IMG/VR virus record: IMGVR_UViG_3300029953_000012
Coordinates: 36,201 to 100,200 of that record
DNA: 64,000 nucleotides
Source: a virus
Reading direction: 5' to 3' (one strand)
The translations under genes were made by a program, and so were the position numbers. Shown in pieces: positions 1 to 64,000 of this stretch (within the stretch, counting starts at the first letter, position 1; every line of letters begins with the position of its first letter). The notes beneath the pieces are model-generated. The model worked only from the letters and a program-made list of their open reading frames with translations, did no database searches and had not been told where the DNA came from.

Positions 1-1151
1 GTTCTAAAATTAGCAAGCCATATATTTATACTCAGTTTTTCCCACTGCCATTTGACAAGTATATTACTTTTCATTCTGATAACGTAGGAACTGCTAAGAA
101 TTATGATTATATTCAAGATGTTATTAATATTTTATTACCCGTTTTAAATAAAGAAAACATTAAAATCGTTCAACTCGGTGCGGCGACCGATAGACAGTTC
201 TCTAATTGTGTTTCTTTACGTGGTAATACTAGCGTCAATCAAACCGCTTATATCATTCAAAATTCCATGTTGCATTTTGGGGTAGATGGATTTTCTACCC
301 ATATCGCGGCTAGTTTTGATATTCCACTAGTTAGTTTATTTTCTAATAATTTTGTAGGTTGTGATAAACCTTATTTTGGTTCTCCAGAAAAACAAGTTCT
401 GATAACGTCGTATGACCGAACCGAAAGTAAGAAACCTTCATTTGCCAATGACGAAATGCCTAAGAGTATTAATCTTATAAAGCCAGAAGAAATTGCGGCT
501 GCGGTTTTTAAATTACTTAAAATTAATTTCGAAATTCCTTTTGAAACTGTTTTTACAGGTAAAAAATATTCTAATATGATGATTCAGGAATCTTATCCAA
601 ATCACCGCCGCTCCCTATTTAAAGATGATTTATTGGTTGAAATTAGGGCTGATAAGGGTCAATTCAACGAGGAAGATATGTTTTATCAGTTAGCTCAGTA
701 CAAGAAATCCATCCTTGTTCTGGACAAACCCATTAATTTAAATGTCGTTCGTCAATTCCGCCCGCATGTTCAGATGATTGCTTTTAAAATCACCGAGATT
801 GATTATAGGCCATTTCTTTCAGAACTAGAGGCGTTGGGATGTAAATTGATGTTAATTTCAGACCTTCCCACCGAAACCATTAACTCACTCAAGATAAAAT
901 ACTACGATATTGGTATGATTCAGCCATTTAATAATGTTTTGGATGACAAAATTAACGAATTAAAAAAAGATGCGGATAATCTTTATTACCGCTCTTGTAA
1001 AATCACAGCCTCCAAGGATAAATTGTTTTCAAGCCAAGCGGGGGAAGAGAGTGATTTGCCCATGCAGAATCTTGATTCGTATCAAAAAGTTATTGATTTA
1101 CCCGTGTTTTGGAAAGAATTGGATTTTTATACCATCATTCGTAAGAAATAA
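1..1151 (+). CDS. GT9-like glycosyltransferase, 5'-truncated by window edge
   Basis: The reading frame is open from the first bases of the window (frame starting at base 3) to the TAA at 1149-1151, so the first in-frame ATG at 267 is internal and the true start lies outside. The region around bases 170-360 resembles the C-terminal nucleotide-sugar-binding half of heptosyltransferase-type family 9 glycosyltransferases: a strand ending in VQLG, then a 'GNTSVNQTAYIIQNS' segment, then 'GVDGFSTHIAASFDIPLVSLF', which matches the family pattern of G-T-S-x-x-E, D-S-G-x-x-H-x-A-A and P-x-V-x-L-F. Family members move a sugar from a nucleotide or ADP-heptose donor. In a phage this could alter host surface glycans or phage components; that is inference. 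The C-terminal 200 residues are not recognised. Confidence 0.6.
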   Translation, partial: SKISKPYIYTQFFPLPFDKYITFHSDNVGTAKNYDYIQDVINILLPVLNKENIKIVQLGAATDRQFSNCVSLRGNTSVNQTAYIIQNSMLHFGVDGFSTHIAASFDIPLVSLFSNNFVGCDKPYFGSPEKQVLITSYDRTESKKPSFANDEMPKSINLIKPEEIAAAVFKLLKINFEIPFETVFTGKKYSNMMIQESYPNHRRSLFKDDLLVEIRADKGQFNEEDMFYQLAQYKKSILVLDKPINLNVVRQFRPHVQMIAFKITEIDYRPFLSELEALGCKLMLISDLPTETINSLKIKYYDIGMIQPFNNVLDDKINELKKDADNLYYRSCKITASKDKLFSSQAGEESDLPMQNLDSYQKVIDLPVFWKELDFYTIIRKK

Positions 1152-1155
1152 ATAC

Positions 1156-1182
1156 TTGACTTTTTCCGAAAAGTGTTATATT
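1156..1182 (+). promoter_or_regulatory. sigma70-type promoter with extended -10
   Basis: TTGACT at 1156-1161 and TATATT at 1177-1182, preceded by TGT (extended -10), with a 15-bp spacer. The expected start of transcription, about seven bases after the -10, falls at about 1189, two bases before the ATG at 1191. The mRNA would therefore be leaderless, and no Shine-Dalgarno sequence is visible. Confidence 0.6.
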
Positions 1183-1190
1183 CTTAATTC

Positions 1191-1988
1191 ATGAGTGAAA
1201 TTGTTTCTGAAACCGTTGCCGAAATTAAACCAGAAGAAGTCGCAACAGATTTTGCCTCGACAGCCATGCCACCAAGATTATTTGCCCGAAATGGTCATGG
1301 TCTTATAAGAGATGGTAGTATTAAATATGTTTATGATTCTGATGGGTTAGTTAACTGGAGGGCTATGATTGACCCAAAATATCTCGCTATTAACAAATCA
1401 AATTTCGAGAAAAGACAACGCCCCATTCCTGATTCTATTATTGGTCTTGAAGACAAAGACCTTCTTATACTTTTGCCCGGAGTAAAAAAACTCTCTCAGG
1501 TCAGGGGATATGACTCAGTTACTTATTCTGTTGTTTCTCCATCAAAAGATTATGTTGTGGCAACGTGTGAAATAAATTGGATTCCTAATTACGAGACAGA
1601 AAACAAGTCAATAAAATTTAGTGCAATTGGTGATGCTAGTCCCGAAAATACCACAAGTTTTGGTAAGAATTATCTTGGCCCTATTGCTGAAAATCGTGCT
1701 TTTGTCCGCGCCGTGAGGAACTTTTTGAAGATTAATATTGTTTCACAAGAAGAATTAGGCCAAAACGCCATGTCCTCAGACTCCAACACTATCGACCCAA
1801 GTCTTGAAAGTATGTTGGCTGTAATGGACGCATTTGGAATTACGTTCGAGAAGATTAAGGCAACTTTAATTAAAGACGGATTCCCTGATGCAGATAAATT
1901 AGAGAGACTATCTGATATTCCTGCTATAACTAGATTTTCCTTGGTCGGTCGCATTAAGAAGAAAGCTAAAGAGAAGGCGGTAAGTTAA
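1191..1988 (+). CDS. Possible single-strand annealing/recombination protein
   Basis: 265 residues, acidic N-terminus and basic C-terminus (ends in a K/R-rich helix). The middle holds a conserved-looking block: 'GYDSVTYSVVS' (107-117), an IGDAS turn (146-150) and 'AENRAFVRAVRNFL' (166-179) followed by an EE. The layout of beta-strands followed by an Arg-rich helix that ends in R-A-x-R/F-L and an acidic pair recalls Rad52/ERF-like phage annealing proteins, but no diagnostic family signature is certain. It has its own promoter and is convergent with the tail genes, which fits an early DNA-metabolism gene. It could equally be an uncharacterised conserved phage protein. Confidence 0.45.
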   Translation: MSEIVSETVAEIKPEEVATDFASTAMPPRLFARNGHGLIRDGSIKYVYDSDGLVNWRAMIDPKYLAINKSNFEKRQRPIPDSIIGLEDKDLLILLPGVKKLSQVRGYDSVTYSVVSPSKDYVVATCEINWIPNYETENKSIKFSAIGDASPENTTSFGKNYLGPIAENRAFVRAVRNFLKINIVSQEELGQNAMSSDSNTIDPSLESMLAVMDAFGITFEKIKATLIKDGFPDADKLERLSDIPAITRFSLVGRIKKKAKEKAVS

Positions 1989-2119
1989 TCATAATCTTTC
2001 TGCGCTGCGTAAATATACGTTGGTAGAAGTGTGTTTCTAAAACACTCACAGAAAGAAAATATAAATTTACAAAACATACTTTACGCATAGATAATTACGC
2101 ACAAAATTATGTTTGTGAA

Positions 2120-3052
2120 TTAAGATTTTACGAAATATGTCGGGGAATAGTTTATCAAACTCGAAGCTCTTGAAGCTGGAACAGTGACTGGATTCGAGAG
2201 TACAATGAGCGGAATGCAGTTCGTTATACTTTCACGGGCCTTCAACCCAAAGTTTACATCCTCATACTTACAGAAATTAAACGGCAAAGTTGTATTGTTA
2301 TAGAAAGCGTAACCACCGTTCGAGGAATAATAAAACTTGAAATTTGACGACCCATTAAATAAACTAATTAGTGAAGTTGCTTGGTCTGGGAAAATTGAAA
2401 GTTCGAACGCCTCATATTGCAATTTATTTAACTGAATTGAATAATTAGTATTTGTCCCATCTGTCGGTAAAATTGTTTTAATTTCCAACACGCTGGCTCC
2501 GTTGCTGTTTACGATGTAAGGATTACTGTTCAAGCCTTGATTATGCCATCCTTGATAATATCCAATGGCGGAACTATTAGCATCCCAAATATTGCATTGC
2601 GAACTAAAAAATGCGTTCTGATTCAATAAATAATAAAAATCATCATCCTTAATTAATTTAACCTTAATTTTCTCACCGAGTTGGTATGGATTATTGATTG
2701 GTGCGATGGCGTTGACCGAGTAGTTGACCGCTGTTCCAACATTAGTGTTTAGGTTTGCGTCTACCCTCTGTTGTGTCGCTGGGTTATTCTGCCAACCGCC
2801 CTGATAATTTATCCAAAGTGATTCTGGCCTCTTCACAACGATAACCATGTTTTTGTACTTATCACTCGTTAAAACGCGGTTGGAGGATTCCAATTTGCAG
2901 ATAACATATCTACTTAACAAATCCGCCTGATAGTCTTCTTGAAGACCGGGGTCGCCGTAATTAGCAATAACGGTTGCGTCATAAATAGCGTCTTTGGATT
3001 CCAAATTTCTATTCGTTGTAGTAAGATAATTAAATGTTGTATCGGTTGCCAT
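2120..3052 (-). CDS. Hypothetical virion protein at the end of the tail cluster
   Basis: 310 residues, last gene of the minus-strand tail cluster, two bases downstream of its neighbour. No family is recognised. The protein is rich in Asn, Ser, Thr and Tyr with predicted beta-strands and no signal peptide or membrane segment. A possible soluble domain lies at 45-80 ('VICKLESSNRVLTSDKYKN'). Its place directly after the large tip-type proteins suggests a small tail-tip or fibre-associated structural protein. The 131 bases between its stop and the convergent gene ending at 1988 hold only a weak hairpin (GTGTTT/AAACAC), perhaps a shared weak terminator. Confidence 0.5.
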   Translation of the reverse strand: MATDTTFNYLTTTNRNLESKDAIYDATVIANYGDPGLQEDYQADLLSRYVICKLESSNRVLTSDKYKNMVIVVKRPESLWINYQGGWQNNPATQQRVDANLNTNVGTAVNYSVNAIAPINNPYQLGEKIKVKLIKDDDFYYLLNQNAFFSSQCNIWDANSSAIGYYQGWHNQGLNSNPYIVNSNGASVLEIKTILPTDGTNTNYSIQLNKLQYEAFELSIFPDQATSLISLFNGSSNFKFYYSSNGGYAFYNNTTLPFNFCKYEDVNFGLKARESITNCIPLIVLSNPVTVPASRASSLINYSPTYFVKS

Positions 3053-3054
3053 AA

Positions 3055-5025
3055 TTAAAATGTAATAATATTATCTACAGTGCCTCCGTCATAACTTCCT
3101 TGATAGGTTGAGTCTAATGGGTCTGTGTTCAAGATGTATGATAGGTCTGTCAAAGGAAAATACGAAATAACAGGAGAGGAATAAGGTAGCAATGCCCCAG
3201 TATTTAAATTAAATGACCTAGTTTGGTAAATGACTTGTTGGTTTGTGATTGTTTGAGAACCTCCAGAAATGATAACTGTTAATAGTCCAGAAACAGCCGA
3301 TGTATTATCAAGACCAGAACAGTTTATTTGAATCCCCATGTTTCCGTCCCCATAAAGACCAATTCCAGTTCCTGAGTAATATCCGGTATAATCAGTTAAT
3401 ACTTGATTTCCGCTTCCTAGATTAAAAGAAATGTCCCAAAATTGGTCAAACTGATAAAGCCCAGTTGTTTTATATAAAAATAAACCACTAGCATCATTTT
3501 CACTACCTTCAACATAAATAATTCCACCCATTAAATCATATACTATACCTCCAGTGAGGTCATAAAGAGGCTGAAGACCCAAACTATCTCCAGTCGCCCT
3601 CAGAAAACTAACATTAGGAGGGTATCCCGTTGAATATCCAAACCCTATATTTGTTATTTCAAGACCCGTCACATAATAAAGGGTACCATCAAAATAAGTC
3701 TGGACAAGACCCGTAAGCCCTGCTGCTTGAGCATAAACAGCCCCAAGACCGTTTGCGAATTTGAATTGCGCGGTTTGATATCCCGATAAATCAGGAACGC
3801 TGTAGCAGCCTCCTCCGGTTCCAAGAATAAAATTTGGGGGTTGTTGATACCCTTTTCCGCTAGAAATCCCAAAAAAGCCGCTTACGACCATAAAATTTGC
3901 TATACCAGTATTATAAATACCGCTTAAAAGAACAGGTTTTAGATATAAAATACCACTTGCTCCTGAAATTGGGCTTCCTCCAGTAAAAGAAACCGGAATT
4001 GTACCCGTACACCCAGAACTGAAAAGAAAACTCTGTAATTGATTTTGAATACCCGTTACATAATAATATTGTGAAAATTCTGCCGTCGGTGGAACAGCGT
4101 ATTCTCCAGAAGCCATTATATTAACTCCAGTTATATATTGAGATAAATATACACCAGTTTCAATTGGGTTAAGGGGTTGAAATACAATACTTAATAACGA
4201 ATTATTAGATATTCCAATATAGGTATGATTGCTGTATTTATAACCCAAATTATAGTTCAACGGATTATCTACATAAACAAATTGATTGCCGCTCCAATAT
4301 CCATTAAATAAAGACGTTTGAGTATAAACGTTTTCGGTAGACGGCGTTAATAATAAAATAGATTGGCTAAGTACGCCTCCGCGATAAGAACTTGAATTAA
4401 CCCCAATATTACCAAAAGTTGTTGGTAAAGAAATGTAAAAATTATTTTGGTATTCAAATAAAGATGGGTCAGCATCTGGCAAAAGGAGATAATTATTACC
4501 GGAATTCGCCACAAGCCCAGTATTATAATTATTGGTTAGCAATGTCTGATTAGAACTTAAAAACTGCAAACTAGGAGGATTTATTGGGAAAACCGTATCG
4601 GAAATGAGAGTCCCAGTTAAAGTCTGGTAATATTCATAGACTGGGTTAAAAGTTAAAGAATAATTTATTTGTTGTGAAGATAAACTCAAATCACATACGA
4701 CATTTGAAGAATTAGCTTGTATAGTTACCTGATTTAACTTTGTAAATGATATATTTTCTTGACCAAAAATACCATTAACTAAATAATTTAAAACTCCACT
4801 TTGATAATACCCAGAGATAGAATTTGCATCTATGGTATTATATGTGCAGACTGGACTTTTTGCAGATAATATACCACCAGAAAAGATAAAAGAAAACACT
4901 CCGCTACCTGTATCATAAAAATTAAAATTTATAATACCAGTATCTGAGACCCTTATCCCAGTGAGACAAAAACTAAAATGACTCACTTGAGGTAAAAATA
5001 CCGAACTTGTTCCCGTAAACTGCAT
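3055..5025 (-). CDS. Large Ser/Thr-Gly-rich distal tail protein
   Basis: I place the start at ATG 5025 (MQFTGTSSV), giving 656 residues. An ATG at 5109 would overlap the upstream gene by 83 bases, whereas 5025 lies one base past that gene's stop with an AAAGGAA ribosome site upstream. The sequence is almost all beta, with SG or TG dipeptides every 10-15 residues (for example YYVTG, LFSSG, NTGIANF), many Tyr and few charged residues. This is typical of trimeric or carbohydrate-facing phage tip proteins. No enzyme motif is visible. Placement next to a hub-like protein supports a tail-tip role. Confidence 0.6.
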   Translation of the reverse strand: MQFTGTSSVFLPQVSHFSFCLTGIRVSDTGIINFNFYDTGSGVFSFIFSGGILSAKSPVCTYNTIDANSISGYYQSGVLNYLVNGIFGQENISFTKLNQVTIQANSSNVVCDLSLSSQQINYSLTFNPVYEYYQTLTGTLISDTVFPINPPSLQFLSSNQTLLTNNYNTGLVANSGNNYLLLPDADPSLFEYQNNFYISLPTTFGNIGVNSSSYRGGVLSQSILLLTPSTENVYTQTSLFNGYWSGNQFVYVDNPLNYNLGYKYSNHTYIGISNNSLLSIVFQPLNPIETGVYLSQYITGVNIMASGEYAVPPTAEFSQYYYVTGIQNQLQSFLFSSGCTGTIPVSFTGGSPISGASGILYLKPVLLSGIYNTGIANFMVVSGFFGISSGKGYQQPPNFILGTGGGCYSVPDLSGYQTAQFKFANGLGAVYAQAAGLTGLVQTYFDGTLYYVTGLEITNIGFGYSTGYPPNVSFLRATGDSLGLQPLYDLTGGIVYDLMGGIIYVEGSENDASGLFLYKTTGLYQFDQFWDISFNLGSGNQVLTDYTGYYSGTGIGLYGDGNMGIQINCSGLDNTSAVSGLLTVIISGGSQTITNQQVIYQTRSFNLNTGALLPYSSPVISYFPLTDLSYILNTDPLDSTYQGSYDGGTVDNIITF

Positions 5026-5026
5026 T

Positions 5027-8000
5027 TTAGTTGTATGTTCCTTTGATTCTTGCCCCAATTTTATTAAGGATAGTCTCTGGTTTTGGTAAAACTTTCGGTC
5101 TATCTGCAAAAATCAAGTCTGTTTTTACTCCATTATCAGATACACTTAACGTAAGGGACTGTAGTCCAGCAGCCGGTGTTAAATAATTAATAAATGCCCC
5201 AAACTGACTAGGAGGACCAGCCAAAGTTAAACTAACCTCCTTAGTGGGTGTAGTTAAATTGTAGTTGTTGAGATTTTTAACATATTCATAATATGCATCT
5301 GGCGTATTAATAATACTACTTCCTGTCCCATCCAAAACCGTTATATAGGGTCTGATTTGACTAGTTAATGGGTCAAGAATTGGGTCTAGTAGATTATCTA
5401 CGGTATTTTGGACAAACTTAAACGAAGAAGTATTATTTCCTGTTTGGTTAACTGGTGTACCAAATACTTGAGCAAAAGCTGGAATACGAAATTCAGTTGT
5501 TATATCTGATGTCATAATCCCAGAATAATTAGCAATACCACTTGGAAAAGATTGTATCGGATATACGATTTGATTAAAAACAGTAGTATTATCTAACACT
5601 AAATTACCCAAATTCAAATCGGCATAATAATAGTCTCCATTTTCATCAAAAGTCGGATAGATGTTTCGATTAGGATTTTTGGTTATTGTAATGTCAAGGC
5701 ATCTCGAATTTATACCATAAATAACACCAGTATTAAAACCTTCTAACATTATGTTATTTTTATCTTCTATAATAACGCATCCAGTTTGTTGGGTTGTTAA
5801 AGGAGGATTAAATATCTGACTAAATCCAGAAGCCCCAGATTGAATATTTCTACACATTTCATCTAATAAAGAAATAGAACAAATACTTGGTGTTTCTGTT
5901 GTATCTTTCCTATATTGGGCCTCAAATAATTTCTGGGTATAAGCCTGAAGCACCTGATTGTTATTTACGCTAACTGGTTGGGGGGCAAAAACTAATTCTA
6001 TGTTAGGGTGATTTAATGTATCTGGAATAATTATGAGATGTAATTTCTTACATTCTTTTTTCTCAATAAAATGAAGGGTAGTATAAGTTGTCCAAATTTG
6101 GTCTGCGATGCCAGAAAAATTAACCGCATCACTTTGAATAAATTCTGCTACACTGGATAGGTCTGCAATAACTTTTGGTTTAAAATAATCTAGTTTCCAA
6201 TCTTGTAATGTAGCATTGGTATCTGTTAAAATTTTAGAAACGCTCGGGTCCAAAGAATAATTATCAGCACATGGGTCTCCTAAATTATAAGATAAACCAG
6301 CTTGAAAATAAATAGGTAAAGTTCCCCAACGATTATCTAATGTCGAACTCCATAATCCGGTTGGTAATCTACCGGGATAATCAGAATATCCCGGTGGAAT
6401 AAATGGAAAATATTTATTGCTTCCACTATAATAAACACCTGATGAACCCGGAGTGACAACATAGCCAGAGTATAACATTACATCAACGTATGGAGTATGT
6501 CTAACATCCAAATAGCGTTGGGTTTCTGGAATAAAAGAACTCTGTATCCTATTGTAAACTAGTCCACTTGCGCCATAAAATCCAGCCGTAGGAGAAATAT
6601 CGGTTAAAGTATCTATTGATGAAAATGGAGCTTCTATTAGTGGTCCCTGTGTAATAACTCCGTATTTATACATAGCTTCAGCAGCTATTTTTTCCCAAGT
6701 AGTTATATCGGATTTCAAATCCTCGTAATAATACCCCAAAAATACACGGAAATATTTCTGGTCACTATTGATATTAGCAATTCCATCGTGTTCTGCGTCT
6801 TTAAAATTTTCAAGGACAATATTTGTTTTAAGTTCTGAATCTGTGATTTCCATTATTGGGAACAGACCCAAGGCTGCAAAGTTCGCACGACAATATGCAT
6901 TTTCCAAAGGCCAAAAAGTGTCGGCGGTATTATCGGATGGTGTCCAGTTAATTTGGGTAGTAGCAACCCCGTCTAAATCCCAAGCATTAAATAAACATCT
7001 TTGAGCAACAAATAATTCCCTTAATGTTTCATCAAAGTTACTTAAAGCAATCGCTGCGTCCAAATCACTATAACTTCTACCATCCAATCTAGCAAAATTG
7101 GCAAAATATCCATCAGTGAACCAACTTGAGCCTTGTGCATCTACCCCAGAATCAAACCATGGAATTTCTAATCCAGTTCTTTGAAATGGTGTTCCATAAA
7201 TATTAATATCATTAACCATCCCGGTATAAATCTGATTTAATGAACAAGGATGAAGAGGAGTAATACCCACAAATTTTTTAACGCTTTTCTCTACCGTCTT
7301 TTCTGTTACCGGATAACTATTGTCACAAATAACAGACTGAATAAAAGTATTATCCAGAGATGTTTTTGATTTAAAATTTAATATAGCTGTATTGCCTCCA
7401 CTAGTTATACTGCCAGAAGAATTAATTTCAAAATATTGACCAACCGAACTAGTCGGGTCGGCGATTTGAGTTATAGCCGTTATATCAATTGGATTTTGAA
7501 GATTTATACCCACAAAAGTTCTTCCGCTGGTATAGAAGGTGTATGCTAAGTCAGACATCCAACTTTGTAAAACTTCTCTCAGGCTACCATTATAACTAGT
7601 TCTATAAACATAATCTGAATCTCCCGTGCCCGATGGAAAACTTCCCGCGAATTGAATGCCGTTTAATCTCAACGCCGAAATAAGTTCAATAAAACTATAA
7701 TTAATATTTGGAGCCGAATTACATCTTTCTTCCGTGGCGGCATCTGTTCCTAAAATAAGATATCCTCCATTTAAGTCAAATTGATTTAATACTTGTCCAT
7801 TTTGAGCCGGTATAATAATGTTTTGTTCCCACGTATTAAAAACATTGGTCGGAGTGTAATAAACGTTTTGCATTAAGTCAAAAGTATTTCCATTATTACC
7901 AGCATAACACGCGAAATTAATGTCTCGATAAGCAAATCCCGTTCCGGTGAATGCAGAACCAGTATATTCACAACTTAAACAGGATACTGGAAGTTGTAAT

Positions 8001-8455
8001 TGACAACTAACGGAATGTGGATATGTATAACCCTGTTTCCTAAAAAGACCCACATATATTTTATCCAAAAGAACAGAATAATCTTTAAAAGTTACATTAA
8101 GAATCTTCTGTCCGGCCTCTATTGCAAAGTCATATGAGTATAGAAGGAAGTTCTTCAACTCAAACCCATCTAAATTAATATCAAACCATATTTCATTAGA
8201 CAATCCTCCTACACCTCCGTCGCAATGCAAATCCGTCTCTCGGATATCAAAGTATGCTGCCGATTGAGAAAATGTGGAGGTTTCTAAAACACAACTTATC
8301 GTAATTTCTGTGGGTTTCTGGTCGAATCCAAGAGTTGTAGATGCGTTATAAATCCAAGAATTAAAGGCTTGGGATGGTACCCAGTTCTGTGCGACAAATC
8401 TGTTATTACCACCTTGTGGTGTTATAGTTATTCCTTTTAATATTTGAATGGACAT
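5027..8455 (-). CDS. Putative tail hub/tip protein
   Basis: 1142 residues. The N-terminal ~350 residues have features seen in siphovirus tail hub proteins: repeated beta strands, a 'DYSVLLDKIYVGL' stretch near 125-140, and 'SLREVLQSWMSDLAYTFY' near 290-310, which resembles the hub segment where a helix packs against a short strand and a glycine loop. A Cys-rich patch (SCQLQLPVSCLSCEY, near 150-165) is unusual for a phage intracellular protein. The rest is long, Ser/Thr-Gly-rich beta sequence. Its size and its place between tip and distal tail genes fit a central tip protein. The assignment rests on position and pattern, not on a certain domain match. Confidence 0.5.
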   Translation of the reverse strand: MSIQILKGITITPQGGNNRFVAQNWVPSQAFNSWIYNASTTLGFDQKPTEITISCVLETSTFSQSAAYFDIRETDLHCDGGVGGLSNEIWFDINLDGFELKNFLLYSYDFAIEAGQKILNVTFKDYSVLLDKIYVGLFRKQGYTYPHSVSCQLQLPVSCLSCEYTGSAFTGTGFAYRDINFACYAGNNGNTFDLMQNVYYTPTNVFNTWEQNIIIPAQNGQVLNQFDLNGGYLILGTDAATEERCNSAPNINYSFIELISALRLNGIQFAGSFPSGTGDSDYVYRTSYNGSLREVLQSWMSDLAYTFYTSGRTFVGINLQNPIDITAITQIADPTSSVGQYFEINSSGSITSGGNTAILNFKSKTSLDNTFIQSVICDNSYPVTEKTVEKSVKKFVGITPLHPCSLNQIYTGMVNDINIYGTPFQRTGLEIPWFDSGVDAQGSSWFTDGYFANFARLDGRSYSDLDAAIALSNFDETLRELFVAQRCLFNAWDLDGVATTQINWTPSDNTADTFWPLENAYCRANFAALGLFPIMEITDSELKTNIVLENFKDAEHDGIANINSDQKYFRVFLGYYYEDLKSDITTWEKIAAEAMYKYGVITQGPLIEAPFSSIDTLTDISPTAGFYGASGLVYNRIQSSFIPETQRYLDVRHTPYVDVMLYSGYVVTPGSSGVYYSGSNKYFPFIPPGYSDYPGRLPTGLWSSTLDNRWGTLPIYFQAGLSYNLGDPCADNYSLDPSVSKILTDTNATLQDWKLDYFKPKVIADLSSVAEFIQSDAVNFSGIADQIWTTYTTLHFIEKKECKKLHLIIIPDTLNHPNIELVFAPQPVSVNNNQVLQAYTQKLFEAQYRKDTTETPSICSISLLDEMCRNIQSGASGFSQIFNPPLTTQQTGCVIIEDKNNIMLEGFNTGVIYGINSRCLDITITKNPNRNIYPTFDENGDYYYADLNLGNLVLDNTTVFNQIVYPIQSFPSGIANYSGIMTSDITTEFRIPAFAQVFGTPVNQTGNNTSSFKFVQNTVDNLLDPILDPLTSQIRPYITVLDGTGSSIINTPDAYYEYVKNLNNYNLTTPTKEVSLTLAGPPSQFGAFINYLTPAAGLQSLTLSVSDNGVKTDLIFADRPKVLPKPETILNKIGARIKGTYN

Positions 8456-8474
8456 AAATTTTATTTATATATTA

Positions 8475-10535
8475 TTATATAAAAAAACCAACAGAATCAG
8501 TTGCTGTATTATATAGACTGAAAGCAAATTGCGGGTCAACGTAATTCCCGCTGCACGTTCTGCATCTTGGGTATTGAAAATAATCTAATCCTTTATATTG
8601 TCTTAAGCCGTTTATCCACACTTGAGAACTAAAACCCGACACCCCGCTAATATAAGAACCACTTCCAGAAAATTCAACAAAAGTTCTAATTAAACCTAAA
8701 TATTGAGGAATGAACTTGATTTCCAAAAAATCTCCTGAAGGGTCATTTATATCGCCTAAATCATTGCCAGAAACTGAAATATAAGATGAATTTGTGAAAA
8801 AGGTATATATTGGACCATTAAATTCAAATCCTGTTTCTGTCCATTGACCCGTCGGAACAGAACTTGGTACTCCAGAAGCTGTATAAAGTGTTGAAAATGC
8901 AGTATAAATCCATTCAGAACCATTATAAGTTATACTTCCAGCGTTATTAGAAGCTTCATATTCCAATGAACCACCAACTCCTGTTCCGTTTATATAGTAA
9001 GTTCCATTAAACGCTGCTGAACCACCAACGCCTCCGCTTACATTTAGAATATTTTGACTCTGGACTGAATAGTTCAATCCACTAGCCATTTTTTGCCCAT
9101 TTAAATATATATCTGAAGCAAAATTAGCAAGAGACATACCACTAACGCCCGTTATATTAACAAAATTACTACCTGTAGTACCAGTTTGGATATATCCGGT
9201 ATTATACGGCATGGTGTAAGTGGCTGGATAAATATCATACTGTAAAATATCATTTCCATCAAACCCTATAATTAAATTATTAAATGCCACACTAAAATCT
9301 ACTCCGCTTGTTTCTGCCAAGCCGTTGCCATAAATTTGGACCACTGAATTCGAACTGGGATATTGAAGATTAGTTGGTTGGAAACCGACATTAGTGTTAA
9401 ATGGAGAATAGGTATAAATTTCTACTATATCACCAGAAGTAAAACCTTGAGGGAAATAATAATCAAATAAAATTCCACTTGCTGCTTGAGTAGAATTATA
9501 TCCAAAAGAAATTCCGCTATTATATACCGTCCCACTTATTATTTCAGATAATGGAATTAATACTTTACCCACTTGTATTAAACCAGAAATACCAGAATCT
9601 ACATAAACATATCCTGTCCCACCACCAACCAATGGATAAGGAGTTTGGACTTGAGTTGTTGAAATTAACCCACTTTCATAAATTCCTGACCAAATTGAGC
9701 CAGTAATTTGGGTTTCTGTGTAATTAATAGGCGTGGAAGTGGTAACATAGCCAGTGACAAAAGCGCAATTAATACAACCACCCATGAAACTGTTATTTAA
9801 TAAACCGCTAAATAAGTAGGCTTCGTTTATTTTACCAGAATAACCAGTAAGACTTGTGGAATAAGATAATGCTCCTCCAATTGTCAAATCAACAACATTT
9901 ATAATTTGACTTCCTTCGTCATAGCCCTTAGAATAAAAAATATTGTCAGCGACACTAAATAATCCAAAATTTACAAATCTATTTCCTAAAACACTAAAAT
10001 AAGCGAAATCTCCAAACCCAATCTCTTTTGTAATCGTGTAAGCATAATCTGGTGTTTGTAAAAATAATCTATTAGATGGCGTTATGCCTAATATGGCACC
10101 AGAAACAGAACTTGTTTGAATTAATAATTGATTTTTGGTTCCGGTATAATTACATCCACTATAACCGAGATAAAGAATTATCGAAAAATCCTCGGTAAAA
10201 ATATCGGAAATTTGGTAAAAGTAATTTCCGGTTAGGTTTCCGCTTGTTTGAGAACCCACTCCATTGTATATCATTGGCAGGGCATCATTGTAAGGGAAAG
10301 ATGTGGAAGATGAAGATGAGTCATCTAAAACACTTCCACCAGCATCAGTAATAGGAGAATCTTCTGGGTCGTAAATTTGATTGCCGCTACTAAACACAAA
10401 ATAATGATAGCCCGTTGGATAAATTTGGTTCCAGACAATCAAACTATCTCCGCTAGAAAAGTCGTATAGACCCAACGCTGTGCCAGTGTTGATTCCTGTA
10501 GCCCCTAAACAATTTATAAATGGGAGAAATTTCAT
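8475..10535 (-). CDS. Tail fibre/tip protein with a LamG-like domain
   Basis: 686 residues, with a late-type box 18 nt upstream. Residues about 110-250 look like a concanavalin/LamG jelly roll: 'FTEDFSIILYLGYSG', alternating strands, then 'SLTGYSGKINEAYLFSG', which matches the usual LamG end (Y-x-G-x-I-D/N-E-x-x-x-F/Y). Such domains bind glycans or glycoproteins. The remainder is SG/TG-rich beta sequence with an acidic Ser run (DDSSSSSTS, near 70-80). Likely a receptor-contact protein of the tail tip. No catalytic motif is visible. Confidence 0.55.
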   Translation of the reverse strand: MKFLPFINCLGATGINTGTALGLYDFSSGDSLIVWNQIYPTGYHYFVFSSGNQIYDPEDSPITDAGGSVLDDSSSSSTSFPYNDALPMIYNGVGSQTSGNLTGNYFYQISDIFTEDFSIILYLGYSGCNYTGTKNQLLIQTSSVSGAILGITPSNRLFLQTPDYAYTITKEIGFGDFAYFSVLGNRFVNFGLFSVADNIFYSKGYDEGSQIINVVDLTIGGALSYSTSLTGYSGKINEAYLFSGLLNNSFMGGCINCAFVTGYVTTSTPINYTETQITGSIWSGIYESGLISTTQVQTPYPLVGGGTGYVYVDSGISGLIQVGKVLIPLSEIISGTVYNSGISFGYNSTQAASGILFDYYFPQGFTSGDIVEIYTYSPFNTNVGFQPTNLQYPSSNSVVQIYGNGLAETSGVDFSVAFNNLIIGFDGNDILQYDIYPATYTMPYNTGYIQTGTTGSNFVNITGVSGMSLANFASDIYLNGQKMASGLNYSVQSQNILNVSGGVGGSAAFNGTYYINGTGVGGSLEYEASNNAGSITYNGSEWIYTAFSTLYTASGVPSSVPTGQWTETGFEFNGPIYTFFTNSSYISVSGNDLGDINDPSGDFLEIKFIPQYLGLIRTFVEFSGSGSYISGVSGFSSQVWINGLRQYKGLDYFQYPRCRTCSGNYVDPQFAFSLYNTATDSVGFFI

Positions 10536-10553
10536 TTACCGTTTTCCTACTGT

Positions 10554-10561
10554 AATTACAC
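10554..10561 (-). promoter_or_regulatory. Late-promoter-like box (GTGTAATT)
   Basis: On the minus strand this reads GTGTAATTACA, 18 nt before the start codon at 10535. It is one of twelve near-identical boxes upstream of minus-strand genes. Here it is part of a perfect TGTAATTACA palindrome. Confidence 0.5.
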
Positions 10562-10562
10562 A

Positions 10563-12209
10563 TTAATAACCAAAGAAAAATCCCGAATTTCTTGTTGGGA
10601 CGCTTATAGTGTTACTACCAACAGCCTGTAGTGATAATAGACCCGCGCTAATACCATTATCCTGACCAATCCAAGTTTGAGTATGTGAAACATCAAATAC
10701 TCCAGTGGTGATTTCAGCATTAACTAAAAATGCGGTCACATTACTTTCAGAACCGGATTGAACGTAAGTAGAAGATATTCCCTGTAAATATCCACTCAAA
10801 ATACTAAGTCCACTGGCGGTATTATAGGTATTTCCTTCAAATGTAAATTTTTGTTTAGGTCTGGTTGCTGCTTGTAAATTTTGCACAACGTAGTCGCCTT
10901 CTATTGTAGCTCCAGCTAATAATTCATAAATCCATCTAGAAGGTTCTGAATCCATCGCATATTTCAAACTATCAAGACCCATAGGTTCAAATCCGTCTTC
11001 CATATTTAAGGATAATTTTAGTTCTGCCAATTGACTATTCTCGGTGACTTCTACATCACAATTAGGAGAAAAGTTAACAGCATTATTGTGATTACCCGAA
11101 AAAACAGGTGAACTTATAATTAAACCTGTTAAAAAGGTTCTCCAATTATTCCCACCGTTGGTATTTTTGAAGATTTGGATTTGATTTAGGCGATAGTCGA
11201 GAGGGCCGAACGTTCGAAAATCACCTTCTATCTTCCAATTTTCTGTATTGTTTAGAAAGTTTTGTGTGCAAGTCACGCTGTAATCTAGGAAACCTGAAGG
11301 ATTAGCTCCAGACACATATCCGACTTTAATATCAATAGTTGCCGCGCCAGAATCTACACTTGCATTATAAGTGTTCTTAATCCAATTCGTAGTGTTATAT
11401 CCAAACTCATTCTGTATGTCCGCCAACATTCCATAATTCAGATTATTAGTAATAATAGAATTAAGATTATTGTTTATGGGAGAACCTTGAATTTTTAAAT
11501 TATAATCCACCACCCTAAATTCTTCAGTTATACCGTCAGAAATTTCTAATGAAGTTTTTTTGACGAAAGGAGAAATAACTCCAGTATTATAAAGATAGTT
11601 CTCTGTAACTGAATAAATTGCTTCTGCACGATTAATATTTTCAGAGACAGATAATAATACCCCGGAACCCGAAGGGACAAGATAAGGAATACACGAGCCA
11701 AAAGCATCCTGACCCGTAAAAGTTTGAACAAATGAGATAGCGTTTTGAAAAGCGGGATTGGAATTTCTTACTCCTTGAGCACTGATTGAATGCAAAACTG
11801 AAACTGAACCATCTTCTCGTTCGGTGAAACTATAGGCGTTGCTAGGTTGTAAAATTCCTGATGGCATCGCCCATGATTTTAGTTTTATATTATACTTAAC
11901 GAATGAGCCTTGGAAATAAGTATTTTGGTCTAAACTAATAGACTCTACTGTAATTCCAGACCAGTTATATAGAACATTATTTTGGTCGTCTTGGACTAAT
12001 AAATCTTGGAACTGATTAGAAAAAATTCCGGTTAGATAATTTATTACTTGTCCTGTGTTTGTAATTCCTGTTACAAAACCTTGTAAATCAATGGCGGTTT
12101 CGTAAGAATATAAATATCCAAATTGTATAGGAATTTGTGAAAAATTACATAGGGGTGTCGGTGGCCCTAGGGTCACGCCGCCATAACTGATATAAATTCC
12201 AGTAGTCAT
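10563..12209 (-). CDS. Distal tail structural protein
   Basis: 548 residues. No named family is certain. The order of features (N-terminal strands, an 'EREDGSVSVLHSISAQGVR' segment near 135-155, then 'AISFVQTFTG' and a long mixed region) parallels the protein encoded at 13174-14943, so the two may be diverged copies of a distal-tail or tip protein. Charged residues are more common here than in the SG-rich fibre proteins, which suggests a tail-body component rather than a fibre. A late-type box lies 11 nt upstream of the start. Confidence 0.5.
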   Translation of the reverse strand: MTTGIYISYGGVTLGPPTPLCNFSQIPIQFGYLYSYETAIDLQGFVTGITNTGQVINYLTGIFSNQFQDLLVQDDQNNVLYNWSGITVESISLDQNTYFQGSFVKYNIKLKSWAMPSGILQPSNAYSFTEREDGSVSVLHSISAQGVRNSNPAFQNAISFVQTFTGQDAFGSCIPYLVPSGSGVLLSVSENINRAEAIYSVTENYLYNTGVISPFVKKTSLEISDGITEEFRVVDYNLKIQGSPINNNLNSIITNNLNYGMLADIQNEFGYNTTNWIKNTYNASVDSGAATIDIKVGYVSGANPSGFLDYSVTCTQNFLNNTENWKIEGDFRTFGPLDYRLNQIQIFKNTNGGNNWRTFLTGLIISSPVFSGNHNNAVNFSPNCDVEVTENSQLAELKLSLNMEDGFEPMGLDSLKYAMDSEPSRWIYELLAGATIEGDYVVQNLQAATRPKQKFTFEGNTYNTASGLSILSGYLQGISSTYVQSGSESNVTAFLVNAEITTGVFDVSHTQTWIGQDNGISAGLLSLQAVGSNTISVPTRNSGFFFGY

Positions 12210-12220
12210 TCCTAATCATT

Positions 12221-12228
12221 AATTACAC
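12221..12228 (-). promoter_or_regulatory. Late-promoter-like box
   Basis: TAGTGTAATTA on the minus strand, 11 nt before the start codon at 12209. Confidence 0.5.
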
Positions 12229-12257
12229 TATTTTGTTATTTTTTTCTATTTTATGTG

Positions 12258-12263
12258 TATAAT
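12258..12263 (+). promoter_or_regulatory. -10 box of the homing endonuclease leader
   Basis: A perfect TATAAT with a poor -35 candidate (TTGTTA, 12233-12238, 19-bp spacer). The predicted start near 12270 would open the structured leader that follows. Confidence 0.4.
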
Positions 12264-12267
12264 ATTA

Positions 12268-12363
12268 TGTACAGATAATATGAGATTAGTTAGACCATTT
12301 TGGGCTTTTCGTGAGCGTTTTGGAAACGCACTTCTTCTCATAGAACTGTACAGCACGAAAGGC
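12268..12363 (+). ncRNA. Structured 5' leader of the GIY-YIG gene
   Basis: Nested inverted repeats: TGTACAG (12268-12274) with CTGTACA (12346-12352), ATGAG (12280-12284) with CTCAT (12337-12341), and an inner hairpin GCGTTT (12315-12320) with AAACGC (12324-12329). A second pairing, GCTTTTCGTG (12304-12313) with CACGAAAGGC (12354-12363), would form a pseudoknot or a rival fold. It would cover the GAAAGG ribosome site (12357-12362) that lies 5 nt before the ATG. This is visible pairing only; no known RNA family is recognised. Confidence 0.5.
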
Positions 12364-12367
12364 TTTT

Positions 12368-13177
12368 ATGAATAAAATATCGGGGATATACCAAATAATA
12401 AATACAAAAAATGGCAAATTTTACGTTGGAAGCTTAAAGGATTGTTACGCAAGAAAAGGGAGGCATTTTAGGCACTTAAAAAATAGAACTCATTATAATG
12501 ATTATTTACAAAGGTCTTTTGATAAATACGGGGAATCTTCGTTTGTATTTTTAGTCTTGGAAGAAGATATACCTGAAAATAGTTTGCTTTCTATAGAGCA
12601 ATTATATTTAGACGAAATATCTAAAGATAAACAACATTCTATGAATGCTGGTTTTATAGCTGGTAGAGTAGAAATGACAGACGAAATTAAACAAAAAATA
12701 AGAATAACAAGGATAGGGAAGAAAATGAGTGAAGTTACAAAAAAGAAACTTTCTGAATTGGGGTTGGGGGAAAAGAATCACTTTTTTGGGAAACACCATA
12801 CACAAGAATCAAAAAAGAAAATTGGTAAAAAGGGAGAAAAACATCCATTTTTTGGTAAACGTCATTCTGAAGCAAGTAAAAGAAAAATATCCAAAGCTAA
12901 TAAGGGAAGAGTCCTGTCGGTCTTGACTAGAAAAAATATATCTCTTGCTAAAAAAGGAGTTCCTCGTTCAAAAGAGGCTATAAGGAAAACACAATTAGCG
13001 ATAATGATTCCAATAAAACAATTAGACAAAATAACTGGAAATATTATTAAAATTTGGCCGTCTATGAAGGATGCATCAATATCATTAGGAATTAGCAATG
13101 GTTATACTGGCAATATTAGTAGAGCATGTTCAAAAATAAAACCATCTGCCTACGGTTTCAAATGGGAATACGCTTAA
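12368..13177 (+). CDS. GIY-YIG homing endonuclease with NUMOD modules
   Basis: 269 residues. The N-terminal GIY-YIG nuclease has SGIYQI (5-10), GKFYVGS (16-22), an Arg at about 29, and the catalytic Glu in SIEQLY (75-80). It is followed by repeated NUMOD3 DNA-contact motifs (FFGKHHTQESKKKI and FFGKRHSEASKRKI, about 137-178) and a C-terminal NUMOD1-like helix-turn-helix (IKQLDKITGNIIKIWPS through GFKWEYA). It is a free-standing mobile gene on the opposite strand to the tail genes around it. Its stop overlaps that of the convergent gene ending at 13174. The enzyme would cut an allele lacking the insertion and spread by repair. Confidence 0.9.
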   Translation: MNKISGIYQIINTKNGKFYVGSLKDCYARKGRHFRHLKNRTHYNDYLQRSFDKYGESSFVFLVLEEDIPENSLLSIEQLYLDEISKDKQHSMNAGFIAGRVEMTDEIKQKIRITRIGKKMSEVTKKKLSELGLGEKNHFFGKHHTQESKKKIGKKGEKHPFFGKRHSEASKRKISKANKGRVLSVLTRKNISLAKKGVPRSKEAIRKTQLAIMIPIKQLDKITGNIIKIWPSMKDASISLGISNGYTGNISRACSKIKPSAYGFKWEYA

Positions 13178-14943
13178 GGATTATTTGCCGAAAGCCGCTT
13201 TTTCCAAGTATATACGTAATTGATTTCTACGACCAATTTTCCATCTGAGTTAAACGAGTAACGAGAAGATTCTAGAAACCAGTTTAACGTTAGATTAGGA
13301 GTATTCAATTGATTTAAAAAAGTTGTCCCTCCGTACTGATATAGAGCCGTCAAGTAATTCGCCAAAGGAATCCCGTTTATAGTAGAAAAATTTCCAGATG
13401 GAAGAGCGAATTGATTACTCTGTTTTCCTAACTGAGTATTAAAACTGATGGAGATTTCCCCTTTCTCTGTTTGATAAGCGTAAGATAGGACTGATAAATT
13501 GTTTGGCCTATTTACAATTTTAAATTCATTTACAATATCCACGGGTTTTTTATTTGAAATTTTCACATCCAACACATTAAACTCCAACCCATTTACGGTA
13601 ACAAAATAAGAAGGGTTGTTTGAATATTCGAACTTACAAGACCCCCTAGTTTTTATATTGGGCCACGTAAATTCCCGTGAAACCATGTTCATTTCTGGCA
13701 ACTCCGAGTCAATAACAGAAAAATTATTAGTGTAGTAGTTACTAATAGTTGTTGGACTAATCCCGGTTGTGTTATTCATTAGTGTCTGAAAATATCCCGA
13801 ATTATTTATAATACGGTTTACTGTATAATCAAAAGTATGTGATGCCTCAATAAGATTGTAAGTTCCTATCTTAAATTCTATCAATTGGGCAGTAATTGTT
13901 CCGTCTCCAGAAAATGTTGGATTGTTGGTAAACGATGTTTCGTAAGAGGCCGACAGACTTCTAGCATCATAAGTCTTAATGGTCTTCACTGGCGTATTTA
14001 TTAGTGGGAGTAAACCAGAATTACTTATAACTAAATATTGACTATCTTGGTTAATCACGCCGCTATTATAAAATCCACTATAAATATTAACACATCTGCC
14101 ATAAGAGTTAGATAGGTAATAATCTAATGTAGTTTCTGCCACCGCGAAATTGATTTTCCCAAAGGTAGAAGTTCTCTCTGAAACTTGGATAACACCATCC
14201 GTGCCCATCTCCAGAGAGTTAGTCAGGTTATAGATTATACCAGAACCATCGAAAGGTAGTTCCTCTCTCTTACGCGAAAAGGAATATTGGTTTTTAAATA
14301 GGTCTACTGACTCAGTATAGTAGTTTCTGAATATACCAGTATTTCCTACTCCACTTATCTGGTTGACCATAGTATATAGGCCGAATGAAGTTCCAGTATC
14401 TCCAGCGAAAATCCCGCTGGCTATCTGAGCCGCCAAAGCCCTTCTTCCCGTGGCTGTATTCGTACCAGAAATACCCGTTCTAATTCCGAAAGATAAAGCA
14501 TGATTAAAGTTTCTATTTCCATCAGCATTAGTAGCAAACGAAAAATCTTCCTTGAAGTCTAGAATCGTTGTTCCAAAATTTATGAAAAAACCCGTATCCA
14601 AACCTTCATAATAATTCCCTGTTAGTTCAGGAAACATTGATACAATATTAGTTACTGGGGAATGTACTTCCACCGTAACATTAAATTTAGATGCCTTTAA
14701 AGAGTCCGACGGGAAAGCGTATGTGTTTTGTGTTTGGAATACGGTAGTATTAATATCCCCGCTATAAACTTGCAAAAATTGCTGTTGTATTTGACTTTGA
14801 ATTGTCTGAGCAGAAACCAGATAATCCGTGCTATAAATTTCAAAACTATAAACAGAGACATCCTTTAAAGCAATAGAATTAGCTAAAAATTGCCTCGAAA
14901 CTTGCACTCCCAAAGAACCCGTTACCAAGCCAGAAATATTCAT
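13174..14943 (-). CDS. Distal tail structural protein, downstream of tape measure
   Basis: 589 residues starting three bases after the tape measure stop, the usual place of the distal tail protein in siphoviruses. An 'EDFSFATNADGNRNFNHA' block (near 130-150) has the same layout as in the protein at 10563-12209. The second half contains a chain of beta-strands with NSG and NTG turns ('NSGVINQDSQYLVISNSG') and ends in a basic KKRLSANNP tail. No enzymatic motif is seen. A distal-tail or tip role is likely from position. Confidence 0.55.
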   Translation of the reverse strand: MNISGLVTGSLGVQVSRQFLANSIALKDVSVYSFEIYSTDYLVSAQTIQSQIQQQFLQVYSGDINTTVFQTQNTYAFPSDSLKASKFNVTVEVHSPVTNIVSMFPELTGNYYEGLDTGFFINFGTTILDFKEDFSFATNADGNRNFNHALSFGIRTGISGTNTATGRRALAAQIASGIFAGDTGTSFGLYTMVNQISGVGNTGIFRNYYTESVDLFKNQYSFSRKREELPFDGSGIIYNLTNSLEMGTDGVIQVSERTSTFGKINFAVAETTLDYYLSNSYGRCVNIYSGFYNSGVINQDSQYLVISNSGLLPLINTPVKTIKTYDARSLSASYETSFTNNPTFSGDGTITAQLIEFKIGTYNLIEASHTFDYTVNRIINNSGYFQTLMNNTTGISPTTISNYYTNNFSVIDSELPEMNMVSREFTWPNIKTRGSCKFEYSNNPSYFVTVNGLEFNVLDVKISNKKPVDIVNEFKIVNRPNNLSVLSYAYQTEKGEISISFNTQLGKQSNQFALPSGNFSTINGIPLANYLTALYQYGGTTFLNQLNTPNLTLNWFLESSRYSFNSDGKLVVEINYVYTWKKRLSANNP

Positions 14944-14946
14944 ATA

Positions 14947-17900
14947 TTATTGTACCTTTGCTGGCAGCGGCTGATTACTAGTTACACTCTTAATTAAATC
15001 CAGTATCCCTGCCGCATTTGGAGTAACTGTAATATTAATTGGTGCCAAACCTTTAGACAATATCTCTGCCGCTGCCGTCATCAATTTTGCGGCTGTCATT
15101 AAATCAACTGCTCCCGTTTGCAAATTCTTAAATCCTTCCTGATTTTTCTGGAGTTCATCCTGTCTATTATCTTTCGTGGCAGTAAGATTTTGTTTATCCA
15201 AAATACTTTGTGGAGTTTGATTTCCAAATTGTTTCTGAGTAAGACTAGAAGCAGATTTTGATGCCAAGTCGTCGTTATATTTTAGATATGCCAATCCCGC
15301 ACTACTCTTAGTTAAATTGCGCTCAATCATCTGCCTCTGGGCTTCTCTGTCCTTCTGATACTTAGCCTCTAATTCTGGAGAATCTTTACCCAAGGCAGAA
15401 TAACTTTGGTTTCCTAATCCTCCTTTATAACCATATAAATAGCCGTTTCTATTAATGGTGTGTTCAGGTAAAATTCTGTTTTGGAAAATATTACTTTTTG
15501 TTTGGTTAAAATAGTTATTGGCGTCCTTATCGGTTAGGGCTTTTTCTATTCTGGCACTTTTTGAATGCATACCCGTCGCGTGTTCGTAATTTTGATTAAA
15601 TACTTCGTCGGTAGAAGTCCTATATTTGTCTCCATACTTTTTGATAAAATTCATTCTATCATCAAGTCTTTTGCCGCGAACTTCTTCTGTTTCAATTTGG
15701 GAACCGTATTGCATCCTTTCACTATTTTTATCAACCAAATATCTTCCCGCCATAGCTACATAGCTTAATGGACTCTTGCTAACCCCTAATAAGCCAAGAC
15801 CCATATTACCAATTCCTTCTGAATAGTGTCCTTGTTTAAAATCGTCATATGATTCCTTAGCAGCAAATCCGACTCCTACCGCTCCTAACGCAGTACCTCC
15901 CACTCTGGCAAATTTACCAAGTTTACCAGCGTTTTTCCATCCAGAAAGTGGGTTTAGAGAATCTGCTAATGAGCCAAATTTAAGTGAAAAAGCCTCCTTT
16001 ACTCCACTAGAGGTTGAAGAAACGTTTTTTGCTAATGAATCACGTAAAGAAACTCTTCTTGCTATTTCAGTGTCATAAGCTGTTCCACTGCCATAACGTA
16101 AAGGTTCTACTTTAAGTGATTTTCCAATTTTTTGAGATTCTTGACTATTTATGGTTGAAATTCTATCATTCAAAACTCCTTCACGAGCAGAATTTCCTAA
16201 TAATAAATTCCTAGCTCTTGTATATTCCCTTAAGGCTGTTTTTCCTCCCTTTAGAGAAGAGGTATTAACTTGACCAGCGAGTATATCATAATGTTCTGGA
16301 AGAAGACCTTTTTCTTGACCACCAAGATATGTTTGTTTAATATATTCCGGCATTCTTTCCTGACGAACCTTAAGAATCTTATCATAGGCATCCTGCATTC
16401 TTTTTTCATAAATAGCTTTATTTGACGCTAAAGTTTTAAGTTCTGCTTTGGCGTCTTCAATAGGACTAAAAGCGGTTCCTGTTGGTGCGGCAAGTTTAGA
16501 ATTCGAATTTATAGCGAAATTAGATTGTTTCTCTAATGTTGGAATACCAAAATTTCCTTTAATTTCTTGAGCTACTTTTGAGGCAGCTTTTTCTCCAGCA
16601 GCAATCGCAGACTCACCAGCTTGAGCCGTTTTAGGATTTATAATTGCTTCTTTAAGTCCTTTAAATTCTGTTACTAATTCCTTTGTGGCTTCTCCCCCTC
16701 CACGACCCTTGAACATTGCCCCAATAGATAAAATTAATGCACCCGCAGATAACATAGCCCCACCAGACGGAATGGCGTTCATTCCCAATGTTTGATACCA
16801 CTTAGCAGGGGGTGGTGTCGGAGGAGGTGTAGAATTATCTGTTCCGTTAGGAGTATATTTATTAGACTCGGCGGTTTTAGCGTCTTCTGACTTTTGAATT
16901 AAGTCCTGAAAAGTTTTAAAATTAGTACCTAGTGTTTCAAGACTATGAGAAAAAATATCCAAATCACCAGAAGCGCGTTTTACTGAGGTATCCAATGGAC
17001 TAATATCCAAACCACTTTGTCCTCCGGGTATAGGGCTATTAATATCCAAAGATGGCGTATTAACCCCCTTATACTTTCCAAAAGTTCTATCGAATGACCT
17101 TTCATCACTATTAGCAAATTGCTGTAAACCAGAACCAGCGTAAATATAATTATAAGCCGCTCTTGAACCAGCTTGAGCAGTGTCATACAAACCTCGTATT
17201 TGAGGATTATTATAATCTCTCTCGTCAGAAGGTATGAAATTAAGCAAATCTCTAGCTGCCTCACCTCGGCGTATGGTGCTGCGACTGTGAGTCATTGTAT
17301 ATTCATCTCGGCGAAGTTCTATACGAGCACTTCTAGCACCCCCACGAGCCAATTCATCAATACCTTTAATACCATCCGCTAGTTCGCTAAATCTGGCAGT
17401 CTTAATCTCAGCAAGTAAGTCATACAAAGCCTTAGTTTGTTCTTCGGCGTTCTTTTCTGCAATAGTCTTGGATTCAAGAAGGATATTACCGATATCTTCG
17501 GTTTTGCTTGAAAGTGCGCTGCTTAAAGAACTCTGTAAACCACTAAATTGAACGGGTTTAAACATCTCATTTCCCGTTTCTCCAACAGTAGCTCCAGCCC
17601 CCAAAAAGTTCTTAATAAAAGAATCTTTGTCCGTTACTCCACTGAGAATATTTTGTGGGTTTTTGGAAAACTCAGATAACCTCGAAGCAAGATATTCATT
17701 TTGTCTTTGTTTGTCTGGTAATAACGTAGCAAGACCGGAGGCGTCTGTTGAATTTGTCAAAGTTGGACGAATAAATTCTTGAGTAACCTTTTGTAGACTT
17801 TCGCTAATAGATTTTTTGCCAGCAATATTATTTAATGACGAATCTCTCTGAAATTGGTCATTTAAGTCTTGGATTTTCAACGCATAACGCTGTTGAATTG

Positions 17901-20900
17901 TTGACGAGTCAGAAGTAGTTAAAGATGATAATTCGTTTTGTTTTCCACCTTTGTAAGTAGCCAAGGAAGCGGTTCTATAAGTTGACTCCGCGCCCGCCAC
18001 ACCAGATGCTAAATTGAAATTGGATATTAATGCACCTTTGGAAATAACATTTTGAAGTTCTTGGTTGTACTTTTGGCGGATTGCCATTTCTTGAATGTTA
18101 ATTTCATTAAGAGCCTTGATATGTCTATCCCATTCGTCAACTCCAACACCTTTTGGAATTTTAAATTTATTAATCTCGTAAGAAAGTTGTTTAAATAATT
18201 GAGCGGCAGATTGGGTTCCTAAATCTGTATAGATAGGATTTTTAACCGCTTCACTCATATAAGAACTTATGTCATTATCATTCAAAGCCCCTTTCTTCAT
18301 TCTGTCCGAAAACCCTTGAGGCATTAAATCAGAGTCCATAACCCTTTGACCAATTGCTACTGCTGCTTGACTTAATGTATTCTGTTTCTCTAATATGTCT
18401 GTCGGGTTTGTTCCTCCAAAAAGACCAGTATCAGTAGCAAAAATTCCACCCGCCCTAGACTCAGCGAAACTATGACCGGCAATAGAATTATTAGCCACCA
18501 TTTGGGCTAAATTCATTCGTATTTCAGTTTCGCTCTTGTCGGCGGATTGTGTGTTGATAGCCTGACTAAGAATATTCCTCTTTTCTTCCGATGTTCCTGC
18601 TCCTTCTAGTTTTTGAACGATTTCTGCACCGCCACCTTTTCCAGAGGCATCAGGATTTATTCCCGCTAAAGCTATTAGAGATTTGGAATACTTACTCTGA
18701 AGGGATTGGTATTCATCAAGGGTGACGGCTGTATCATTTGCTGCGGCTTTTAATTTATCAAAAGAATCAAGAACGTCATTACCCGCGCTTGATAGATTTT
18801 CAGCCCTCGTACTTGCCAAATCATAGGCTCTTTCAAAAGTCCCGAATTTAGAAGCAGTAATAGATAATGCATTTGACAAAGAATTTGCCGCTACTCCAGC
18901 GGCGGTGATTACTCCCAATTTATTTGGGAAAGTTAATAATAATTGACTAGCAGTTACTATTCCATTAGAAAACTCTTCTAAACCTTTTGAAGCATCAACG
19001 GCACCAAAGTTTTTTGAAAAACTAGCCGCCTGTTCTATTGCCATGGGCGCGGCAATCATACCATATATAGAACCGCTACTTATTTTTCCAGATATTCCAG
19101 AAACTCTTTGCCTATAGTTTTGGTATTCAGCATTTTGAGCAGCTTGAACGGTCGGGTCTTTTGAAAACGAACTGTTTTTAGATTTTATAGCATCAGCTAA
19201 TTTATCTACGTCATTATATTCTTGACCATTATATTTAGTAGAACCTTCAACTTGAATATTCTTTTGAAGAATGGCAAATTGTTCGTTAGTTTTTCTAATT
19301 AACTCGATTTGTTTTTCGTATCCGAAAGAAAGGGAGTTTAATATTCCTCCCATCTTATTTCCTAAAACACCCTGTAAAGAACCTAAAATTAAAGAATCGG
19401 TAATACCGAAATTCGGAACAAATCCACCTCCCATGTTTTTAACATCTGTTTGTCCAATTGTAGCGTGTTGATTTATTGCATCCTGTGGGCTATTCTGATA
19501 AGATTTATCATATACCATGGCTCCTAATGGATTGTTGGTGGAAACGGCTTCTGGAGAAAATCCGATAGTAGCAGAAGAAGAATTTTCTCTTATTAATGCT
19601 TTTCTAACGGCTTCTCGTTCGTAAAACCACTCTAAAATTTCTTTTCCTGCCAGTCTCTTATCCCCCACAACAATTTGTGCATTTGGATTTTTTGACATTG
19701 CAAGATAACTTGATAGTTCTATATCAGAACCCAATTTAGTAGTATATCTATATGCTCCATAATTTTGATTTTTTCTTTCTGCTGAAGCTTGCAATCCCCT
19801 TTTGTTGGCATAAACTCCCCTCTTAACAATATTTTGATTTTGGGTGTCCCAAATATGATATGGTTCGCTTGGGTCTGGCATTGCTGCATTTGGAACAGAA
19901 AAACCACCAGCAGGAGTTACCGATATATTTGCACCAATTTCTTTTCCAACAGCACTTACTATATTAGCTGAGAAAGCTTGATTAACATTTCCTTCATATA
20001 CCCTTTGCATTACTCCACTAGAAAGTTCTGTTAGAGCTTGTCTTTTTAATTGTACTCCTTTAGCTCCACCAATAGAATTAGCCTCATTAAGAAGGGCGAT
20101 ATATTTTTCCATCAATCCATTATTCTGAGAAAGAACTTGTCCAATTCCCTGTTGAATCATTTTCTGTTTTTCGGCTGGTTCGTTATAACCTAATTCAGTT
20201 TTTCCAGAAGCGATAGCGAACGCCCCGAATCCTTTTGTAATTTTAGCAATCAAAGCCGCTGCTATTTGAATACCGGGACCAGAAATAATATCTCCAAGAC
20301 CTTTCGCAAAACCTTGACCAATACTTTTACTAATCTTATCCCCCGTGTCGGATTTTTCAGTAATTGAATCTAGACTGTCTGCGATTTTTTGTATTTGACT
20401 ATTAAAAGAGTCTAACTGACTTTTTGCTCCACTACCCATACTTACATTTCCTAAAGACGAAACTAGTTTTGTGAATGTTAAAACTGTGGTATTAAGTTTG
20501 GAAGCGATAGTATCATTAAGAGATACCATACGTTGTTCGATAAGACCAGTTGATTGACCGGCAGCAATTACAGCCTTGTCGTAAATAGAAAATCCATGTC
20601 CCAAATCATTTAAAGAAGCCTTTAAAATGTTAACTTGATAAACACCACCAACAGCTTCTGTGACGAATGACTTTTGAGCATAATTAAGGTTATTGTATTG
20701 AGACGCGAGATTCTTTAAAATACTAATTAAAGGAAGAACTTGTCCTGCCGCATTTTTTGTTTGCACTCCAACGGCTTCCAAATCGTTTATAACTTCTGGT
20801 CTTCCTAACCTTGTAAAAATAGACTTGAAAGCGTTACCAATAACGGCACCACCACGAGCCGTAGCGGTCTGGACAGCGGTAACTAATCCCAATAATTGAT

Positions 20901-21585
20901 TAAACTGAACTCCAGCTTCTGTTGCAGTAGAACCGACACGACCAATGGCTTTTGCCAAGTCTTGTGCGCTAACAGCAAATTTAGTATCAACGGCGGTTAA
21001 TCTGCTAACAATATCATTAGCAGAAAGTCCTTCTTTACTAAAGGCGTTAATAGCCGCCGTAATTGCATTAACGGAATCAGCAGCGTCTAATCCTGAAATT
21101 CTCATTAACTGCATGGCTGCGGTCATACGATTAGCTGTCTCGGTAGCACTAACACCGTGACGAGCAAATTCCAACGCCACCTTACTAGCTGTTTGGAATG
21201 TCTGTCCAGTTTGTGCGGCGGCTTTAAACATATTAGCCGAAAACTGGTTAAGCCCGCTAGAACCAAGTTTTAAGATTGTATTTATATTTGCTAGACTCTG
21301 TTCAACCTCAATGGTAGAAGATACCATTTTTTTGAAGGCGTTATATACCAAATAAATACTTCCTGCTGATGCTCCGAAGGCTAACACACGAGCATTAGCG
21401 GCTGACATGGACTTTTGGAAATCTGAAGATTGGCCAGTTATCTTGCCCAATGGTTGCGAAGCCGCGTTCATCCCAGCACTAATATTCTGGGATAAACTTG
21501 CTCCTATCTTTTTTGCACTTGCATTAGCTGTAGCTTCATCAAAATGAGGCACAACCAACACGCCCAATTGCATTAAATCTGCCAT
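14947..21585 (-). CDS. Tail tape measure protein (TP901 type)
   Basis: 2212 residues. Residues about 50-340 match the TP901 tape-measure core: a Gly/Ala-rich membrane-like helix (FGASAGSIYLVYNAF), then 'EVEQSLANINTIL', 'AAAQTGQTFQTASKVALEFA', 'TAVQTATARGGAVIGNAFKS' and 'AVGGVYQVNILKAS'. A long helical middle follows, with hydrophobic segments near 430 ('IIQIA'-type), 1600 (GGAMLSAGALILSIGAMF) and 1895 (ALGAVGVGFAA). The protein sets tail length and is ejected during infection; by the usual rule of about 0.15 nm per residue it implies a tail of roughly 330 nm. No muramidase or peptidase motif is evident. A late-type box lies 30 nt upstream. Confidence 0.93.
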   Translation of the reverse strand: MADLMQLGVLVVPHFDEATANASAKKIGASLSQNISAGMNAASQPLGKITGQSSDFQKSMSAANARVLAFGASAGSIYLVYNAFKKMVSSTIEVEQSLANINTILKLGSSGLNQFSANMFKAAAQTGQTFQTASKVALEFARHGVSATETANRMTAAMQLMRISGLDAADSVNAITAAINAFSKEGLSANDIVSRLTAVDTKFAVSAQDLAKAIGRVGSTATEAGVQFNQLLGLVTAVQTATARGGAVIGNAFKSIFTRLGRPEVINDLEAVGVQTKNAAGQVLPLISILKNLASQYNNLNYAQKSFVTEAVGGVYQVNILKASLNDLGHGFSIYDKAVIAAGQSTGLIEQRMVSLNDTIASKLNTTVLTFTKLVSSLGNVSMGSGAKSQLDSFNSQIQKIADSLDSITEKSDTGDKISKSIGQGFAKGLGDIISGPGIQIAAALIAKITKGFGAFAIASGKTELGYNEPAEKQKMIQQGIGQVLSQNNGLMEKYIALLNEANSIGGAKGVQLKRQALTELSSGVMQRVYEGNVNQAFSANIVSAVGKEIGANISVTPAGGFSVPNAAMPDPSEPYHIWDTQNQNIVKRGVYANKRGLQASAERKNQNYGAYRYTTKLGSDIELSSYLAMSKNPNAQIVVGDKRLAGKEILEWFYEREAVRKALIRENSSSATIGFSPEAVSTNNPLGAMVYDKSYQNSPQDAINQHATIGQTDVKNMGGGFVPNFGITDSLILGSLQGVLGNKMGGILNSLSFGYEKQIELIRKTNEQFAILQKNIQVEGSTKYNGQEYNDVDKLADAIKSKNSSFSKDPTVQAAQNAEYQNYRQRVSGISGKISSGSIYGMIAAPMAIEQAASFSKNFGAVDASKGLEEFSNGIVTASQLLLTFPNKLGVITAAGVAANSLSNALSITASKFGTFERAYDLASTRAENLSSAGNDVLDSFDKLKAAANDTAVTLDEYQSLQSKYSKSLIALAGINPDASGKGGGAEIVQKLEGAGTSEEKRNILSQAINTQSADKSETEIRMNLAQMVANNSIAGHSFAESRAGGIFATDTGLFGGTNPTDILEKQNTLSQAAVAIGQRVMDSDLMPQGFSDRMKKGALNDNDISSYMSEAVKNPIYTDLGTQSAAQLFKQLSYEINKFKIPKGVGVDEWDRHIKALNEINIQEMAIRQKYNQELQNVISKGALISNFNLASGVAGAESTYRTASLATYKGGKQNELSSLTTSDSSTIQQRYALKIQDLNDQFQRDSSLNNIAGKKSISESLQKVTQEFIRPTLTNSTDASGLATLLPDKQRQNEYLASRLSEFSKNPQNILSGVTDKDSFIKNFLGAGATVGETGNEMFKPVQFSGLQSSLSSALSSKTEDIGNILLESKTIAEKNAEEQTKALYDLLAEIKTARFSELADGIKGIDELARGGARSARIELRRDEYTMTHSRSTIRRGEAARDLLNFIPSDERDYNNPQIRGLYDTAQAGSRAAYNYIYAGSGLQQFANSDERSFDRTFGKYKGVNTPSLDINSPIPGGQSGLDISPLDTSVKRASGDLDIFSHSLETLGTNFKTFQDLIQKSEDAKTAESNKYTPNGTDNSTPPPTPPPAKWYQTLGMNAIPSGGAMLSAGALILSIGAMFKGRGGGEATKELVTEFKGLKEAIINPKTAQAGESAIAAGEKAASKVAQEIKGNFGIPTLEKQSNFAINSNSKLAAPTGTAFSPIEDAKAELKTLASNKAIYEKRMQDAYDKILKVRQERMPEYIKQTYLGGQEKGLLPEHYDILAGQVNTSSLKGGKTALREYTRARNLLLGNSAREGVLNDRISTINSQESQKIGKSLKVEPLRYGSGTAYDTEIARRVSLRDSLAKNVSSTSSGVKEAFSLKFGSLADSLNPLSGWKNAGKLGKFARVGGTALGAVGVGFAAKESYDDFKQGHYSEGIGNMGLGLLGVSKSPLSYVAMAGRYLVDKNSERMQYGSQIETEEVRGKRLDDRMNFIKKYGDKYRTSTDEVFNQNYEHATGMHSKSARIEKALTDKDANNYFNQTKSNIFQNRILPEHTINRNGYLYGYKGGLGNQSYSALGKDSPELEAKYQKDREAQRQMIERNLTKSSAGLAYLKYNDDLASKSASSLTQKQFGNQTPQSILDKQNLTATKDNRQDELQKNQEGFKNLQTGAVDLMTAAKLMTAAAEILSKGLAPINITVTPNAAGILDLIKSVTSNQPLPAKVQ

Positions 21586-21615
21586 AAACTCTTATTCCTG
21601 TGTGTTGTTACCACT

Positions 21616-21623
21616 AATTACAC
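21616..21623 (-). promoter_or_regulatory. Late-promoter-like box
   Basis: CTGTGTAATTAG on the minus strand, 30 nt before the tape measure start codon. It overlaps the stop codon of the upstream gene. Confidence 0.45.
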
Positions 21624-22478
21624 AGTTTCTTGTTGATTTCTCTTACCAATATTTAAAGAATAATGAAGGTCATACCAAGCAGCTACGTCTTTGATTTTTG
21701 CATCAAGGTTCAAATCTGGAGGACTTCCCTTGGTATTTTCACGGACGTTTAGATTACGTGTGCCCAAAGAAAACAGATAACTCTGATGATGGGACATTGA
21801 AGATATGGACTTATTTAAGAACTTACTTATATCGTTTTTTACATAAGTTAATTTATTGAGAAACATTGGTAAAGATGCTATACCTTTAAGATTGTCTTCT
21901 GAAAACTTTTTGTATTGTTCGGATAAAGAAGCGCCTAATTCATTGATATTAGTAGGCTCCCATAGTTGAAAATCTTCATATGTTTTTTCAACATGTTCGG
22001 TTAATTCTGAATCCTTGTAAAAGGACAGGTAAATTACATAATCATTTACGTCATCATCAATTAAGTCTTCGATATTCCTTCCCAGAACCTGCTTTCTCTC
22101 AAATAAGATTTCTGAAAGTTGTTTTTTTCTTTCGTTGATGATTTTTTCAATAATAGGACGCTGTTGGTAAATAAGATTGGGAAGATTTCTCTCGTTATCT
22201 GAAATTTCGTATTTTAATTGAAGGATTTGTTCTTCTTTATCTTTAGACCACTCCTCATTATCAATGGCTGTTTTTAGTAAGTAGGATTCGTGAGGAACAC
22301 CTTCTTTTTCGTAATAATAGAATAGTTCAGTTCTTTTTTTTAAAATTGAATGGCTGTCTTTATCCGAAAAGTGTTTGATGTATAAAGAAGACTTAGGGTC
22401 ATAACTAAAACCATCAAGAATTTCAAAATAAATTAATTTTAAAACGTCAATTTCTGAGATATTGATGACCTGAGACAC
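21618..22478 (-). CDS. Putative tail assembly chaperone
   Basis: 286 residues, helical and charged (about 80-160: many Glu, Lys and Leu). It starts with GTG at 22478, three bases past the upstream stop and with no closer ATG in frame. Together with 22481-23299 it occupies the place between tail tube and tape measure where tail assembly chaperones sit. In many siphoviruses the two chaperones are joined by a programmed frameshift. Here the downstream frame is -1 to the upstream frame, but no classical slippery heptamer is seen at the junction (GCTTAAATGTG), so separate translation is more likely. Confidence 0.45.
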   Translation of the reverse strand: MSQVINISEIDVLKLIYFEILDGFSYDPKSSLYIKHFSDKDSHSILKKRTELFYYYEKEGVPHESYLLKTAIDNEEWSKDKEEQILQLKYEISDNERNLPNLIYQQRPIIEKIINERKKQLSEILFERKQVLGRNIEDLIDDDVNDYVIYLSFYKDSELTEHVEKTYEDFQLWEPTNINELGASLSEQYKKFSEDNLKGIASLPMFLNKLTYVKNDISKFLNKSISSMSHHQSYLFSLGTRNLNVRENTKGSPPDLNLDAKIKDVAAWYDLHYSLNIGKRNQQETV

Positions 22479-22480
22479 AT

Positions 22481-23299
22481 TTAAGCAGCCTTGGCTTCAA
22501 CCACTTCGGTCGTTACTGGCGGAATTTCTTTTTCTTCCTTAATTGCATACTCGGTTACGCTAAGATTATAGTTTTCTTCAGCAGATTTAAAGTCGTCAAG
22601 TTTGACTTCTGTTCCTACGGTTTGCCAAAAAGATACAAAATATGAGAGTTTCTTTATAACTTCATTCATAAATGGGTCACTTTTTTCCTCAATTTCATCA
22701 AGAGTTTTCATTCTAGCATCGAAGTCACCCTCACCGAAAACCGGCTTATATCCCTTATCATCCAAATCGACTAAACTAATATTCAATATCCAAAATTCTA
22801 TCGTTTCAGCCCTACTCTTAGCTTCGGCGGTATTAGAGAAAATTTCCGAATAGTTGTTTTGAATATCGCGGATGGTTTTGTTAATTTCATTTAACTCAAA
22901 AATAATAGCCGCTCGACGTTCAGTTTGAAAGTCGGTAAGTGGAGATTTCATGGCAAAGTACTCTTCCTGAAGTTTTACGTAAGTATCTCGTAATGATTGC
23001 ATTAACCGCTTCTCATCTTCACTCAATGGACCACCATCATTAAGATAACGCTTCGACACTAGAGAATGAGGTAGGAGTCCTTCTTTGAGAAAATAACTTA
23101 GTCTTTTGGCGTAAAATATTTCAGCCTCTTTATACTTTTTGCGGTCGGGTTTAAGAACGGCAATTTTAAAAGGTTTATTTTTTTTGACAGTCTTGATAAC
23201 TTCGATAGTCTCGCCATTTTCAATGCGGGTTTCTGGGACTTTTTCCTCGATTTCCTTTAGTACTGTCGATTCGTAGATGTATTTTTGAACTTTTTCCAT
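22481..23299 (-). CDS. Putative tail assembly chaperone
   Basis: 272 residues, acidic and helical, with a basic VKKNKPFK segment near 38-45 and a Val/Glu-rich C-terminus (EVVEAKAA). No named family is certain. Size, charge and place (tail tube, then this gene, then the second chaperone-like gene, then the tape measure) suggest a chaperone that coats the tape measure during tail assembly. It follows a 90-residue small gene by ten bases. Confidence 0.45.
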   Translation of the reverse strand: MEKVQKYIYESTVLKEIEEKVPETRIENGETIEVIKTVKKNKPFKIAVLKPDRKKYKEAEIFYAKRLSYFLKEGLLPHSLVSKRYLNDGGPLSEDEKRLMQSLRDTYVKLQEEYFAMKSPLTDFQTERRAAIIFELNEINKTIRDIQNNYSEIFSNTAEAKSRAETIEFWILNISLVDLDDKGYKPVFGEGDFDARMKTLDEIEEKSDPFMNEVIKKLSYFVSFWQTVGTEVKLDDFKSAEENYNLSVTEYAIKEEKEIPPVTTEVVEAKAA

Positions 23300-23309
23300 A
23301 GTAGTAGTA

Positions 23310-23582
23310 TTATAGTATAATTGGGGTTGATGTGATAGTCTTTCGATAGATAATTCTTTTAGACGCTTCCTCTACGCGTTGCGCGTTGATAACGAAATCA
23401 AAATAACTTAAAAATTGAAGTATTTCTCTGAGGGTGTCGTTGGAAGAATCTAGAACTTTCTTGCGAATAGCAGCGTGTTTTTCATCGTCTAATTTTAAGT
23501 CCTCTACTAAACCAAGGTAGTATTTAAATAAAGCCTTAATTTCCTTTTCCATCTGTAATTTAATAATACAATCTTCAACCAT
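23310..23582 (-). CDS. Small helical protein between tail tube and chaperone genes
   Basis: 90 residues, helical, with the pattern 'KEIKALFKYYLGL' and 'DDEKHAAIRKKVLDSS'. The start at 23582 is supported by an AAAGGA ribosome site. No family is recognised. It is the first gene after the tail tube terminator, and a GTGTATAAT box (minus strand, about 23605-23613) could give it a new transcript. A role in tail assembly is suggested by position only. Confidence 0.5.
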   Translation of the reverse strand: MVEDCIIKLQMEKEIKALFKYYLGLVEDLKLDDEKHAAIRKKVLDSSNDTLREILQFLSYFDFVINAQRVEEASKRIIYRKTITSTPIIL

Positions 23583-23604
23583 AATTATTCCTTTATCCTA
23601 TATT

Positions 23605-23613
23605 ATTATACAC
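23605..23613 (-). promoter_or_regulatory. Promoter-like box GTGTATAAT
   Basis: It lies 22 nt before the 23582 start codon and just downstream of the tail tube terminator. It can be read as a variant of the late box (GTGTAAT) or as a sigma70 -10 (TATAAT, 23605-23610). No -35 is visible. Confidence 0.35.
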
Positions 23614-23626
23614 ATTAAAACAAAAA

Positions 23627-23646
23627 AACCCCGCCGAAGCGGGGTT
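23627..23646 (-). terminator. Intrinsic terminator of the tail tube transcript
   Basis: On the minus strand an 8-bp GC-rich stem, AACCCCGC/GCGGGGTT with a TTCG tetraloop, is followed by a run of seven T. It lies 20 bases after the stop at 23666. Textbook intrinsic terminator. Confidence 0.9.
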
Positions 23647-23665
23647 GTAAATTTCACTATTACGA

Positions 23666-24577
23666 TTAAGCACCGTATGCAGGACCGAATCCAGTAATAT
23701 TGATACCAGTCTGAACATATCCACTGATAACTATATCAGTAAGGGTGGCAGAAACGTCTTCGGCGGAATAACTAAAGGACGCACTAACCTGACCAGCGGC
23801 GTTGCTGAACGAACGAGAATTAACCTTACCGTGAGGAAGGATGATGTTAATAGTTCCAATAGAAACACCTTGAGCCAAAACAGCATCAAGAATTGTTGGG
23901 TCAACGCCGTAACCTTCTACGGTCATACTTGTCTTGTAAGGAGCTTTAGTAGCGATAATGCTAATCAAATTACCCTGAGTAGCATTAGGGTTGTCACCCA
24001 AAGCGGAAAGATTTTCTGTTGGTAAATCATAGGAAAATTTAACAGATGTCGCAGCGACACCACTCAATAAGCCAGAACTTCCAACAGACATTGTAGTAAT
24101 AGGCGAAATAGCAAGAGGAGCAGCGCCAGCTACCAATCCAGTAGCTCCACTAGGCTGCACGATATAAGGATTACCAACACCAGCGAATCCAAGGTCAAAC
24201 ATACCAAGAGCACCCATTGAAATATCAAGACCCAAATTTGTAAGAACACCAGTCATTGAAAAACCATCAGGAGCCACGGTAATAACAATACCACCCGCAC
24301 CAGTGCCGGTTTGAGTAGCAGAAATTAAAGCGTTAATAACAGCAGCAGAAAGGGTTGTGATACCGGAACCTGAACCCAAATAACCCTTTAAACTAGATTT
24401 ACAAGTGGTTAATGCGGTTTGAGCTAAGTTTAATGAATTAAACGAACCGAATGAAGTAATAGCTTCAACCGGACGATTAACTTCGATGTTTGCGTGGTTG
24501 ATTGGGAGAACAACTGTTGTCCCACCATAAGTAAGACTACCACTTTGAGCGAAATATGCGATTCTATTTATTGCCAT
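23666..24577 (-). CDS. Major tail (tube) protein
   Basis: 303 residues, Gly/Ala/Ser/Thr-rich beta protein with 'SLTYGGTTVVLPINHANIEV' at the N-terminus and a C-terminal block of strands ('VSASFSYSAEDVSATLTDI'). Few charged residues and an ordered beta composition suit a polymerising tube protein. Position upstream of the chaperone and tape measure genes, a good ribosome site (AGGAAAA) and a strong terminator right behind it all fit the most abundant tail protein. The family itself is not certain from sequence alone. Confidence 0.65.
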   Translation of the reverse strand: MAINRIAYFAQSGSLTYGGTTVVLPINHANIEVNRPVEAITSFGSFNSLNLAQTALTTCKSSLKGYLGSGSGITTLSAAVINALISATQTGTGAGGIVITVAPDGFSMTGVLTNLGLDISMGALGMFDLGFAGVGNPYIVQPSGATGLVAGAAPLAISPITTMSVGSSGLLSGVAATSVKFSYDLPTENLSALGDNPNATQGNLISIIATKAPYKTSMTVEGYGVDPTILDAVLAQGVSIGTINIILPHGKVNSRSFSNAAGQVSASFSYSAEDVSATLTDIVISGYVQTGINITGFGPAYGA

Positions 24578-24653
24578 AATGAAATTTTCCTATTTTAGTA
24601 TCTAGGTTTATTTACAGTAAAATTGTCGTCTTGGGAAATCATTATTTGATTTT

Positions 24654-25484
24654 TTATTGGTGTGTGGCCCATAGGGAGATAGAAAAATCTACGGTACTAA
24701 ATTGGCGAGTTGAATCGGTATATGACTCGCTATTTGGCATGTCAGTAATTGTTACCTTACGAACAAATGGGGAATACGCACCATAATAAGACGAACCAAA
24801 GTAATTATAATTAATTCCTGTATAATTTCCAAGGTAATCAAAACTTGTGCTCGCAATAAGGGGGAATTGTTTTAGTTTGAGGTTTTTTAATATATTACTT
24901 ATACCCACTCGTTGGTAGGCGTTTTGACATACTATGACGCCGCGAATCCTCATAAAATTATCATCTAGCCCAGCAAACGCAAGGTCTTTTGCTTCTTGTG
25001 TTTTTGGAATTAGAAATATAGCTGGCATGACTTTTTCACCTAATGGTACACCCGTCGCTTGTTGTGAATATTTTGGATTTGATGAAAATTTTGTATCCAT
25101 AACTACCTTGTAATCAAGTGAATCTGATAAATACACGTTAAAATCTTTTATAGAAAAATTTCCACTAATAATGGTTCCACTTGGTAAAGGATTACTAAAA
25201 CTTACATTTCCATCGTAATGGTTGATTTTAGAAAGCCCGCTGGTTCCAATACCCACAAATGTATTATTAAGATAAACACCGGACATAATATTAGCCCCCG
25301 AAATCGAAGTATCATTTACAAGTTGTAAATAACTACAAGAATAAGTATAATCTCCTATAAATTCATCATTATCAGGGAAAAAAAGTCCACTCTGGTTTGA
25401 GAAAGAGCTTCCTTGGGTAAGTATCTGATTATCAAGAAATAACATAAAACTTGATACGAGAAGGTTATCTAACATTGGTATCAT
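24654..25484 (-). CDS. Neck/tail-terminator region structural protein
   Basis: I take ATG 25484 (MIPMLDNLL) as the start; the frame can be extended to a TTG at 25490. About 276 residues, mixed alpha-beta with 'SGANIMSGVYLNNTFVGIG' and a C-terminal 'FSTVDFSISLWATHQ' that looks like a strand packed into a ring. It sits between the connector genes and the tail tube. That makes a tail completion/terminator or second tail protein likely, though no family is recognised. Confidence 0.5.
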   Translation of the reverse strand: MIPMLDNLLVSSFMLFLDNQILTQGSSFSNQSGLFFPDNDEFIGDYTYSCSYLQLVNDTSISGANIMSGVYLNNTFVGIGTSGLSKINHYDGNVSFSNPLPSGTIISGNFSIKDFNVYLSDSLDYKVVMDTKFSSNPKYSQQATGVPLGEKVMPAIFLIPKTQEAKDLAFAGLDDNFMRIRGVIVCQNAYQRVGISNILKNLKLKQFPLIASTSFDYLGNYTGINYNYFGSSYYGAYSPFVRKVTITDMPNSESYTDSTRQFSTVDFSISLWATHQ

Positions 25485-25502
25485 AATCAATTATACTTAC
25501 AC

Positions 25503-26144
25503 TTATGCAAGGAATTTACTGGATGAATTATTAATTCTATTTCTGAAATTTTTTAGAATTTCCGTAATATAAGGTGTCGGAGAAAAATTTTCCTCAGAAT
25601 ACTGGTCTTTAATTTGAAATCCCGACTGAGACCTACTTCCCGACCAAGCCCTAACTATAAAATGGCTTAGAGCCGCTCCACCACCAAAATCACCATTTTC
25701 GACTGCAAAAGCCCACCCTACTCCATTATCACCCCAATTTAATTCAGTGGCTTCCGAAATTTCAGATTTAGTAGGATAATTGGTTATTTTGTAATCAATT
25801 ATATTTCTTTTGGTTGAACTTTTTTCGTAATCAATTTCTCCTAATAATTTTTCCAATTCTTCTGTTGGGTCTTGTCCCTGCCAAAATCCCAAAAATCCAA
25901 ATAAATTACCTTCTCCATTTGTTGTTCCGCTGATATTGGCAGTATCTGGGTCTGACGCCCCGGCTTTAAGTTCTTGTGTCACGGGATGCTCTAAGAAGTT
26001 TTTCATTAGGCTTTGTGACGCTCTACCAAATAAGTTTGCTACGATTAAGTTAGCCTTAACTTGGACTTGTGGCGCAAAAGCGACCCTTTCTTCTAAGGCT
26101 TTTTGAATGGCATTGCGGTCTATGCGGAAGTAGAGAAGGCTCAT
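25503..26144 (-). CDS. Neck/tail completion protein
   Basis: Start chosen at ATG 26144 (MSLLYFRIDRNAI), two bases past the upstream stop; the longer frame to 26240 would overlap the upstream gene by 95 bases. 213 residues: N-terminal helix 'AIQKALEERVAFAPQVQVKANLIVAN' typical of head-tail joining proteins of the HK97 gp10/neck type, a Gly/Asp-rich middle and a C-terminal helical ending 'ILKNFRNRINNSSSKFLA'. A head-tail joining or tail completion role is inferred from the helix and the place in the cluster. Confidence 0.5.
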   Translation of the reverse strand: MSLLYFRIDRNAIQKALEERVAFAPQVQVKANLIVANLFGRASQSLMKNFLEHPVTQELKAGASDPDTANISGTTNGEGNLFGFLGFWQGQDPTEELEKLLGEIDYEKSSTKRNIIDYKITNYPTKSEISEATELNWGDNGVGWAFAVENGDFGGGAALSHFIVRAWSGSRSQSGFQIKDQYSEENFSPTPYITEILKNFRNRINNSSSKFLA

Positions 26145-26145
26145 T

Positions 26146-26601
26146 TTAGATTTTGGGCTTGAGTTGGTACATTGTATAAGTACTTCCAAGAAAAATTCTA
26201 GCCTCGGAAATCCCCTCAAAAACAAAGTCTCTTCCATCAAAACTAAATTTATCAGTTATACCGCTTTCTATAAAAGCCTGAGCATCAGGTCTAACCTTTA
26301 TCCTCACTGCTCCTTCTGGTATAAAAACATTCGTTTCTTTTAATAGGTCGGCTTCACCTATTTTGGTTCTTTCATAATAACGAATAACTGCTGGATATAT
26401 ACCGCTGACAGGCGTATATTGATATTGTTGTTCTTCTGGTGCGTTTCCAAATCCGAACAGTCCAGATGGCTGTTGTGATGCGGGAATGGGTACTTTAATA
26501 GGTGTCTTCCATACCACGACATTTCTTGTAAAAGTTTGAAAGACATTATCGAATAAACCTGTAAGAATACCCTGTTCAGTTGATGTTACGAGACTTGACA
26601 T
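26146..26601 (-). CDS. Head-tail connector/stopper-like protein
   Basis: 151 residues, beta-rich with 'RIKVRPDAQAFIESG' and 'FSFDGRDFVFEGISEARIFLGS', a compact sandwich pattern like stopper (gp16/FII-type) proteins. It lies between a helical adaptor-like protein and a neck protein, the usual order adaptor-stopper-neck. Name by position and fold pattern only. Confidence 0.5.
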   Translation of the reverse strand: MSSLVTSTEQGILTGLFDNVFQTFTRNVVVWKTPIKVPIPASQQPSGLFGFGNAPEEQQYQYTPVSGIYPAVIRYYERTKIGEADLLKETNVFIPEGAVRIKVRPDAQAFIESGITDKFSFDGRDFVFEGISEARIFLGSTYTMYQLKPKI

Positions 26602-26610
26602 ACGTTTTCC

Positions 26611-27138
26611 TTAAATCGGACCCGGCCTTATATACCCATTCCATTCTACTCCTTCAAAATGTCCCGGAATACAATCATCTGATGCAACCTGTTGAGGCTG
26701 ACCATGATATGAGCGATAAAAATGAATTTGCATTTGTAATTCTTGAAGTGTGTCTTTTTTAAGAGCGGTAAGTGTTTTTAACAATTCCGATTTATTAACT
26801 TTTTCAATACTGAATTCTTGGTCAGTAGCCTTTAAGACCGAGTCAGTTATGACAGAATTCAACATATTCCTGATGTCTAAATTCGCCTGATATACAAGGT
26901 ACATCAACTTAAAAATCGACGCCGCATTACGTCCTATATACTTAGGATTTCCATTGTTATCAAGGCAGTTTCCGTGTCTGATTTCTAGAGTGGTTGGTTC
27001 GACCCAGAAATCTTCGTAGAGTAACAGGTTTAATTTTGAAACATTAGCCCTCAGAAAAAACGCAATCGCCGCAATAGAAGTCGTCGTAGGCATTCCCTGC
27101 TCAATCCAAATTTCATTTGCTAAATCTACAATCTTCAT
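26611..27138 (-). CDS. Head-tail adaptor-like protein
   Basis: 175 residues, mostly helical: 'SIAAIAFFLRANVSKLNLLLYEDF', 'IFKLMYLVYQANLDIRNML', 'LLKTLTALKKDTLQELQMQI'. A small all-helical protein first in the connector group matches portal-binding adaptors of the gp6/gp15 type. The C-terminus (GHFEGVEWNGYIRPGPI) is an extended, Pro-rich tail that could dock on the portal. Family membership is not proven. Confidence 0.5.
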   Translation of the reverse strand: MKIVDLANEIWIEQGMPTTTSIAAIAFFLRANVSKLNLLLYEDFWVEPTTLEIRHGNCLDNNGNPKYIGRNAASIFKLMYLVYQANLDIRNMLNSVITDSVLKATDQEFSIEKVNKSELLKTLTALKKDTLQELQMQIHFYRSYHGQPQQVASDDCIPGHFEGVEWNGYIRPGPI

Positions 27139-27160
27139 ATATTTATACTAAATTAATTAT

Positions 27161-27583
27161 TTATTCGCTTATTCCACTACTACCGGATTGCCAACTATTA
27201 GCATATTCCCAAGCGTTACCATATTGCCCACTGGCACCCGACCAAATAGAGTATCCTAATCCCGGAGAAATAAAAACATAACCTTCACTAACGACATAAG
27301 AAAAACCGCTATTATTTACTGAAACGTTATATATTGCTTGAGTAACGGGTAGTTTTGCTGAACCAGAAGAGGTTAGGTTAACATACATCAGACCACTAAC
27401 AAAAGATGGGTCAATTGTAACATTTAATGGCATCAAAGATACATCAGAACCATAACCATAAAATATTTGACCTGTGGTATTATATCCCGATAAATTTATC
27501 ACATTTCCACTTTGGTCTGTGGCGATAACGGTTAGATTTAATGTCGTCCCCTGCTCTATTGAAATATCAAATGGATTTGCCAT
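27161..27583 (-). CDS. Ig-like virion/baseplate protein (BppU-N-like)
   Basis: 140 residues. It opens with 'FDISIEQGTTLNLTVIATD' and continues with 'GNVINLSGYNTTGQI', a Gly-x-Val-strand, then 'YNVSVNNSGFSYVVSEGYVFISPGLG'. This is the common phage domain that starts with a QG-T strand, has 'L-x-G-Y-x-x-x-x-Q-I' and ends in 'x-x-x-E-G-x-V-x-V/I-S-P', related to the BppU N-terminal Ig-like fold used to fix fibres to the virion. The C-terminus is Gly/Ser/Trp-rich. It sits directly before a fibre gene, so it may be its attachment partner. Confidence 0.65.
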   Translation of the reverse strand: MANPFDISIEQGTTLNLTVIATDQSGNVINLSGYNTTGQIFYGYGSDVSLMPLNVTIDPSFVSGLMYVNLTSSGSAKLPVTQAIYNVSVNNSGFSYVVSEGYVFISPGLGYSIWSGASGQYGNAWEYANSWQSGSSGISE

Positions 27584-27584
27584 A

Positions 27585-28757
27585 TTATGTGTTAGACGTT
27601 AAAAGACCATTGGTAAAAGTCATTGTTCCAGTTGCTCCACCCGTTTTAATATATGATATAGTAGTCGATTTACCAGAAACTCCCCCAATAGAATAACTGT
27701 TAGCATTTAATGAGGTAACGTTCCAACTACCCGAAATTATACCATTAAACCAATCAATTAAAACCAAAGAACCAGCTTTTAATTGTCTATTTTGCCAATC
27801 AATTGATTGATTACCAGATGAATCATAAGTTAAACGACTTTTCCAATCCAATGTCGTTTGTGTGCCAGTCTGTAGTCCAAAAGAAGATGATGTAGTAATA
27901 CCGCTGTATGCATTAATTGAAGAATCAATATTTAGTGGAAAATTAAAATATTGAGTTGCATTAAAGACTTTGGAACCACCAATGGATTCAAATCCATTTA
28001 AGTGAACAACAGTCGAGTCTTGAGCAACAATATTTCCATTTATATAAATTCCGCTAGTAAAATTTCCATCGCCGCTCACATCCAATGTATATTGAGGACT
28101 GTCATTAAAAAAACCAATATTATCATTATTACTTCCATCAATAGTTAATATATTAGTTAATGTTTGATAATCATAAAGTTGAAATTGGTTAGAAGAACCC
28201 CTAGCAACGAATGTATAGCCATTATTTCCGTTTGCAGATATGGTATAATTAGTGTCTCCTCCAGCGACGTTGTTGTTATACATAGCCCAACAACTATTAC
28301 CAGCTTGATACATATTCATACTGCCTCCAGTATATGAAGACGCTAAAAATAAAAATCCGCTATTTATATTGAAACGATTAAAATAACCATTTGCATGATT
28401 ATCAGCAATTTGTGTCGAATTAATATAATATCCCGTTGTACTATTAACCGAACCACTTACAGTTAAATTACCAGAAAGTGTTTGATTTCCTGTATTTAAA
28501 AGAAAACCGCTTGTTTCTATTATGGGTATTTGACTTAAAACGTAGGAGGTAGCTTGGTTAATTGCACTATCTAAAGTATTTTGACTAACAAAAACACCTG
28601 ATTCTTGATAATCATTTGGGTTAGTATTAAGCGGGTAAAAAGACCCAGTTAGAACACCCGTATTACCAGATAAATAACTCTGAACCAAAGAAATAATAAA
28701 ACCAGAAAGTTCAGATTGGTTTAGTTGTTTTAGCCTAATTGTCGAATCGAATGCCAT
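27585..28757 (-). CDS. Virion fibre with IRLKQLNQ N-terminal module
   Basis: 390 residues. The N-terminus (MAFDSTIRLKQLNQSELSGF) is nearly identical to that of the collagen-like fibre at 41684-43936. The body has tail-fibre-style repeats ('NTGNQTLSGNLTVSGSVNS', 'YTLDVSGDGNFTSGIYINGN') and ends in a short compact segment 'TISYIKTGGATGTMTFTNG'. These are features of trimeric beta-structured fibres with a small globular tip. No chaperone-peptidase domain is seen. A late-type box lies nine bases upstream. Confidence 0.7.
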   Translation of the reverse strand: MAFDSTIRLKQLNQSELSGFIISLVQSYLSGNTGVLTGSFYPLNTNPNDYQESGVFVSQNTLDSAINQATSYVLSQIPIIETSGFLLNTGNQTLSGNLTVSGSVNSTTGYYINSTQIADNHANGYFNRFNINSGFLFLASSYTGGSMNMYQAGNSCWAMYNNNVAGGDTNYTISANGNNGYTFVARGSSNQFQLYDYQTLTNILTIDGSNNDNIGFFNDSPQYTLDVSGDGNFTSGIYINGNIVAQDSTVVHLNGFESIGGSKVFNATQYFNFPLNIDSSINAYSGITTSSSFGLQTGTQTTLDWKSRLTYDSSGNQSIDWQNRQLKAGSLVLIDWFNGIISGSWNVTSLNANSYSIGGVSGKSTTISYIKTGGATGTMTFTNGLLTSNT

Positions 28758-28760
28758 AAT
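28702..28760. repeat. 59-bp DNA repeat, copy 1 (fibre N-terminal module)
   Basis: About 50 of 59 bases match the segment 43881-43939, same orientation, encoding the shared LKQLNQSELSGF module and start codon. Confidence 0.75.
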
Positions 28761-28766
28761 AAATGT

Positions 28767-28774
28767 AATTACAC
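28767..28774 (-). promoter_or_regulatory. Late-promoter-like box
   Basis: TGTGTAATTACA on the minus strand, nine bases before the start at 28757. It includes the perfect palindrome TGTAATTACA (28764-28773). Confidence 0.5.
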
Positions 28775-28807
28775 ATATACGGCATCAAAAACAGAATTAT
28801 CTAAAAC

Positions 28808-29164
28808 TTAAATATTTTTACCTTCATTTAAGATTCTTTGAACTGCTTCAGAGACTTTTGTATTAGAAGTTTGGGGTCTAGTAGGTGGTTTTTGCAACAA
28901 AGAAACATAATTGCGGAAAACTTTCATTAGTTCGTTACGAATACGTTCCGAACTTTCGACAATAATACTACCGTGTTGACGTGCGAAATTTTCCAAGTCA
29001 GAACGAGTCATATCTTTAAGTTTAGCTTCGAATTCAGCAATATCAGTAGTGCCGAATGGTGTGTTATCGCTGCTACCCCAAATTTGGTCTAGGGTCGTGA
29101 CTTCAAAGTTATTAACTTTGCCGTGGGTTTGTTTTAATGTTTCGAGTTTTTTTGTTTTTGGCAT
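28808..29164 (-). CDS. Small helical head-region protein
   Basis: 118 residues, charged and helical: 'AEFEAKLKDMTRSDLENFARQHGSIIVESSERIRNEL' and a Pro-rich hinge (KPPTRPQTSNTK) before a C-terminal helix ending EGKNI. No family is certain. Before the homing gene inserted, it would have been the gene next to the major capsid protein, so a head completion or connector role is plausible. Confidence 0.5.
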   Translation of the reverse strand: MPKTKKLETLKQTHGKVNNFEVTTLDQIWGSSDNTPFGTTDIAEFEAKLKDMTRSDLENFARQHGSIIVESSERIRNELMKVFRNYVSLLQKPPTRPQTSNTKVSEAVQRILNEGKNI

Positions 29165-29172
29165 ATAACTTA

Positions 29173-30882
29173 TTATAGGGGAACTTGGGTATTTGTATAT
29201 GATTTTTCAAATTTTATTAAGCCGCAGTCGTAGATGCGTTGCCATCCATGGCTGCTCATATTCTCCCATTCAGTTTTACTAGCGTCGTAATTTAACAACT
29301 TATTAATTAAATACTTATGCCTAAATCCAAACTTATGATGGAGTTTCTTTTCCGGGGGGTGGAAATAAAAATAACTTGGTTCATTTTCTTTGGTTAATTG
29401 AAAGCCTAATTGGTAATAAAGATTCCCGACAGACCATCTTTTATCAGCAAAGGAGAAAACGTGATGTGGATGGTAATTTTTCTCAAAAAAAGATAATAAT
29501 TTAGATGCCCCGCCGCAGACATTAAAATGATTTATCCCCGAAAAGCGGGATAGTTCATAGTCGTTATCTCTAACCGAGAATGTCATTACGTTAACCAGCC
29601 GGTTTTTATAGAAAAGTCCCAAGAATATTCCCGAACCATAATCCTGTCCTTGGATATGGTATTTATCTAGAAATTTGTTTTTGGTATTAAAATCAATTAG
29701 TCGGACTTCACATTTACGCGCAAAAATACGTCTTTTGACTAGCCCCAAGTAGTGTTTGAGGCGACTGAAGACGATTTTAGGTTTGTCTAAGAGTTCATTC
29801 TCGAAGATTTGTATAACTCGTTTATCAACAGATTGTTTTAAAAAATTTAATTGGCCATTTGGTTCTTTAGAATTATATAGTTCTACGACCTTAATAATTA
29901 TATTTTTACTCGGTATATTAAATATTTTATCTTCTTGTGTAAATTCCACTTCACATTGATTAAGTAATTGATTTATTGAAAGTATTTTATTTTTTAATGG
30001 CTCATTAAATAATGAGGGATATTTATTTTTTAATATTTCAATAATTTCTAATACTTCTGGTTTTTCCCATTTGCGAGCCAATTTTAGTACTTCCATGGAA
30101 TTAATTTTATGAATGATTCTAGCGGCGTTGATGCCATTTATATTAAAGGTATATAGGTTCTTGTTTTTATGTTCTGGATGAATACTAGCTTTAATTTTGT
30201 CATTAAGAAAAGCTTCTACCGTTGACTTTATCCAAATGAGGAGTTTCTCCGTTCCTAAAATAGATATTCTAATACAATTTTCGGCTTGAGGACCGTTTAC
30301 AAAAATAGAACCATCTCCAGTAATAATCCCCGAAATATAAGCAAGATAATTGTCTAGGTTGTTTGATTCTTTTGGCGGTTCGAGATTATGACTCTTTTTG
30401 CCGGAATGGATATTCCAATTTTTATATAAGTCTTCTAACCATTTATCGGCTGAAGAAATTTCCAATCTAGATTTTTTATCTAAATAATGGTAGGTTTTTC
30501 CGCTTCTTTTGTCAAGAAATATTGCTTGTTTTTCAGTAGAGGAAATCATATAATTGGATTTGGCTAAACGATTAAATTCTTGCAGCAAAAATATGTCTTT
30601 CGTGTTAATGCCGAGGCATACTCTTCCAGCCCTGTTTCCTTTCTTGGGTGATAAATGCCCATCGCTTGCTATAATTCCACTAATACTACTATTAACCGTA
30701 TTTGGTACTTCAAAGAATAATTCGTCTTTTTGGTATTTCTTACAAACGCCCAAAAATGTTTGCCTTGCTTTTACGGCGTTATAATTTCTACCGGGGAGCA
30801 GTTTTACTATCTCCAGCAACGGAATAGTCTCATACTTATCAATAATAATCTTATCTTCTTCTGGTTTCCAAATGTTTCTCAT
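29173..30882 (-). CDS. LAGLIDADG homing endonuclease (free-standing)
   Basis: Start chosen at ATG 30882 (MRNIWKPEED), which puts the predicted transcript start four bases away; a start three codons earlier is possible. About 569 residues. N-terminal Myb/SANT-like helix-turn-helix (WKPEEDKIIIDKYETIPLLEIVKLLPGRNYNAVKAR in spirit, 4-45). Two LAGLIDADG-type motifs: SGIIASDG (residues 68-75) and SGIITGDG (184-191), each ending in the acidic residue that holds metal. The C-terminal ~170 residues (FLDKYHIQGQD, GGASKLLSFFEK, FADKRWSVGNLYYQLGF, YDCGLIKFEK) form a domain common in phage homing enzymes. It lies behind the capsid terminator with its own promoter. Confidence 0.85.
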   Translation of the reverse strand: MRNIWKPEEDKIIIDKYETIPLLEIVKLLPGRNYNAVKARQTFLGVCKKYQKDELFFEVPNTVNSSISGIIASDGHLSPKKGNRAGRVCLGINTKDIFLLQEFNRLAKSNYMISSTEKQAIFLDKRSGKTYHYLDKKSRLEISSADKWLEDLYKNWNIHSGKKSHNLEPPKESNNLDNYLAYISGIITGDGSIFVNGPQAENCIRISILGTEKLLIWIKSTVEAFLNDKIKASIHPEHKNKNLYTFNINGINAARIIHKINSMEVLKLARKWEKPEVLEIIEILKNKYPSLFNEPLKNKILSINQLLNQCEVEFTQEDKIFNIPSKNIIIKVVELYNSKEPNGQLNFLKQSVDKRVIQIFENELLDKPKIVFSRLKHYLGLVKRRIFARKCEVRLIDFNTKNKFLDKYHIQGQDYGSGIFLGLFYKNRLVNVMTFSVRDNDYELSRFSGINHFNVCGGASKLLSFFEKNYHPHHVFSFADKRWSVGNLYYQLGFQLTKENEPSYFYFHPPEKKLHHKFGFRHKYLINKLLNYDASKTEWENMSSHGWQRIYDCGLIKFEKSYTNTQVPL

Positions 30883-30892
30883 ACCTATCATT

Positions 30893-30921
30893 ATTATAGG
30901 TCAAGTTTCTTGTTTCGTCAA
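30893..30921 (-). promoter_or_regulatory. Canonical sigma70 promoter of the homing endonuclease
   Basis: On the minus strand TTGACG (30916-30921), a 17-bp spacer and a perfect TATAAT (30893-30898). The predicted start near 30886 is four bases before ATG 30882, so the mRNA is almost leaderless. It lies just downstream of the capsid terminator. Confidence 0.75.
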
Positions 30922-30937
30922 GTAAAAATAATAAAAA

Positions 30938-30963
30938 AACGGTGGGCTATAAAACCCACCGTT
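30938..30963 (-). terminator. Intrinsic terminator of the major capsid transcript
   Basis: Perfect 9-bp stem AACGGTGGG/CCCACCGTT with an 8-base loop, followed on the minus strand by a T-rich tract (TTTTTTATTATTTTT). It starts 20 bases past the capsid stop at 30983. Confidence 0.9.
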
Positions 30964-30982
30964 ACATTGAAAACATTGACGA

Positions 30983-32173
30983 TTATATCACGATGCCAAC
31001 GACCGAGCGGGCGTCGAGACACACGCGACCCTCTTCGAGAAATCCATAGAATCCAACTTTCTGGACTCTGGAACCGTACATGTCGAATTGACCATCGGGA
31101 AGAACTGAGAACGTTCCACCGGATTCAGCTTGAACTGCGACCGGGCGAACAAACGCACCGCGAGTATTATCAATACCAACAGCGATTTGCTGAGTGGTCG
31201 ATGAAGTCCAAGAAGCGGAACCAGTTGCGCTGTAGGTCGATGAACCTTGAACCTGAGTAGCAGCATTGCTAGAAGCAGCGAATTGGTTGAACAAAACGTT
31301 GTATTTCTGACTGTTACCGAATTCGACGAGTTCTACGAGGTTAACGCCGTAAATACTCTGCATACCAGCGTTTCTAAAAATCTCGTCGCGGAGGTTTTCG
31401 GAAAGGAATTGACCACGGATACCACCAATAGCGGTTGAATCGCTGGAAGTGGTGTTAATTGGGTTGTAAGCAAACGCACGAACCATCGCTTTGATTTCAG
31501 GAGCAACATACAGGTCAGTAATACCGTGTGAGTAAGGCTGAACTGGAGTGTTTGCGCTGTACGATTCGTTGATTCTCTTGATACGGAGAATAAGATTGTT
31601 TAAGTCAGCCAAAAGGAACTGACCGGCGTTAGTAGCCGCAATCGTGTGACCATAGGTACTGGTAGAAGACTGACCGGGACCAAGAATTGGGGTGTAGGCT
31701 TCAGCGAGAGACTTCAAAACGACAGCCCAAGCATTACGCTCCTGCTTAACCAAAACTTCGTTGACCATACGTTCAATGGCCTTGGAAACAACGTCCAAAC
31801 GGCTCTTGCGGGCGTATTTCTTGTTGAAAGATACAGCAGAGTCAAGGCGGTAAGTACCAATCTTGATTTCAGCCATACCAGAAACTTGTGAAGTAGGAAG
31901 ACCACCAGCTTGTGACTGACTCCAAATAGATACGTATCCAGTACCTTCATTGTAGAACAAATCGAGTGGAATAGATGGGTCTGAATCTTCGTCATATTCC
32001 ATATCACGATAGATTGTTGACGCCGTACCCGCAGTCATCAAGACTTTCTTAAGGACGGGGGCCAAGAAAGCAGCAATAGCTTCTGTGGCTTCACGGGCAA
32101 CCGACTGCTTGGAAGAACCCATGGCCTTGATAAGCTCAATTTGTTCTGGAGTGTTTTTAAGTTGGATTTGCAT
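30983..32173 (-). CDS. Major capsid protein
   Basis: 396 residues. Order and features fit an HK97-fold capsid protein: helical N-terminal arm (TPEQIELIKAMGSSKQSVAREA), 'YRDMEYDEDSDPSIPLDL' loop, a long spine helix region 'RLDVVSKAIERMVNEVLVKQERNAWAVVLKS', and a C-terminal 'VGIDNTRGAFVRPVAV' strand pair ending in 'FGFLEEGRVCLDARSV'-type A-domain. It lies between decoration protein and connector genes and has its own strong terminator. Expected as the most abundant head protein. The specific capsid family is not resolved here. Confidence 0.8.
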   Translation of the reverse strand: MQIQLKNTPEQIELIKAMGSSKQSVAREATEAIAAFLAPVLKKVLMTAGTASTIYRDMEYDEDSDPSIPLDLFYNEGTGYVSIWSQSQAGGLPTSQVSGMAEIKIGTYRLDSAVSFNKKYARKSRLDVVSKAIERMVNEVLVKQERNAWAVVLKSLAEAYTPILGPGQSSTSTYGHTIAATNAGQFLLADLNNLILRIKRINESYSANTPVQPYSHGITDLYVAPEIKAMVRAFAYNPINTTSSDSTAIGGIRGQFLSENLRDEIFRNAGMQSIYGVNLVELVEFGNSQKYNVLFNQFAASSNAATQVQGSSTYSATGSASWTSSTTQQIAVGIDNTRGAFVRPVAVQAESGGTFSVLPDGQFDMYGSRVQKVGFYGFLEEGRVCLDARSVVGIVI

Positions 32174-32208
32174 AAATGTTTTTCCTTTTTTTTATTTAAT
32201 TATTAATC

Positions 32209-32793
32209 TTAGTAAAGTCCCAATCTGATAAGAGCAGAACCATCTGCACCTGTTCCACCGAGAGCGATACCAATTTGTGGAAGAACTCCAGTATTTTGTA
32301 GCGCAACAATCGTTCCGCTCGTGCTACCATAAAGAGCCTGACCTCCTTGAACGTTACCAGTAAGACCAGAATAAAGGAAGGTACCACGGGTAACGATAGG
32401 AACCGTTTGACCGGAAATACAAGCTTCCAACTCAGCAGCCTTGCGAGGGTTATACTTAAGAGGAATGTTGTTTTCGTCCAATTCGCGGATATCAAACAGG
32501 GTAATACCGATTGGGTATTCGCCGACGAAACCAGAAGTATAACTGCCAGTACCATAATATGTAACATAAGCAGAAGTCCCGTAACGCAAAGCTTGAACGT
32601 TGTTCACGCTAAAATCACCATATTGGCCAAGAATATTCAATGGCTCTAGGTCATTTCTCCAACCCCCGCTGGCTGGAATAGCAACAAGAGTTCCCTTGTT
32701 AACAATTTGGCCTGAACTTGTCTGGCCCGAAAACGTGTAAAGATTCAATACATCTTTCTCGTTATAATCTCTCAATGGTCTTAGTAATGGCAT
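32209..32793 (-). CDS. Head decoration/stabilisation protein
   Basis: 194 residues with an ideal ribosome site (AGGAG, 9-base spacing). 'GQIVNKGTLVAIPASGGWRNDLEPLN' and a C-terminal 'QIGIALGGTGADGSALIRLGLY' are typical of small beta-barrel decoration proteins that begin with a 'GTLVAI' strand and end in a Gly-rich ring-forming loop. It sits between protease-scaffold and major capsid genes, the usual place for a decoration protein. Confidence 0.65.
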   Translation of the reverse strand: MPLLRPLRDYNEKDVLNLYTFSGQTSSGQIVNKGTLVAIPASGGWRNDLEPLNILGQYGDFSVNNVQALRYGTSAYVTYYGTGSYTSGFVGEYPIGITLFDIRELDENNIPLKYNPRKAAELEACISGQTVPIVTRGTFLYSGLTGNVQGGQALYGSTSGTIVALQNTGVLPQIGIALGGTGADGSALIRLGLY

Positions 32794-32822
32794 ATTTTTT
32801 TTCTCCTGTTGTTTCTGTTAAT

Positions 32823-34424
32823 TTATTTCGTTGGTGTGATAATAAAACCTTCTTCCGCAAATGCGGTCTTAAATTTTTCTTTTAGTCCCTGTGCTACGGC
32901 ACTTGAACTATTTGGCAAACCGCCCTTCGTGACATTAGCATTATCCAAAGCACCTTCTACGGCTGATGCAATCGCTTCCGTTGAGGCATTGGCACCCTTT
33001 TTACCGTCTTTGTCATTAGCAGCCTTGTCAGCAGCATCTTTATCAGCCTTAACCTTAGCTTCGGCGTCTTCCATATCTTTCTTTTTCTTGGATGCTTCTG
33101 CTTCATCCATATCAGCTTTAGCTTTCTTAGCAGCAGCAATAGCGGACTTAGAATATGGCTTCAAAAGAGTCTCAGCCTTGGTTTTCCATGAAGCATAAGC
33201 TTCGGCAGTTGAAATATTCTTCAAATCATCAGCAACAATCGTAGCTACTTCATCAGGCAATTCATAAGAAGCGACCGTTTCGCTCATACGAGTATTAAAG
33301 GCATCAACTTTATCACGGTCGGCCTTTTCCTTAGCCATCGCATCCAAAGATGCCTTCATTTCGTCAAGTTTCTTATTAAGTTCTTGAGCAGTAGCCTGAA
33401 CTTGTTGTGCCGCTTGAGCTTGTTGCGCCTTTTCTTCAGTAAAGGTCTTACTAGCCTTTGAAAGTTCTGACTGAATGAACTCAGCGACAGCCGAAGCCGA
33501 ACACTGTTTTAAATTTTCATCCGTAATGTCTGTGATTGAATTAATTTTCATAATAGCTGTTCTTTCTCTTTTTACATTGATTTGTTGTGTTTGTGAAATA
33601 CTTTCTGCAATTGTTGTGATATTTTTTTTATTTAGGTCTTCAGAGGCAACAGATTCCGCCTTTGCTTCAGGTTCTTTTTGGTCAACATTAGTTGCAATAC
33701 CCTTAACTTCTGCGGCTGGTTTTTCAGTTAAACCAATACCCATGGCTATTACATTTTCATTAGGCATACGATAATAGTTTTTATTATCTTTACAACCAGA
33801 ACCACCAGAAGACTTTAGGTATTTGTCAATTTTCTTTAAAAATTCTGGGTCTTTAATGATTTTTCCTTCTGATAAGTTTTTGTCTCCCGGTTCTAATTCT
33901 ACAACATCATAACCAGAGAATCCAAGTTCCCAACTAGCCGATACTTTGCGATAATTATCTGAGTCTTGGTCACTTGAATCTTCTACAAGGTCACACAAAT
34001 CGCCATTTACCGCTCTCCATAAAACACCACCCAAAGTTATATTAAAAGGAATATCTTTACCTCTTACGTCGTCTTCTGTAAGAATTTTGTTAGTATGAAA
34101 CTCACTTAAAGAAGCAGTTAAAATAACACCAATGACCTTCTGTCTATTATGTTCTGTGTCGATAAATTTGTTGATAAATGTCTTGTAGGTGGCAAGAGCA
34201 ATCTCAGTATTAATGATATCGCCGTTCTTGTTTCCACGGTTAACAACACAAGCATCGAAAGCGACAGGAAGAAGGTCTATGTTACGAAGTGTATCAATAT
34301 TAGGAACAAATTTAGAAAGTTCATCCATTGAAGCAATAGCGAGTAGTTTGTCCTTTTCTTCGGAAACTACGGGACGAATTACTGACGCAAATATATTATG
34401 AAATGGTAACTCTTTTGGTGACAT
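32823..34424 (-). CDS. Prohead protease fused to scaffold
   Basis: 533 residues. The N-terminal ~190 residues are a serine protease of the phage prohead type: 'NRGNKNGDIIN' strand, His92 in DTEHNR, and Ser162/Ser164 in VSASWELGF as nucleophile candidates. Then a linker, and from about residue 290 an Ala/Lys/Glu-rich coiled coil (runs such as AAKKAKADMDEAEASKKKK) ending in a compact 'GLKEKFKTAFAEEGFI' tail that would bind the capsid protein. This is a protease-scaffold fusion as in lambda C and SPP1-like phages. An internal ATG at 33551 (residue 292) could make scaffold alone. Ribosome site AAAGGA; late-type box ten bases upstream of the start. Confidence 0.8.
   Translation of the reverse strand: MSPKELPFHNIFASVIRPVVSEEKDKLLAIASMDELSKFVPNIDTLRNIDLLPVAFDACVVNRGNKNGDIINTEIALATYKTFINKFIDTEHNRQKVIGVILTASLSEFHTNKILTEDDVRGKDIPFNITLGGVLWRAVNGDLCDLVEDSSDQDSDNYRKVSASWELGFSGYDVVELEPGDKNLSEGKIIKDPEFLKKIDKYLKSSGGSGCKDNKNYYRMPNENVIAMGIGLTEKPAAEVKGIATNVDQKEPEAKAESVASEDLNKKNITTIAESISQTQQINVKRERTAIMKINSITDITDENLKQCSASAVAEFIQSELSKASKTFTEEKAQQAQAAQQVQATAQELNKKLDEMKASLDAMAKEKADRDKVDAFNTRMSETVASYELPDEVATIVADDLKNISTAEAYASWKTKAETLLKPYSKSAIAAAKKAKADMDEAEASKKKKDMEDAEAKVKADKDAADKAANDKDGKKGANASTEAIASAVEGALDNANVTKGGLPNSSSAVAQGLKEKFKTAFAEEGFIITPTK
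33551..33553 (-). promoter_or_regulatory. Possible internal start for free scaffold
   Basis: ATG at 33551-33549 in the same frame begins MKINSITDITDEN, the start of the coiled-coil half, after a purine-rich GAGAAAGAA run about 7 bases upstream. Initiation here would give a 242-residue scaffold, as lambda Nu3 is made within C. The evidence is the site and the domain boundary only. Confidence 0.35.
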
Positions 34425-34434
34425 AATCCTTTGT

Positions 34435-34442
34435 AATTACAC
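34435..34442 (-). promoter_or_regulatory. Late-promoter-like box
   Basis: TGTGTAATTACA, ten bases before the start of the protease-scaffold gene. Contains the perfect TGTAATTACA palindrome (34432-34441). Confidence 0.5.
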
Positions 34443-34461
34443 AAATTTTTGATATTTGGTA

Positions 34462-36210
34462 TTAACAACCTATCACTCCCGAAGGACACGCTGCCGTCCA
34501 AGTAAGTATACTATTAAATATTGGAAATAAACTACCACCCTGTCCAGTTAGATAATTATATTCTAAAGAACTTGAATTAATAATTTTAGTAGTTGGAGAG
34601 TTGTTGCTGCCACCAGTTTGTATGGTTGGGATGAAATATCCTGAACCACTTAATCCAGATAACAGACAATCAAAAAATGGTACTACATTTATATAATCAG
34701 CATTAGGACCAACGCTATAAGTAGTTGAAATTGTCACTGGGTCAATATATCCAAGAATATAACTTCGAACGTATTGTATGGCTCCAATCCCTAAATTAAT
34801 ATAAAACTGTGGAAATTGATAAGACGTTGTAATAGAACCCCCACGATAACCACTCGAAAAATAAGAACGGGATTGTACACCACTATAAACTTTCGGTGTT
34901 GGAGTTGAAGATGTAGAAACGTCTCCTGTGTTTGGATATTCGACGGAACTTGTGGAACTTCTTATATTATATGGATTTTGATACCAATAATTAGAGTTTT
35001 GATAATACGCTCCAGAAGTACTATTTCCGCTAACTAGGATATTAAAAGGTAAAATACCAGAATTCTGAGGTAGTGTTTTCCCAGCAGTATTCCAAGGTTT
35101 ATATAGTCCAGTTGGACATTCTCCTCCGGTTGTACTTACTAAAAATTGAGTATTATCATCAGAAACATAAGCAGAAAAAGAACCACCAATATCATAAATA
35201 CAAGAAGGTTCTAATGGAATGCCTAACGATGGGATAAAAGATTCCCCATATAAATTAGAAGTAGTAAAAGAACCATAAACGTAATCATATTGCTGTAATC
35301 TCCAATTATTATTTGGAGCAGAAATGGTTTGATTGTTTTGGGCCATTGTGCTATCTATAATTAATTTTATTCCCGGATTAGTGATATTAGAAACAAATCC
35401 CAAAGTACTCCAATTTGCATCTGGAGGATGAGGAATTCCAGTATAAATTCCAGTTTGTATCCCGGTGTTAAAAGTTATATTTAATTGATAAGTTACCGTC
35501 ATCACATCTCCAGAATTTACAGAAAAGTTTCCGGTGATTCTTGCGAAAGCCGCAGACGCATCACACAGTTTTAGTCTTGTCCTTGTACCAGCACTACTTC
35601 CATATTGATTATTTATTTGTTCTGGGAGACCTTGTAAAAGTGAATAATAGCTAGCTATCTGAGAACAATCCTTGCCAGTTACGTGGGAACCATCTTCAGC
35701 CAAGGAATACGCTATTTCTGAGCAACTACATAATCCAGTTAGCGTAGTATAAGAAAGGTCTGTATAACCAGAAACATAAGGTCTACCGGGACTAACCATT
35801 ATCTCTTTAAAATTATAAGTTGAATTAAAAATATCACCCGTTATATCTGGCAAACCCCATTGTCTAATTAAACTTATTGTGTTTGACGCCGGATTAGCGT
35901 AATTACCACAACCAGCAGCTAAAAATCCTCCTGTAGTATAAAACCCAGAATCTAAATATTGAAATCCAGAAACCCCACTCATTAATCCAGTAGTAGCTGG
36001 GTAAACGCCACTTCCAGTAGAATTGACTCCAGTTCCCGTTCCTAAACTTAAATATCTAAAGCAGTCAGCAAACGCAAAATAGTAAGGATATAGTGTTCCC
36101 GAATTTGTGATAAAATTATCAATATAGTTCGACGTTCTTAATAATTCCCCGCTTTTATTGTAAACATCGACTTTGAACTGACCGCCTAAATTTAAGTGAT
36201 TAACAGGCAT
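34462..36210 (-). CDS. SG-rich virion surface protein, copy 2 of a tandem pair
   Basis: Start at ATG 36210 (MPVNHLNLGG), four bases before the upstream stop ends; the longer frame overlaps that gene. About 582 residues. The first ~70 residues align with the upstream gene's: G-x-x-K-V-x-x, then 'DNFITNSGTLYPYYFAFADCFRYLSLGTG' against the same pattern in copy 1. The body is SG/TG-rich beta sequence with Cys pairs (CSCSEIA), rich in Tyr, Pro and Asn. A surface fibre or head fibre is likely. No catalytic motif seen. Confidence 0.6.
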   Translation of the reverse strand: MPVNHLNLGGQFKVDVYNKSGELLRTSNYIDNFITNSGTLYPYYFAFADCFRYLSLGTGTGVNSTGSGVYPATTGLMSGVSGFQYLDSGFYTTGGFLAAGCGNYANPASNTISLIRQWGLPDITGDIFNSTYNFKEIMVSPGRPYVSGYTDLSYTTLTGLCSCSEIAYSLAEDGSHVTGKDCSQIASYYSLLQGLPEQINNQYGSSAGTRTRLKLCDASAAFARITGNFSVNSGDVMTVTYQLNITFNTGIQTGIYTGIPHPPDANWSTLGFVSNITNPGIKLIIDSTMAQNNQTISAPNNNWRLQQYDYVYGSFTTSNLYGESFIPSLGIPLEPSCIYDIGGSFSAYVSDDNTQFLVSTTGGECPTGLYKPWNTAGKTLPQNSGILPFNILVSGNSTSGAYYQNSNYWYQNPYNIRSSTSSVEYPNTGDVSTSSTPTPKVYSGVQSRSYFSSGYRGGSITTSYQFPQFYINLGIGAIQYVRSYILGYIDPVTISTTYSVGPNADYINVVPFFDCLLSGLSGSGYFIPTIQTGGSNNSPTTKIINSSSLEYNYLTGQGGSLFPIFNSILTWTAACPSGVIGC

Positions 36211-36211
36211 A

Positions 36212-38713
36212 TTAAGCTGACCAAATAAAATCAAAATAAATCTGCATACCATTCTGGGAACTTAATCCCGGAAATGCTCCGCCCCGAATTGGAGAATAAG
36301 TGTTACCCCCGACTCCTGTAAAATTATTATTTCCCGAGGCGTAATTTGGGAGAAGTCTATAGCCGCCAGTAAAATTATTTCCTGTATAATATTCTAAGTG
36401 ATGAATCTTTCCAGAAGGCGCACACAAATTAGTTGGTACGAAACCCGATGTTGCATTTGCTGCCGCAACAATACTCGCTATTCCTGTCACTGTTGAGGCT
36501 GTTATCTGATGAGAAGAATTCACGGTAATAGACACGCTTCCAATCGTATAAGTACCCGCGCCCGCCGAAGAAAGAATAGATGTTCCAACAGAACCCGTTA
36601 CATTACCTACTAACTGAAAACCACTTTGACTAATATAATTATTTGTATCAGAATAAACGTAACCAGTGTAAAAAGTCGGATACCAATATTGAAGTCCTGT
36701 TATAGCCAAACCTATTTTGGAACCCGGATAAGGCCAGCAAAGTAATCCGGTTTCACCCGTTGGGTTCGGTAATGTTCTTATTCCTTGGTCGCCTGAAAAA
36801 CCACTCCATACTGGATTATCAAGAAGACAACAATCATAAGGTAAACCAGTAAATCCAGAATAAGGAGTTATAATTCCGTAAACTGCTCCATATCCATATG
36901 TCCCCGTACTATAACTTCCAGTTAGATTAGACGGGATATTTACCCCGCTGAATATAATTCCCGATTGTGCTAAATTACCGTCTCCCGGAGCGGCTGGGTC
37001 TATATAGCCCGTCCAAGGATAGTTAGTATATAATCCAGTAGTATTACCGGCGTTGTAACCACCCATAAATCCAGTTACATTCAATAGTCTTTGAATAGGA
37101 CTTCCAGATGCACCGCTTACGCCCTGTCCGGTTATACTAAATACGGCTTGATAAACTCCAGTACCACGATTTGTTAAATAAATTTCTGGGATAATACGAT
37201 AATGTGGCATATTAGCTGCTCTTCCAGAGGTATCAAAAAACAAATATTCCATATAAGGATAATTTGGAATTGTTTGTAAAGAACCTATATTAGTTAATCC
37301 GTTTATATTAGCTAAAACCAACGAACCATAACGAGCATTCCATCCTAATGCTTGGATTGGAGATATTCTGGATGATTTTGTGGCCTTTTGAATTCTTCCC
37401 CCCGTAATTGTAGGAGGAATTCTGCGAAGTGCAGTAGAAAATACGGCTGGTTGTCCATAATTAGGAATAGTACTACTAAATAAACTACCACCGGGAGATG
37501 CGTAATCTATAGTCTGTCCAGTTGCATTAACGAAACTTTGACTATTATATTGAAATGTACTACTTATAACTAAACCCGTATATCCAGAAATATTTGGTAA
37601 ATTAGATAAATGTAAATTTTCGTTTGTGGCGGTTAAAACAGGAGGGTTTACATAACTTAACTGAACTGACGAATTAGGTACTGAATCTCCCGAATAATAA
37701 AAAGTATTTTCATCTGCTGGTGCTCCCGGATTAGAGACGTTGGTAATTGCCGCACTTGGATTTGTGGCTCCGGTATAGGATGTATATTCTGAATAATTAG
37801 CGCATAGACCATAAGAATTATAACCATCGTATTCCGCCGAATTACCAAAATGTCCTATACTATCATATTTAGATACCGCATATTGAGAAATGTCAGGTGA
37901 TAAATAGAAGTATAAATTATAAGCATTTACCAAATTTGGTTCAAGCATTGCTCCATGGTCAGTGACAACACAGCCGCCATAATTATCAACACACTGAATA
38001 CCGGGAAATAATTGCCTATAAATTCCACTCAGGTTAGCCCAACCACTTACTAATGTTGTATCGACTCCTCCAACAATGGCGTTTCCTGTATTAAAGTAGC
38101 CATTACCACTTACGCCAGTTGGAAAATAAACATAAGGTTGAGCGTAATCATTAAAATTCAAAGAAAGCATGTAATAAATCGTCGCATTATATCCAGAAGC
38201 AATAAACACAGATTGATTTACGCAACTAAATGGATAACATCCTGTTGGGTCAGAACCACTCGAAGGGGAAACCATAAATGAGTCGATTTCTAATCCAGTT
38301 CCTCCAATTGCACCAGTTCCTGATGGGAGATTCCATGCCCTAAAAAGATTAACTCCACTTGGAGTAAACTGAGTTCCACAAGCCGAACTTCCAATTAATC
38401 CAGAAGCATAAAATGGCCATCCCATATAACTTCCTGTCTGATAATTCCCATCCTGTGTCTGGAAGGTATTTATTGGCGTTGCTCCGCTATAAAATCCAGT
38501 ATAACTTTGAAGACCATTGGTTTGTTCTGTAAATTGACCGCTACCAATAGATAAAAACATAAAACATCTAGCGAATGGATAAGTAAAAGGGTAAAGAACT
38601 CCCGTGTTGGTAATGTCGTTATCAAACCAATCGGTTGTTTCCATTAGTGTTTTACCACTAAAGATTTCGACTTTATACCGACCCTTCATACTGCATTTTA
38701 TATTGCTTTTCAT
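36212..38713 (-). CDS. SG-rich virion surface protein, copy 1 of a tandem pair
   Basis: 833 residues; N-terminus MKSNIKCSMKGRYKVEIFSG, then 'DNDITNTGVLYPFTYPFARCFMFLSIGSG', the module shared with the next gene. The rest is long beta sequence with many SG, TG and YSG turns and extended low-complexity loops. It lies between portal and protease genes, an unusual place for a fibre, which suggests a head-attached or capsid-vertex protein. The ribosome site (AAAAGGAAT) is good and a late-type box lies 33 bases upstream. Confidence 0.6.
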   Translation of the reverse strand: MKSNIKCSMKGRYKVEIFSGKTLMETTDWFDNDITNTGVLYPFTYPFARCFMFLSIGSGQFTEQTNGLQSYTGFYSGATPINTFQTQDGNYQTGSYMGWPFYASGLIGSSACGTQFTPSGVNLFRAWNLPSGTGAIGGTGLEIDSFMVSPSSGSDPTGCYPFSCVNQSVFIASGYNATIYYMLSLNFNDYAQPYVYFPTGVSGNGYFNTGNAIVGGVDTTLVSGWANLSGIYRQLFPGIQCVDNYGGCVVTDHGAMLEPNLVNAYNLYFYLSPDISQYAVSKYDSIGHFGNSAEYDGYNSYGLCANYSEYTSYTGATNPSAAITNVSNPGAPADENTFYYSGDSVPNSSVQLSYVNPPVLTATNENLHLSNLPNISGYTGLVISSTFQYNSQSFVNATGQTIDYASPGGSLFSSTIPNYGQPAVFSTALRRIPPTITGGRIQKATKSSRISPIQALGWNARYGSLVLANINGLTNIGSLQTIPNYPYMEYLFFDTSGRAANMPHYRIIPEIYLTNRGTGVYQAVFSITGQGVSGASGSPIQRLLNVTGFMGGYNAGNTTGLYTNYPWTGYIDPAAPGDGNLAQSGIIFSGVNIPSNLTGSYSTGTYGYGAVYGIITPYSGFTGLPYDCCLLDNPVWSGFSGDQGIRTLPNPTGETGLLCWPYPGSKIGLAITGLQYWYPTFYTGYVYSDTNNYISQSGFQLVGNVTGSVGTSILSSAGAGTYTIGSVSITVNSSHQITASTVTGIASIVAAANATSGFVPTNLCAPSGKIHHLEYYTGNNFTGGYRLLPNYASGNNNFTGVGGNTYSPIRGGAFPGLSSQNGMQIYFDFIWSA

Positions 38714-38746
38714 TAAAATTCCTTTTACCTAGTTTATTATATGATA

Positions 38747-38754
38747 TAATACAC
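38747..38754 (-). promoter_or_regulatory. Late-promoter-like box (GTGTATTA variant)
   Basis: AAGTGTATTAT on the minus strand, 33 bases before the start at 38713. It lies directly past the stop of the upstream gene. Confidence 0.35.
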
Positions 38755-38756
38755 TT

Positions 38757-39497
38757 TTATGGACCGACACTATATCCCACCAATGAAAAGGAAAGGTTTC
38801 CGCTGTCATTACCGGAAAATGGAATTACATAAAGGCCGGTACCTATAGAATATCCCAAAAAAGAAAAAACTATTTGGCCAGAATCTTGGTTTAATGGCCA
38901 AAACCTTCCGCTTACCTCGTTATTAAAAGAAATACTTTCAATATCGTAATGATTAATATTTCCACTAAATTGGGTATTAAAATACATCGGGTCGGCATTG
39001 GAAGAAATATCTCCCGAAAATCCAACCAAACAAAAGATAATATCAAAAGATTCTCCAGTTAATTTTCCACTAAATAAATTATATTCTGAAATGCTGTCAT
39101 AATGAACGCCGGTTTGCAATCCAGAAAATGAAGTATAATTAATTATATTATCTTTTAATTGTGGGTAAATTGTTCCATAGAATTTATCTCCAAAAAAGAC
39201 ACTATCACTATTAGCACCAAAATTTCCAGAAAAAGCTGTGGATACAGTCGTATAATGTAACCCCTCAACAACTGCTCCATATGAATCAGCCCAAATATAA
39301 AACCCAAATCTACTATGAGAATTTAATAAGGCGTCAAGAATTATTGTTCCACCATAGGGATAATACCAATTAAAATCCGCTATAGTACCAGAAGCTCCGT
39401 TTCCCGCATTTAAAATAGAAGAGTTTAAGGAGGTTGGAATTATTCCGGTATTAGGCTGTTGGAAAAAGGAAAAAAGGCTAAAAGCGCCGAAGGACAT
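38757..39497 (-). CDS. FSG-repeat virion protein
   Basis: 246 residues made of short beta repeats with an F-S-G turn every ~30 residues (TAFSGNFG, TSFSGLQTG, LFSGKLTG, GFSGDIS, QFSGNI, FSGNDSG). Start MSFGAFSLFSFF is hydrophobic, but the lack of a charged n-region makes export doubtful. It sits beside the portal gene and the tandem SG-rich proteins, so it is probably a structural partner of those. No family recognised. Confidence 0.5.
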   Translation of the reverse strand: MSFGAFSLFSFFQQPNTGIIPTSLNSSILNAGNGASGTIADFNWYYPYGGTIILDALLNSHSRFGFYIWADSYGAVVEGLHYTTVSTAFSGNFGANSDSVFFGDKFYGTIYPQLKDNIINYTSFSGLQTGVHYDSISEYNLFSGKLTGESFDIIFCLVGFSGDISSNADPMYFNTQFSGNINHYDIESISFNNEVSGRFWPLNQDSGQIVFSFLGYSIGTGLYVIPFSGNDSGNLSFSLVGYSVGP

Positions 39498-39509
39498 AGT
39501 TACGCCTCC

Positions 39510-41639
39510 TTATTTCTTACTCGCAAGAAGAAGTGCGGCCATATAATTTTCGACTTGATGAATAGACCCAATACTTAATACTTCTTTAACGCGTTCTGGA
39601 TTTTTATCAACGGGGCTTTCGCAATATTCTTTAACTACGCTAGACCAATTATTACTTTCTTCGTTCGCGACAATCACCGTCAAGATTTCGTTGGCTACAC
39701 TTTCTTGAAGTTCATTTAATTTTTTGACTTTATATTTCTTTTTAAGAAACGAACAAATATCTTTTTCGGCGGCTTGGGCTAAGAGCATGTTTTCAGCAAG
39801 TTTTTTAACACTAAATTGTATTGTTTCACTTGCTTTTGACCCCATTGGAGTTATTTTTTTTGAAGTTTGAGGCCCAGTGGAACCCTGTGGCCTACCTGCT
39901 GATGGCACATTACCTTTTGGACCACTATCGTCATCTCCACCTTGTTGTGGGGGTGGTATAAGTGGAATATAAAGTTGATTTGCTCGATTTTCTTTATAGA
40001 CTTCTTGGGCGGGTACCATTTGGTCTACCTCTGGAAGTCTATTGTCATCGATGGCCGTAATCGCCTGTTCTGGTGTCAAAATCCCCATTGAAGCCAATTG
40101 AGTATAAATTTTCGCATAAGAAACGTCATCTCGGAATTGGTCATCGTCATAATATGGAGTAGGATAACTCTTGAAATTCAACGACTTAGCAATACGTTTA
40201 ACTTCTGGAATTAAGAAATTTTCAAGGAATGCCTTTTTAGCCTGTTCCAACCTCTTAACAAACACTTCTACCTTCTTTTGCTGATTAGCAAATTTTTCTC
40301 CACCCAAGAATATGTTATTTAAGCCAATGTTAATATCCTTATCAATAATTTCATACTTCTTGGGGTCAAGTAATTCCGCAATGTTAGGAATAATGAACTT
40401 GGCCTCGGTCGTATAGTCGGCTACCAAAACTCTTCCAACTGATTGATTAGAAAATATTTTTTTAAGAGCTTCTTGATTTTTTTGATTAATACCACCCTTG
40501 TCTGGGTCAGTACCGCAAGTTACTAACAGAACAATTTGTTGCATTGTCCTAGTAATAGCCATATCAATACGGCGCATTTCTATTTTGGCGTTAATATCCT
40601 CCAGAACTGGAAAACCCATAGGAACGGCGAATGGTTCATAGTCTTGTTTCTTGTAGAAAACTATTTTAACCTTCTTGGTGTCTAATGGAATATAAACACT
40701 ACGCACACCAGCCCTGATTTGGTCTTGAGTGAATTTAGGAAGTGAATTATAAACCTCAATGTCTTCTTCGGTCTGAAGATTTCTTAAGCGCGAGACTTCA
40801 TATTCAGTCAAAACCTTATAGTAAATACCATACGAAAAATTAGCAGTACCCAACATATTTATGTCGGCGGGGTTTAGAATAATATATCGAGCGGGCATTT
40901 TCATCGGCTCAACCTCTAATTTAATGTCTCCTTCCTCAAGTAGCGGGTTATTATCTCCACTTTTATTCTTGGGATAACCAGTTGGATATCCCATGTGATT
41001 GTCGGGGGCTTCCATCGGAGCTTTCATCGGTTGGTTCTGGTCTAGCACTGGGTCTCCTACACTCGTCTTTTTGGTAGATGCTAGACTTTGAACAATTTTT
41101 TTAACGTCTCCGGGTTTGACATCAGCATCAAAACGATAGATAAAAACATTACCACTTCTGTAATATTCGCGATAAAAGCAGTCTTGAAGTTGCCAAATAC
41201 CAATTTTGTTAAAAAGAGCTTCAAAGAACGCTCTTGATTGTTTGTTTCCGCCTGTCCATAAGATATCATCGATACTAAACTCACCCATTAAATCTATTAT
41301 GTTTCGGAATAAGCTGAAATTCCAGTAACATTTTTGGCAAAGAATCACGGCATCGCGAATGTCAACAGCACTATTCCCATATATTGCGCTAGAATTCCTG
41401 TACGGGGTTAAACCATTTTCAATATTAGTAAATCTATTGGTTCTCTCTACAGAACCCGCAATGTCACGACGTACTGTTGTATTATTTGTCACCCCTTCCC
41501 AATCCGACGCGGTAGAAACCATCTCTGGTAGTGCGGATTTACTTTTTACGGGTTTGGCGACTTTTTTCGACTCCAATGAGGAAGGAGGTCCAACCGTCGC
41601 CCCAAGTTGATGAAGTTCCTTTAATTTTTTCTTTGCCAT
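39510..41639 (-). CDS. Portal protein
   Basis: 709 residues. The pattern fits a phage portal: 'IRDAVILCQKCYWNFSLFRNIIDLMGEFSI' (N-terminal clip region), 'FYREYYRSGNVFIYRFD' strand, 'PARYIILNPADINMLG', a long stem helix 'ALKKIFSNQSVGRVLVADY' to 'FVKRLEQAKKAFLENFLIPEVKRIAKSLNF', and 'DDVSYAKIYTQLASMGILTPEQAITAI', the usual helix-turn that precedes the crown. An acidic Pro/Gly-rich spacer (PQQGGDDDSGPKGN) and a C-terminal helical extension follow. It forms the ring at the DNA-entry vertex. A late-type box lies 17 bases upstream. Confidence 0.88.
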   Translation of the reverse strand: MAKKKLKELHQLGATVGPPSSLESKKVAKPVKSKSALPEMVSTASDWEGVTNNTTVRRDIAGSVERTNRFTNIENGLTPYRNSSAIYGNSAVDIRDAVILCQKCYWNFSLFRNIIDLMGEFSIDDILWTGGNKQSRAFFEALFNKIGIWQLQDCFYREYYRSGNVFIYRFDADVKPGDVKKIVQSLASTKKTSVGDPVLDQNQPMKAPMEAPDNHMGYPTGYPKNKSGDNNPLLEEGDIKLEVEPMKMPARYIILNPADINMLGTANFSYGIYYKVLTEYEVSRLRNLQTEEDIEVYNSLPKFTQDQIRAGVRSVYIPLDTKKVKIVFYKKQDYEPFAVPMGFPVLEDINAKIEMRRIDMAITRTMQQIVLLVTCGTDPDKGGINQKNQEALKKIFSNQSVGRVLVADYTTEAKFIIPNIAELLDPKKYEIIDKDINIGLNNIFLGGEKFANQQKKVEVFVKRLEQAKKAFLENFLIPEVKRIAKSLNFKSYPTPYYDDDQFRDDVSYAKIYTQLASMGILTPEQAITAIDDNRLPEVDQMVPAQEVYKENRANQLYIPLIPPPQQGGDDDSGPKGNVPSAGRPQGSTGPQTSKKITPMGSKASETIQFSVKKLAENMLLAQAAEKDICSFLKKKYKVKKLNELQESVANEILTVIVANEESNNWSSVVKEYCESPVDKNPERVKEVLSIGSIHQVENYMAALLLASKK

Positions 41640-41656
41640 ATTCTTATAATAGCGAT

Positions 41657-41664
41657 AATTACAC
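41657..41664 (-). promoter_or_regulatory. Late-promoter-like box
   Basis: TAGTGTAATTAT on the minus strand, 17 bases before the portal start. Confidence 0.5.
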
Positions 41665-41683
41665 TAAATAAATGATATTAATT

Positions 41684-43936
41684 TTATTGATATGGATTAG
41701 CATATGTACCGTAAAATGCCGAATATCCAGTCTCATCAGGGAATCTTATTATCGAATAGACATTGGCTGTTCCAGAATTTGGAAAGGAATACGCGTTAGA
41801 TGGCCATTTTATTTGTTTTAAAACTCCCGTTACCGTAACAGAACTTAAATTAAAAAGCTGTGATGAAGTTCCATTATTCTGTGGTACGTTTATATTTCGC
41901 ACCTTTATTATTAATGATTGTCCAGTGGCGAAATTGTCGCCCGAAATAGTTATGGAAACTGGGTTAACTCCAGCCGCTGCACCAGATGACCCACTTGATA
42001 TCTGTAGTGAGTACATGTCGTAATTCGCGGGGTCCAATAAAACTCCACTACTAGCAGAACCAATACCGTTCCCATATACCAAACTAAAGAAATTTTCAGG
42101 TCTCAAAGTCGTTGGCACACCCGCCGCTCCTTGAGGGCCAGTAGCTCCACCCGACGCTAAAATTTGCCATGGTACACTCGGAGGCGCGATACCACTTATA
42201 TTAGATACGCCGGTATTAATATAACTTGAACCTGACTGTACAACTATTGAATTAGGAATATACACATTCGGTAGTCCAGAATAAGTTCCCGAAAAATGAT
42301 TGGATATCGAACCCGCTGCTCCAGTTGCCCCCGTTGGCCCTACAGGACCAGTTGCGCCGATGGTACCGGATTGACAAAGCATCTGCCAAGGAACATTAGG
42401 GGGGTAAATTCCGCTAATAGTAGTTCCTGTATTGATAAAGGATGACCCCGAAGAGAATACTATATTATCATTGTAGTATGTGGTACCAGAAGCAAAGTTT
42501 CCTTGAAAATTATTACTTAATGTGCCAACTGCGCCAGAAGCTCCTGATGGTCCTCCCGCTGGTAATGGAATCCAAGGCTGAGTTATTCCATTCGCTAATT
42601 GGAACTGAATATAAATATTATTACCGACGCCAGAATATGTATATCCAACGACATCCGCACCATTTTCTCCTGTTGCTCCAACTGGTCCTATATTACCAGT
42701 TGGACCTATATTTCCACTTGGTCCAATTGGTCCTTGAATTCCCGCAGGACCAGCTTGCGAAGAGAAAATAGCATTACCAACCACAACAGCAAACCCAGTA
42801 GATGTTGATGAACTCAAAATCATTGAATCTGTCGTCGTATCTTGACCTAATGTATAAAGTACAAACCCATATTGATACTGACTCTGTGCCGCGAAGCTAG
42901 TGGTAAAAGAAATCTGTGTCCTATAAGGATTATTGACTAAGTTATAGTAAACCACGCTATTAGTCGTTTCTACAAATAAACTTGGGGTAGTATTAGAGTT
43001 ATAAAATCCAGTTGCGGTACCGCTCGGAAAAAAGACTGGCCTCCAGTAACCTGTGTTATAAGCGTCTTCGTAATAGTTAATTTTATTTCCGGCTTGGAAC
43101 GGAAGGGACTGTCCAGAGAAAAACCCAGACATAATAGTAATATCTCCAGATGTCAATGTGTGAGTATTTAATCCACTAGAATTTAAGGTATAACTCATCC
43201 CGCGCATCAGAGTAATATCTGGGAAACTATTACCACTAAAATAAGGATTGATAATTACTTGACTTGGAAAACCAGAGTCGGGAGGATTAGCGCCAGAAGT
43301 ATAAGATGTACCCGATTGTTGGAAATTAAGAGTAACACCTCCGGGCATACCCTGTGGTCCAGCTATTAAAGAAATCGGCGCACCCAACCCCTGATAGTTA
43401 CTAAATTGAGGAAGAATATAATTACCACTTTGGAAAAACCCAGTAACTGAAGTACCAGTAGCTCCACTTAGTCCTTGAAAATTAAAACCAGTTGATGTAT
43501 TATTAGATAGGTAAAAAGAAAGTATATGACTGGTAGTGTTATAAGTAATTCCAGTAACACTTATGCCTGTCGCACCTGTCGGCCCCTGCACCCCAGACAA
43601 ACCCTGTAATCCACTTGGCCCCTGAATAAAAACATAGTCACCATTAAAAGAAAAAACATATCCACCAACGTCTATATATGCCCCGCTTCCAGAAGTATAA
43701 GCATTAAAACTCGTATTGCCAAAATTTATTCCAGAACCAGAAGCCAAACTTAGTTCATTAGCGAATATTTGAGCATAAGGATATAACGATGACCCAATAT
43801 TGTAAACCCCTGAACCAGAAGGAATTAGATTACCAGAGATATTTTGAAATGGAAATAGTGCAAGAATCCCAGACACGAAACCAGATAATTCTGATTGGTT
43901 TAATTGCTTTAGCCTAATTGACGAGTCATATGCCAT
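41684..43936 (-). CDS. Collagen-like virion fibre
   Basis: 750 residues. Starts with the module MAYDSSIRLKQLNQSELSGF shared with the fibre at 27585-28757. Short collagen-like Gly-x-y runs (GLQGLSGVQGPTGATG, GPIGPSGNIGPTGNIGPVG, GPVGPTGATGAAG) alternate with beta domains that carry YTSG/SYTSG turns. This is a trimeric fibre with hinge or stalk segments. It lies between terminase and portal genes, a place where head fibres or tail fibres may be inserted. Start has a strong ribosome site (AAGGGA) and a late-type box. Confidence 0.75.
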   Translation of the reverse strand: MAYDSSIRLKQLNQSELSGFVSGILALFPFQNISGNLIPSGSGVYNIGSSLYPYAQIFANELSLASGSGINFGNTSFNAYTSGSGAYIDVGGYVFSFNGDYVFIQGPSGLQGLSGVQGPTGATGISVTGITYNTTSHILSFYLSNNTSTGFNFQGLSGATGTSVTGFFQSGNYILPQFSNYQGLGAPISLIAGPQGMPGGVTLNFQQSGTSYTSGANPPDSGFPSQVIINPYFSGNSFPDITLMRGMSYTLNSSGLNTHTLTSGDITIMSGFFSGQSLPFQAGNKINYYEDAYNTGYWRPVFFPSGTATGFYNSNTTPSLFVETTNSVVYYNLVNNPYRTQISFTTSFAAQSQYQYGFVLYTLGQDTTTDSMILSSSTSTGFAVVVGNAIFSSQAGPAGIQGPIGPSGNIGPTGNIGPVGATGENGADVVGYTYSGVGNNIYIQFQLANGITQPWIPLPAGGPSGASGAVGTLSNNFQGNFASGTTYYNDNIVFSSGSSFINTGTTISGIYPPNVPWQMLCQSGTIGATGPVGPTGATGAAGSISNHFSGTYSGLPNVYIPNSIVVQSGSSYINTGVSNISGIAPPSVPWQILASGGATGPQGAAGVPTTLRPENFFSLVYGNGIGSASSGVLLDPANYDMYSLQISSGSSGAAAGVNPVSITISGDNFATGQSLIIKVRNINVPQNNGTSSQLFNLSSVTVTGVLKQIKWPSNAYSFPNSGTANVYSIIRFPDETGYSAFYGTYANPYQ

Positions 43937-43939
43937 AAT
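43881..43939. repeat. 59-bp DNA repeat, copy 2 (fibre N-terminal module)
   Basis: Matches 28702-28760 at about 50 of 59 bases in the same orientation. Confidence 0.75.
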
Positions 43940-43948
43940 CCCTTAAGG

Positions 43949-43956
43949 TATTACAC
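43949..43956 (-). promoter_or_regulatory. Late-promoter-like box
   Basis: TAGTGTAATA on the minus strand, 12 bases before the start at 43936. Its TAG is also the stop codon of the terminase gene. Confidence 0.5.
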
Positions 43957-45839
43957 TATAATAAAGTTGGTTCGAATGTGTTATTTTCTTCTGGCATATT
44001 TTGTAGGTCATAAAATTGTTTGAGTGCCCAACAACCCAACATTAATGTTGTGTATGAGTCCTTTCTCATTCTACTTGATGTGTTATTTCTCTTCATAACT
44101 TGTGGAAGGTCAAAACTTTGTGTTCCTTTGGCGGTAGTCTTTACTTCAATAGAAGCACATTGATATTTCTGCTGCTTAAGAAGAAACTCTTGGTCATCAA
44201 TCATTTGTATAAGACCACCACTCTTTCTTTCTGAGTCGGTGGCCTTCTTTTCAATTTCTTCAACACCAGTAAGAGACAAATCTATCTCAGAAGCAATTGC
44301 CTTATCGAACGCCGAGACATCTGATTTTATACCAGCGCCAAACCAAATCTTCTTATAGTCAATACATCCTTGTAAATATTCATTGCCCTTTCGAATGAAA
44401 TCAGTAGTAAAATATTGTGTAAAAACAATCTTATGAATTGTGCGGTTGTAATCTCTACGGGCATTTTTTAGTTCTTTCTCAAGTTCTACTCCATCTTTTT
44501 CTGGATAAAATTCGAAAATCTTAAGTTCGATTCCTGCCTTCTTAAATAATTCGTGTTCATTACATGATTCAATAAATTGATATCCGGCATAATCGATACA
44601 AATCATATGAATATCAAAAGAAGTATACAAATAAAAGAAATACTTGATATGGTCTTTCAAGTCTCTTCCGAATTTGGCATAATTATGGACCACGGTACCG
44701 CCCACCTTGCCTTCCTTGAATTTATCATTGTCCGCTTCTATGATTGTCATAGAGAAATTATCAGAAGTAGCAGAATTAGACCAGTTGGGGTCAATGGAAG
44801 CAATATACTTCTTTCCTTTTTCTCCTCTCAAAAGAAGCGTTGGAGTTTCTCCGTCTGGAATGGTGCATTCCATCATCTTTTTCATTGAATAGTAACTATC
44901 ACTTCCATCGATGAATTGCGCCCCATATTCGCGTTTGAAATTAGCCGAACTTGAATTTTCACTTTGAGCTAATTCGATAATAGACTTTTCCATTCTATCA
45001 GCAGGAACAGAATCCCAAGCCATTTGACTCACAAAATATTTAGCACCCTCTTCTGGCATATCAGGGCTATAAATCTCTTTTACAAACTCACTATACTTTT
45101 CATAAAGATATTCACAAGTATAACTGGCAGACGAAAGAGCTATAAACTTCGCGTTGTTTTTAAAATTCATTCTTTCTTCTTCCTTCAAAACACCCCTTCT
45201 TATTAATTCTGTTTCCTTGGCTCGAATAATTTGGCGTTCTTTAATATCTTGAGGAGCCACCAAGTACGGAATCAAAACCTTTTCGACCATGTCTTTATTC
45301 ATCAACAAGAATTCGTCAATGATAAGAATGTTGGCACGGAAACCACGAATCTTTTCGCCGTTAAGAGGAATGGCTGTAATTTCTCCACCGTTAACCAGCC
45401 AACTAAATTGGTCATTTCTTTTGCTTTTAACTCCCATGGCCTGAAATAATAATTGAGCATCAGGATTATCACATATCTTTTCTATATAATTAAAAATAAG
45501 ACGTGCTGTACGGAATGTCGGACCAGCTATAAGAATCATTGAACCGGGAAAGAAAATACACTGAAGCAGACAATACACGGCGGCAATATAGCTCTTACCA
45601 CAACCACGACCCCAAACACAAAGGGAGTAATTTGCGTCCATTAGACCTTTGATATTTATTATTTGGTCTGGATAAAGCTTGATACCAGCAATCATATCCG
45701 CCGTAAATCCAAGGTTATAAAAAAGGAATTTAGCCAAAGTAATTCTGGCAGTATTCTCATCCATTTCTCCATGGATGTTTAATATTTCTTTATTTATATC
45801 TGCTTTCTTTTTTCTGTATTTTTCGGGATAAAAAATCAT
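43956..45839 (-). CDS. terL: Terminase large subunit
   Basis: 627 residues. ATPase: Walker A GRGCGKS (77-83), Walker B ILIIDE (171-176, catalytic Glu176), coupling motif SSASY (236-240). C-terminal RNase H-like nuclease: first Asp in SID (348-350) with PNWSNSATSD, second in MICIDYAG (Asp416). It cuts and pumps phage DNA through the portal. The start overlaps the stop of the upstream nuclease gene (ATGA), so translation is coupled. Stop codon is TAG. It is the last gene of the tight operon that also encodes the sigma factor. Confidence 0.95.
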   Translation of the reverse strand: MIFYPEKYRKKKADINKEILNIHGEMDENTARITLAKFLFYNLGFTADMIAGIKLYPDQIINIKGLMDANYSLCVWGRGCGKSYIAAVYCLLQCIFFPGSMILIAGPTFRTARLIFNYIEKICDNPDAQLLFQAMGVKSKRNDQFSWLVNGGEITAIPLNGEKIRGFRANILIIDEFLLMNKDMVEKVLIPYLVAPQDIKERQIIRAKETELIRRGVLKEEERMNFKNNAKFIALSSASYTCEYLYEKYSEFVKEIYSPDMPEEGAKYFVSQMAWDSVPADRMEKSIIELAQSENSSSANFKREYGAQFIDGSDSYYSMKKMMECTIPDGETPTLLLRGEKGKKYIASIDPNWSNSATSDNFSMTIIEADNDKFKEGKVGGTVVHNYAKFGRDLKDHIKYFFYLYTSFDIHMICIDYAGYQFIESCNEHELFKKAGIELKIFEFYPEKDGVELEKELKNARRDYNRTIHKIVFTQYFTTDFIRKGNEYLQGCIDYKKIWFGAGIKSDVSAFDKAIASEIDLSLTGVEEIEKKATDSERKSGGLIQMIDDQEFLLKQQKYQCASIEVKTTAKGTQSFDLPQVMKRNNTSSRMRKDSYTTLMLGCWALKQFYDLQNMPEENNTFEPTLL

Positions 45840-46771
45840 AGTTGATTTATGTCATATAATAATTGTAGGTCTACTTTTCTAACTTGTTCGTCAACTGAGA
45901 AAAGTTTTTGAATAACTTCGCTGGCCTTTTTCCTATTGTCTACGAATAAAAATTGTAAGTCATCATATTTTTGCATTAGTTCTCTAATATTATGGTAGAC
46001 TAATTCTACTGGTATTTTAATTTTGCCGTATACTTGTCTTTGTTTTGGATATTCTTCCAATGTATTAAATGCGCTTTCTACCAAAACAATCAAATAAGCA
46101 CCAGCCTCTTTTGCGCGAACTATTTCTCTTTCAAAACGCTCATATCCTCCAGTTAATGTACCCCACGCATCCCCCAAACTCTTTCTCTCGATATAAATAT
46201 TAGAATTAGTCATGCGGTAGTCTCCAAAAGATAGAGTATCTTTTCTCGTTTGATTATCAAATTTCAAAGGCGTCTGTTCTCTGGAATCAGTGAAGATTAC
46301 CTTCTTAGATACATCTTTAAATTTAGAACTATCAAACCCGCCCTGAGAAAATCTATTAATCAAACCTAATTCATTGCACAATTTTTTATATCCTCCTAAT
46401 TTTTCATTGATGTATCTTATTCCGGGCATCATCAATGTTCGCAACTCAATTTGAGATGGAGCATAAATAAGTGATTTTTTTTGTTTTCTTTTAATTAAGA
46501 ATTCACGAACATAAAGTTTTTTAACTTCCAAATCAACCGAACCGAACCACCGTTTGAAATTATCTTTTGAATTAAAATCAGTATTAAAATAGTGCTCCTT
46601 GTTTTTGTAAAGAATAATGGATTTATCATAAGCATCAAAACGCGGAAAGTATTTTTGATAATACTCGCATTGGGTAATTTTATGAGACCTAAGATGCTTA
46701 TGAAAAAGCGTATCAGAGTCAAAAGTTTGAACACATAATTTGCAGGAAATCATTTTATGTTTTTCTTCCAT
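45836..46771 (-). CDS. ERCC4-type nuclease with N-terminal C2H2 finger
   Basis: Start set to ATG 46771 (MEEKHKMISC); a longer frame to 46924 would overlap the small gene at 46755-46949. 311 residues. A classical C2H2 finger: C10-x2-C13-x12-H26-x3-H30 with the conserved Phe and hydrophobic spacing. Then an ERCC4 (XPF/MUS81-like) nuclease: FTDSREQ (160-166), GDY (183-185), IERKS (194-198) and ERFEREIVRA (211-220). Its active site would cut branched or flap DNA. Its place directly upstream of terminase suggests trimming of branched DNA before packaging; that is inference. Confidence 0.85.
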   Translation of the reverse strand: MEEKHKMISCKLCVQTFDSDTLFHKHLRSHKITQCEYYQKYFPRFDAYDKSIILYKNKEHYFNTDFNSKDNFKRWFGSVDLEVKKLYVREFLIKRKQKKSLIYAPSQIELRTLMMPGIRYINEKLGGYKKLCNELGLINRFSQGGFDSSKFKDVSKKVIFTDSREQTPLKFDNQTRKDTLSFGDYRMTNSNIYIERKSLGDAWGTLTGGYERFEREIVRAKEAGAYLIVLVESAFNTLEEYPKQRQVYGKIKIPVELVYHNIRELMQKYDDLQFLFVDNRKKASEVIQKLFSVDEQVRKVDLQLLYDINQL

Positions 46772-46949
46772 TTGCAGTACACCATAATTGATATAGAGGA
46801 TGTAGCGGCGTTGGTCGGCCAAGACCTTCAAAATATTCCGGCTTACTATTTGGAAAATCCCTGACGGCATGAGCCATGAATGAAGCGCAAGTGCTATAAT
46901 TACCACTACATCGGCAGTTACCACATTCGTATTTATGTTTCTGTTTCAT
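46755..46949 (-). CDS. Small Cys-rich protein
   Basis: 64 residues, MKQKHKYECGNC then Cys 9, 12, 14 and 21 and a fifth Cys near residue 57 in YQLWCTANG. ATG overlaps the stop of the gene upstream (ATGA overlap), and its end overlaps the next start by 17 bases, the sign of a real gene in a tight operon. The Cys cluster suggests a zinc-binding knuckle. No family recognised. It may help the nuclease or terminase next to it. Confidence 0.7.
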   Translation of the reverse strand: MKQKHKYECGNCRCSGNYSTCASFMAHAVRDFPNSKPEYFEGLGRPTPLHPLYQLWCTANGRKT

Positions 46950-48055
46950 TAGTCCTTTATATAATCATCTTTATTCAAACCTAGAATCAGAGCACGTACT
47001 TCTGCCATATTCATTAATTTTTCAGCTTCATTACGGTTATTCTCCTGTTCTAATTCACCGAGTTTTAAAAGTTTAATACGATTTTCTTCAAATCTCCAAG
47101 CTTGAACTAAATTCAAGATAGAAGCATTCTCCTGAATCTGTTTTGATAATCTCTTACTCCTCTTTTCCTTCAAATCATCCAATAAATCATTAATTCTTTT
47201 TAAACATTGGTCCTGCTCAGTTCCGGCTTTACCTATGGCCTCTACCAATGACATAGAAAGTTTTTGGTCCCCACCAGAGTTTTGGATTGTTTCCTGCTGG
47301 CGTTGCATTCCCTCACTTCGTCTTTGTATGCTAATAGCGCGAACTCCTTGATTAGCCAATTCGATATATTGGTCAATTTCTTCTTGGGTTAAATCAGGTT
47401 TGTCATAAGTATATCTAATAAAAGCATCTTCACACGAATTGCGGTCTTCCTCACTTTCATAAGTATTCATTTGGCGAATAAAACGAAAAGTATGAAGATA
47501 ATTAATTAACATTTCAAGACCCTTCTTTTGTTTGCTTGTTAATTTATCTTTGTCAAGAGAACCGTTAACGTATTTATTGGTGCGTCTTAATACTTTATCA
47601 AGAGTGTTTGGCGGGATATATTCTCCAGATGGAATGTCGTCATTTCCAGCCGAATTAAAAATTACCTTAGTATCTAAAGTTTTTATAAATTCATTTACAG
47701 CACGTACTTCGGCATTAAGATTAGAAAGAAGATTATTATTAAAAATAATTTTAGCAATTTCCAATGCGTTCATTGTCGCCACATTGTTAGTAATAAATGC
47801 CTGATGTTCGTCGCTCAATTTAATAACAGAAGTCTTACTGGGAATTTCATGTACGCCTTTGGCTTTCAGATTAAATTTCGCGAGAGTGGTTTTTATGGCT
47901 CGTCCGAACCCACTTCTGCCATCGTAGTTCATTCCCGGAAAAAGGTGTTCGGTGATTTCTTTTAATCCCGGTGGATTTGACGGAGTACGATTCCAGAAAT
48001 CTAATATTTGTTTATCTTGTTCGACTGTTAAGACTATATTTTCTTTTGGGTCCAT
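46949..48055 (-). CDS. Possible small terminase subunit or packaging factor
   Basis: 368 residues, helical and hydrophilic: N-terminal 'TVEQDKQILDFWNRTPSNPPGLKEITEHLFPG' looks like a helix-turn-helix with a loop, a middle of strands and helices, then coiled coil (LVEAIGKAGTEQDQCLKRINDLLDDLKEKRSKRL). It lies in the operon that ends with terminase large subunit, one base after the sigma factor stop. Length and DNA-binding-like N-terminus are compatible with a large-phage small terminase, but no signature is certain. An alternative is a transcription or packaging accessory. Confidence 0.4.
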   Translation of the reverse strand: MDPKENIVLTVEQDKQILDFWNRTPSNPPGLKEITEHLFPGMNYDGRSGFGRAIKTTLAKFNLKAKGVHEIPSKTSVIKLSDEHQAFITNNVATMNALEIAKIIFNNNLLSNLNAEVRAVNEFIKTLDTKVIFNSAGNDDIPSGEYIPPNTLDKVLRRTNKYVNGSLDKDKLTSKQKKGLEMLINYLHTFRFIRQMNTYESEEDRNSCEDAFIRYTYDKPDLTQEEIDQYIELANQGVRAISIQRRSEGMQRQQETIQNSGGDQKLSMSLVEAIGKAGTEQDQCLKRINDLLDDLKEKRSKRLSKQIQENASILNLVQAWRFEENRIKLLKLGELEQENNRNEAEKLMNMAEVRALILGLNKDDYIKD

Positions 48056-48056
48056 A

Positions 48057-48743
48057 TTACTCTAGTCCATGTTCTTGAATATATTGACGAGCCTTTTCTT
48101 GAATAGATTTTGTTAATTCTTTAATATGTCTATATCCCGGAGAACGCCCTTTTTCGTTACTTACAAAATTTAAACTTTTAGCTACCTCTTCTTCTTCTTT
48201 ATTGTCTATATAAAGACCCTTATATACCTTATATTCTATTGGTTTTAGAATCTTTTTCATTATAATATGAAGTTTTTCCTCATTACTAATTGAATAATGA
48301 GAGGAATCTTTTATTTCGTGGACTTCATTGGAATGATTTTCTATTGAAAGGGGGAGCTTTACGAAGGTCGCCGGTTGTTTATTTTTTTTCCAATGAGCGT
48401 ATAGAGGACAGGCTTCGCATTGTTCCTTGTAAATTTTACACCCATCCTCCCCAATGGACGCATCACACCTCAAACAGGGTCTGGCATAATTAGTATAGTT
48501 GTTCCTTACTAGATTTTTAATTTGATTTGTAATTATACGATTAACCCAAGGCTTTAGTGGTTTTGAATCATCGTACTGGTCCCATTTATTCCAAAGATGT
48601 ATTAGAACAATCTGGCTAACATCTTGGAAGTCCATACTGGCTAATGAAGTAAGCGTCCATCGGTGTTTGTGCTTTATTATTTCATCCTGAATTTCGGGAA
48701 TTAATTTCTCGAAATTATTAATATCGATTGGAGTCTTTTTCAA
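48057..48743 (-). CDS. Phage RNA polymerase sigma factor with Cys cluster
   Basis: 228 residues. Region 2-like: 'DFQDVSQIVLIHLWNKWDQY' (38-57) and 'PWVNRIITNQIKNLVRNNY' (65-83), the helix pair that contacts core polymerase and melts the -10. A Cys cluster is inserted right after: C90, C93, C102, C109, C112 (C-x2-C-x8-C-x6-C-x2-C), probably a zinc site. Region 4-like helices are at 155-220 ('LKPIEYKVYKGLYIDNKEEEEVA', 'RSPGYRHIKELTKSIQEKAR'). It probably directs host RNA polymerase to phage promoters. T4 gp55 is the functional analogue. It is placed in the terminase operon, one step from early to late. Confidence 0.75.
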   Translation of the reverse strand: MKKTPIDINNFEKLIPEIQDEIIKHKHRWTLTSLASMDFQDVSQIVLIHLWNKWDQYDDSKPLKPWVNRIITNQIKNLVRNNYTNYARPCLRCDASIGEDGCKIYKEQCEACPLYAHWKKNKQPATFVKLPLSIENHSNEVHEIKDSSHYSISNEEKLHIIMKKILKPIEYKVYKGLYIDNKEEEEVAKSLNFVSNEKGRSPGYRHIKELTKSIQEKARQYIQEHGLE

Positions 48744-48748
48744 GAGGT

Positions 48749-49192
48749 TTAGCCTTTAATTTCTATCGACTCGCCCTGTCTAAGAGAAGCTCCTTCTTTT
48801 AAAATTTCTTTTATAACATTTGGGTCGGAAGAAAAACGTCCTATACGAGCCGGTTCTTTATATCCCTGTGGTAATCCTCCCCCCGCCGCTACTACCGATG
48901 CGATACTCTCTTGATTTCTTTCCAATCCTACAACAGAAATATCAATATTATTTAAATCAATACCAAGTTCGGATAAACTGTTAACGCGGTCAGCACGAAT
49001 ACTGTTATCGTCATCATCTCCCCCTCGTCCGATTGCTACTGGAGTAAATGTATTCTGTTGGGCTGCTTTGGCGTTTTGTGACGGTGGTTTTGAGTCAATA
49101 GACGTTAATGACGTTCCGCACGACCCGCAAAATTTCGAGTCGATGGTTGTTTTTTTACCGCAGTTATGGCAATATTTCTCTAAGGCGTTCAT
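48749..49192 (-). CDS. Zinc-ribbon protein
   Basis: 147 residues. N-terminal zinc ribbon CHNC-x10-CGSC (Cys 8, 11, 22, 25), then a disordered Ser/Gln/Asp stretch (GRGGDDDDNS) and a C-terminal 'GYKEPARIGRF' to 'GASLRQGESIEIKG' segment. First gene of the sigma-terminase operon, transcribed from a -10 box seven bases upstream. It may be a transcription or DNA-processing accessory, but no function is certain. Confidence 0.65.
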   Translation of the reverse strand: MNALEKYCHNCGKKTTIDSKFCGSCGTSLTSIDSKPPSQNAKAAQQNTFTPVAIGRGGDDDDNSIRADRVNSLSELGIDLNNIDISVVGLERNQESIASVVAAGGGLPQGYKEPARIGRFSSDPNVIKEILKEGASLRQGESIEIKG

Positions 49193-49199
49193 ATGACTT

Positions 49200-49205
49200 A
49201 TTATA
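49200..49205 (-). promoter_or_regulatory. -10 box of the sigma-terminase operon
   Basis: TATAAT, seven bases before the ATG at 49192, which implies a leaderless mRNA. No convincing -35 is visible. Confidence 0.5.
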
Positions 49206-49238
49206 CAATTAATTCGTATAGTTAATAGATATTTTTGA

Positions 49239-49244
49239 TATAAT
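49239..49244 (+). promoter_or_regulatory. Extended -10 box (TGATATAAT)
   Basis: Perfect TATAAT with TGn extension (49236-49244), five bases before the ATG at 49250. Transcription would begin at or within the start codon, so the mRNA is probably leaderless. Divergent from the box at 49200-49205, in a 57-bp intergenic region. Confidence 0.55.
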
Positions 49245-49249
49245 AAAAC

Positions 49250-49702
49250 ATGCCCATTCTTTTTAAGTCACTCAGCCAGAACGAAAAGGTCGAATTTTTC
49301 ATTCATTGTCAAGAGTTAATGCTTAAATACCACCCCAAAAGTTCTTTTGTTATTAGAGAGGGTAGCTTGGATAAGGCTTTAGAAGTTTTTCAAGACAATA
49401 TTAATAAATATCAGGGCTATTATTACTCTAATGATAATATTTGCGTTCTATGGAACAAGATTGCCATTTCTGACCCTATTAATGTCAAGCGGGTAATTAA
49501 AGAATCTGCCTATCAGCCTCCTAGCGAGCATTATTCTGGTGTCTCAATAGACTTCGCGACCTTTAAGAATATTACAGACGTAAAAGAATTTATAATTAAA
49601 AACGACGAAGAAAGAATAAAGTACGTCCTTTTTATTAAAGAAGGTAAACCTAAAATTTACAAAAAAGATGAAATAATCAATCGTCTTCCGGCGAGTAGAT
49701 AA
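49250..49702 (+). CDS. Hypothetical protein under an extended -10 promoter
   Basis: 150 residues, mixed alpha-beta, Lys/Glu-rich. N-terminus 'FKSLSQNEKVEFFIHCQELMLKYHPKSSFVIREG', then 'NICVLWNKIAIS', 'YSGVSIDFATFKNITDVKEFI' and a C-terminal 'YVLFIKEGKPKIYKKDEIINRL'. It looks like a small soluble protein with a GNAT/ATP-grasp-unlike fold; no family is recognised. On the opposite strand to the large operon, with a leaderless promoter like the gene at 1191. Confidence 0.6.
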   Translation: MPILFKSLSQNEKVEFFIHCQELMLKYHPKSSFVIREGSLDKALEVFQDNINKYQGYYYSNDNICVLWNKIAISDPINVKRVIKESAYQPPSEHYSGVSIDFATFKNITDVKEFIIKNDEERIKYVLFIKEGKPKIYKKDEIINRLPASR

Positions 49703-49811
49703 AAATATAATTCGCGGGTTTGTTATTCGGGTCTACACCAGCCAGTTTCTGCCAAACTTTGTGTTCTGGCGTGTCCCACCATCTCATTAAATACAACTCC
49801 TCTGGGGTCAT
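49677..49811 (-). CDS. Small ORF, 44 residues, Trp-rich
   Basis: Reads MTPEELYLMRWWDTPEHK and on to IFIYSPEDD with an intact stop (TGA). It lies 15 bases after the PhoH stop and overlaps the end of the convergent plus-strand gene by 26 bases. The sequence looks protein-like (amphipathic helix with two adjacent Trp), but there is no clear ribosome site and no homologue I recognise. Confidence 0.4.
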   Translation of the reverse strand: MTPEELYLMRWWDTPEHKVWQKLAGVDPNNKPANYIFIYSPEDD

Positions 49812-49826
49812 TATTATCATTGATTA

Positions 49827-50537
49827 TTAGAATTTTATTTTTCCAGTCTTTTTCATTATAAACCTAACAAAACCCGAGCGGACAATATCTTTTTCCTCAT
49901 TCATTCCAAAGGTAAAAATACCATTTTCTTTACTTTCAGAATCCGACAATAAATCAAACATTTTCTTAAAACCAGATTTACTTCCTATATCATTTTGGTT
50001 AATACTATCTCCAATAAAGAATATTTTTGTATGTTCTCCGCACCGACTAAGTAGAAGTAATATATCATCATAAGTAAGTGAAGCGGCTTCGTCAACTATG
50101 ATAGAGGCAGACGTAATTGATAAACCACGAGCAAATCCTAATGGAAGGCAATTGAGTTTATTTTCTTTGGTTAACCTATCTATCTCAGATTTAGAAAGTA
50201 GTTCAGATAATTTATCAAAAAATATTTGATTGAATGGTAGCATTTTTGAGGCAATATCTCCGGGAATGTAACCGATACCAAAAGAAGAAGATTCTACTGG
50301 ATTTCTTACATAGATTATTTGGTTAATTTTGTTTTGATATAAAAGCTTTAGAGAAATTAATACCGCTAAATACGATTTTGATGTACCCCAAATTCCATTT
50401 ATATAAATGCATTTGCACTCTTTGGATAATCCCGTTTTTATTATTTCTAATTGTTTTTCATTATAAGTAAACCTTTCTTTAATGATTGGGTTTTCTGAAG
50501 ACTGGCGGGATTGCTGTTTTTTATTTTTAGTACTCAT
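49827..50537 (-). CDS. phoH: PhoH-like ATPase
   Basis: 236 residues. Walker A is GIWGTSKS (48-55), with Ser replacing the usual G/T in the P-loop; Walker B SIIVDEAAS (145-153) corresponds to the DEAQN of typical PhoH proteins. 'IYVRNPVESS-GIGYIPGD' (75-93) matches the PhoH-family loop that follows the first strand. PhoH-like proteins are common in marine and freshwater phages and in T4-like phages, and are linked to RNA metabolism or phosphate stress; the precise role is not settled. A late-type box 36 bases upstream suggests late expression. Confidence 0.8.
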   Translation of the reverse strand: MSTKNKKQQSRQSSENPIIKERFTYNEKQLEIIKTGLSKECKCIYINGIWGTSKSYLAVLISLKLLYQNKINQIIYVRNPVESSSFGIGYIPGDIASKMLPFNQIFFDKLSELLSKSEIDRLTKENKLNCLPLGFARGLSITSASIIVDEAASLTYDDILLLLSRCGEHTKIFFIGDSINQNDIGSKSGFKKMFDLLSDSESKENGIFTFGMNEEKDIVRSGFVRFIMKKTGKIKF

Positions 50538-50573
50538 ATATTAAAGACCGCGAACTAACCAAATGTTAATCCT

Positions 50574-50581
50574 AATTACAC
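50574..50581 (-). promoter_or_regulatory. Late-promoter-like box
   Basis: TAGTGTAATTAGG on the minus strand, 36 bases before the PhoH start. Confidence 0.5.
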
Positions 50582-50607
50582 TAGATATCAATAATAATTT
50601 TAATATT

Positions 50608-52476
50608 TTATTGAGTGAATTCGGAACTTACTAATCCCACGTTTACTAGATTTGTAAAAGCTAAAATATCATTTGGAGAAACGGGGATAGAAATATCACT
50701 AATATCATTACCAGTATTTGATGTCAATGGCGCGTTGACCAATCGTTTTCTAAATTGACCAGATGAATAATTCGTTATTAAAAATGATGCAATTGGTGAA
50801 GAAACAGAATTTGTTATAGCGTAACTAATAGTTAAAGTCCCACGACCGCCATAAGTATTTGTCCAACAAGACGTAATTGATATTGGATTTTCTATTACAA
50901 GTAACTGACCACTAAATATCCCACCTTGAAATACGTCTGCCTTTAAAGTGTTTGGATAATAAGTATTAGTCGCATTTTGAATAGGATTAGTTCCTTGCCC
51001 ATTCCAGTTGGCAAACCAAGTCAGCATTGAAACATTATTATAAATATAGGCATCCAACCCTCCGTAATTATTAAAGTAATTTCCTGTTACTACGGTATTC
51101 GTCGTATTATAAAGTAAAAGTGCTTCAGTATTTGTGCCTACTGCCCCTAAATAAGCTGAGGACATGTTATTTCTAATCGTTACATTATTTAGGTTTGTGG
51201 AAGTTAATCCTAAAATATGAATTCCAATTGAGTTTTGACTGCCAGAATAGAAAATTGTATTATCATGGATATTTAAATTATTTTCAAGATAAGAAGTTGT
51301 GGAATTTATAAAAATACCTTTAAAAACATTAACCATGTAATTATTACAGATTTCCCAGTCCTGCCAAGCATTAGACTCAGAGTAAATTCCAACTGCGGCA
51401 GAAGCGAGAGCGATTTGGTTAATATCACGAATATAATTTCCGTCTACCTTAAAACCTTTGATAAACCCAAAATTACAAATAAAATTAAAATATCCCGGAG
51501 TCATTAATCCTCCTGTCGTATCTGTCGTAACTGAAGTGTCCATGGAACAGTTTTTAATCTCACCGCCCAACAGCCAGCCATTTGTAACGGTTAGAGTGTC
51601 TGGTATGGAAAGTACTGGTGGTGAATTATTTGAAGCATTGCCGTTAAAACCATATCCACCCATACTAAGAAAATCCACTCCAGCATTAGGAGCCATAACC
51701 ATATTAGCACAAGAACCCAAAATGCAACCATCAATTAAAGCATGATGAACAGCGTTCGTTTGTACTGAGCCATAAAAATTACCGCCATAAGTCCAAATAT
51801 TAAGTATAAACTGTTCTTGATTTGTAATAGCTAATCCCCAGTTAATTACTTCGACGTTCTTAATCGTAGCATTATCACCAGTTAAAGTAACTGCTCTATA
51901 ATAAGTGTTACTCCAAGCTTGATTTTGCTCATTCATGTCAATAGTAAGATTCTCAACCATCATATTACTACGACCAAGTGGCAGATACCCAACATTCCCA
52001 CCAATAATATCATTATTATAACCACCAGCACCGGGGTCACGCTGGATAATTGTTTTGTTTCGTCCAGCCCCATCAATATCATAACCAGTCTGCATAACCA
52101 GTCCATTAGTGTCATGAAATGTACCGGCATTTAAATGGATTTTCGTATTAATTGGAAAAAAATTAGTCCAAGGAAATAAACCGTCAAATGTTACAGCATT
52201 AGTGGCTATATAAGGATTTGCCTGACTACCGTTGCCAGAGCCATTAATACCAACAGGAGAAATCCATATTTCATTAGCATTAGTTGCACTTTTTGTAAAC
52301 CAATTAAATAAATTAGCCGAAGTAATTTGGTAGGTTATAGAATTGCTAGCTTCCAAAAACGTCTCGTTGCCATTTAAAACGCCCGTTATTGGATAATTCG
52401 TCCAATTAAGACCAAAACATGTCCCTGTTACTAGAAAAGTCACCGCCATTACAAAGAAAAATCTTTTAATATTCAT
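50608..52476 (-). CDS. Exported beta-helix protein with tail-fibre N-terminal module
   Basis: 622 residues. Signal peptide: MNIKRFFFVMAVTFLVTG with a cleavage-like TCFG/LNW. Then 'NWTNYPITGVLNGNETFLEAS' and 'ITSANLFNWFTK' form the module shared with the proteins at 57476 and 59033. The body is a right-handed parallel beta-helix of the NosD/pectate-lyase class: 'EIWISPVGINGSGNGSQANPY', 'GTFHDTNGLVMQTGYDIDGAG', then a ladder of 'IRNNMSSAYLGAVGTN', 'NNYGG', 'YFNNYGG' type repeats. Probably acts on or binds a cell-surface or extracellular glycan. No catalytic triad is certain. Late-type box nine bases upstream. Confidence 0.65.
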   Translation of the reverse strand: MNIKRFFFVMAVTFLVTGTCFGLNWTNYPITGVLNGNETFLEASNSITYQITSANLFNWFTKSATNANEIWISPVGINGSGNGSQANPYIATNAVTFDGLFPWTNFFPINTKIHLNAGTFHDTNGLVMQTGYDIDGAGRNKTIIQRDPGAGGYNNDIIGGNVGYLPLGRSNMMVENLTIDMNEQNQAWSNTYYRAVTLTGDNATIKNVEVINWGLAITNQEQFILNIWTYGGNFYGSVQTNAVHHALIDGCILGSCANMVMAPNAGVDFLSMGGYGFNGNASNNSPPVLSIPDTLTVTNGWLLGGEIKNCSMDTSVTTDTTGGLMTPGYFNFICNFGFIKGFKVDGNYIRDINQIALASAAVGIYSESNAWQDWEICNNYMVNVFKGIFINSTTSYLENNLNIHDNTIFYSGSQNSIGIHILGLTSTNLNNVTIRNNMSSAYLGAVGTNTEALLLYNTTNTVVTGNYFNNYGGLDAYIYNNVSMLTWFANWNGQGTNPIQNATNTYYPNTLKADVFQGGIFSGQLLVIENPISITSCWTNTYGGRGTLTISYAITNSVSSPIASFLITNYSSGQFRKRLVNAPLTSNTGNDISDISIPVSPNDILAFTNLVNVGLVSSEFTQ

Positions 52477-52485
52477 TATACCTTA

Positions 52486-52493
52486 TATTACAC
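52486..52493 (-). promoter_or_regulatory. Late-promoter-like box
   Basis: TAGTGTAATATAAGG on the minus strand, nine bases before the start at 52476. The AAGG that follows is the ribosome site. Confidence 0.5.
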
Positions 52494-52499
52494 TATTTT

Positions 52500-55400
52500 T
52501 TATTGTGATATAAAAGTATGGACTATTAAAGTACTTATGGTTACTTTTCCGCCACCACCGCCACTGCTGCCTCCACCAGACGTAGTCCAAGTTCCTGAGT
52601 TCCAGTTAAATACTGTCGAGGTATTGTTCGTTAGAGTTATCACTGCCCCAGATAGAGAATTCTCGTATATGAAATCGTTGCTAGGCCCGGAATTATAAAT
52701 TATAATCTGAGAATTGACGGGAATAGCGTTAGAATCATTGTTGATGATTACTAACGGTCTATTCGGGGAAGTTAAATAATATTTTGAACCCAAAGCATAA
52801 CTGACATAGTTTGTGGAAATTCCATTTGTTCCTACTATACCACCGCTGTTACTTATCTCAGTCCAGTAGTTATTGTTCGTGGAAATAGAAGGATAGTTTA
52901 TTTGAAAATAATTGCTGGAAAGTATAGTGTTTCCAGAATTCGTAGGAACAACATTATTAGTGTATGTGACGCCATTGGTCATATACGTATAAACAATTGC
53001 CTTGTACACTAGATTAGTAATCAGCGAAGAGTCACATGTTAAACCGTAATTGTACAGGGCTGGAGCTACTATGACACTGTTTGAACCGGGAGAATTGAAC
53101 TGGCTATAATTATTATTGCTGATGAATATATTAGTCGTCCAGCCGTAGGTTAACCACAAGGTTTCAATTGGATTAGCTATATTCGTACTTTGCATCGTAT
53201 TACCAGTGACGTATATATTCTCTGAGTGACTTATATCCAGAGACGGATTAAGAGATGTAAGGCTAGGAAATGAAGATACAGCAATGTCAGCATTCACGAA
53301 AAGGTTGCTTGTAATTAAGATGTTTGATTGACAGGTAAAGGCAGTTTCTGCACTGTCAGAACCAGTGACGATAGCGATATCATTATTTCCAGAATTAAAG
53401 AAATAGTTGTTAGATACCACGCAATTAACCAAGTGATTGAGATTAAGGAAGATATTACCGCCCGCAGGATTTGTATAGTAGCAGTCGTTATTAATGAAAT
53501 AGAAGAATGGTATATTACTATAACTAGCTGAGAATCCAATAGAGCATTCGCCAAAACAATTAGTTATAAGGCAATTTTCCAAATAATTAGGTATAGTACA
53601 TCTGTTTCCATACCATTCAATTGGAGCCAATACATCATTGAATGTGCAATTTGTAATAATCATATTAGCACCAGCATTAGCGCAGTCTGCTCTACAATCA
53701 TAAAACGTGGTATTAATATAAGTAAAGACATTAGCGTTAGTTGAACCGTCTGGATTCTTTAATACTTCGCCCTGCCATCCTTGCCACAACATATTAGTAG
53801 ACAAAACGCTAAAATCAGTACTATTCCAATTAGGAACATTTGTAGTCCATTGGAATGTCGCCACAAAAGCATCGTGGGTAACATCCCATCCAAATCCATC
53901 CACTTGATTTTGTCCACCAACACCATAACTATTATTCCTAAAGTTATCCTCCGTAGCCACATTAGGAATTCCACCATCAATATTAATCCCTGTAAATATA
54001 AGAGGAGTATTTGTCCCTACTAAATTTGTCGGTGTAAATTCATCAAACATGAATCCTCTTTGTGGAGAATTCGTTCCAGATGGAAAAATTCCCGGACCTT
54101 CACTACCCATGGCAACAGGTTCTGATATTCTAGCTCCTTGACCTATTAGATGAGTAAGATTAGTTCCATCACCCAGAATCGTAAATCCACCCTGACTCAG
54201 ATGAACTCCATACCAGTTATATGTAACATCTTGATTCGTGGCTAGAATTAGATAATTTCCAGTAGGGATGTATAGAATGCTAGAACCAGTATTATTTGTA
54301 TATAAAGCAGTGAGTGCAGTGTTAAATGCAGATTCATTATCATGGCCTAACGTAGCGAAAGTATGAGTCAAAGTGTTGGAGCATACCTTGGAAAGATAGA
54401 GGTTTGTTCCATTAACCACGTTGGTAACGGTAGCTACAAGGTCTAAATACCCGTTGGTATAGATATTAAAGCTATTCGTTCCAAAAGGAGTAATTGGTCC
54501 TGCGTTGAATACTTCAATGGCGTCTCCAATAACACTATTCGAGATGATATTTGTTGTAGTTACCAAATTTAAATTGGAAGTTGTATTGACGTAAAATTGA
54601 ACTGCGTCTCCTAACGCTCCATAGTTAGTTACATTAATACTTAATGAAGGAGAGTTTGATAAATATTGCAACGAAGCCGTGTATATTACTCCGGGACTGG
54701 CAGAATTATTTGTCTCGTTAAAAGAATCAATCTGAATAGTATTGGCACCCGAATTAACATACAGTACGTTTGTATATCCTGAGATATACCCTGAAGCATC
54801 TCCCTCATTAGTGAAAGTCACTGAAGCTGAGTTAGCTCCAATAGTTACTCTGCATAATCCGGGATTCCCTAAATATCCGTATCCACCGTTAACTATAATT
54901 CTGTAGTATCCACTATTCGTAAAATTAAGCGTATTCTGTATGCTGCTATACTGATTTACTAAAGTCCAAGAATACTGTCCTCCATACTGTTGAGAGTAAT
55001 CTGACTGATTATAACCACCATTTGCTCCAAAATAAGGATTTCCTGCTGTAGTTGCTATGGCTACGAAGTTACTGCTTTGCAATGTTTTAATAGAATTAGT
55101 GCCTACTCCAGCGAATACCGTAGGATTATTTAAATTAGTTCCAGTTAAATTTAATTGTTGAAGTATCCATGCAAACTGATTCGATACGGTATTTAGTCTG
55201 GATAAAGTTACCCAATTAGTACATTCAGTATATGCTAAAGTAAGATTAGTCTGCATCGAATATAATACTGGAAATGTAAAAGTACCCGGAAAAATAGATT
55301 CAGAATATCCACTGCTTAATCCATGAAGTGCTATATTATTAGTTACAACACTCTGTTCAAAGGCATTATAAAAATTTAACATAGGTACTGACGACTCAGA

Positions 55401-57473
55401 ATAATACCCAGTAAAAAACTCTGTTAATACAGTAGATTCAGTCAGCGTGTTGTTCCACCATGTACGCGGGTAAGCATAATAATCCCAAGGATTATAAGGT
55501 ATCTGGTCTGGATTGCCCTGACATCCTGCCTCAAATACTCCTTTGCTTTGCAAGAATTTTATTCTATCAATCAAACCGTTTACTTCAGGAATTATTAATA
55601 AAGGATTTTTCTGGGCGTAATCAGTCAATAATAAATCATACCCATACGACCCGAGATTTGTAGTCATACTGCTCCAATTTACCCAATTATTAGAAATGGA
55701 GGCATTATAGGAAGATGACGTTGGGAGTACGGGTTGACCATATACACATACTTGCATGTGTAAATTACTAGGGAGTTTACCAAAATTAGTTGGCGCACTA
55801 TTTAAACTAGCATAGGCTAAACCGGACACAATGGCATTAGTATCACCTAACTGAGTTACCTTATTAGCTACGTTAGTTAATAAATAACAATATTCTCCTG
55901 AATAAGAAATAGGCAAACCCGGATTACCAACCCAAGCATCACCTGTTGATTTAAATGGAGTATTTAAAGATACTTCGGCAGCATTAGTAGAGAATGAAGA
56001 ATCATCAATAGGATATATACCATAATACCTAGAGAAAGACTTATACGTTAACGCGTAGTTAACATCAGGAGGACTTGAAGTGTCACAATTATACACTTTA
56101 TTAGCCAACCAAGTGCTTAAATTAGTATTTGACTGTGACCAAGTTAATACAATTCCACTATATGAACCCAATCCAGCAGCATCATAAACTCCATTAGTCG
56201 GATTAACTAACTGCCCTCCAAAATAACCCCACCAATTAGTATCAACTAAGATTCCATTAATCACCTGATTAGTCATCTCTAATATCCTTGTGGGAACTAC
56301 TATATTATAATTATGAGGATAACTGCCGAATCCTTCAGTATAATTTGAATTGATTATTCCCAGTGCGGCCTCATACTTAATTTCTGACCCTGAAAATAAA
56401 TATGACCCACTGTAAGTACTAGTCCAGTGATTCCTCCACCAGTACAGATAACCTTGTCTGGTAGGTCCGTCTATTCTCGTCCAAGGATAGAAATCACCTA
56501 TTGCAAAATTAGCATAGATACTTTTTACACTCGGGTTTAAATTGTATGGCAAGGAAGATAAAGAAACTCCAGAATTATAAGGTATATAATCTCCATCTTC
56601 ATCAGGATATACCCATCTAACCCCCTGAGATTCCAAGAAATTCAAAACCCCATACCAAACATCCATATATGGCCACCCAGTAAAATCAACTTCTCTTGTT
56701 CCTTGTATTGTTGCTGTAATATTTGTTGGCAGTACTCCATTTAATAGATTACTGCTCTGTATGGCGTATGATGTTGCGTTGTTTTGTAAATCTACTACTC
56801 GATAAATAGTTCCGGGATACGAATTAGTCTGAGAAGGTAAAATGATTGGTACGGGTCTTCCTTCTAACTCTGACAAATAATAACTGAGGTCAGAAGAGCA
56901 TTGTAGTAATCCTCCACCTAAGGAATTGGTAGCAGCCACGACGGCGTCCAAGTTAGTATAACTACCTAAAGAACCGTGAATTTGATTAGTAAAACAATCC
57001 CAAATCAGGTTTGCTGGTGGAGAAATTAGTGTCCAATAAGCATTTGTAGCTGACCAATTTTGGTTAGTAAGTAATGATAGAGTAACATATCTTCCTACTA
57101 TTGGAGTGAATCTTATTGATGTCTGACTCTCTATCACACTTCCTGCATTGAATGCCCCATTAGAAAAGTTAGCATCATAGGGAACCCATTGAGTTCCTAC
57201 TAAATTAGTAGCCGGAGAACTATTTCCTACATAAACATTGACAACACCTATAGGATTAGTTTGCCATGTAGTATTTACATTGTTTGGCCACATAGGAGTA
57301 TATGAATAGTTGGTACCTGAAGTAAATACTCCTACTATAGTATTAGTACCTCCCATATCAAGAGTATACTCATTAACGGCATTAGTAATGACTGCTGAAT
57401 AAGGCAAGATGCTGGACTCAACACTGATACAAAAAAACAGTAGACTTAAAAAGATGGCTAAGAGTTTGGTCAT
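52500..57473 (-). CDS. Giant exported DUF4838 / pectate-lyase-3 protein
   Basis: Start at ATG 57473 (MTKLLAIFLSLLFFCISVESS, a clear signal peptide); the extended frame to 57530 overlaps the upstream gene. About 1657 residues. From about 260 to 780 a DUF4838-like glycoside-hydrolase-type region: 'FLESQGVRWVYPDEDGDYIPY', 'AYASLNSAPTNFGKLPSNL', 'CVYG', 'YGYDLLLTDYAQKNPL', 'FFTGYYSESSVPMLNFY'. Then a carbohydrate-binding-like beta-sandwich (about 840-970), then pectate_lyase_3: 'INVTNYGALGD' and 'DNESAFNTALTAL-GSSILYIPTGNYLI', and a beta-helix. The end is Gly-rich linker and a short tail. A multi-domain surface-polysaccharide enzyme or receptor is likely. Confidence 0.75.
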   Translation of the reverse strand: MTKLLAIFLSLLFFCISVESSILPYSAVITNAVNEYTLDMGGTNTIVGVFTSGTNYSYTPMWPNNVNTTWQTNPIGVVNVYVGNSSPATNLVGTQWVPYDANFSNGAFNAGSVIESQTSIRFTPIVGRYVTLSLLTNQNWSATNAYWTLISPPANLIWDCFTNQIHGSLGSYTNLDAVVAATNSLGGGLLQCSSDLSYYLSELEGRPVPIILPSQTNSYPGTIYRVVDLQNNATSYAIQSSNLLNGVLPTNITATIQGTREVDFTGWPYMDVWYGVLNFLESQGVRWVYPDEDGDYIPYNSGVSLSSLPYNLNPSVKSIYANFAIGDFYPWTRIDGPTRQGYLYWWRNHWTSTYSGSYLFSGSEIKYEAALGIINSNYTEGFGSYPHNYNIVVPTRILEMTNQVINGILVDTNWWGYFGGQLVNPTNGVYDAAGLGSYSGIVLTWSQSNTNLSTWLANKVYNCDTSSPPDVNYALTYKSFSRYYGIYPIDDSSFSTNAAEVSLNTPFKSTGDAWVGNPGLPISYSGEYCYLLTNVANKVTQLGDTNAIVSGLAYASLNSAPTNFGKLPSNLHMQVCVYGQPVLPTSSSYNASISNNWVNWSSMTTNLGSYGYDLLLTDYAQKNPLLIIPEVNGLIDRIKFLQSKGVFEAGCQGNPDQIPYNPWDYYAYPRTWWNNTLTESTVLTEFFTGYYSESSVPMLNFYNAFEQSVVTNNIALHGLSSGYSESIFPGTFTFPVLYSMQTNLTLAYTECTNWVTLSRLNTVSNQFAWILQQLNLTGTNLNNPTVFAGVGTNSIKTLQSSNFVAIATTAGNPYFGANGGYNQSDYSQQYGGQYSWTLVNQYSSIQNTLNFTNSGYYRIIVNGGYGYLGNPGLCRVTIGANSASVTFTNEGDASGYISGYTNVLYVNSGANTIQIDSFNETNNSASPGVIYTASLQYLSNSPSLSINVTNYGALGDAVQFYVNTTSNLNLVTTTNIISNSVIGDAIEVFNAGPITPFGTNSFNIYTNGYLDLVATVTNVVNGTNLYLSKVCSNTLTHTFATLGHDNESAFNTALTALYTNNTGSSILYIPTGNYLILATNQDVTYNWYGVHLSQGGFTILGDGTNLTHLIGQGARISEPVAMGSEGPGIFPSGTNSPQRGFMFDEFTPTNLVGTNTPLIFTGINIDGGIPNVATEDNFRNNSYGVGGQNQVDGFGWDVTHDAFVATFQWTTNVPNWNSTDFSVLSTNMLWQGWQGEVLKNPDGSTNANVFTYINTTFYDCRADCANAGANMIITNCTFNDVLAPIEWYGNRCTIPNYLENCLITNCFGECSIGFSASYSNIPFFYFINNDCYYTNPAGGNIFLNLNHLVNCVVSNNYFFNSGNNDIAIVTGSDSAETAFTCQSNILITSNLFVNADIAVSSFPSLTSLNPSLDISHSENIYVTGNTMQSTNIANPIETLWLTYGWTTNIFISNNNYSQFNSPGSNSVIVAPALYNYGLTCDSSLITNLVYKAIVYTYMTNGVTYTNNVVPTNSGNTILSSNYFQINYPSISTNNNYWTEISNSGGIVGTNGISTNYVSYALGSKYYLTSPNRPLVIINNDSNAIPVNSQIIIYNSGPSNDFIYENSLSGAVITLTNNTSTVFNWNSGTWTTSGGGSSGGGGGKVTISTLIVHTFISQ

Positions 57474-57475
57474 AA

Positions 57476-58849
57476 TTACCACGAATTTGTCAACATGGCT
57501 GGCGTGGTTGATAAGTAGGTAATTCCGCATTTACTTCCGGGTTGAAGAACGAAGTAATCGTCGCCCGCAAGTGATTGGTAAACCGCCACACCGTTCTTTG
57601 AAACACTGTACGCTGCCGCATCGCTAAAATAGCATTCCAACGCAACAGGTGCATTGTTCGTGAAATTGAATGTTGACGCTCCAACGGTGACAGCAACTGG
57701 AATATGAGCGGTGTATGACGCAATTCCATTCGTTACCTGAATGCTGCCATTTAGTGTCAAGGTAATAGGAAGAGAATATCCTAATCCTCCGCTAGTAACA
57801 TAACTAACATTAGTATTCCCTCCAGTTAATAATAAATTGTATGCAGAAGTTCTAATCAACGCCATTTCATTAACCGTTGAATCACCCGGAGTATTGACAC
57901 TTGACCAAGTAATTGGACAAGTGCTTGCAAGTTGAAATCCTCCCCAGTAACTGCTAACATTGAATCCGTAAGGTGCGCCTATACTATAATTATTGAGAGA
58001 AGGGAATGATAAACCTCCGTTAAATGTAGTATATGACCCAGTAGCTCCAATATTAATATTACCGCCGCTATTAATTCCTAAATTAATATCTAAATTTGTA
58101 TCTACAGATAGGAACGTATTTGACCCAGAAGCACTTAAAACTGAGAAATAAAGAATATCACTTGAAGCAGCCCATAAAATATCATTAGTATAGAGAGAGT
58201 TAGTAATGGATAAACTAGGAAAAATACTGCCTCCACCTCCACCGCTCGCCGCTATCATATTTGTTCTCTGGCCTGTAGAACTATTCGTAACGCTGGTTAT
58301 GGTCACATTCGCACCCGCAATCAAAATGTCGTGCTGCCAATTAGTCAACCCACTAGCATCTCCAATTATCGGAGAAAGAAGAACAAAATTAGTAGCCGTA
58401 ACATTAGAGAAGGTTGCATTTGAAACTACTGTTAAACTATTTATGGTGGTATTTCCAGTGAGGGTTGCGTTTGTGATGCTAGCGCCAGACACAAGGTTGG
58501 AGGATACACCGGCTGTCAAGGCAGTCGTTGCGCTGGTTGCCGAGGTCGCATTGCCAATGAAGGTGCCAGTGATATTATTTCCAGAATTTGTCAACGTGAC
58601 TGCTCCAGCATTATTATTAGTAATTCCACTGGTGGAATTGCTTACAATGAGGTTCTGATTAATCCAATTCAATAGATTACTGGACATAATTAGATGGTTT
58701 TGGGTATTATTTGAATTTCCAATCAAAAATGTTTCACTGCCAGTTAAGTTTGTTACCTGCGAATAAGTTAGCCAAGACCCCGCGAACGAAGTCTGATAGA
58801 ATAATAAAATACTGGCTATAAAAGAGAATAGGGATGTTAATTTTTTCAT
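57476..58849 (-). CDS. Exported TN-rich tail-fibre-like protein
   Basis: Start at ATG 58849 (MKKLTSLFSFIASILLFYQTSFAG), a clear signal peptide; an upstream TTG is less likely. About 457 residues. 'SWLTYSQVTNLTGSETFLIGN' is a variant of the shared N-terminal module, itself like the tail-fibre motif L-T-G-x-E-x-x-P. Then strings of TN-rich beta repeats (TNATLTGNTTINSLTVVS-type, with GNATSATSATTALTAG) and a domain with 'WQHDILIAGANVTITSVTN'. The C-terminal ~150 residues have a compact fold ending in 'LQPGSKCGITYLSTTPAML'. No enzyme motif. Confidence 0.6.
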   Translation of the reverse strand: MKKLTSLFSFIASILLFYQTSFAGSWLTYSQVTNLTGSETFLIGNSNNTQNHLIMSSNLLNWINQNLIVSNSTSGITNNNAGAVTLTNSGNNITGTFIGNATSATSATTALTAGVSSNLVSGASITNATLTGNTTINSLTVVSNATFSNVTATNFVLLSPIIGDASGLTNWQHDILIAGANVTITSVTNSSTGQRTNMIAASGGGGGSIFPSLSITNSLYTNDILWAASSDILYFSVLSASGSNTFLSVDTNLDINLGINSGGNINIGATGSYTTFNGGLSFPSLNNYSIGAPYGFNVSSYWGGFQLASTCPITWSSVNTPGDSTVNEMALIRTSAYNLLLTGGNTNVSYVTSGGLGYSLPITLTLNGSIQVTNGIASYTAHIPVAVTVGASTFNFTNNAPVALECYFSDAAAYSVSKNGVAVYQSLAGDDYFVLQPGSKCGITYLSTTPAMLTNSW

Positions 58850-58902
58850 TTTTAATATGTTATAAAAAAACTCCAATCAAAATAATCATGAATTTACTCA
58901 TA

Positions 58903-59031
58903 TTAGAAAGTACCGACACTGAGGGGGAACCCTCCGGTATTTGTATAGATAATTCCGTGCGTCAACGCGGAGTTCGTGCAAACGTACTGTAGTCCGGCGA
59001 TGCGACTGAGGATGGCGAGGGGTTTGGTCAT
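58903..59031 (-). CDS. Small ORF, 42 residues, in the GC-rich segment
   Basis: Starts one base past the stop of the SGNH gene: MTKPLAILSRIAGLQYV, ends GGFPLSVGTF. Coupled translation is possible. GC-rich like the preceding gene end. Residues include a single Cys and a TNTGG turn. No known family; may be a real small gene or a residual tail of a former longer one. Confidence 0.35.
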   Translation of the reverse strand: MTKPLAILSRIAGLQYVCTNSALTHGIIYTNTGGFPLSVGTF

Positions 59032-60400
59032 GTTACCAGATAACCGGGGTGGCGTTTGTGGTAAGATTAGCCATAACAAAACTGATGATTTGCTTGGCGT
59101 AATAAAGATGCCCTGCCGCATTCGGATGCGGTCCGTTGCCGGAGTAATAAGTGTAGGCCGTTCCCGAGCCGGGGACTAAATAGCTTCCCTGAATCCATGA
59201 GTCCGCCGCGTTTGGCTCTGGAAGAAGCACCGGCAATCCACACGTCGCCGCCGCATTGCTAATAATCAGGTCGGATGGCGCTTCCGAACCAACAGGGGAA
59301 GTGATTCCAGGGAATGGCGCAATGACGATTTGCTTGCAGTTTGGCAGAAAAGATTTGGTCAATAAATAAACGTTGGTCGCCGCCGCGTACAAACCATTTG
59401 TGGGGTCGTTTATGCCTTCCGCCCAAATAATGAAACTCGGGTGAAAGTTCAGAATACAGTTTGTTAGCCGCTGAATGATTGGAAGCCCGACCACTTGACC
59501 ATTGTAAATATTGGTCGCAATGTAACCCGTCCCGCCTTCCGCTTGAGGCACTAAGTTTATCCCTTGAGGCATCAGAGTATCCTGTAATATCGAAGGGTAA
59601 GCATCAGGACCGTCAGCACCCGAAGAACTACCGACCCCCGCAGTGATGCTGTCCCCCCCAATAATGCCGGTCGAATAGGGTTTTTGAACTGAAACAAAGG
59701 AGTTTGTCACCGGCTCAAACATTCCCACGATTGTTCCTCCCACTCCATGCACTTCAATGTGGTGAAATCCAAAGTTCGGCCACGTCAAAACTAATGAGAG
59801 AATATTCCCGCTTTGGGGCGTCAGAGTGACCCAATTTTTCTGGACTTCGGGAAGTGTGTCACTATTAAACCAATAAGGGCCGGAATACAGAAGCAGACCC
59901 AGACTATTGCCGATAAATTGCGTTTCACCCCTTAAATCGTGATTTTGTGGCGCGTATGGAGCACCCGGTGGACCCACATCAGACCAACCCGTTAGGCCAT
60001 TAACCGCGCCAAACGCAAGATAGTTTGTTAGATAACCACACCAGTACGAAAAATATGGTGAATTTGTCAGGCTTAAATTTCCTCCGTAAGTATTGCCGCT
60101 GATTGTATAACCAAACCAGTTTGTATTCCCAAAATAACCGTATGTGGTATAGCTCGCGTTCGTTTGTACCACCGTTACCGTTACACCGTTTTGTTGGCCT
60201 AATTGTCCAACAAGGTTATAGCCGCTCAAGTTCGTCAACCCGCCGCCGTTGCCACTCACGTTCAGCAAAACAGCATTCGTTATTACCAGCGTGCCTATTC
60301 CTCCCACCAGAGCGCCCGCGTTCACATTTGTAAGCCCGTTGCCGTTGCCGGTGAAGGTGCCATTAAAACTACCATTAAGGTTGGCCACACTATTTGTAGG
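58903..60400. other. GC-rich segment of likely foreign origin
   Basis: Base composition is visibly richer in G+C than the surrounding AT-rich phage DNA, from the small ORF through the second half of the SGNH gene. The change near 60390 coincides with the junction of the two SGNH-domain halves in that protein. Smaller GC-rich patches occur at 57476-57750 and 58200-58600. Confidence 0.6.
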
Positions 60401-61798
60401 GATAAATAGCTCAGGCCAATTAGCCATCATTGCTGCTTTAATTCTTTGAGCGATATTATAATGACCTTCGACATTAGGATGCGGAAAAGCTGAACCATAA
60501 TAAGGGTCAGTAAGTGTAATGGCGGTACCGTTTACAATTGAACCTACATTAGCATTACCCGTTATTAGTGCTGGACTAGTATAGTCAATAAATTGATTTG
60601 AAGAAGTTATAAACCCAGAAGCCAAACCAGCGGCTCTTATAATCTGAGTAGCTAACCAAGTATTATCTCCCGGATTTGACTGTTGACCTAAAGGCATTTC
60701 ACCGCCAAGTAATCTATTTTGATTTGGGAATAAGGCGACAATATTTGTCATAGCCATATAACAATAGGTATAAAGAGTATTGTTTGTTAGGATACTATTA
60801 GTTGCATAACCCCCATCATTAGAAAGGGAAATTATCATATATTTAGGATTTAAAGTTTGCATATCCACAATTCTTCCCCACAAATTCGTTCTTGGTCCTG
60901 ATGGGTCAGTATTTACCCAACCAGTACCACCTTCTCCCATATTATTAATCCAAATATTTTTACAATCAGGGTCGATATTCAAATAATCAAAATAAGAACC
61001 ATTACCGTTAGGTGCTCCAGTTCCTTCTGTTACACTATCACCCCATACATAAACGGGTGTTTTTGGTAGCAACGGTTCAATGGCAAATTGTACTGGGGTT
61101 TCAATCCCGATACAAGTACTGATATTTTTAATTATCACTGTATGCCAATTAGTTGTATTTAAAGTGACTGTAGTTAGCCATTCTAATGCACCATCGCTTG
61201 GTATAGCATAAGAGTATGGATTGTTGTCGGCGTACTGTACAATTCCATCTACAATTATCATAGGTGTGCAATTCCCAGTAGGAAAATGGTCTATTGCGAA
61301 AACATTTCCATAAAATCTAAAACCTAGTGAAATCTGAGATATATCCTCAAGACCTACACCAACAAATTGTAGATATCCAGTTATGGCATTTGTATTTGGA
61401 TAATAAACTCCATTTTTTCCATTTCCCGGCCCTCCATAAACAAACCATCCATAAGAACCCAAAATAGTAAATGGATTTGTGGCTAAATTATATGGTGTGA
61501 TATAATACTCGGTCCAACCAGACGGAATAGTGGATGTCGCGTTGGTGACAATTGAAACTATTTCGGGGGAATAAGAAGGTAAACCAGTTAAAATCAAATT
61601 AGTTGACTTGTTTTGTACCGCCCAAGTACTTAAATTTCCTCCAGTGATTTGTTCTGTATTCGTACCGCTCGCAACTAAAAATGTCTCGTTACCATTTAAA
61701 GAACTTACCACTGGATAGTTCGTCCAAATACCCCCAAAACATATTCCCGTTAAAAACAAGGTGGCAAAGATTGTTGAAAAAATTTTTCTTATATTCAT
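59033..61798 (-). CDS. Exported protein with two SGNH hydrolase domains
   Basis: ATG 61798 (MNIRKIFSTIFATLFLTGICFG) gives a signal peptide; the frame also reads back to a GTG at 61813. About 921 residues. The module 'WTNYPVVSSLNGNETFLVAS' follows. SGNH domain 1 (about 245-440): VWGDSVTEGTG (GDS), NMGEGGTGW (Gly block), SLSNDGG (N block), HPNVEGH (His block). Linker: GNGNGLTN repeats. SGNH domain 2 (about 700-920): GGDSITAGVG, EGGTGYI, GINDPT, HPNAAGH. SGNH hydrolases remove acetyl or other acyl groups, often from polysaccharides. Two complete-looking active sites in one protein. The second half is GC-rich. Confidence 0.85.
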   Translation of the reverse strand: MNIRKIFSTIFATLFLTGICFGGIWTNYPVVSSLNGNETFLVASGTNTEQITGGNLSTWAVQNKSTNLILTGLPSYSPEIVSIVTNATSTIPSGWTEYYITPYNLATNPFTILGSYGWFVYGGPGNGKNGVYYPNTNAITGYLQFVGVGLEDISQISLGFRFYGNVFAIDHFPTGNCTPMIIVDGIVQYADNNPYSYAIPSDGALEWLTTVTLNTTNWHTVIIKNISTCIGIETPVQFAIEPLLPKTPVYVWGDSVTEGTGAPNGNGSYFDYLNIDPDCKNIWINNMGEGGTGWVNTDPSGPRTNLWGRIVDMQTLNPKYMIISLSNDGGYATNSILTNNTLYTYCYMAMTNIVALFPNQNRLLGGEMPLGQQSNPGDNTWLATQIIRAAGLASGFITSSNQFIDYTSPALITGNANVGSIVNGTAITLTDPYYGSAFPHPNVEGHYNIAQRIKAAMMANWPELFIPTNSVANLNGSFNGTFTGNGNGLTNVNAGALVGGIGTLVITNAVLLNVSGNGGGLTNLSGYNLVGQLGQQNGVTVTVVQTNASYTTYGYFGNTNWFGYTISGNTYGGNLSLTNSPYFSYWCGYLTNYLAFGAVNGLTGWSDVGPPGAPYAPQNHDLRGETQFIGNSLGLLLYSGPYWFNSDTLPEVQKNWVTLTPQSGNILSLVLTWPNFGFHHIEVHGVGGTIVGMFEPVTNSFVSVQKPYSTGIIGGDSITAGVGSSSGADGPDAYPSILQDTLMPQGINLVPQAEGGTGYIATNIYNGQVVGLPIIQRLTNCILNFHPSFIIWAEGINDPTNGLYAAATNVYLLTKSFLPNCKQIVIAPFPGITSPVGSEAPSDLIISNAAATCGLPVLLPEPNAADSWIQGSYLVPGSGTAYTYYSGNGPHPNAAGHLYYAKQIISFVMANLTTNATPVIW

Positions 61799-61805
61799 AT
61801 AGATA

Positions 61806-61813
61806 TAATACAC
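61806..61813 (-). promoter_or_regulatory. Late-promoter-like box (GTGTATTA variant)
   Basis: CAGTGTATTATA, seven bases before ATG 61798. Confidence 0.35.
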
Positions 61814-61825
61814 TGATTTTGATTT

Positions 61826-62086
61826 TTAATTGACATTTATGATTGGATTGCCATTTCCATCCAAGATATACTGTCCATTATCATCAATAGAAAACGCCCC
61901 CACAAACAAAAAGCCTTTTTTAATGAATTCGCGGTCCCATCTCTGGATAAGATATGATGCATCAATAGAATTCACAAAAGAATAATAAGAAGCCGCTTCT
62001 TGGGCAAAAGATGGCCAATCTGCTGCTACAAAAAAAAACTCATGCAGCCTTGTTTCGAAATCTTGGAATGTCCCAGAAATATACAT
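61826..62086 (-). CDS. Small protein, paralogue A
   Basis: 86 residues: MYISGTFQDFETRLHEFFF, then 'SFVNSIDASYLIQRWDREFIKKG' and a 'YILDGNGNPIIN' end. Shares the framework MYI-S/T-G-x-x-x-DFE-x-RLH and 'W-D/N-x-EF-x-K-x-G' with the next gene. Ends 28 bases before the SGNH gene. No family recognised; a structural or assembly role near the exported fibres is possible. Confidence 0.55.
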   Translation of the reverse strand: MYISGTFQDFETRLHEFFFVAADWPSFAQEAASYYSFVNSIDASYLIQRWDREFIKKGFLFVGAFSIDDNGQYILDGNGNPIINVN

Positions 62087-62089
62087 ATT

Positions 62090-62320
62090 TTACCCATTCG
62101 TAGGAATAGATAAGGCGGGGGTTGAATAATATTTTTCACTATTAAGAATGGTTTCGCCTATCTTCTGGAATTCGTTATTCCATTTTTTAAGTTGGGCGGC
62201 GGTAATTTGGCCCGAATACCCCGACCCTTCGACTAAAAATCCTGTTGTGAAATCACTCTGGCCTGTTGGCAACTGGTGAAGCCTTTTCTCGAAATCCACG
62301 ATTGAACCTGTGATATACAT
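62090..62320 (-). CDS. Small protein, paralogue B
   Basis: Start at ATG 62320 (MYITGSIVDFEKRLHQ), 76 residues; a longer frame to 62389 lacks support, while 62320 has a GTGTAAATA box 12 bases upstream. 'GQITAAQLKKWNNEFQKIGETI' matches paralogue A. The pair are tandem duplicates that have diverged strongly. Function unknown. Confidence 0.55.
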   Translation of the reverse strand: MYITGSIVDFEKRLHQLPTGQSDFTTGFLVEGSGYSGQITAAQLKKWNNEFQKIGETILNSEKYYSTPALSIPTNG

Positions 62321-62332
62321 TTTTTCAAGGGT

Positions 62333-62340
62333 ATTTACAC
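62333..62340 (-). promoter_or_regulatory. Late-promoter-like box (GTGTAAATA)
   Basis: TGTGTAAATAC on the minus strand, 12 bases before ATG 62320, first gene of the late 62-50 kb block. Confidence 0.4.
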
Positions 62341-62473
62341 ATATTAACGCGGGATTGACATTTAAAGTATAATTAGGAGAACTATACAAGGCAAAAAAGA
62401 TGATTTTCGTATAATTAGATTTAGATTTTGATATTTTTTATGTAATTAGAATTTTCGACCGATTGGAATAGGG

Positions 62474-63076
62474 TCATCCCGGAATTTTTGTCTCTTGATT
62501 TCTCAAAACCCCCAAAGCCTCCCTAGATTTCAGAAATTGCGGGGAGAACGAAGGCTTAAGATTCCGGTAGTGGTTAATTTGGCTTACCTCCCCTAGATTA
62601 TTTAAATCGAAATCATTTATAGGACGGATTAAACGAATTTCCCAAACCTTACCATAGTTTTCCCAAGTCATTTCGGGAAGGAATAGTGATTCAAGGTAAA
62701 CCTTTAATTCTTTGGTTTTTAGGCCAATTTTGCTTTTGAATTTAGTCTTGTCGGCGAGGCGTTTCCTAAGATTATGAGGGATTTTTGTCCAAGGCTGTTT
62801 GTTATAGATTTTAATATAAGCTAAAAGATAAGGTTTGATTTTTTCTTTGTTTTTTAAATACCGTTCCGACAAATATTTGGTTTTTTTTAGTTTGGTTTCT
62901 AAATCTTGGGTTTTGTATTTTATTTGTTGTTTTGTTTTCGTACAAGTGATACAGTAGCAGGCCATACCATCAGGACAAGACATTTGAATTCTAAATGAAT
63001 CATATGCCATTTCTTTTTGACAACAAGTACAAATTTTAAATAAAACAAATTGTTTAGGTTGTTTTGGTTTGGACAT
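62474..63076 (-). CDS. HNH-like protein with degraded active site
   Basis: ATG 63076 (MSKPKQPKQF), 200 residues; the frame can be extended to a GTG at 63085. Zinc knuckle (ICTCC about 15-19, YCITC 41-45). The domain 'EMTWENYGKVWEIRLIRPINDFDL' to 'INHYRNLKPSFSPQFLKSRE' aligns with the gene at 63054: but where that protein has W-HVDH, this one has W-EIRL (145-149). The catalytic His pair is absent. Likely an inactive sister or a DNA-binding remnant. Confidence 0.75.
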   Translation of the reverse strand: MSKPKQPKQFVLFKICTCCQKEMAYDSFRIQMSCPDGMACYCITCTKTKQQIKYKTQDLETKLKKTKYLSERYLKNKEKIKPYLLAYIKIYNKQPWTKIPHNLRKRLADKTKFKSKIGLKTKELKVYLESLFLPEMTWENYGKVWEIRLIRPINDFDLNNLGEVSQINHYRNLKPSFSPQFLKSREALGVLRNQETKIPG

Positions 63077-63614
63077 ATGTATCACTTTTCTTTAGGTTGT
63101 CTGATGCCCACAAGGGCTGTAAATTAGTATAATGATTAATAGCTAGTAAGTCTTCTTGTTTGGTAACATCAAATAATGAACAAGGTTTTATATGGTCCAC
63201 GTGCCACATTTTTCCATAATTTTCCCAGTTCATACCATCTACAAATCTAGCTTCCAAATGATTTTTTAATTCTGTATTATTACAACCAACTAATTTATTT
63301 TTACCTTTATAATGTTTTTTAGTTGGGTTATTAATAGCTTGTTTGAGGAATTTTCCTAGTCTTAACCTTAGAGATTTACGAATTCTTTTTATACCAGAAA
63401 GGTTTTTAGCTCTTTTTCTGTAATATTCTCTTCGAGCAAGATATCGTCTAACACTCGCAAGTGTTTTTATACTCAAATTAATCATACATCCCTCACATTC
63501 AGATTCAGGTTTCCAATAACTCCAACGATAGTAATAAGAATTTTTTTTTCTTTTCCCTAATCTTTCTTTTTTAAGGCATTTTGGACAGTAATCAAATAAT
63601 AGTAATTGTTCCAT
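63054..63614 (-). CDS. HNH endonuclease
   Basis: 186 residues. Zinc knuckles DYCPKC (about 8-13) and CEGC (40-43), a basic helical middle, then the HNH core: 'NWENYGKMWHVDHIKPCSLFD' with HVDH at 138-141, 'LAINHYTNLQPLW' and 'NLKKSD' at the end. The H, N and H positions are all filled. It is a probable mobile (homing-type) endonuclease. Its own -10 box lies five bases from the start codon. It overlaps the next gene by 23 bases. Confidence 0.85.
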   Translation of the reverse strand: MEQLLLFDYCPKCLKKERLGKRKKNSYYYRWSYWKPESECEGCMINLSIKTLASVRRYLARREYYRKRAKNLSGIKRIRKSLRLRLGKFLKQAINNPTKKHYKGKNKLVGCNNTELKNHLEARFVDGMNWENYGKMWHVDHIKPCSLFDVTKQEDLLAINHYTNLQPLWASDNLKKSDTYVQTKTT

Positions 63615-63619
63615 ATCAT

Positions 63620-63625
63620 ATTATA
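63620..63625 (-). promoter_or_regulatory. -10 box of the HNH gene
   Basis: TATAAT on the minus strand, five bases before ATG 63614. A weak -35 (TTCATA) lies 17 bp further. Leaderless mRNA is predicted. Confidence 0.5.
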
Positions 63626-63676
63626 TAATAACCCCCTAATTTTATGAAAAAATACTTTTAAAAATTTTACATTGTC

Positions 63677-63688
63677 GTCCATTTTTTG
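63677..63688 (+). repeat. 12-bp direct repeat, copy 1
   Basis: GTCCATTTTTTG, repeated at 63760-63771. Confidence 0.5.
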
Positions 63689-63759
63689 CTCGAATGGATT
63701 GAATGACCTCCAAAAAGTTAATAGAATTTGACATTTTACTTCGGTAGCAAAATAGGTTT

Positions 63760-63771
63760 GTCCATTTTTTG
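63760..63771 (+). repeat. 12-bp direct repeat, copy 2
   Basis: GTCCATTTTTTG, identical to 63677-63688. Confidence 0.5.
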
Positions 63772-63819
63772 GTCTCGTTAATATTACTTTCTCCTAAATT
63801 CTTCGGGGAGAGCTAGATA

Positions 63820-63945
63820 TTACCCGTGGGGCGCTGCGGCGACGATTAGTTTTTCTAATTTTTCAAGATATTCGGGGGGGGTTATTAGTTGGCATGATAC
63901 TTGTTTTATGGCAATAAGAAAGCCTGATAGTTTCCTATCAGGCAT
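63820..63945 (-). CDS. Small ORF, 41 residues, start codon next to a hairpin
   Basis: Reads MPDRKLSGFLIAIKQ and ends LIVAAAPHG with a TAA. The sequence looks protein-like, with a helix 'PPEYLEKLEKLIVAAA'. The hairpin GCCTGATAG/CTATCAGGC (63922-63943) overlaps codons 1-8. Alternatively the hairpin is only a terminator of the gene that runs in from the right edge. Confidence 0.3.
   Translation of the reverse strand: MPDRKLSGFLIAIKQVSCQLITPPEYLEKLEKLIVAAAPHG
63922..63943 (-). terminator. Hairpin, possible intrinsic terminator
   Basis: Perfect 9-bp stem GCCTGATAG/CTATCAGGC with a 4-base loop. On the minus strand TTTCTTATT follows, 20 bases after the stop of the gene that enters from the right. 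On the plus strand TTTT follows after ATG-like bases. Confidence 0.55.
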
Positions 63946-63963
63946 GTTTTAAAATAATACGGT

Positions 63964-64000
63964 TTACAACGACATTAAATTTTCTTCATCGTCGCGCAAT
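63964..64000 (-). CDS. C-terminal end of a gene from beyond the right edge
   Basis: The frame reads LRDDEENLMSL and a TAA at 63964-63966. Too short to name; acidic C-terminus. Confidence 0.35.
   Translation of the reverse strand, partial: LRDDEENLMSL

Follow-up and report, generated by a model that had tools for sequence, protein, structure and literature searches.

The locus and its four genes

The window under study, a stretch of 64,000 nucleotides corresponding to bases 36,201-100,200 of a 100,200-bp IMG/VR virus record, encodes a large terminase, a portal, a tape measure protein and tail proteins, nearly all of them on the minus strand. Within this block lie four consecutive minus-strand genes, transcribed in the order D, C, B, A and bounded by two small paralogous genes on one side and by phoH on the other [Table 1]. 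The intergenic gaps among them are short, with the exception of the 183 bp separating D from C, such that the four genes look, from their layout, like parts of one late operon. Longer alternative frames would open at upstream starts 57530 (B), 58876 (C) and 61813 (D), leaving the choice of start uncertain for these three genes. The same phage encodes an ordinary collagen-like tail fiber devoid of a signal peptide and thus possesses virion fibers that are separate from the island proteins.

Table 1 Features of the island and of its surroundings (positions in the window)
Feature	Position	Strand	Description and basis
Terminase large subunit	43956..45839	(-)	PF03237, E = 4.8e-8; same strand as island
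Ordinary collagen-like tail-fiber gene	41684..43936	(-)	No signal peptide; phrog_5073 tail fiber, E = 1.6e-17
PhoH-like ATPase	49827..50537	(-)	Downstream island border; PF02562, E = 3.8e-34; synteny
Protein A, predicted exported	50608..52476	(-)	622 aa; predicted signal peptide, LNGNETFL module, beta-helix-like sequence (by eye)
Protein B, predicted exported	52500..57473	(-)	1657 aa; predicted signal peptide, no module, DUF4838 domain
Protein C, predicted exported	57476..58849	(-)	457 aa; predicted signal peptide, LTGSETFL module, fiber-like low-complexity stretch
Protein D, predicted exported	59033..61798	(-)	921 aa; predicted signal peptide, LNGNETFL module, two SGNH/GDSL hydrolase regions
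Small flanking gene (MYISGTFQDFETRLHE...)	61826..62086	(-)	Upstream island border; alignment, synteny
Small flanking gene family, second copy (MYITGSIVDFEKRLHQ...)	62090..62389	(-)	Alignment, synteny

Profile searches returned a significant domain for D and B only. D matched PF13472 over two stretches in a Pfam profile search (E = 4.3e-13), and a motif scan placed GDS at residues 253 and 715, GIND at 795 and HPN..GH at 440 and 891. The second SGNH domain thereby harbors all three conserved blocks (GDS, GxND and HxxxxGH), while GDS and HPNVEGH, and no GxND, were found in the first. On the basis of the profile match and of these blocks, D is a predicted SGNH/GDSL hydrolase whose two hydrolase regions are joined by a fiber-like linker, GNGNGLTN; its best match in PHROGs had an E-value of 0.041. 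The N-terminal 950 residues of B matched PF16126 (DUF4838; E = 6.1e-10), the score of 38.1 bits exceeding the curated cut-off of 26.6 and the alignment being confined to the model's C-terminal half. In B itself, the C-terminal half starts NYGALGDA and is by eye like many pectate-lyase-type spikes, with no Pfam match. The sequence of A resembles, again by eye and with no profile match, a right-handed beta-helix, and comparison of A with PHROGs, Pfam, NCBIfam and PDB sequences yielded nothing useful. C displays a fiber-like low-complexity stretch (GNATSATSATTA, GDASGLTN), and no recognized domain was found in it with the same databases. None of A, B and C had a PHROG match, and single-sequence AlphaFold models of A and C reached mean pLDDT values of 33 and 37, respectively, too low to be of use. 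The description of all four as glycan-active proteins in an earlier, sequence-only reading was thus too strong: significant profile matches support it for D and, more loosely, for B, A and C showing no significant domain.

No PF00589 (tyrosine) integrase was found in the record, which may be incomplete, and a pattern-limited scan of 84,980 bacterial and archaeal genomes revealed no relative of the terminase. Together, these two results fit, without proving, a lytic life cycle, and this family of large, uncultured tailed phages is probably lytic. As far as the same two results go, A-D do not fit the class of lysogenic-conversion morons, the hallmark of which is a temperate integrating phage. 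At the contig edge of a distant relative, L076, lie PEP-CTERM/autotransporter- and prepilin-type genes, although this contig may be a chimera; genes of this type are presumably to be expected in Verrucomicrobiota or Planctomycetota.

Export signals and a shared N-terminal module

N-termini were scored with a rule, distinct from SignalP, that combines a positively charged n-region, a hydrophobic core of 8-16 residues and small residues at positions -3 and -1. The rule was calibrated on 76 annotated E. coli K-12 genes, of which 13/14 exported (a class assigned by the analyst), 0/42 cytoplasmic and 0/20 inner-membrane proteins passed. All four starts are open, and the N-termini, MNIKRFFFVMAVTFLVTGTCFG (52476), MTKLLAIFLSLLFFCISVES (57473), MKKLTSLFSFIASILLFYQTSFA (58849) and MNIRKIFSTIFATLFLTGICFG (61798), are as the sequence-only reading had described them; all four pass the rule, with scores of 4.3-6.1. 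Shuffled N-termini pass at a rate of 0.8%, and among the 78 ORFs of the 100,200-bp record only one of the 74 others does so, a protein with a Rossmann-type start (KKILITGATGVVGA) that is likely to be a false positive. The signals on A-D are far beyond chance, and the observation that drew attention to these genes is sound.

Cleavage is predicted between FG and LNWTNYP in A, between FA and GSWLTYS in C and, approximately, between FG and GIWTNYP in D, and no further transmembrane-like segment was found in the mature parts of the four proteins. A-D thus display the positive n-region, hydrophobic h-region and small -3/-1 residues of substrates of the Sec machinery and signal peptidase I. A lipoprotein signal was rejected by eye, the module-bearing proteins having no lipobox.

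Directly behind the signal, A, C and D share a module of about 40 residues with the core W-x(2)-Y-x(5)-L-x-G-x-E-T-F-L. It had been described as an 'NYP...LNGNETFL' element common to the three proteins; A and D do have WTNYP-x4-LNGNETFL in common, with LNGNETFL exact in both, whereas C carries the variant TYSQVTNLTGSETFL (full form, WLTYSQVTNLTGSETFL). B has no module, in agreement with the earlier description. Alignment of A, C and D with four proteins from related phages yielded the approximate consensus small-x-small, cleavage site, G-x-W-x-x-Y-x5-L-x-G-x-[ED]-T-F-L. The small -3/-1 pair occupies the same aligned position in 7/7 module-bearing proteins and is mostly followed by G-x-W-x-x-Y, as expected for cleavage by signal peptidase I.

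Resemblance of the module to the L-T-G-x-E motif of tail fibers, also suggested by the sequence-only reading, is plausible at the level of the motif. A profile built from signal and module weakly matched the long tail fiber of one relative (E = 0.003 in 1/40 records, or about 0.13 overall). Isolated modules had no match in PHROGs, and tblastn searches of cultured phages with the module and with the typical fiber motif returned nothing meaningful, one match at E = 5 being disregarded; that the module is homologous to the classical fiber motif is thus not established. Nor was the signal-module unit found in the 84,980 bacterial and archaeal genomes, in a scan whose sensitivity reaches close relatives only, such that individual C-terminal domains may still be of bacterial origin.

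The same site in related phages

Relatives were gathered by terminase similarity, and the region upstream of phoH was then read. Three further assemblies of the window phage, with 100% identical terminases, were retrieved, and four other lineages (terminase 51-84% identical) were found to harbor different signal-bearing cargo at the same site. The order small gene, cargo, phoH is common to the window, L009, L010 and L006/L114; in L036, the cargo adjoins phoH and the small gene was not detected. In L006/L114 (terminase 84% identical), the cargo comprises signal-bearing proteins of 273 aa (also with the module), ~1130 aa (recovered in pieces from two overlapping loci) and 710 aa (TIM-barrel-like), together with a holin-like gene of 70 aa. 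L036 (51%) encodes a 1086-aa protein combining the module with beta-roll repeats, a 166-aa protein with a Malectin domain (PF11721, 5e-24) and a 125-aa protein. The cargo of L009 (70%) is a single 157-aa protein with little beyond signal, module and a small domain, while that of L010 (69%) consists of a 95-aa protein and of a 679-aa protein with the module and, by eye, the GDSGAP motif of trypsin-like proteases. The terminases of L009 and L010 are 98% identical to each other, and the two phages carry different cargo behind a common signal and module, which argues for a rapid exchange of the C-terminal parts.

The signal rule is passed by all 13 of the cargo proteins examined at this site in five phage lineages, and no later transmembrane segment was found in any of them. 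In at least four other relatives, L007, L011, L012 and L014, phoH directly follows the small gene with no cargo in between; the cargo is thus dispensable. The small gene itself (family pattern MY..GT..D[FY]E.RLH) aligns in relatives both with and without cargo. Further afield, more distant relatives encode small signal-bearing proteins near phoH, and in L148 signal-less beta-roll and lectin-like proteins stand just before it. Relative to virion proteins of the same phage, N, T and W are enriched in the cargo and K is depleted, while the two groups could not be told apart by their cysteine content.

As judged from alignments and gene order, this is a fixed phage site with changing cargo, i.e., an island, in which what follows the signal and module differs between phages through replacement. 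The capture of a bacterial surface gene set, which the sequence-only reading had entertained, is not supported as a simple one-off event, since the arrangement recurs at a phage-specific syntenic site in several lineages and the signal-module unit was not found in bacterial or archaeal genomes at the close-relative sensitivity of the scan.

Possible roles of the predicted exported proteins

Export of A-D is well supported by features of their sequences, the calibrated signals, the conserved small -3/-1 junction, the lack of a second transmembrane segment and the recurrence in relatives all favoring, among the options initially raised, that of exported proteins. The explanation that we prefer, and hold to be probable, is that the four genes belong to a late-gene island of swappable, exported, fiber-derived accessory proteins predicted to act on glycans of the infected cell, outside the cytoplasm. 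From the strand and block that they share with the structural genes, A-D would be transcribed together with these genes late in infection. The products would be translocated via the host Sec machinery and then cut by signal peptidase I. In a Gram-negative host, Sec export by itself reaches the periplasm only; the exported proteins may act there, at the cell surface or in the surroundings, and would be fully freed at lysis. Their substrates would be glycans of the host surface or matrix, and the likely benefit would lie in stripping or masking envelope polymers, which would allow progeny to leave and spread, with the likely further benefits of sparing progeny from re-binding to debris and of keeping superinfecting phages out. 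The module is probably an oligomerization or docking unit of the fiber type that would let unrelated C-terminal domains be swapped. The Malectin domain of L036 and the SGNH and DUF4838 domains of the window fall outside the usual list of virion domains, which we counted in favor of export. Cleavable signals in the T4 antiholin RI (PMC8385771) and the Kayvirus protein Tgl (PMC7150955) and in endolysins (PMC8878798) indicate that lytic phages do use host Sec export. In contrast to these small, lysis-related proteins, the island encodes a large, fiber-like, multi-domain set.

The C-terminal domains are themselves fiber- or spike-like, which was counted against this explanation, and the alternative that best survives is that A-D are tail fibers or spikes of the virion, their hydrophobic N-termini leading them to or across the membrane for attachment at lysis, or else being trimmed or ignored during assembly. 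We regard this as unlikely, although the fiber-like domains and neighborhood keep it alive. The second SGNH half of D is 29% identical to a tail protein of Bacillus phage Mater (YP_009151128.1) and 27% identical to gp19 of Streptomyces phage LibertyBell, over about 190-230 aa; both relatives are encoded in tail gene blocks and, as in D, place a C-terminal SGNH hydrolase behind beta-rich sequence. The annotation of the Mater protein as a tail protein and the signal-less proteins near phoH in L148 leave room for attachment to virions, and the fiber-like linkers of C and D, the likeness of the module to a fiber motif and its weak match in the long fiber of a relative point in the same direction. 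However, neither the Mater nor the LibertyBell protein has a signal, and D differs from them in its signal, in its N-terminal module and in its two SGNH regions. Virion proteins would be expected to be synthesized with no export signal, and A-D all carry one; the window phage has a separate, signal-less tail fiber; a cargo that is absent altogether from some relatives is not an essential virion part; and a route for exported proteins into tailed-phage virions is not established.

Slightly less likely still is that A-D are host-derived, exported auxiliary metabolic enzymes, carbohydrate-active or carbohydrate-binding, through which the infected cell would draw on polymers as food. Bacteria that degrade polysaccharides commonly possess DUF4838, Malectin and SGNH domains, and the composition of the cargo differs from that of virion proteins, both of which speak for this origin. 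So does the occurrence in soil and peat phages of glycoside hydrolases, the permafrost-peat enzymes (PMC6786970) and the GH75 chitosanase (PMC9485262) being polysaccharide-related enzymes of uncultured soil viruses. The passages on these enzymes treat single genes, unlike the syntenic island described here, whose proteins carry export signals together with a common module, and a text search found no mention of a signal peptide in the former paper or of secretion in either. The GH32 enzymes of Bacillus phages SP10, phiNIT1 and SPG24 are, as we propose for the island proteins, phage-encoded, glycan-active and thought to work outside the cell, and are reported to lack the signal peptide that their bacterial relatives have (PMC4595243). 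Against a host origin, the common N-terminal module in front of domains that are unrelated to one another, and the constant place of the genes within the late block, suggest a set shaped by the phage, and the signal-module unit did not surface in the bacterial genomes, where close relatives would have been seen. Finally, that the N-termini are uncleaved anchors holding the proteins, e.g., at the inner membrane, as also envisioned initially, is highly improbable and less likely than export, for despite the strong hydrophobic cores and the holin-like gene among the L114 cargo, the -3/-1 junction is conserved across the module-bearing proteins and the calibrated rule rejects 20/20 inner-membrane proteins.

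Returning to the island of exported accessory proteins, its fuller version would make of the signal and the fiber-derived docking module a universal N-terminal platform on which a lytic lineage swaps enzymes, lectins and proteases, the infected cell displaying or secreting fiber-like proteins before or during lysis for surface stripping, matrix breakdown or as decoys against superinfection. We put this forward tentatively, as somewhat short of an even chance. The open-access literature, to which the search was confined, yielded no account of large exported fiber-like phage proteins forming a syntenic set. The usual view places phage depolymerases in the virion and sees the carbohydrate enzymes of phages as auxiliary genes that occur singly. 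If the proposed explanation is true, there are lytic phages that devote resources to the exterior of the infected cell. A signal followed by W-x(2)-Y...L-x-G-x-E-T-F-L adjoining phoH would then provide a marker for similar islands in uncultured phages, and the island proteins a connection, open to testing, with the turnover of polysaccharides where these phages live.

Genes beside the island and phoH

The gene island, which in the window encodes the four signal-bearing proteins, is bordered in relatives by the small family MY[IF][TS]GT..D[FY]E.RLH, for whose two members in the window a family search returned no match of value. The 228-aa protein, whose gene holds a conserved position beside phoH and the terminase, reads like an ECF-type sigma factor and is a possible regulator of late genes.

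Features near the island and at related phage loci
Location	Feature
window 61826-62389	two adjacent small paralogues, MY[IF][TS]GT..D[FY]E.RLH, W..E
window 48057-48743	228 aa, ECF-sigma-like from its sequence
L010:3489-5528	cargo protein, 679 aa, CIGAAHVGG and GDSGAP
L148:1-5649, before phoH	beta-roll proteins (SLAIG repeats), no signal peptide
L148:1-5649, before phoH	LamG-like proteins (DLSGNNNSATL type), no signal peptide
L076:1-2402	autotransporter-type, 705 aa, terminal PEP-CTERM-like tail VIPEPSTGSLMAFAVASLITLKVIRRKK
L076:1-2402, same contig edge	prepilin-type start GFTLVEMAVVIVIIALVGS

Proteins of related phages

Both motifs of the swappable L010 protein resemble a chymotrypsin-like protease active site; a profile search with this protein gave no match. 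The L148 set, which fills the stretch in front of phoH, is possibly a signal-free counterpart of the island. Two to three small signal-bearing proteins lie upstream of phoH in more distant relatives (L039, L041, L044, L045, L048, L051 and L054), with N-termini such as MRKLIIIASLLGCILNTSFG, with a predicted cut before GN, and MKKFIIFLFFIFICSFSNA, with a predicted cut before Q.

Contig edge of a distant relative

Either the autotransporter-type and prepilin-type genes at the edge of L076, a distantly related phage contig, are surface genes taken from the host, or the contig was assembled as a chimera. These genes also hint at the host group.
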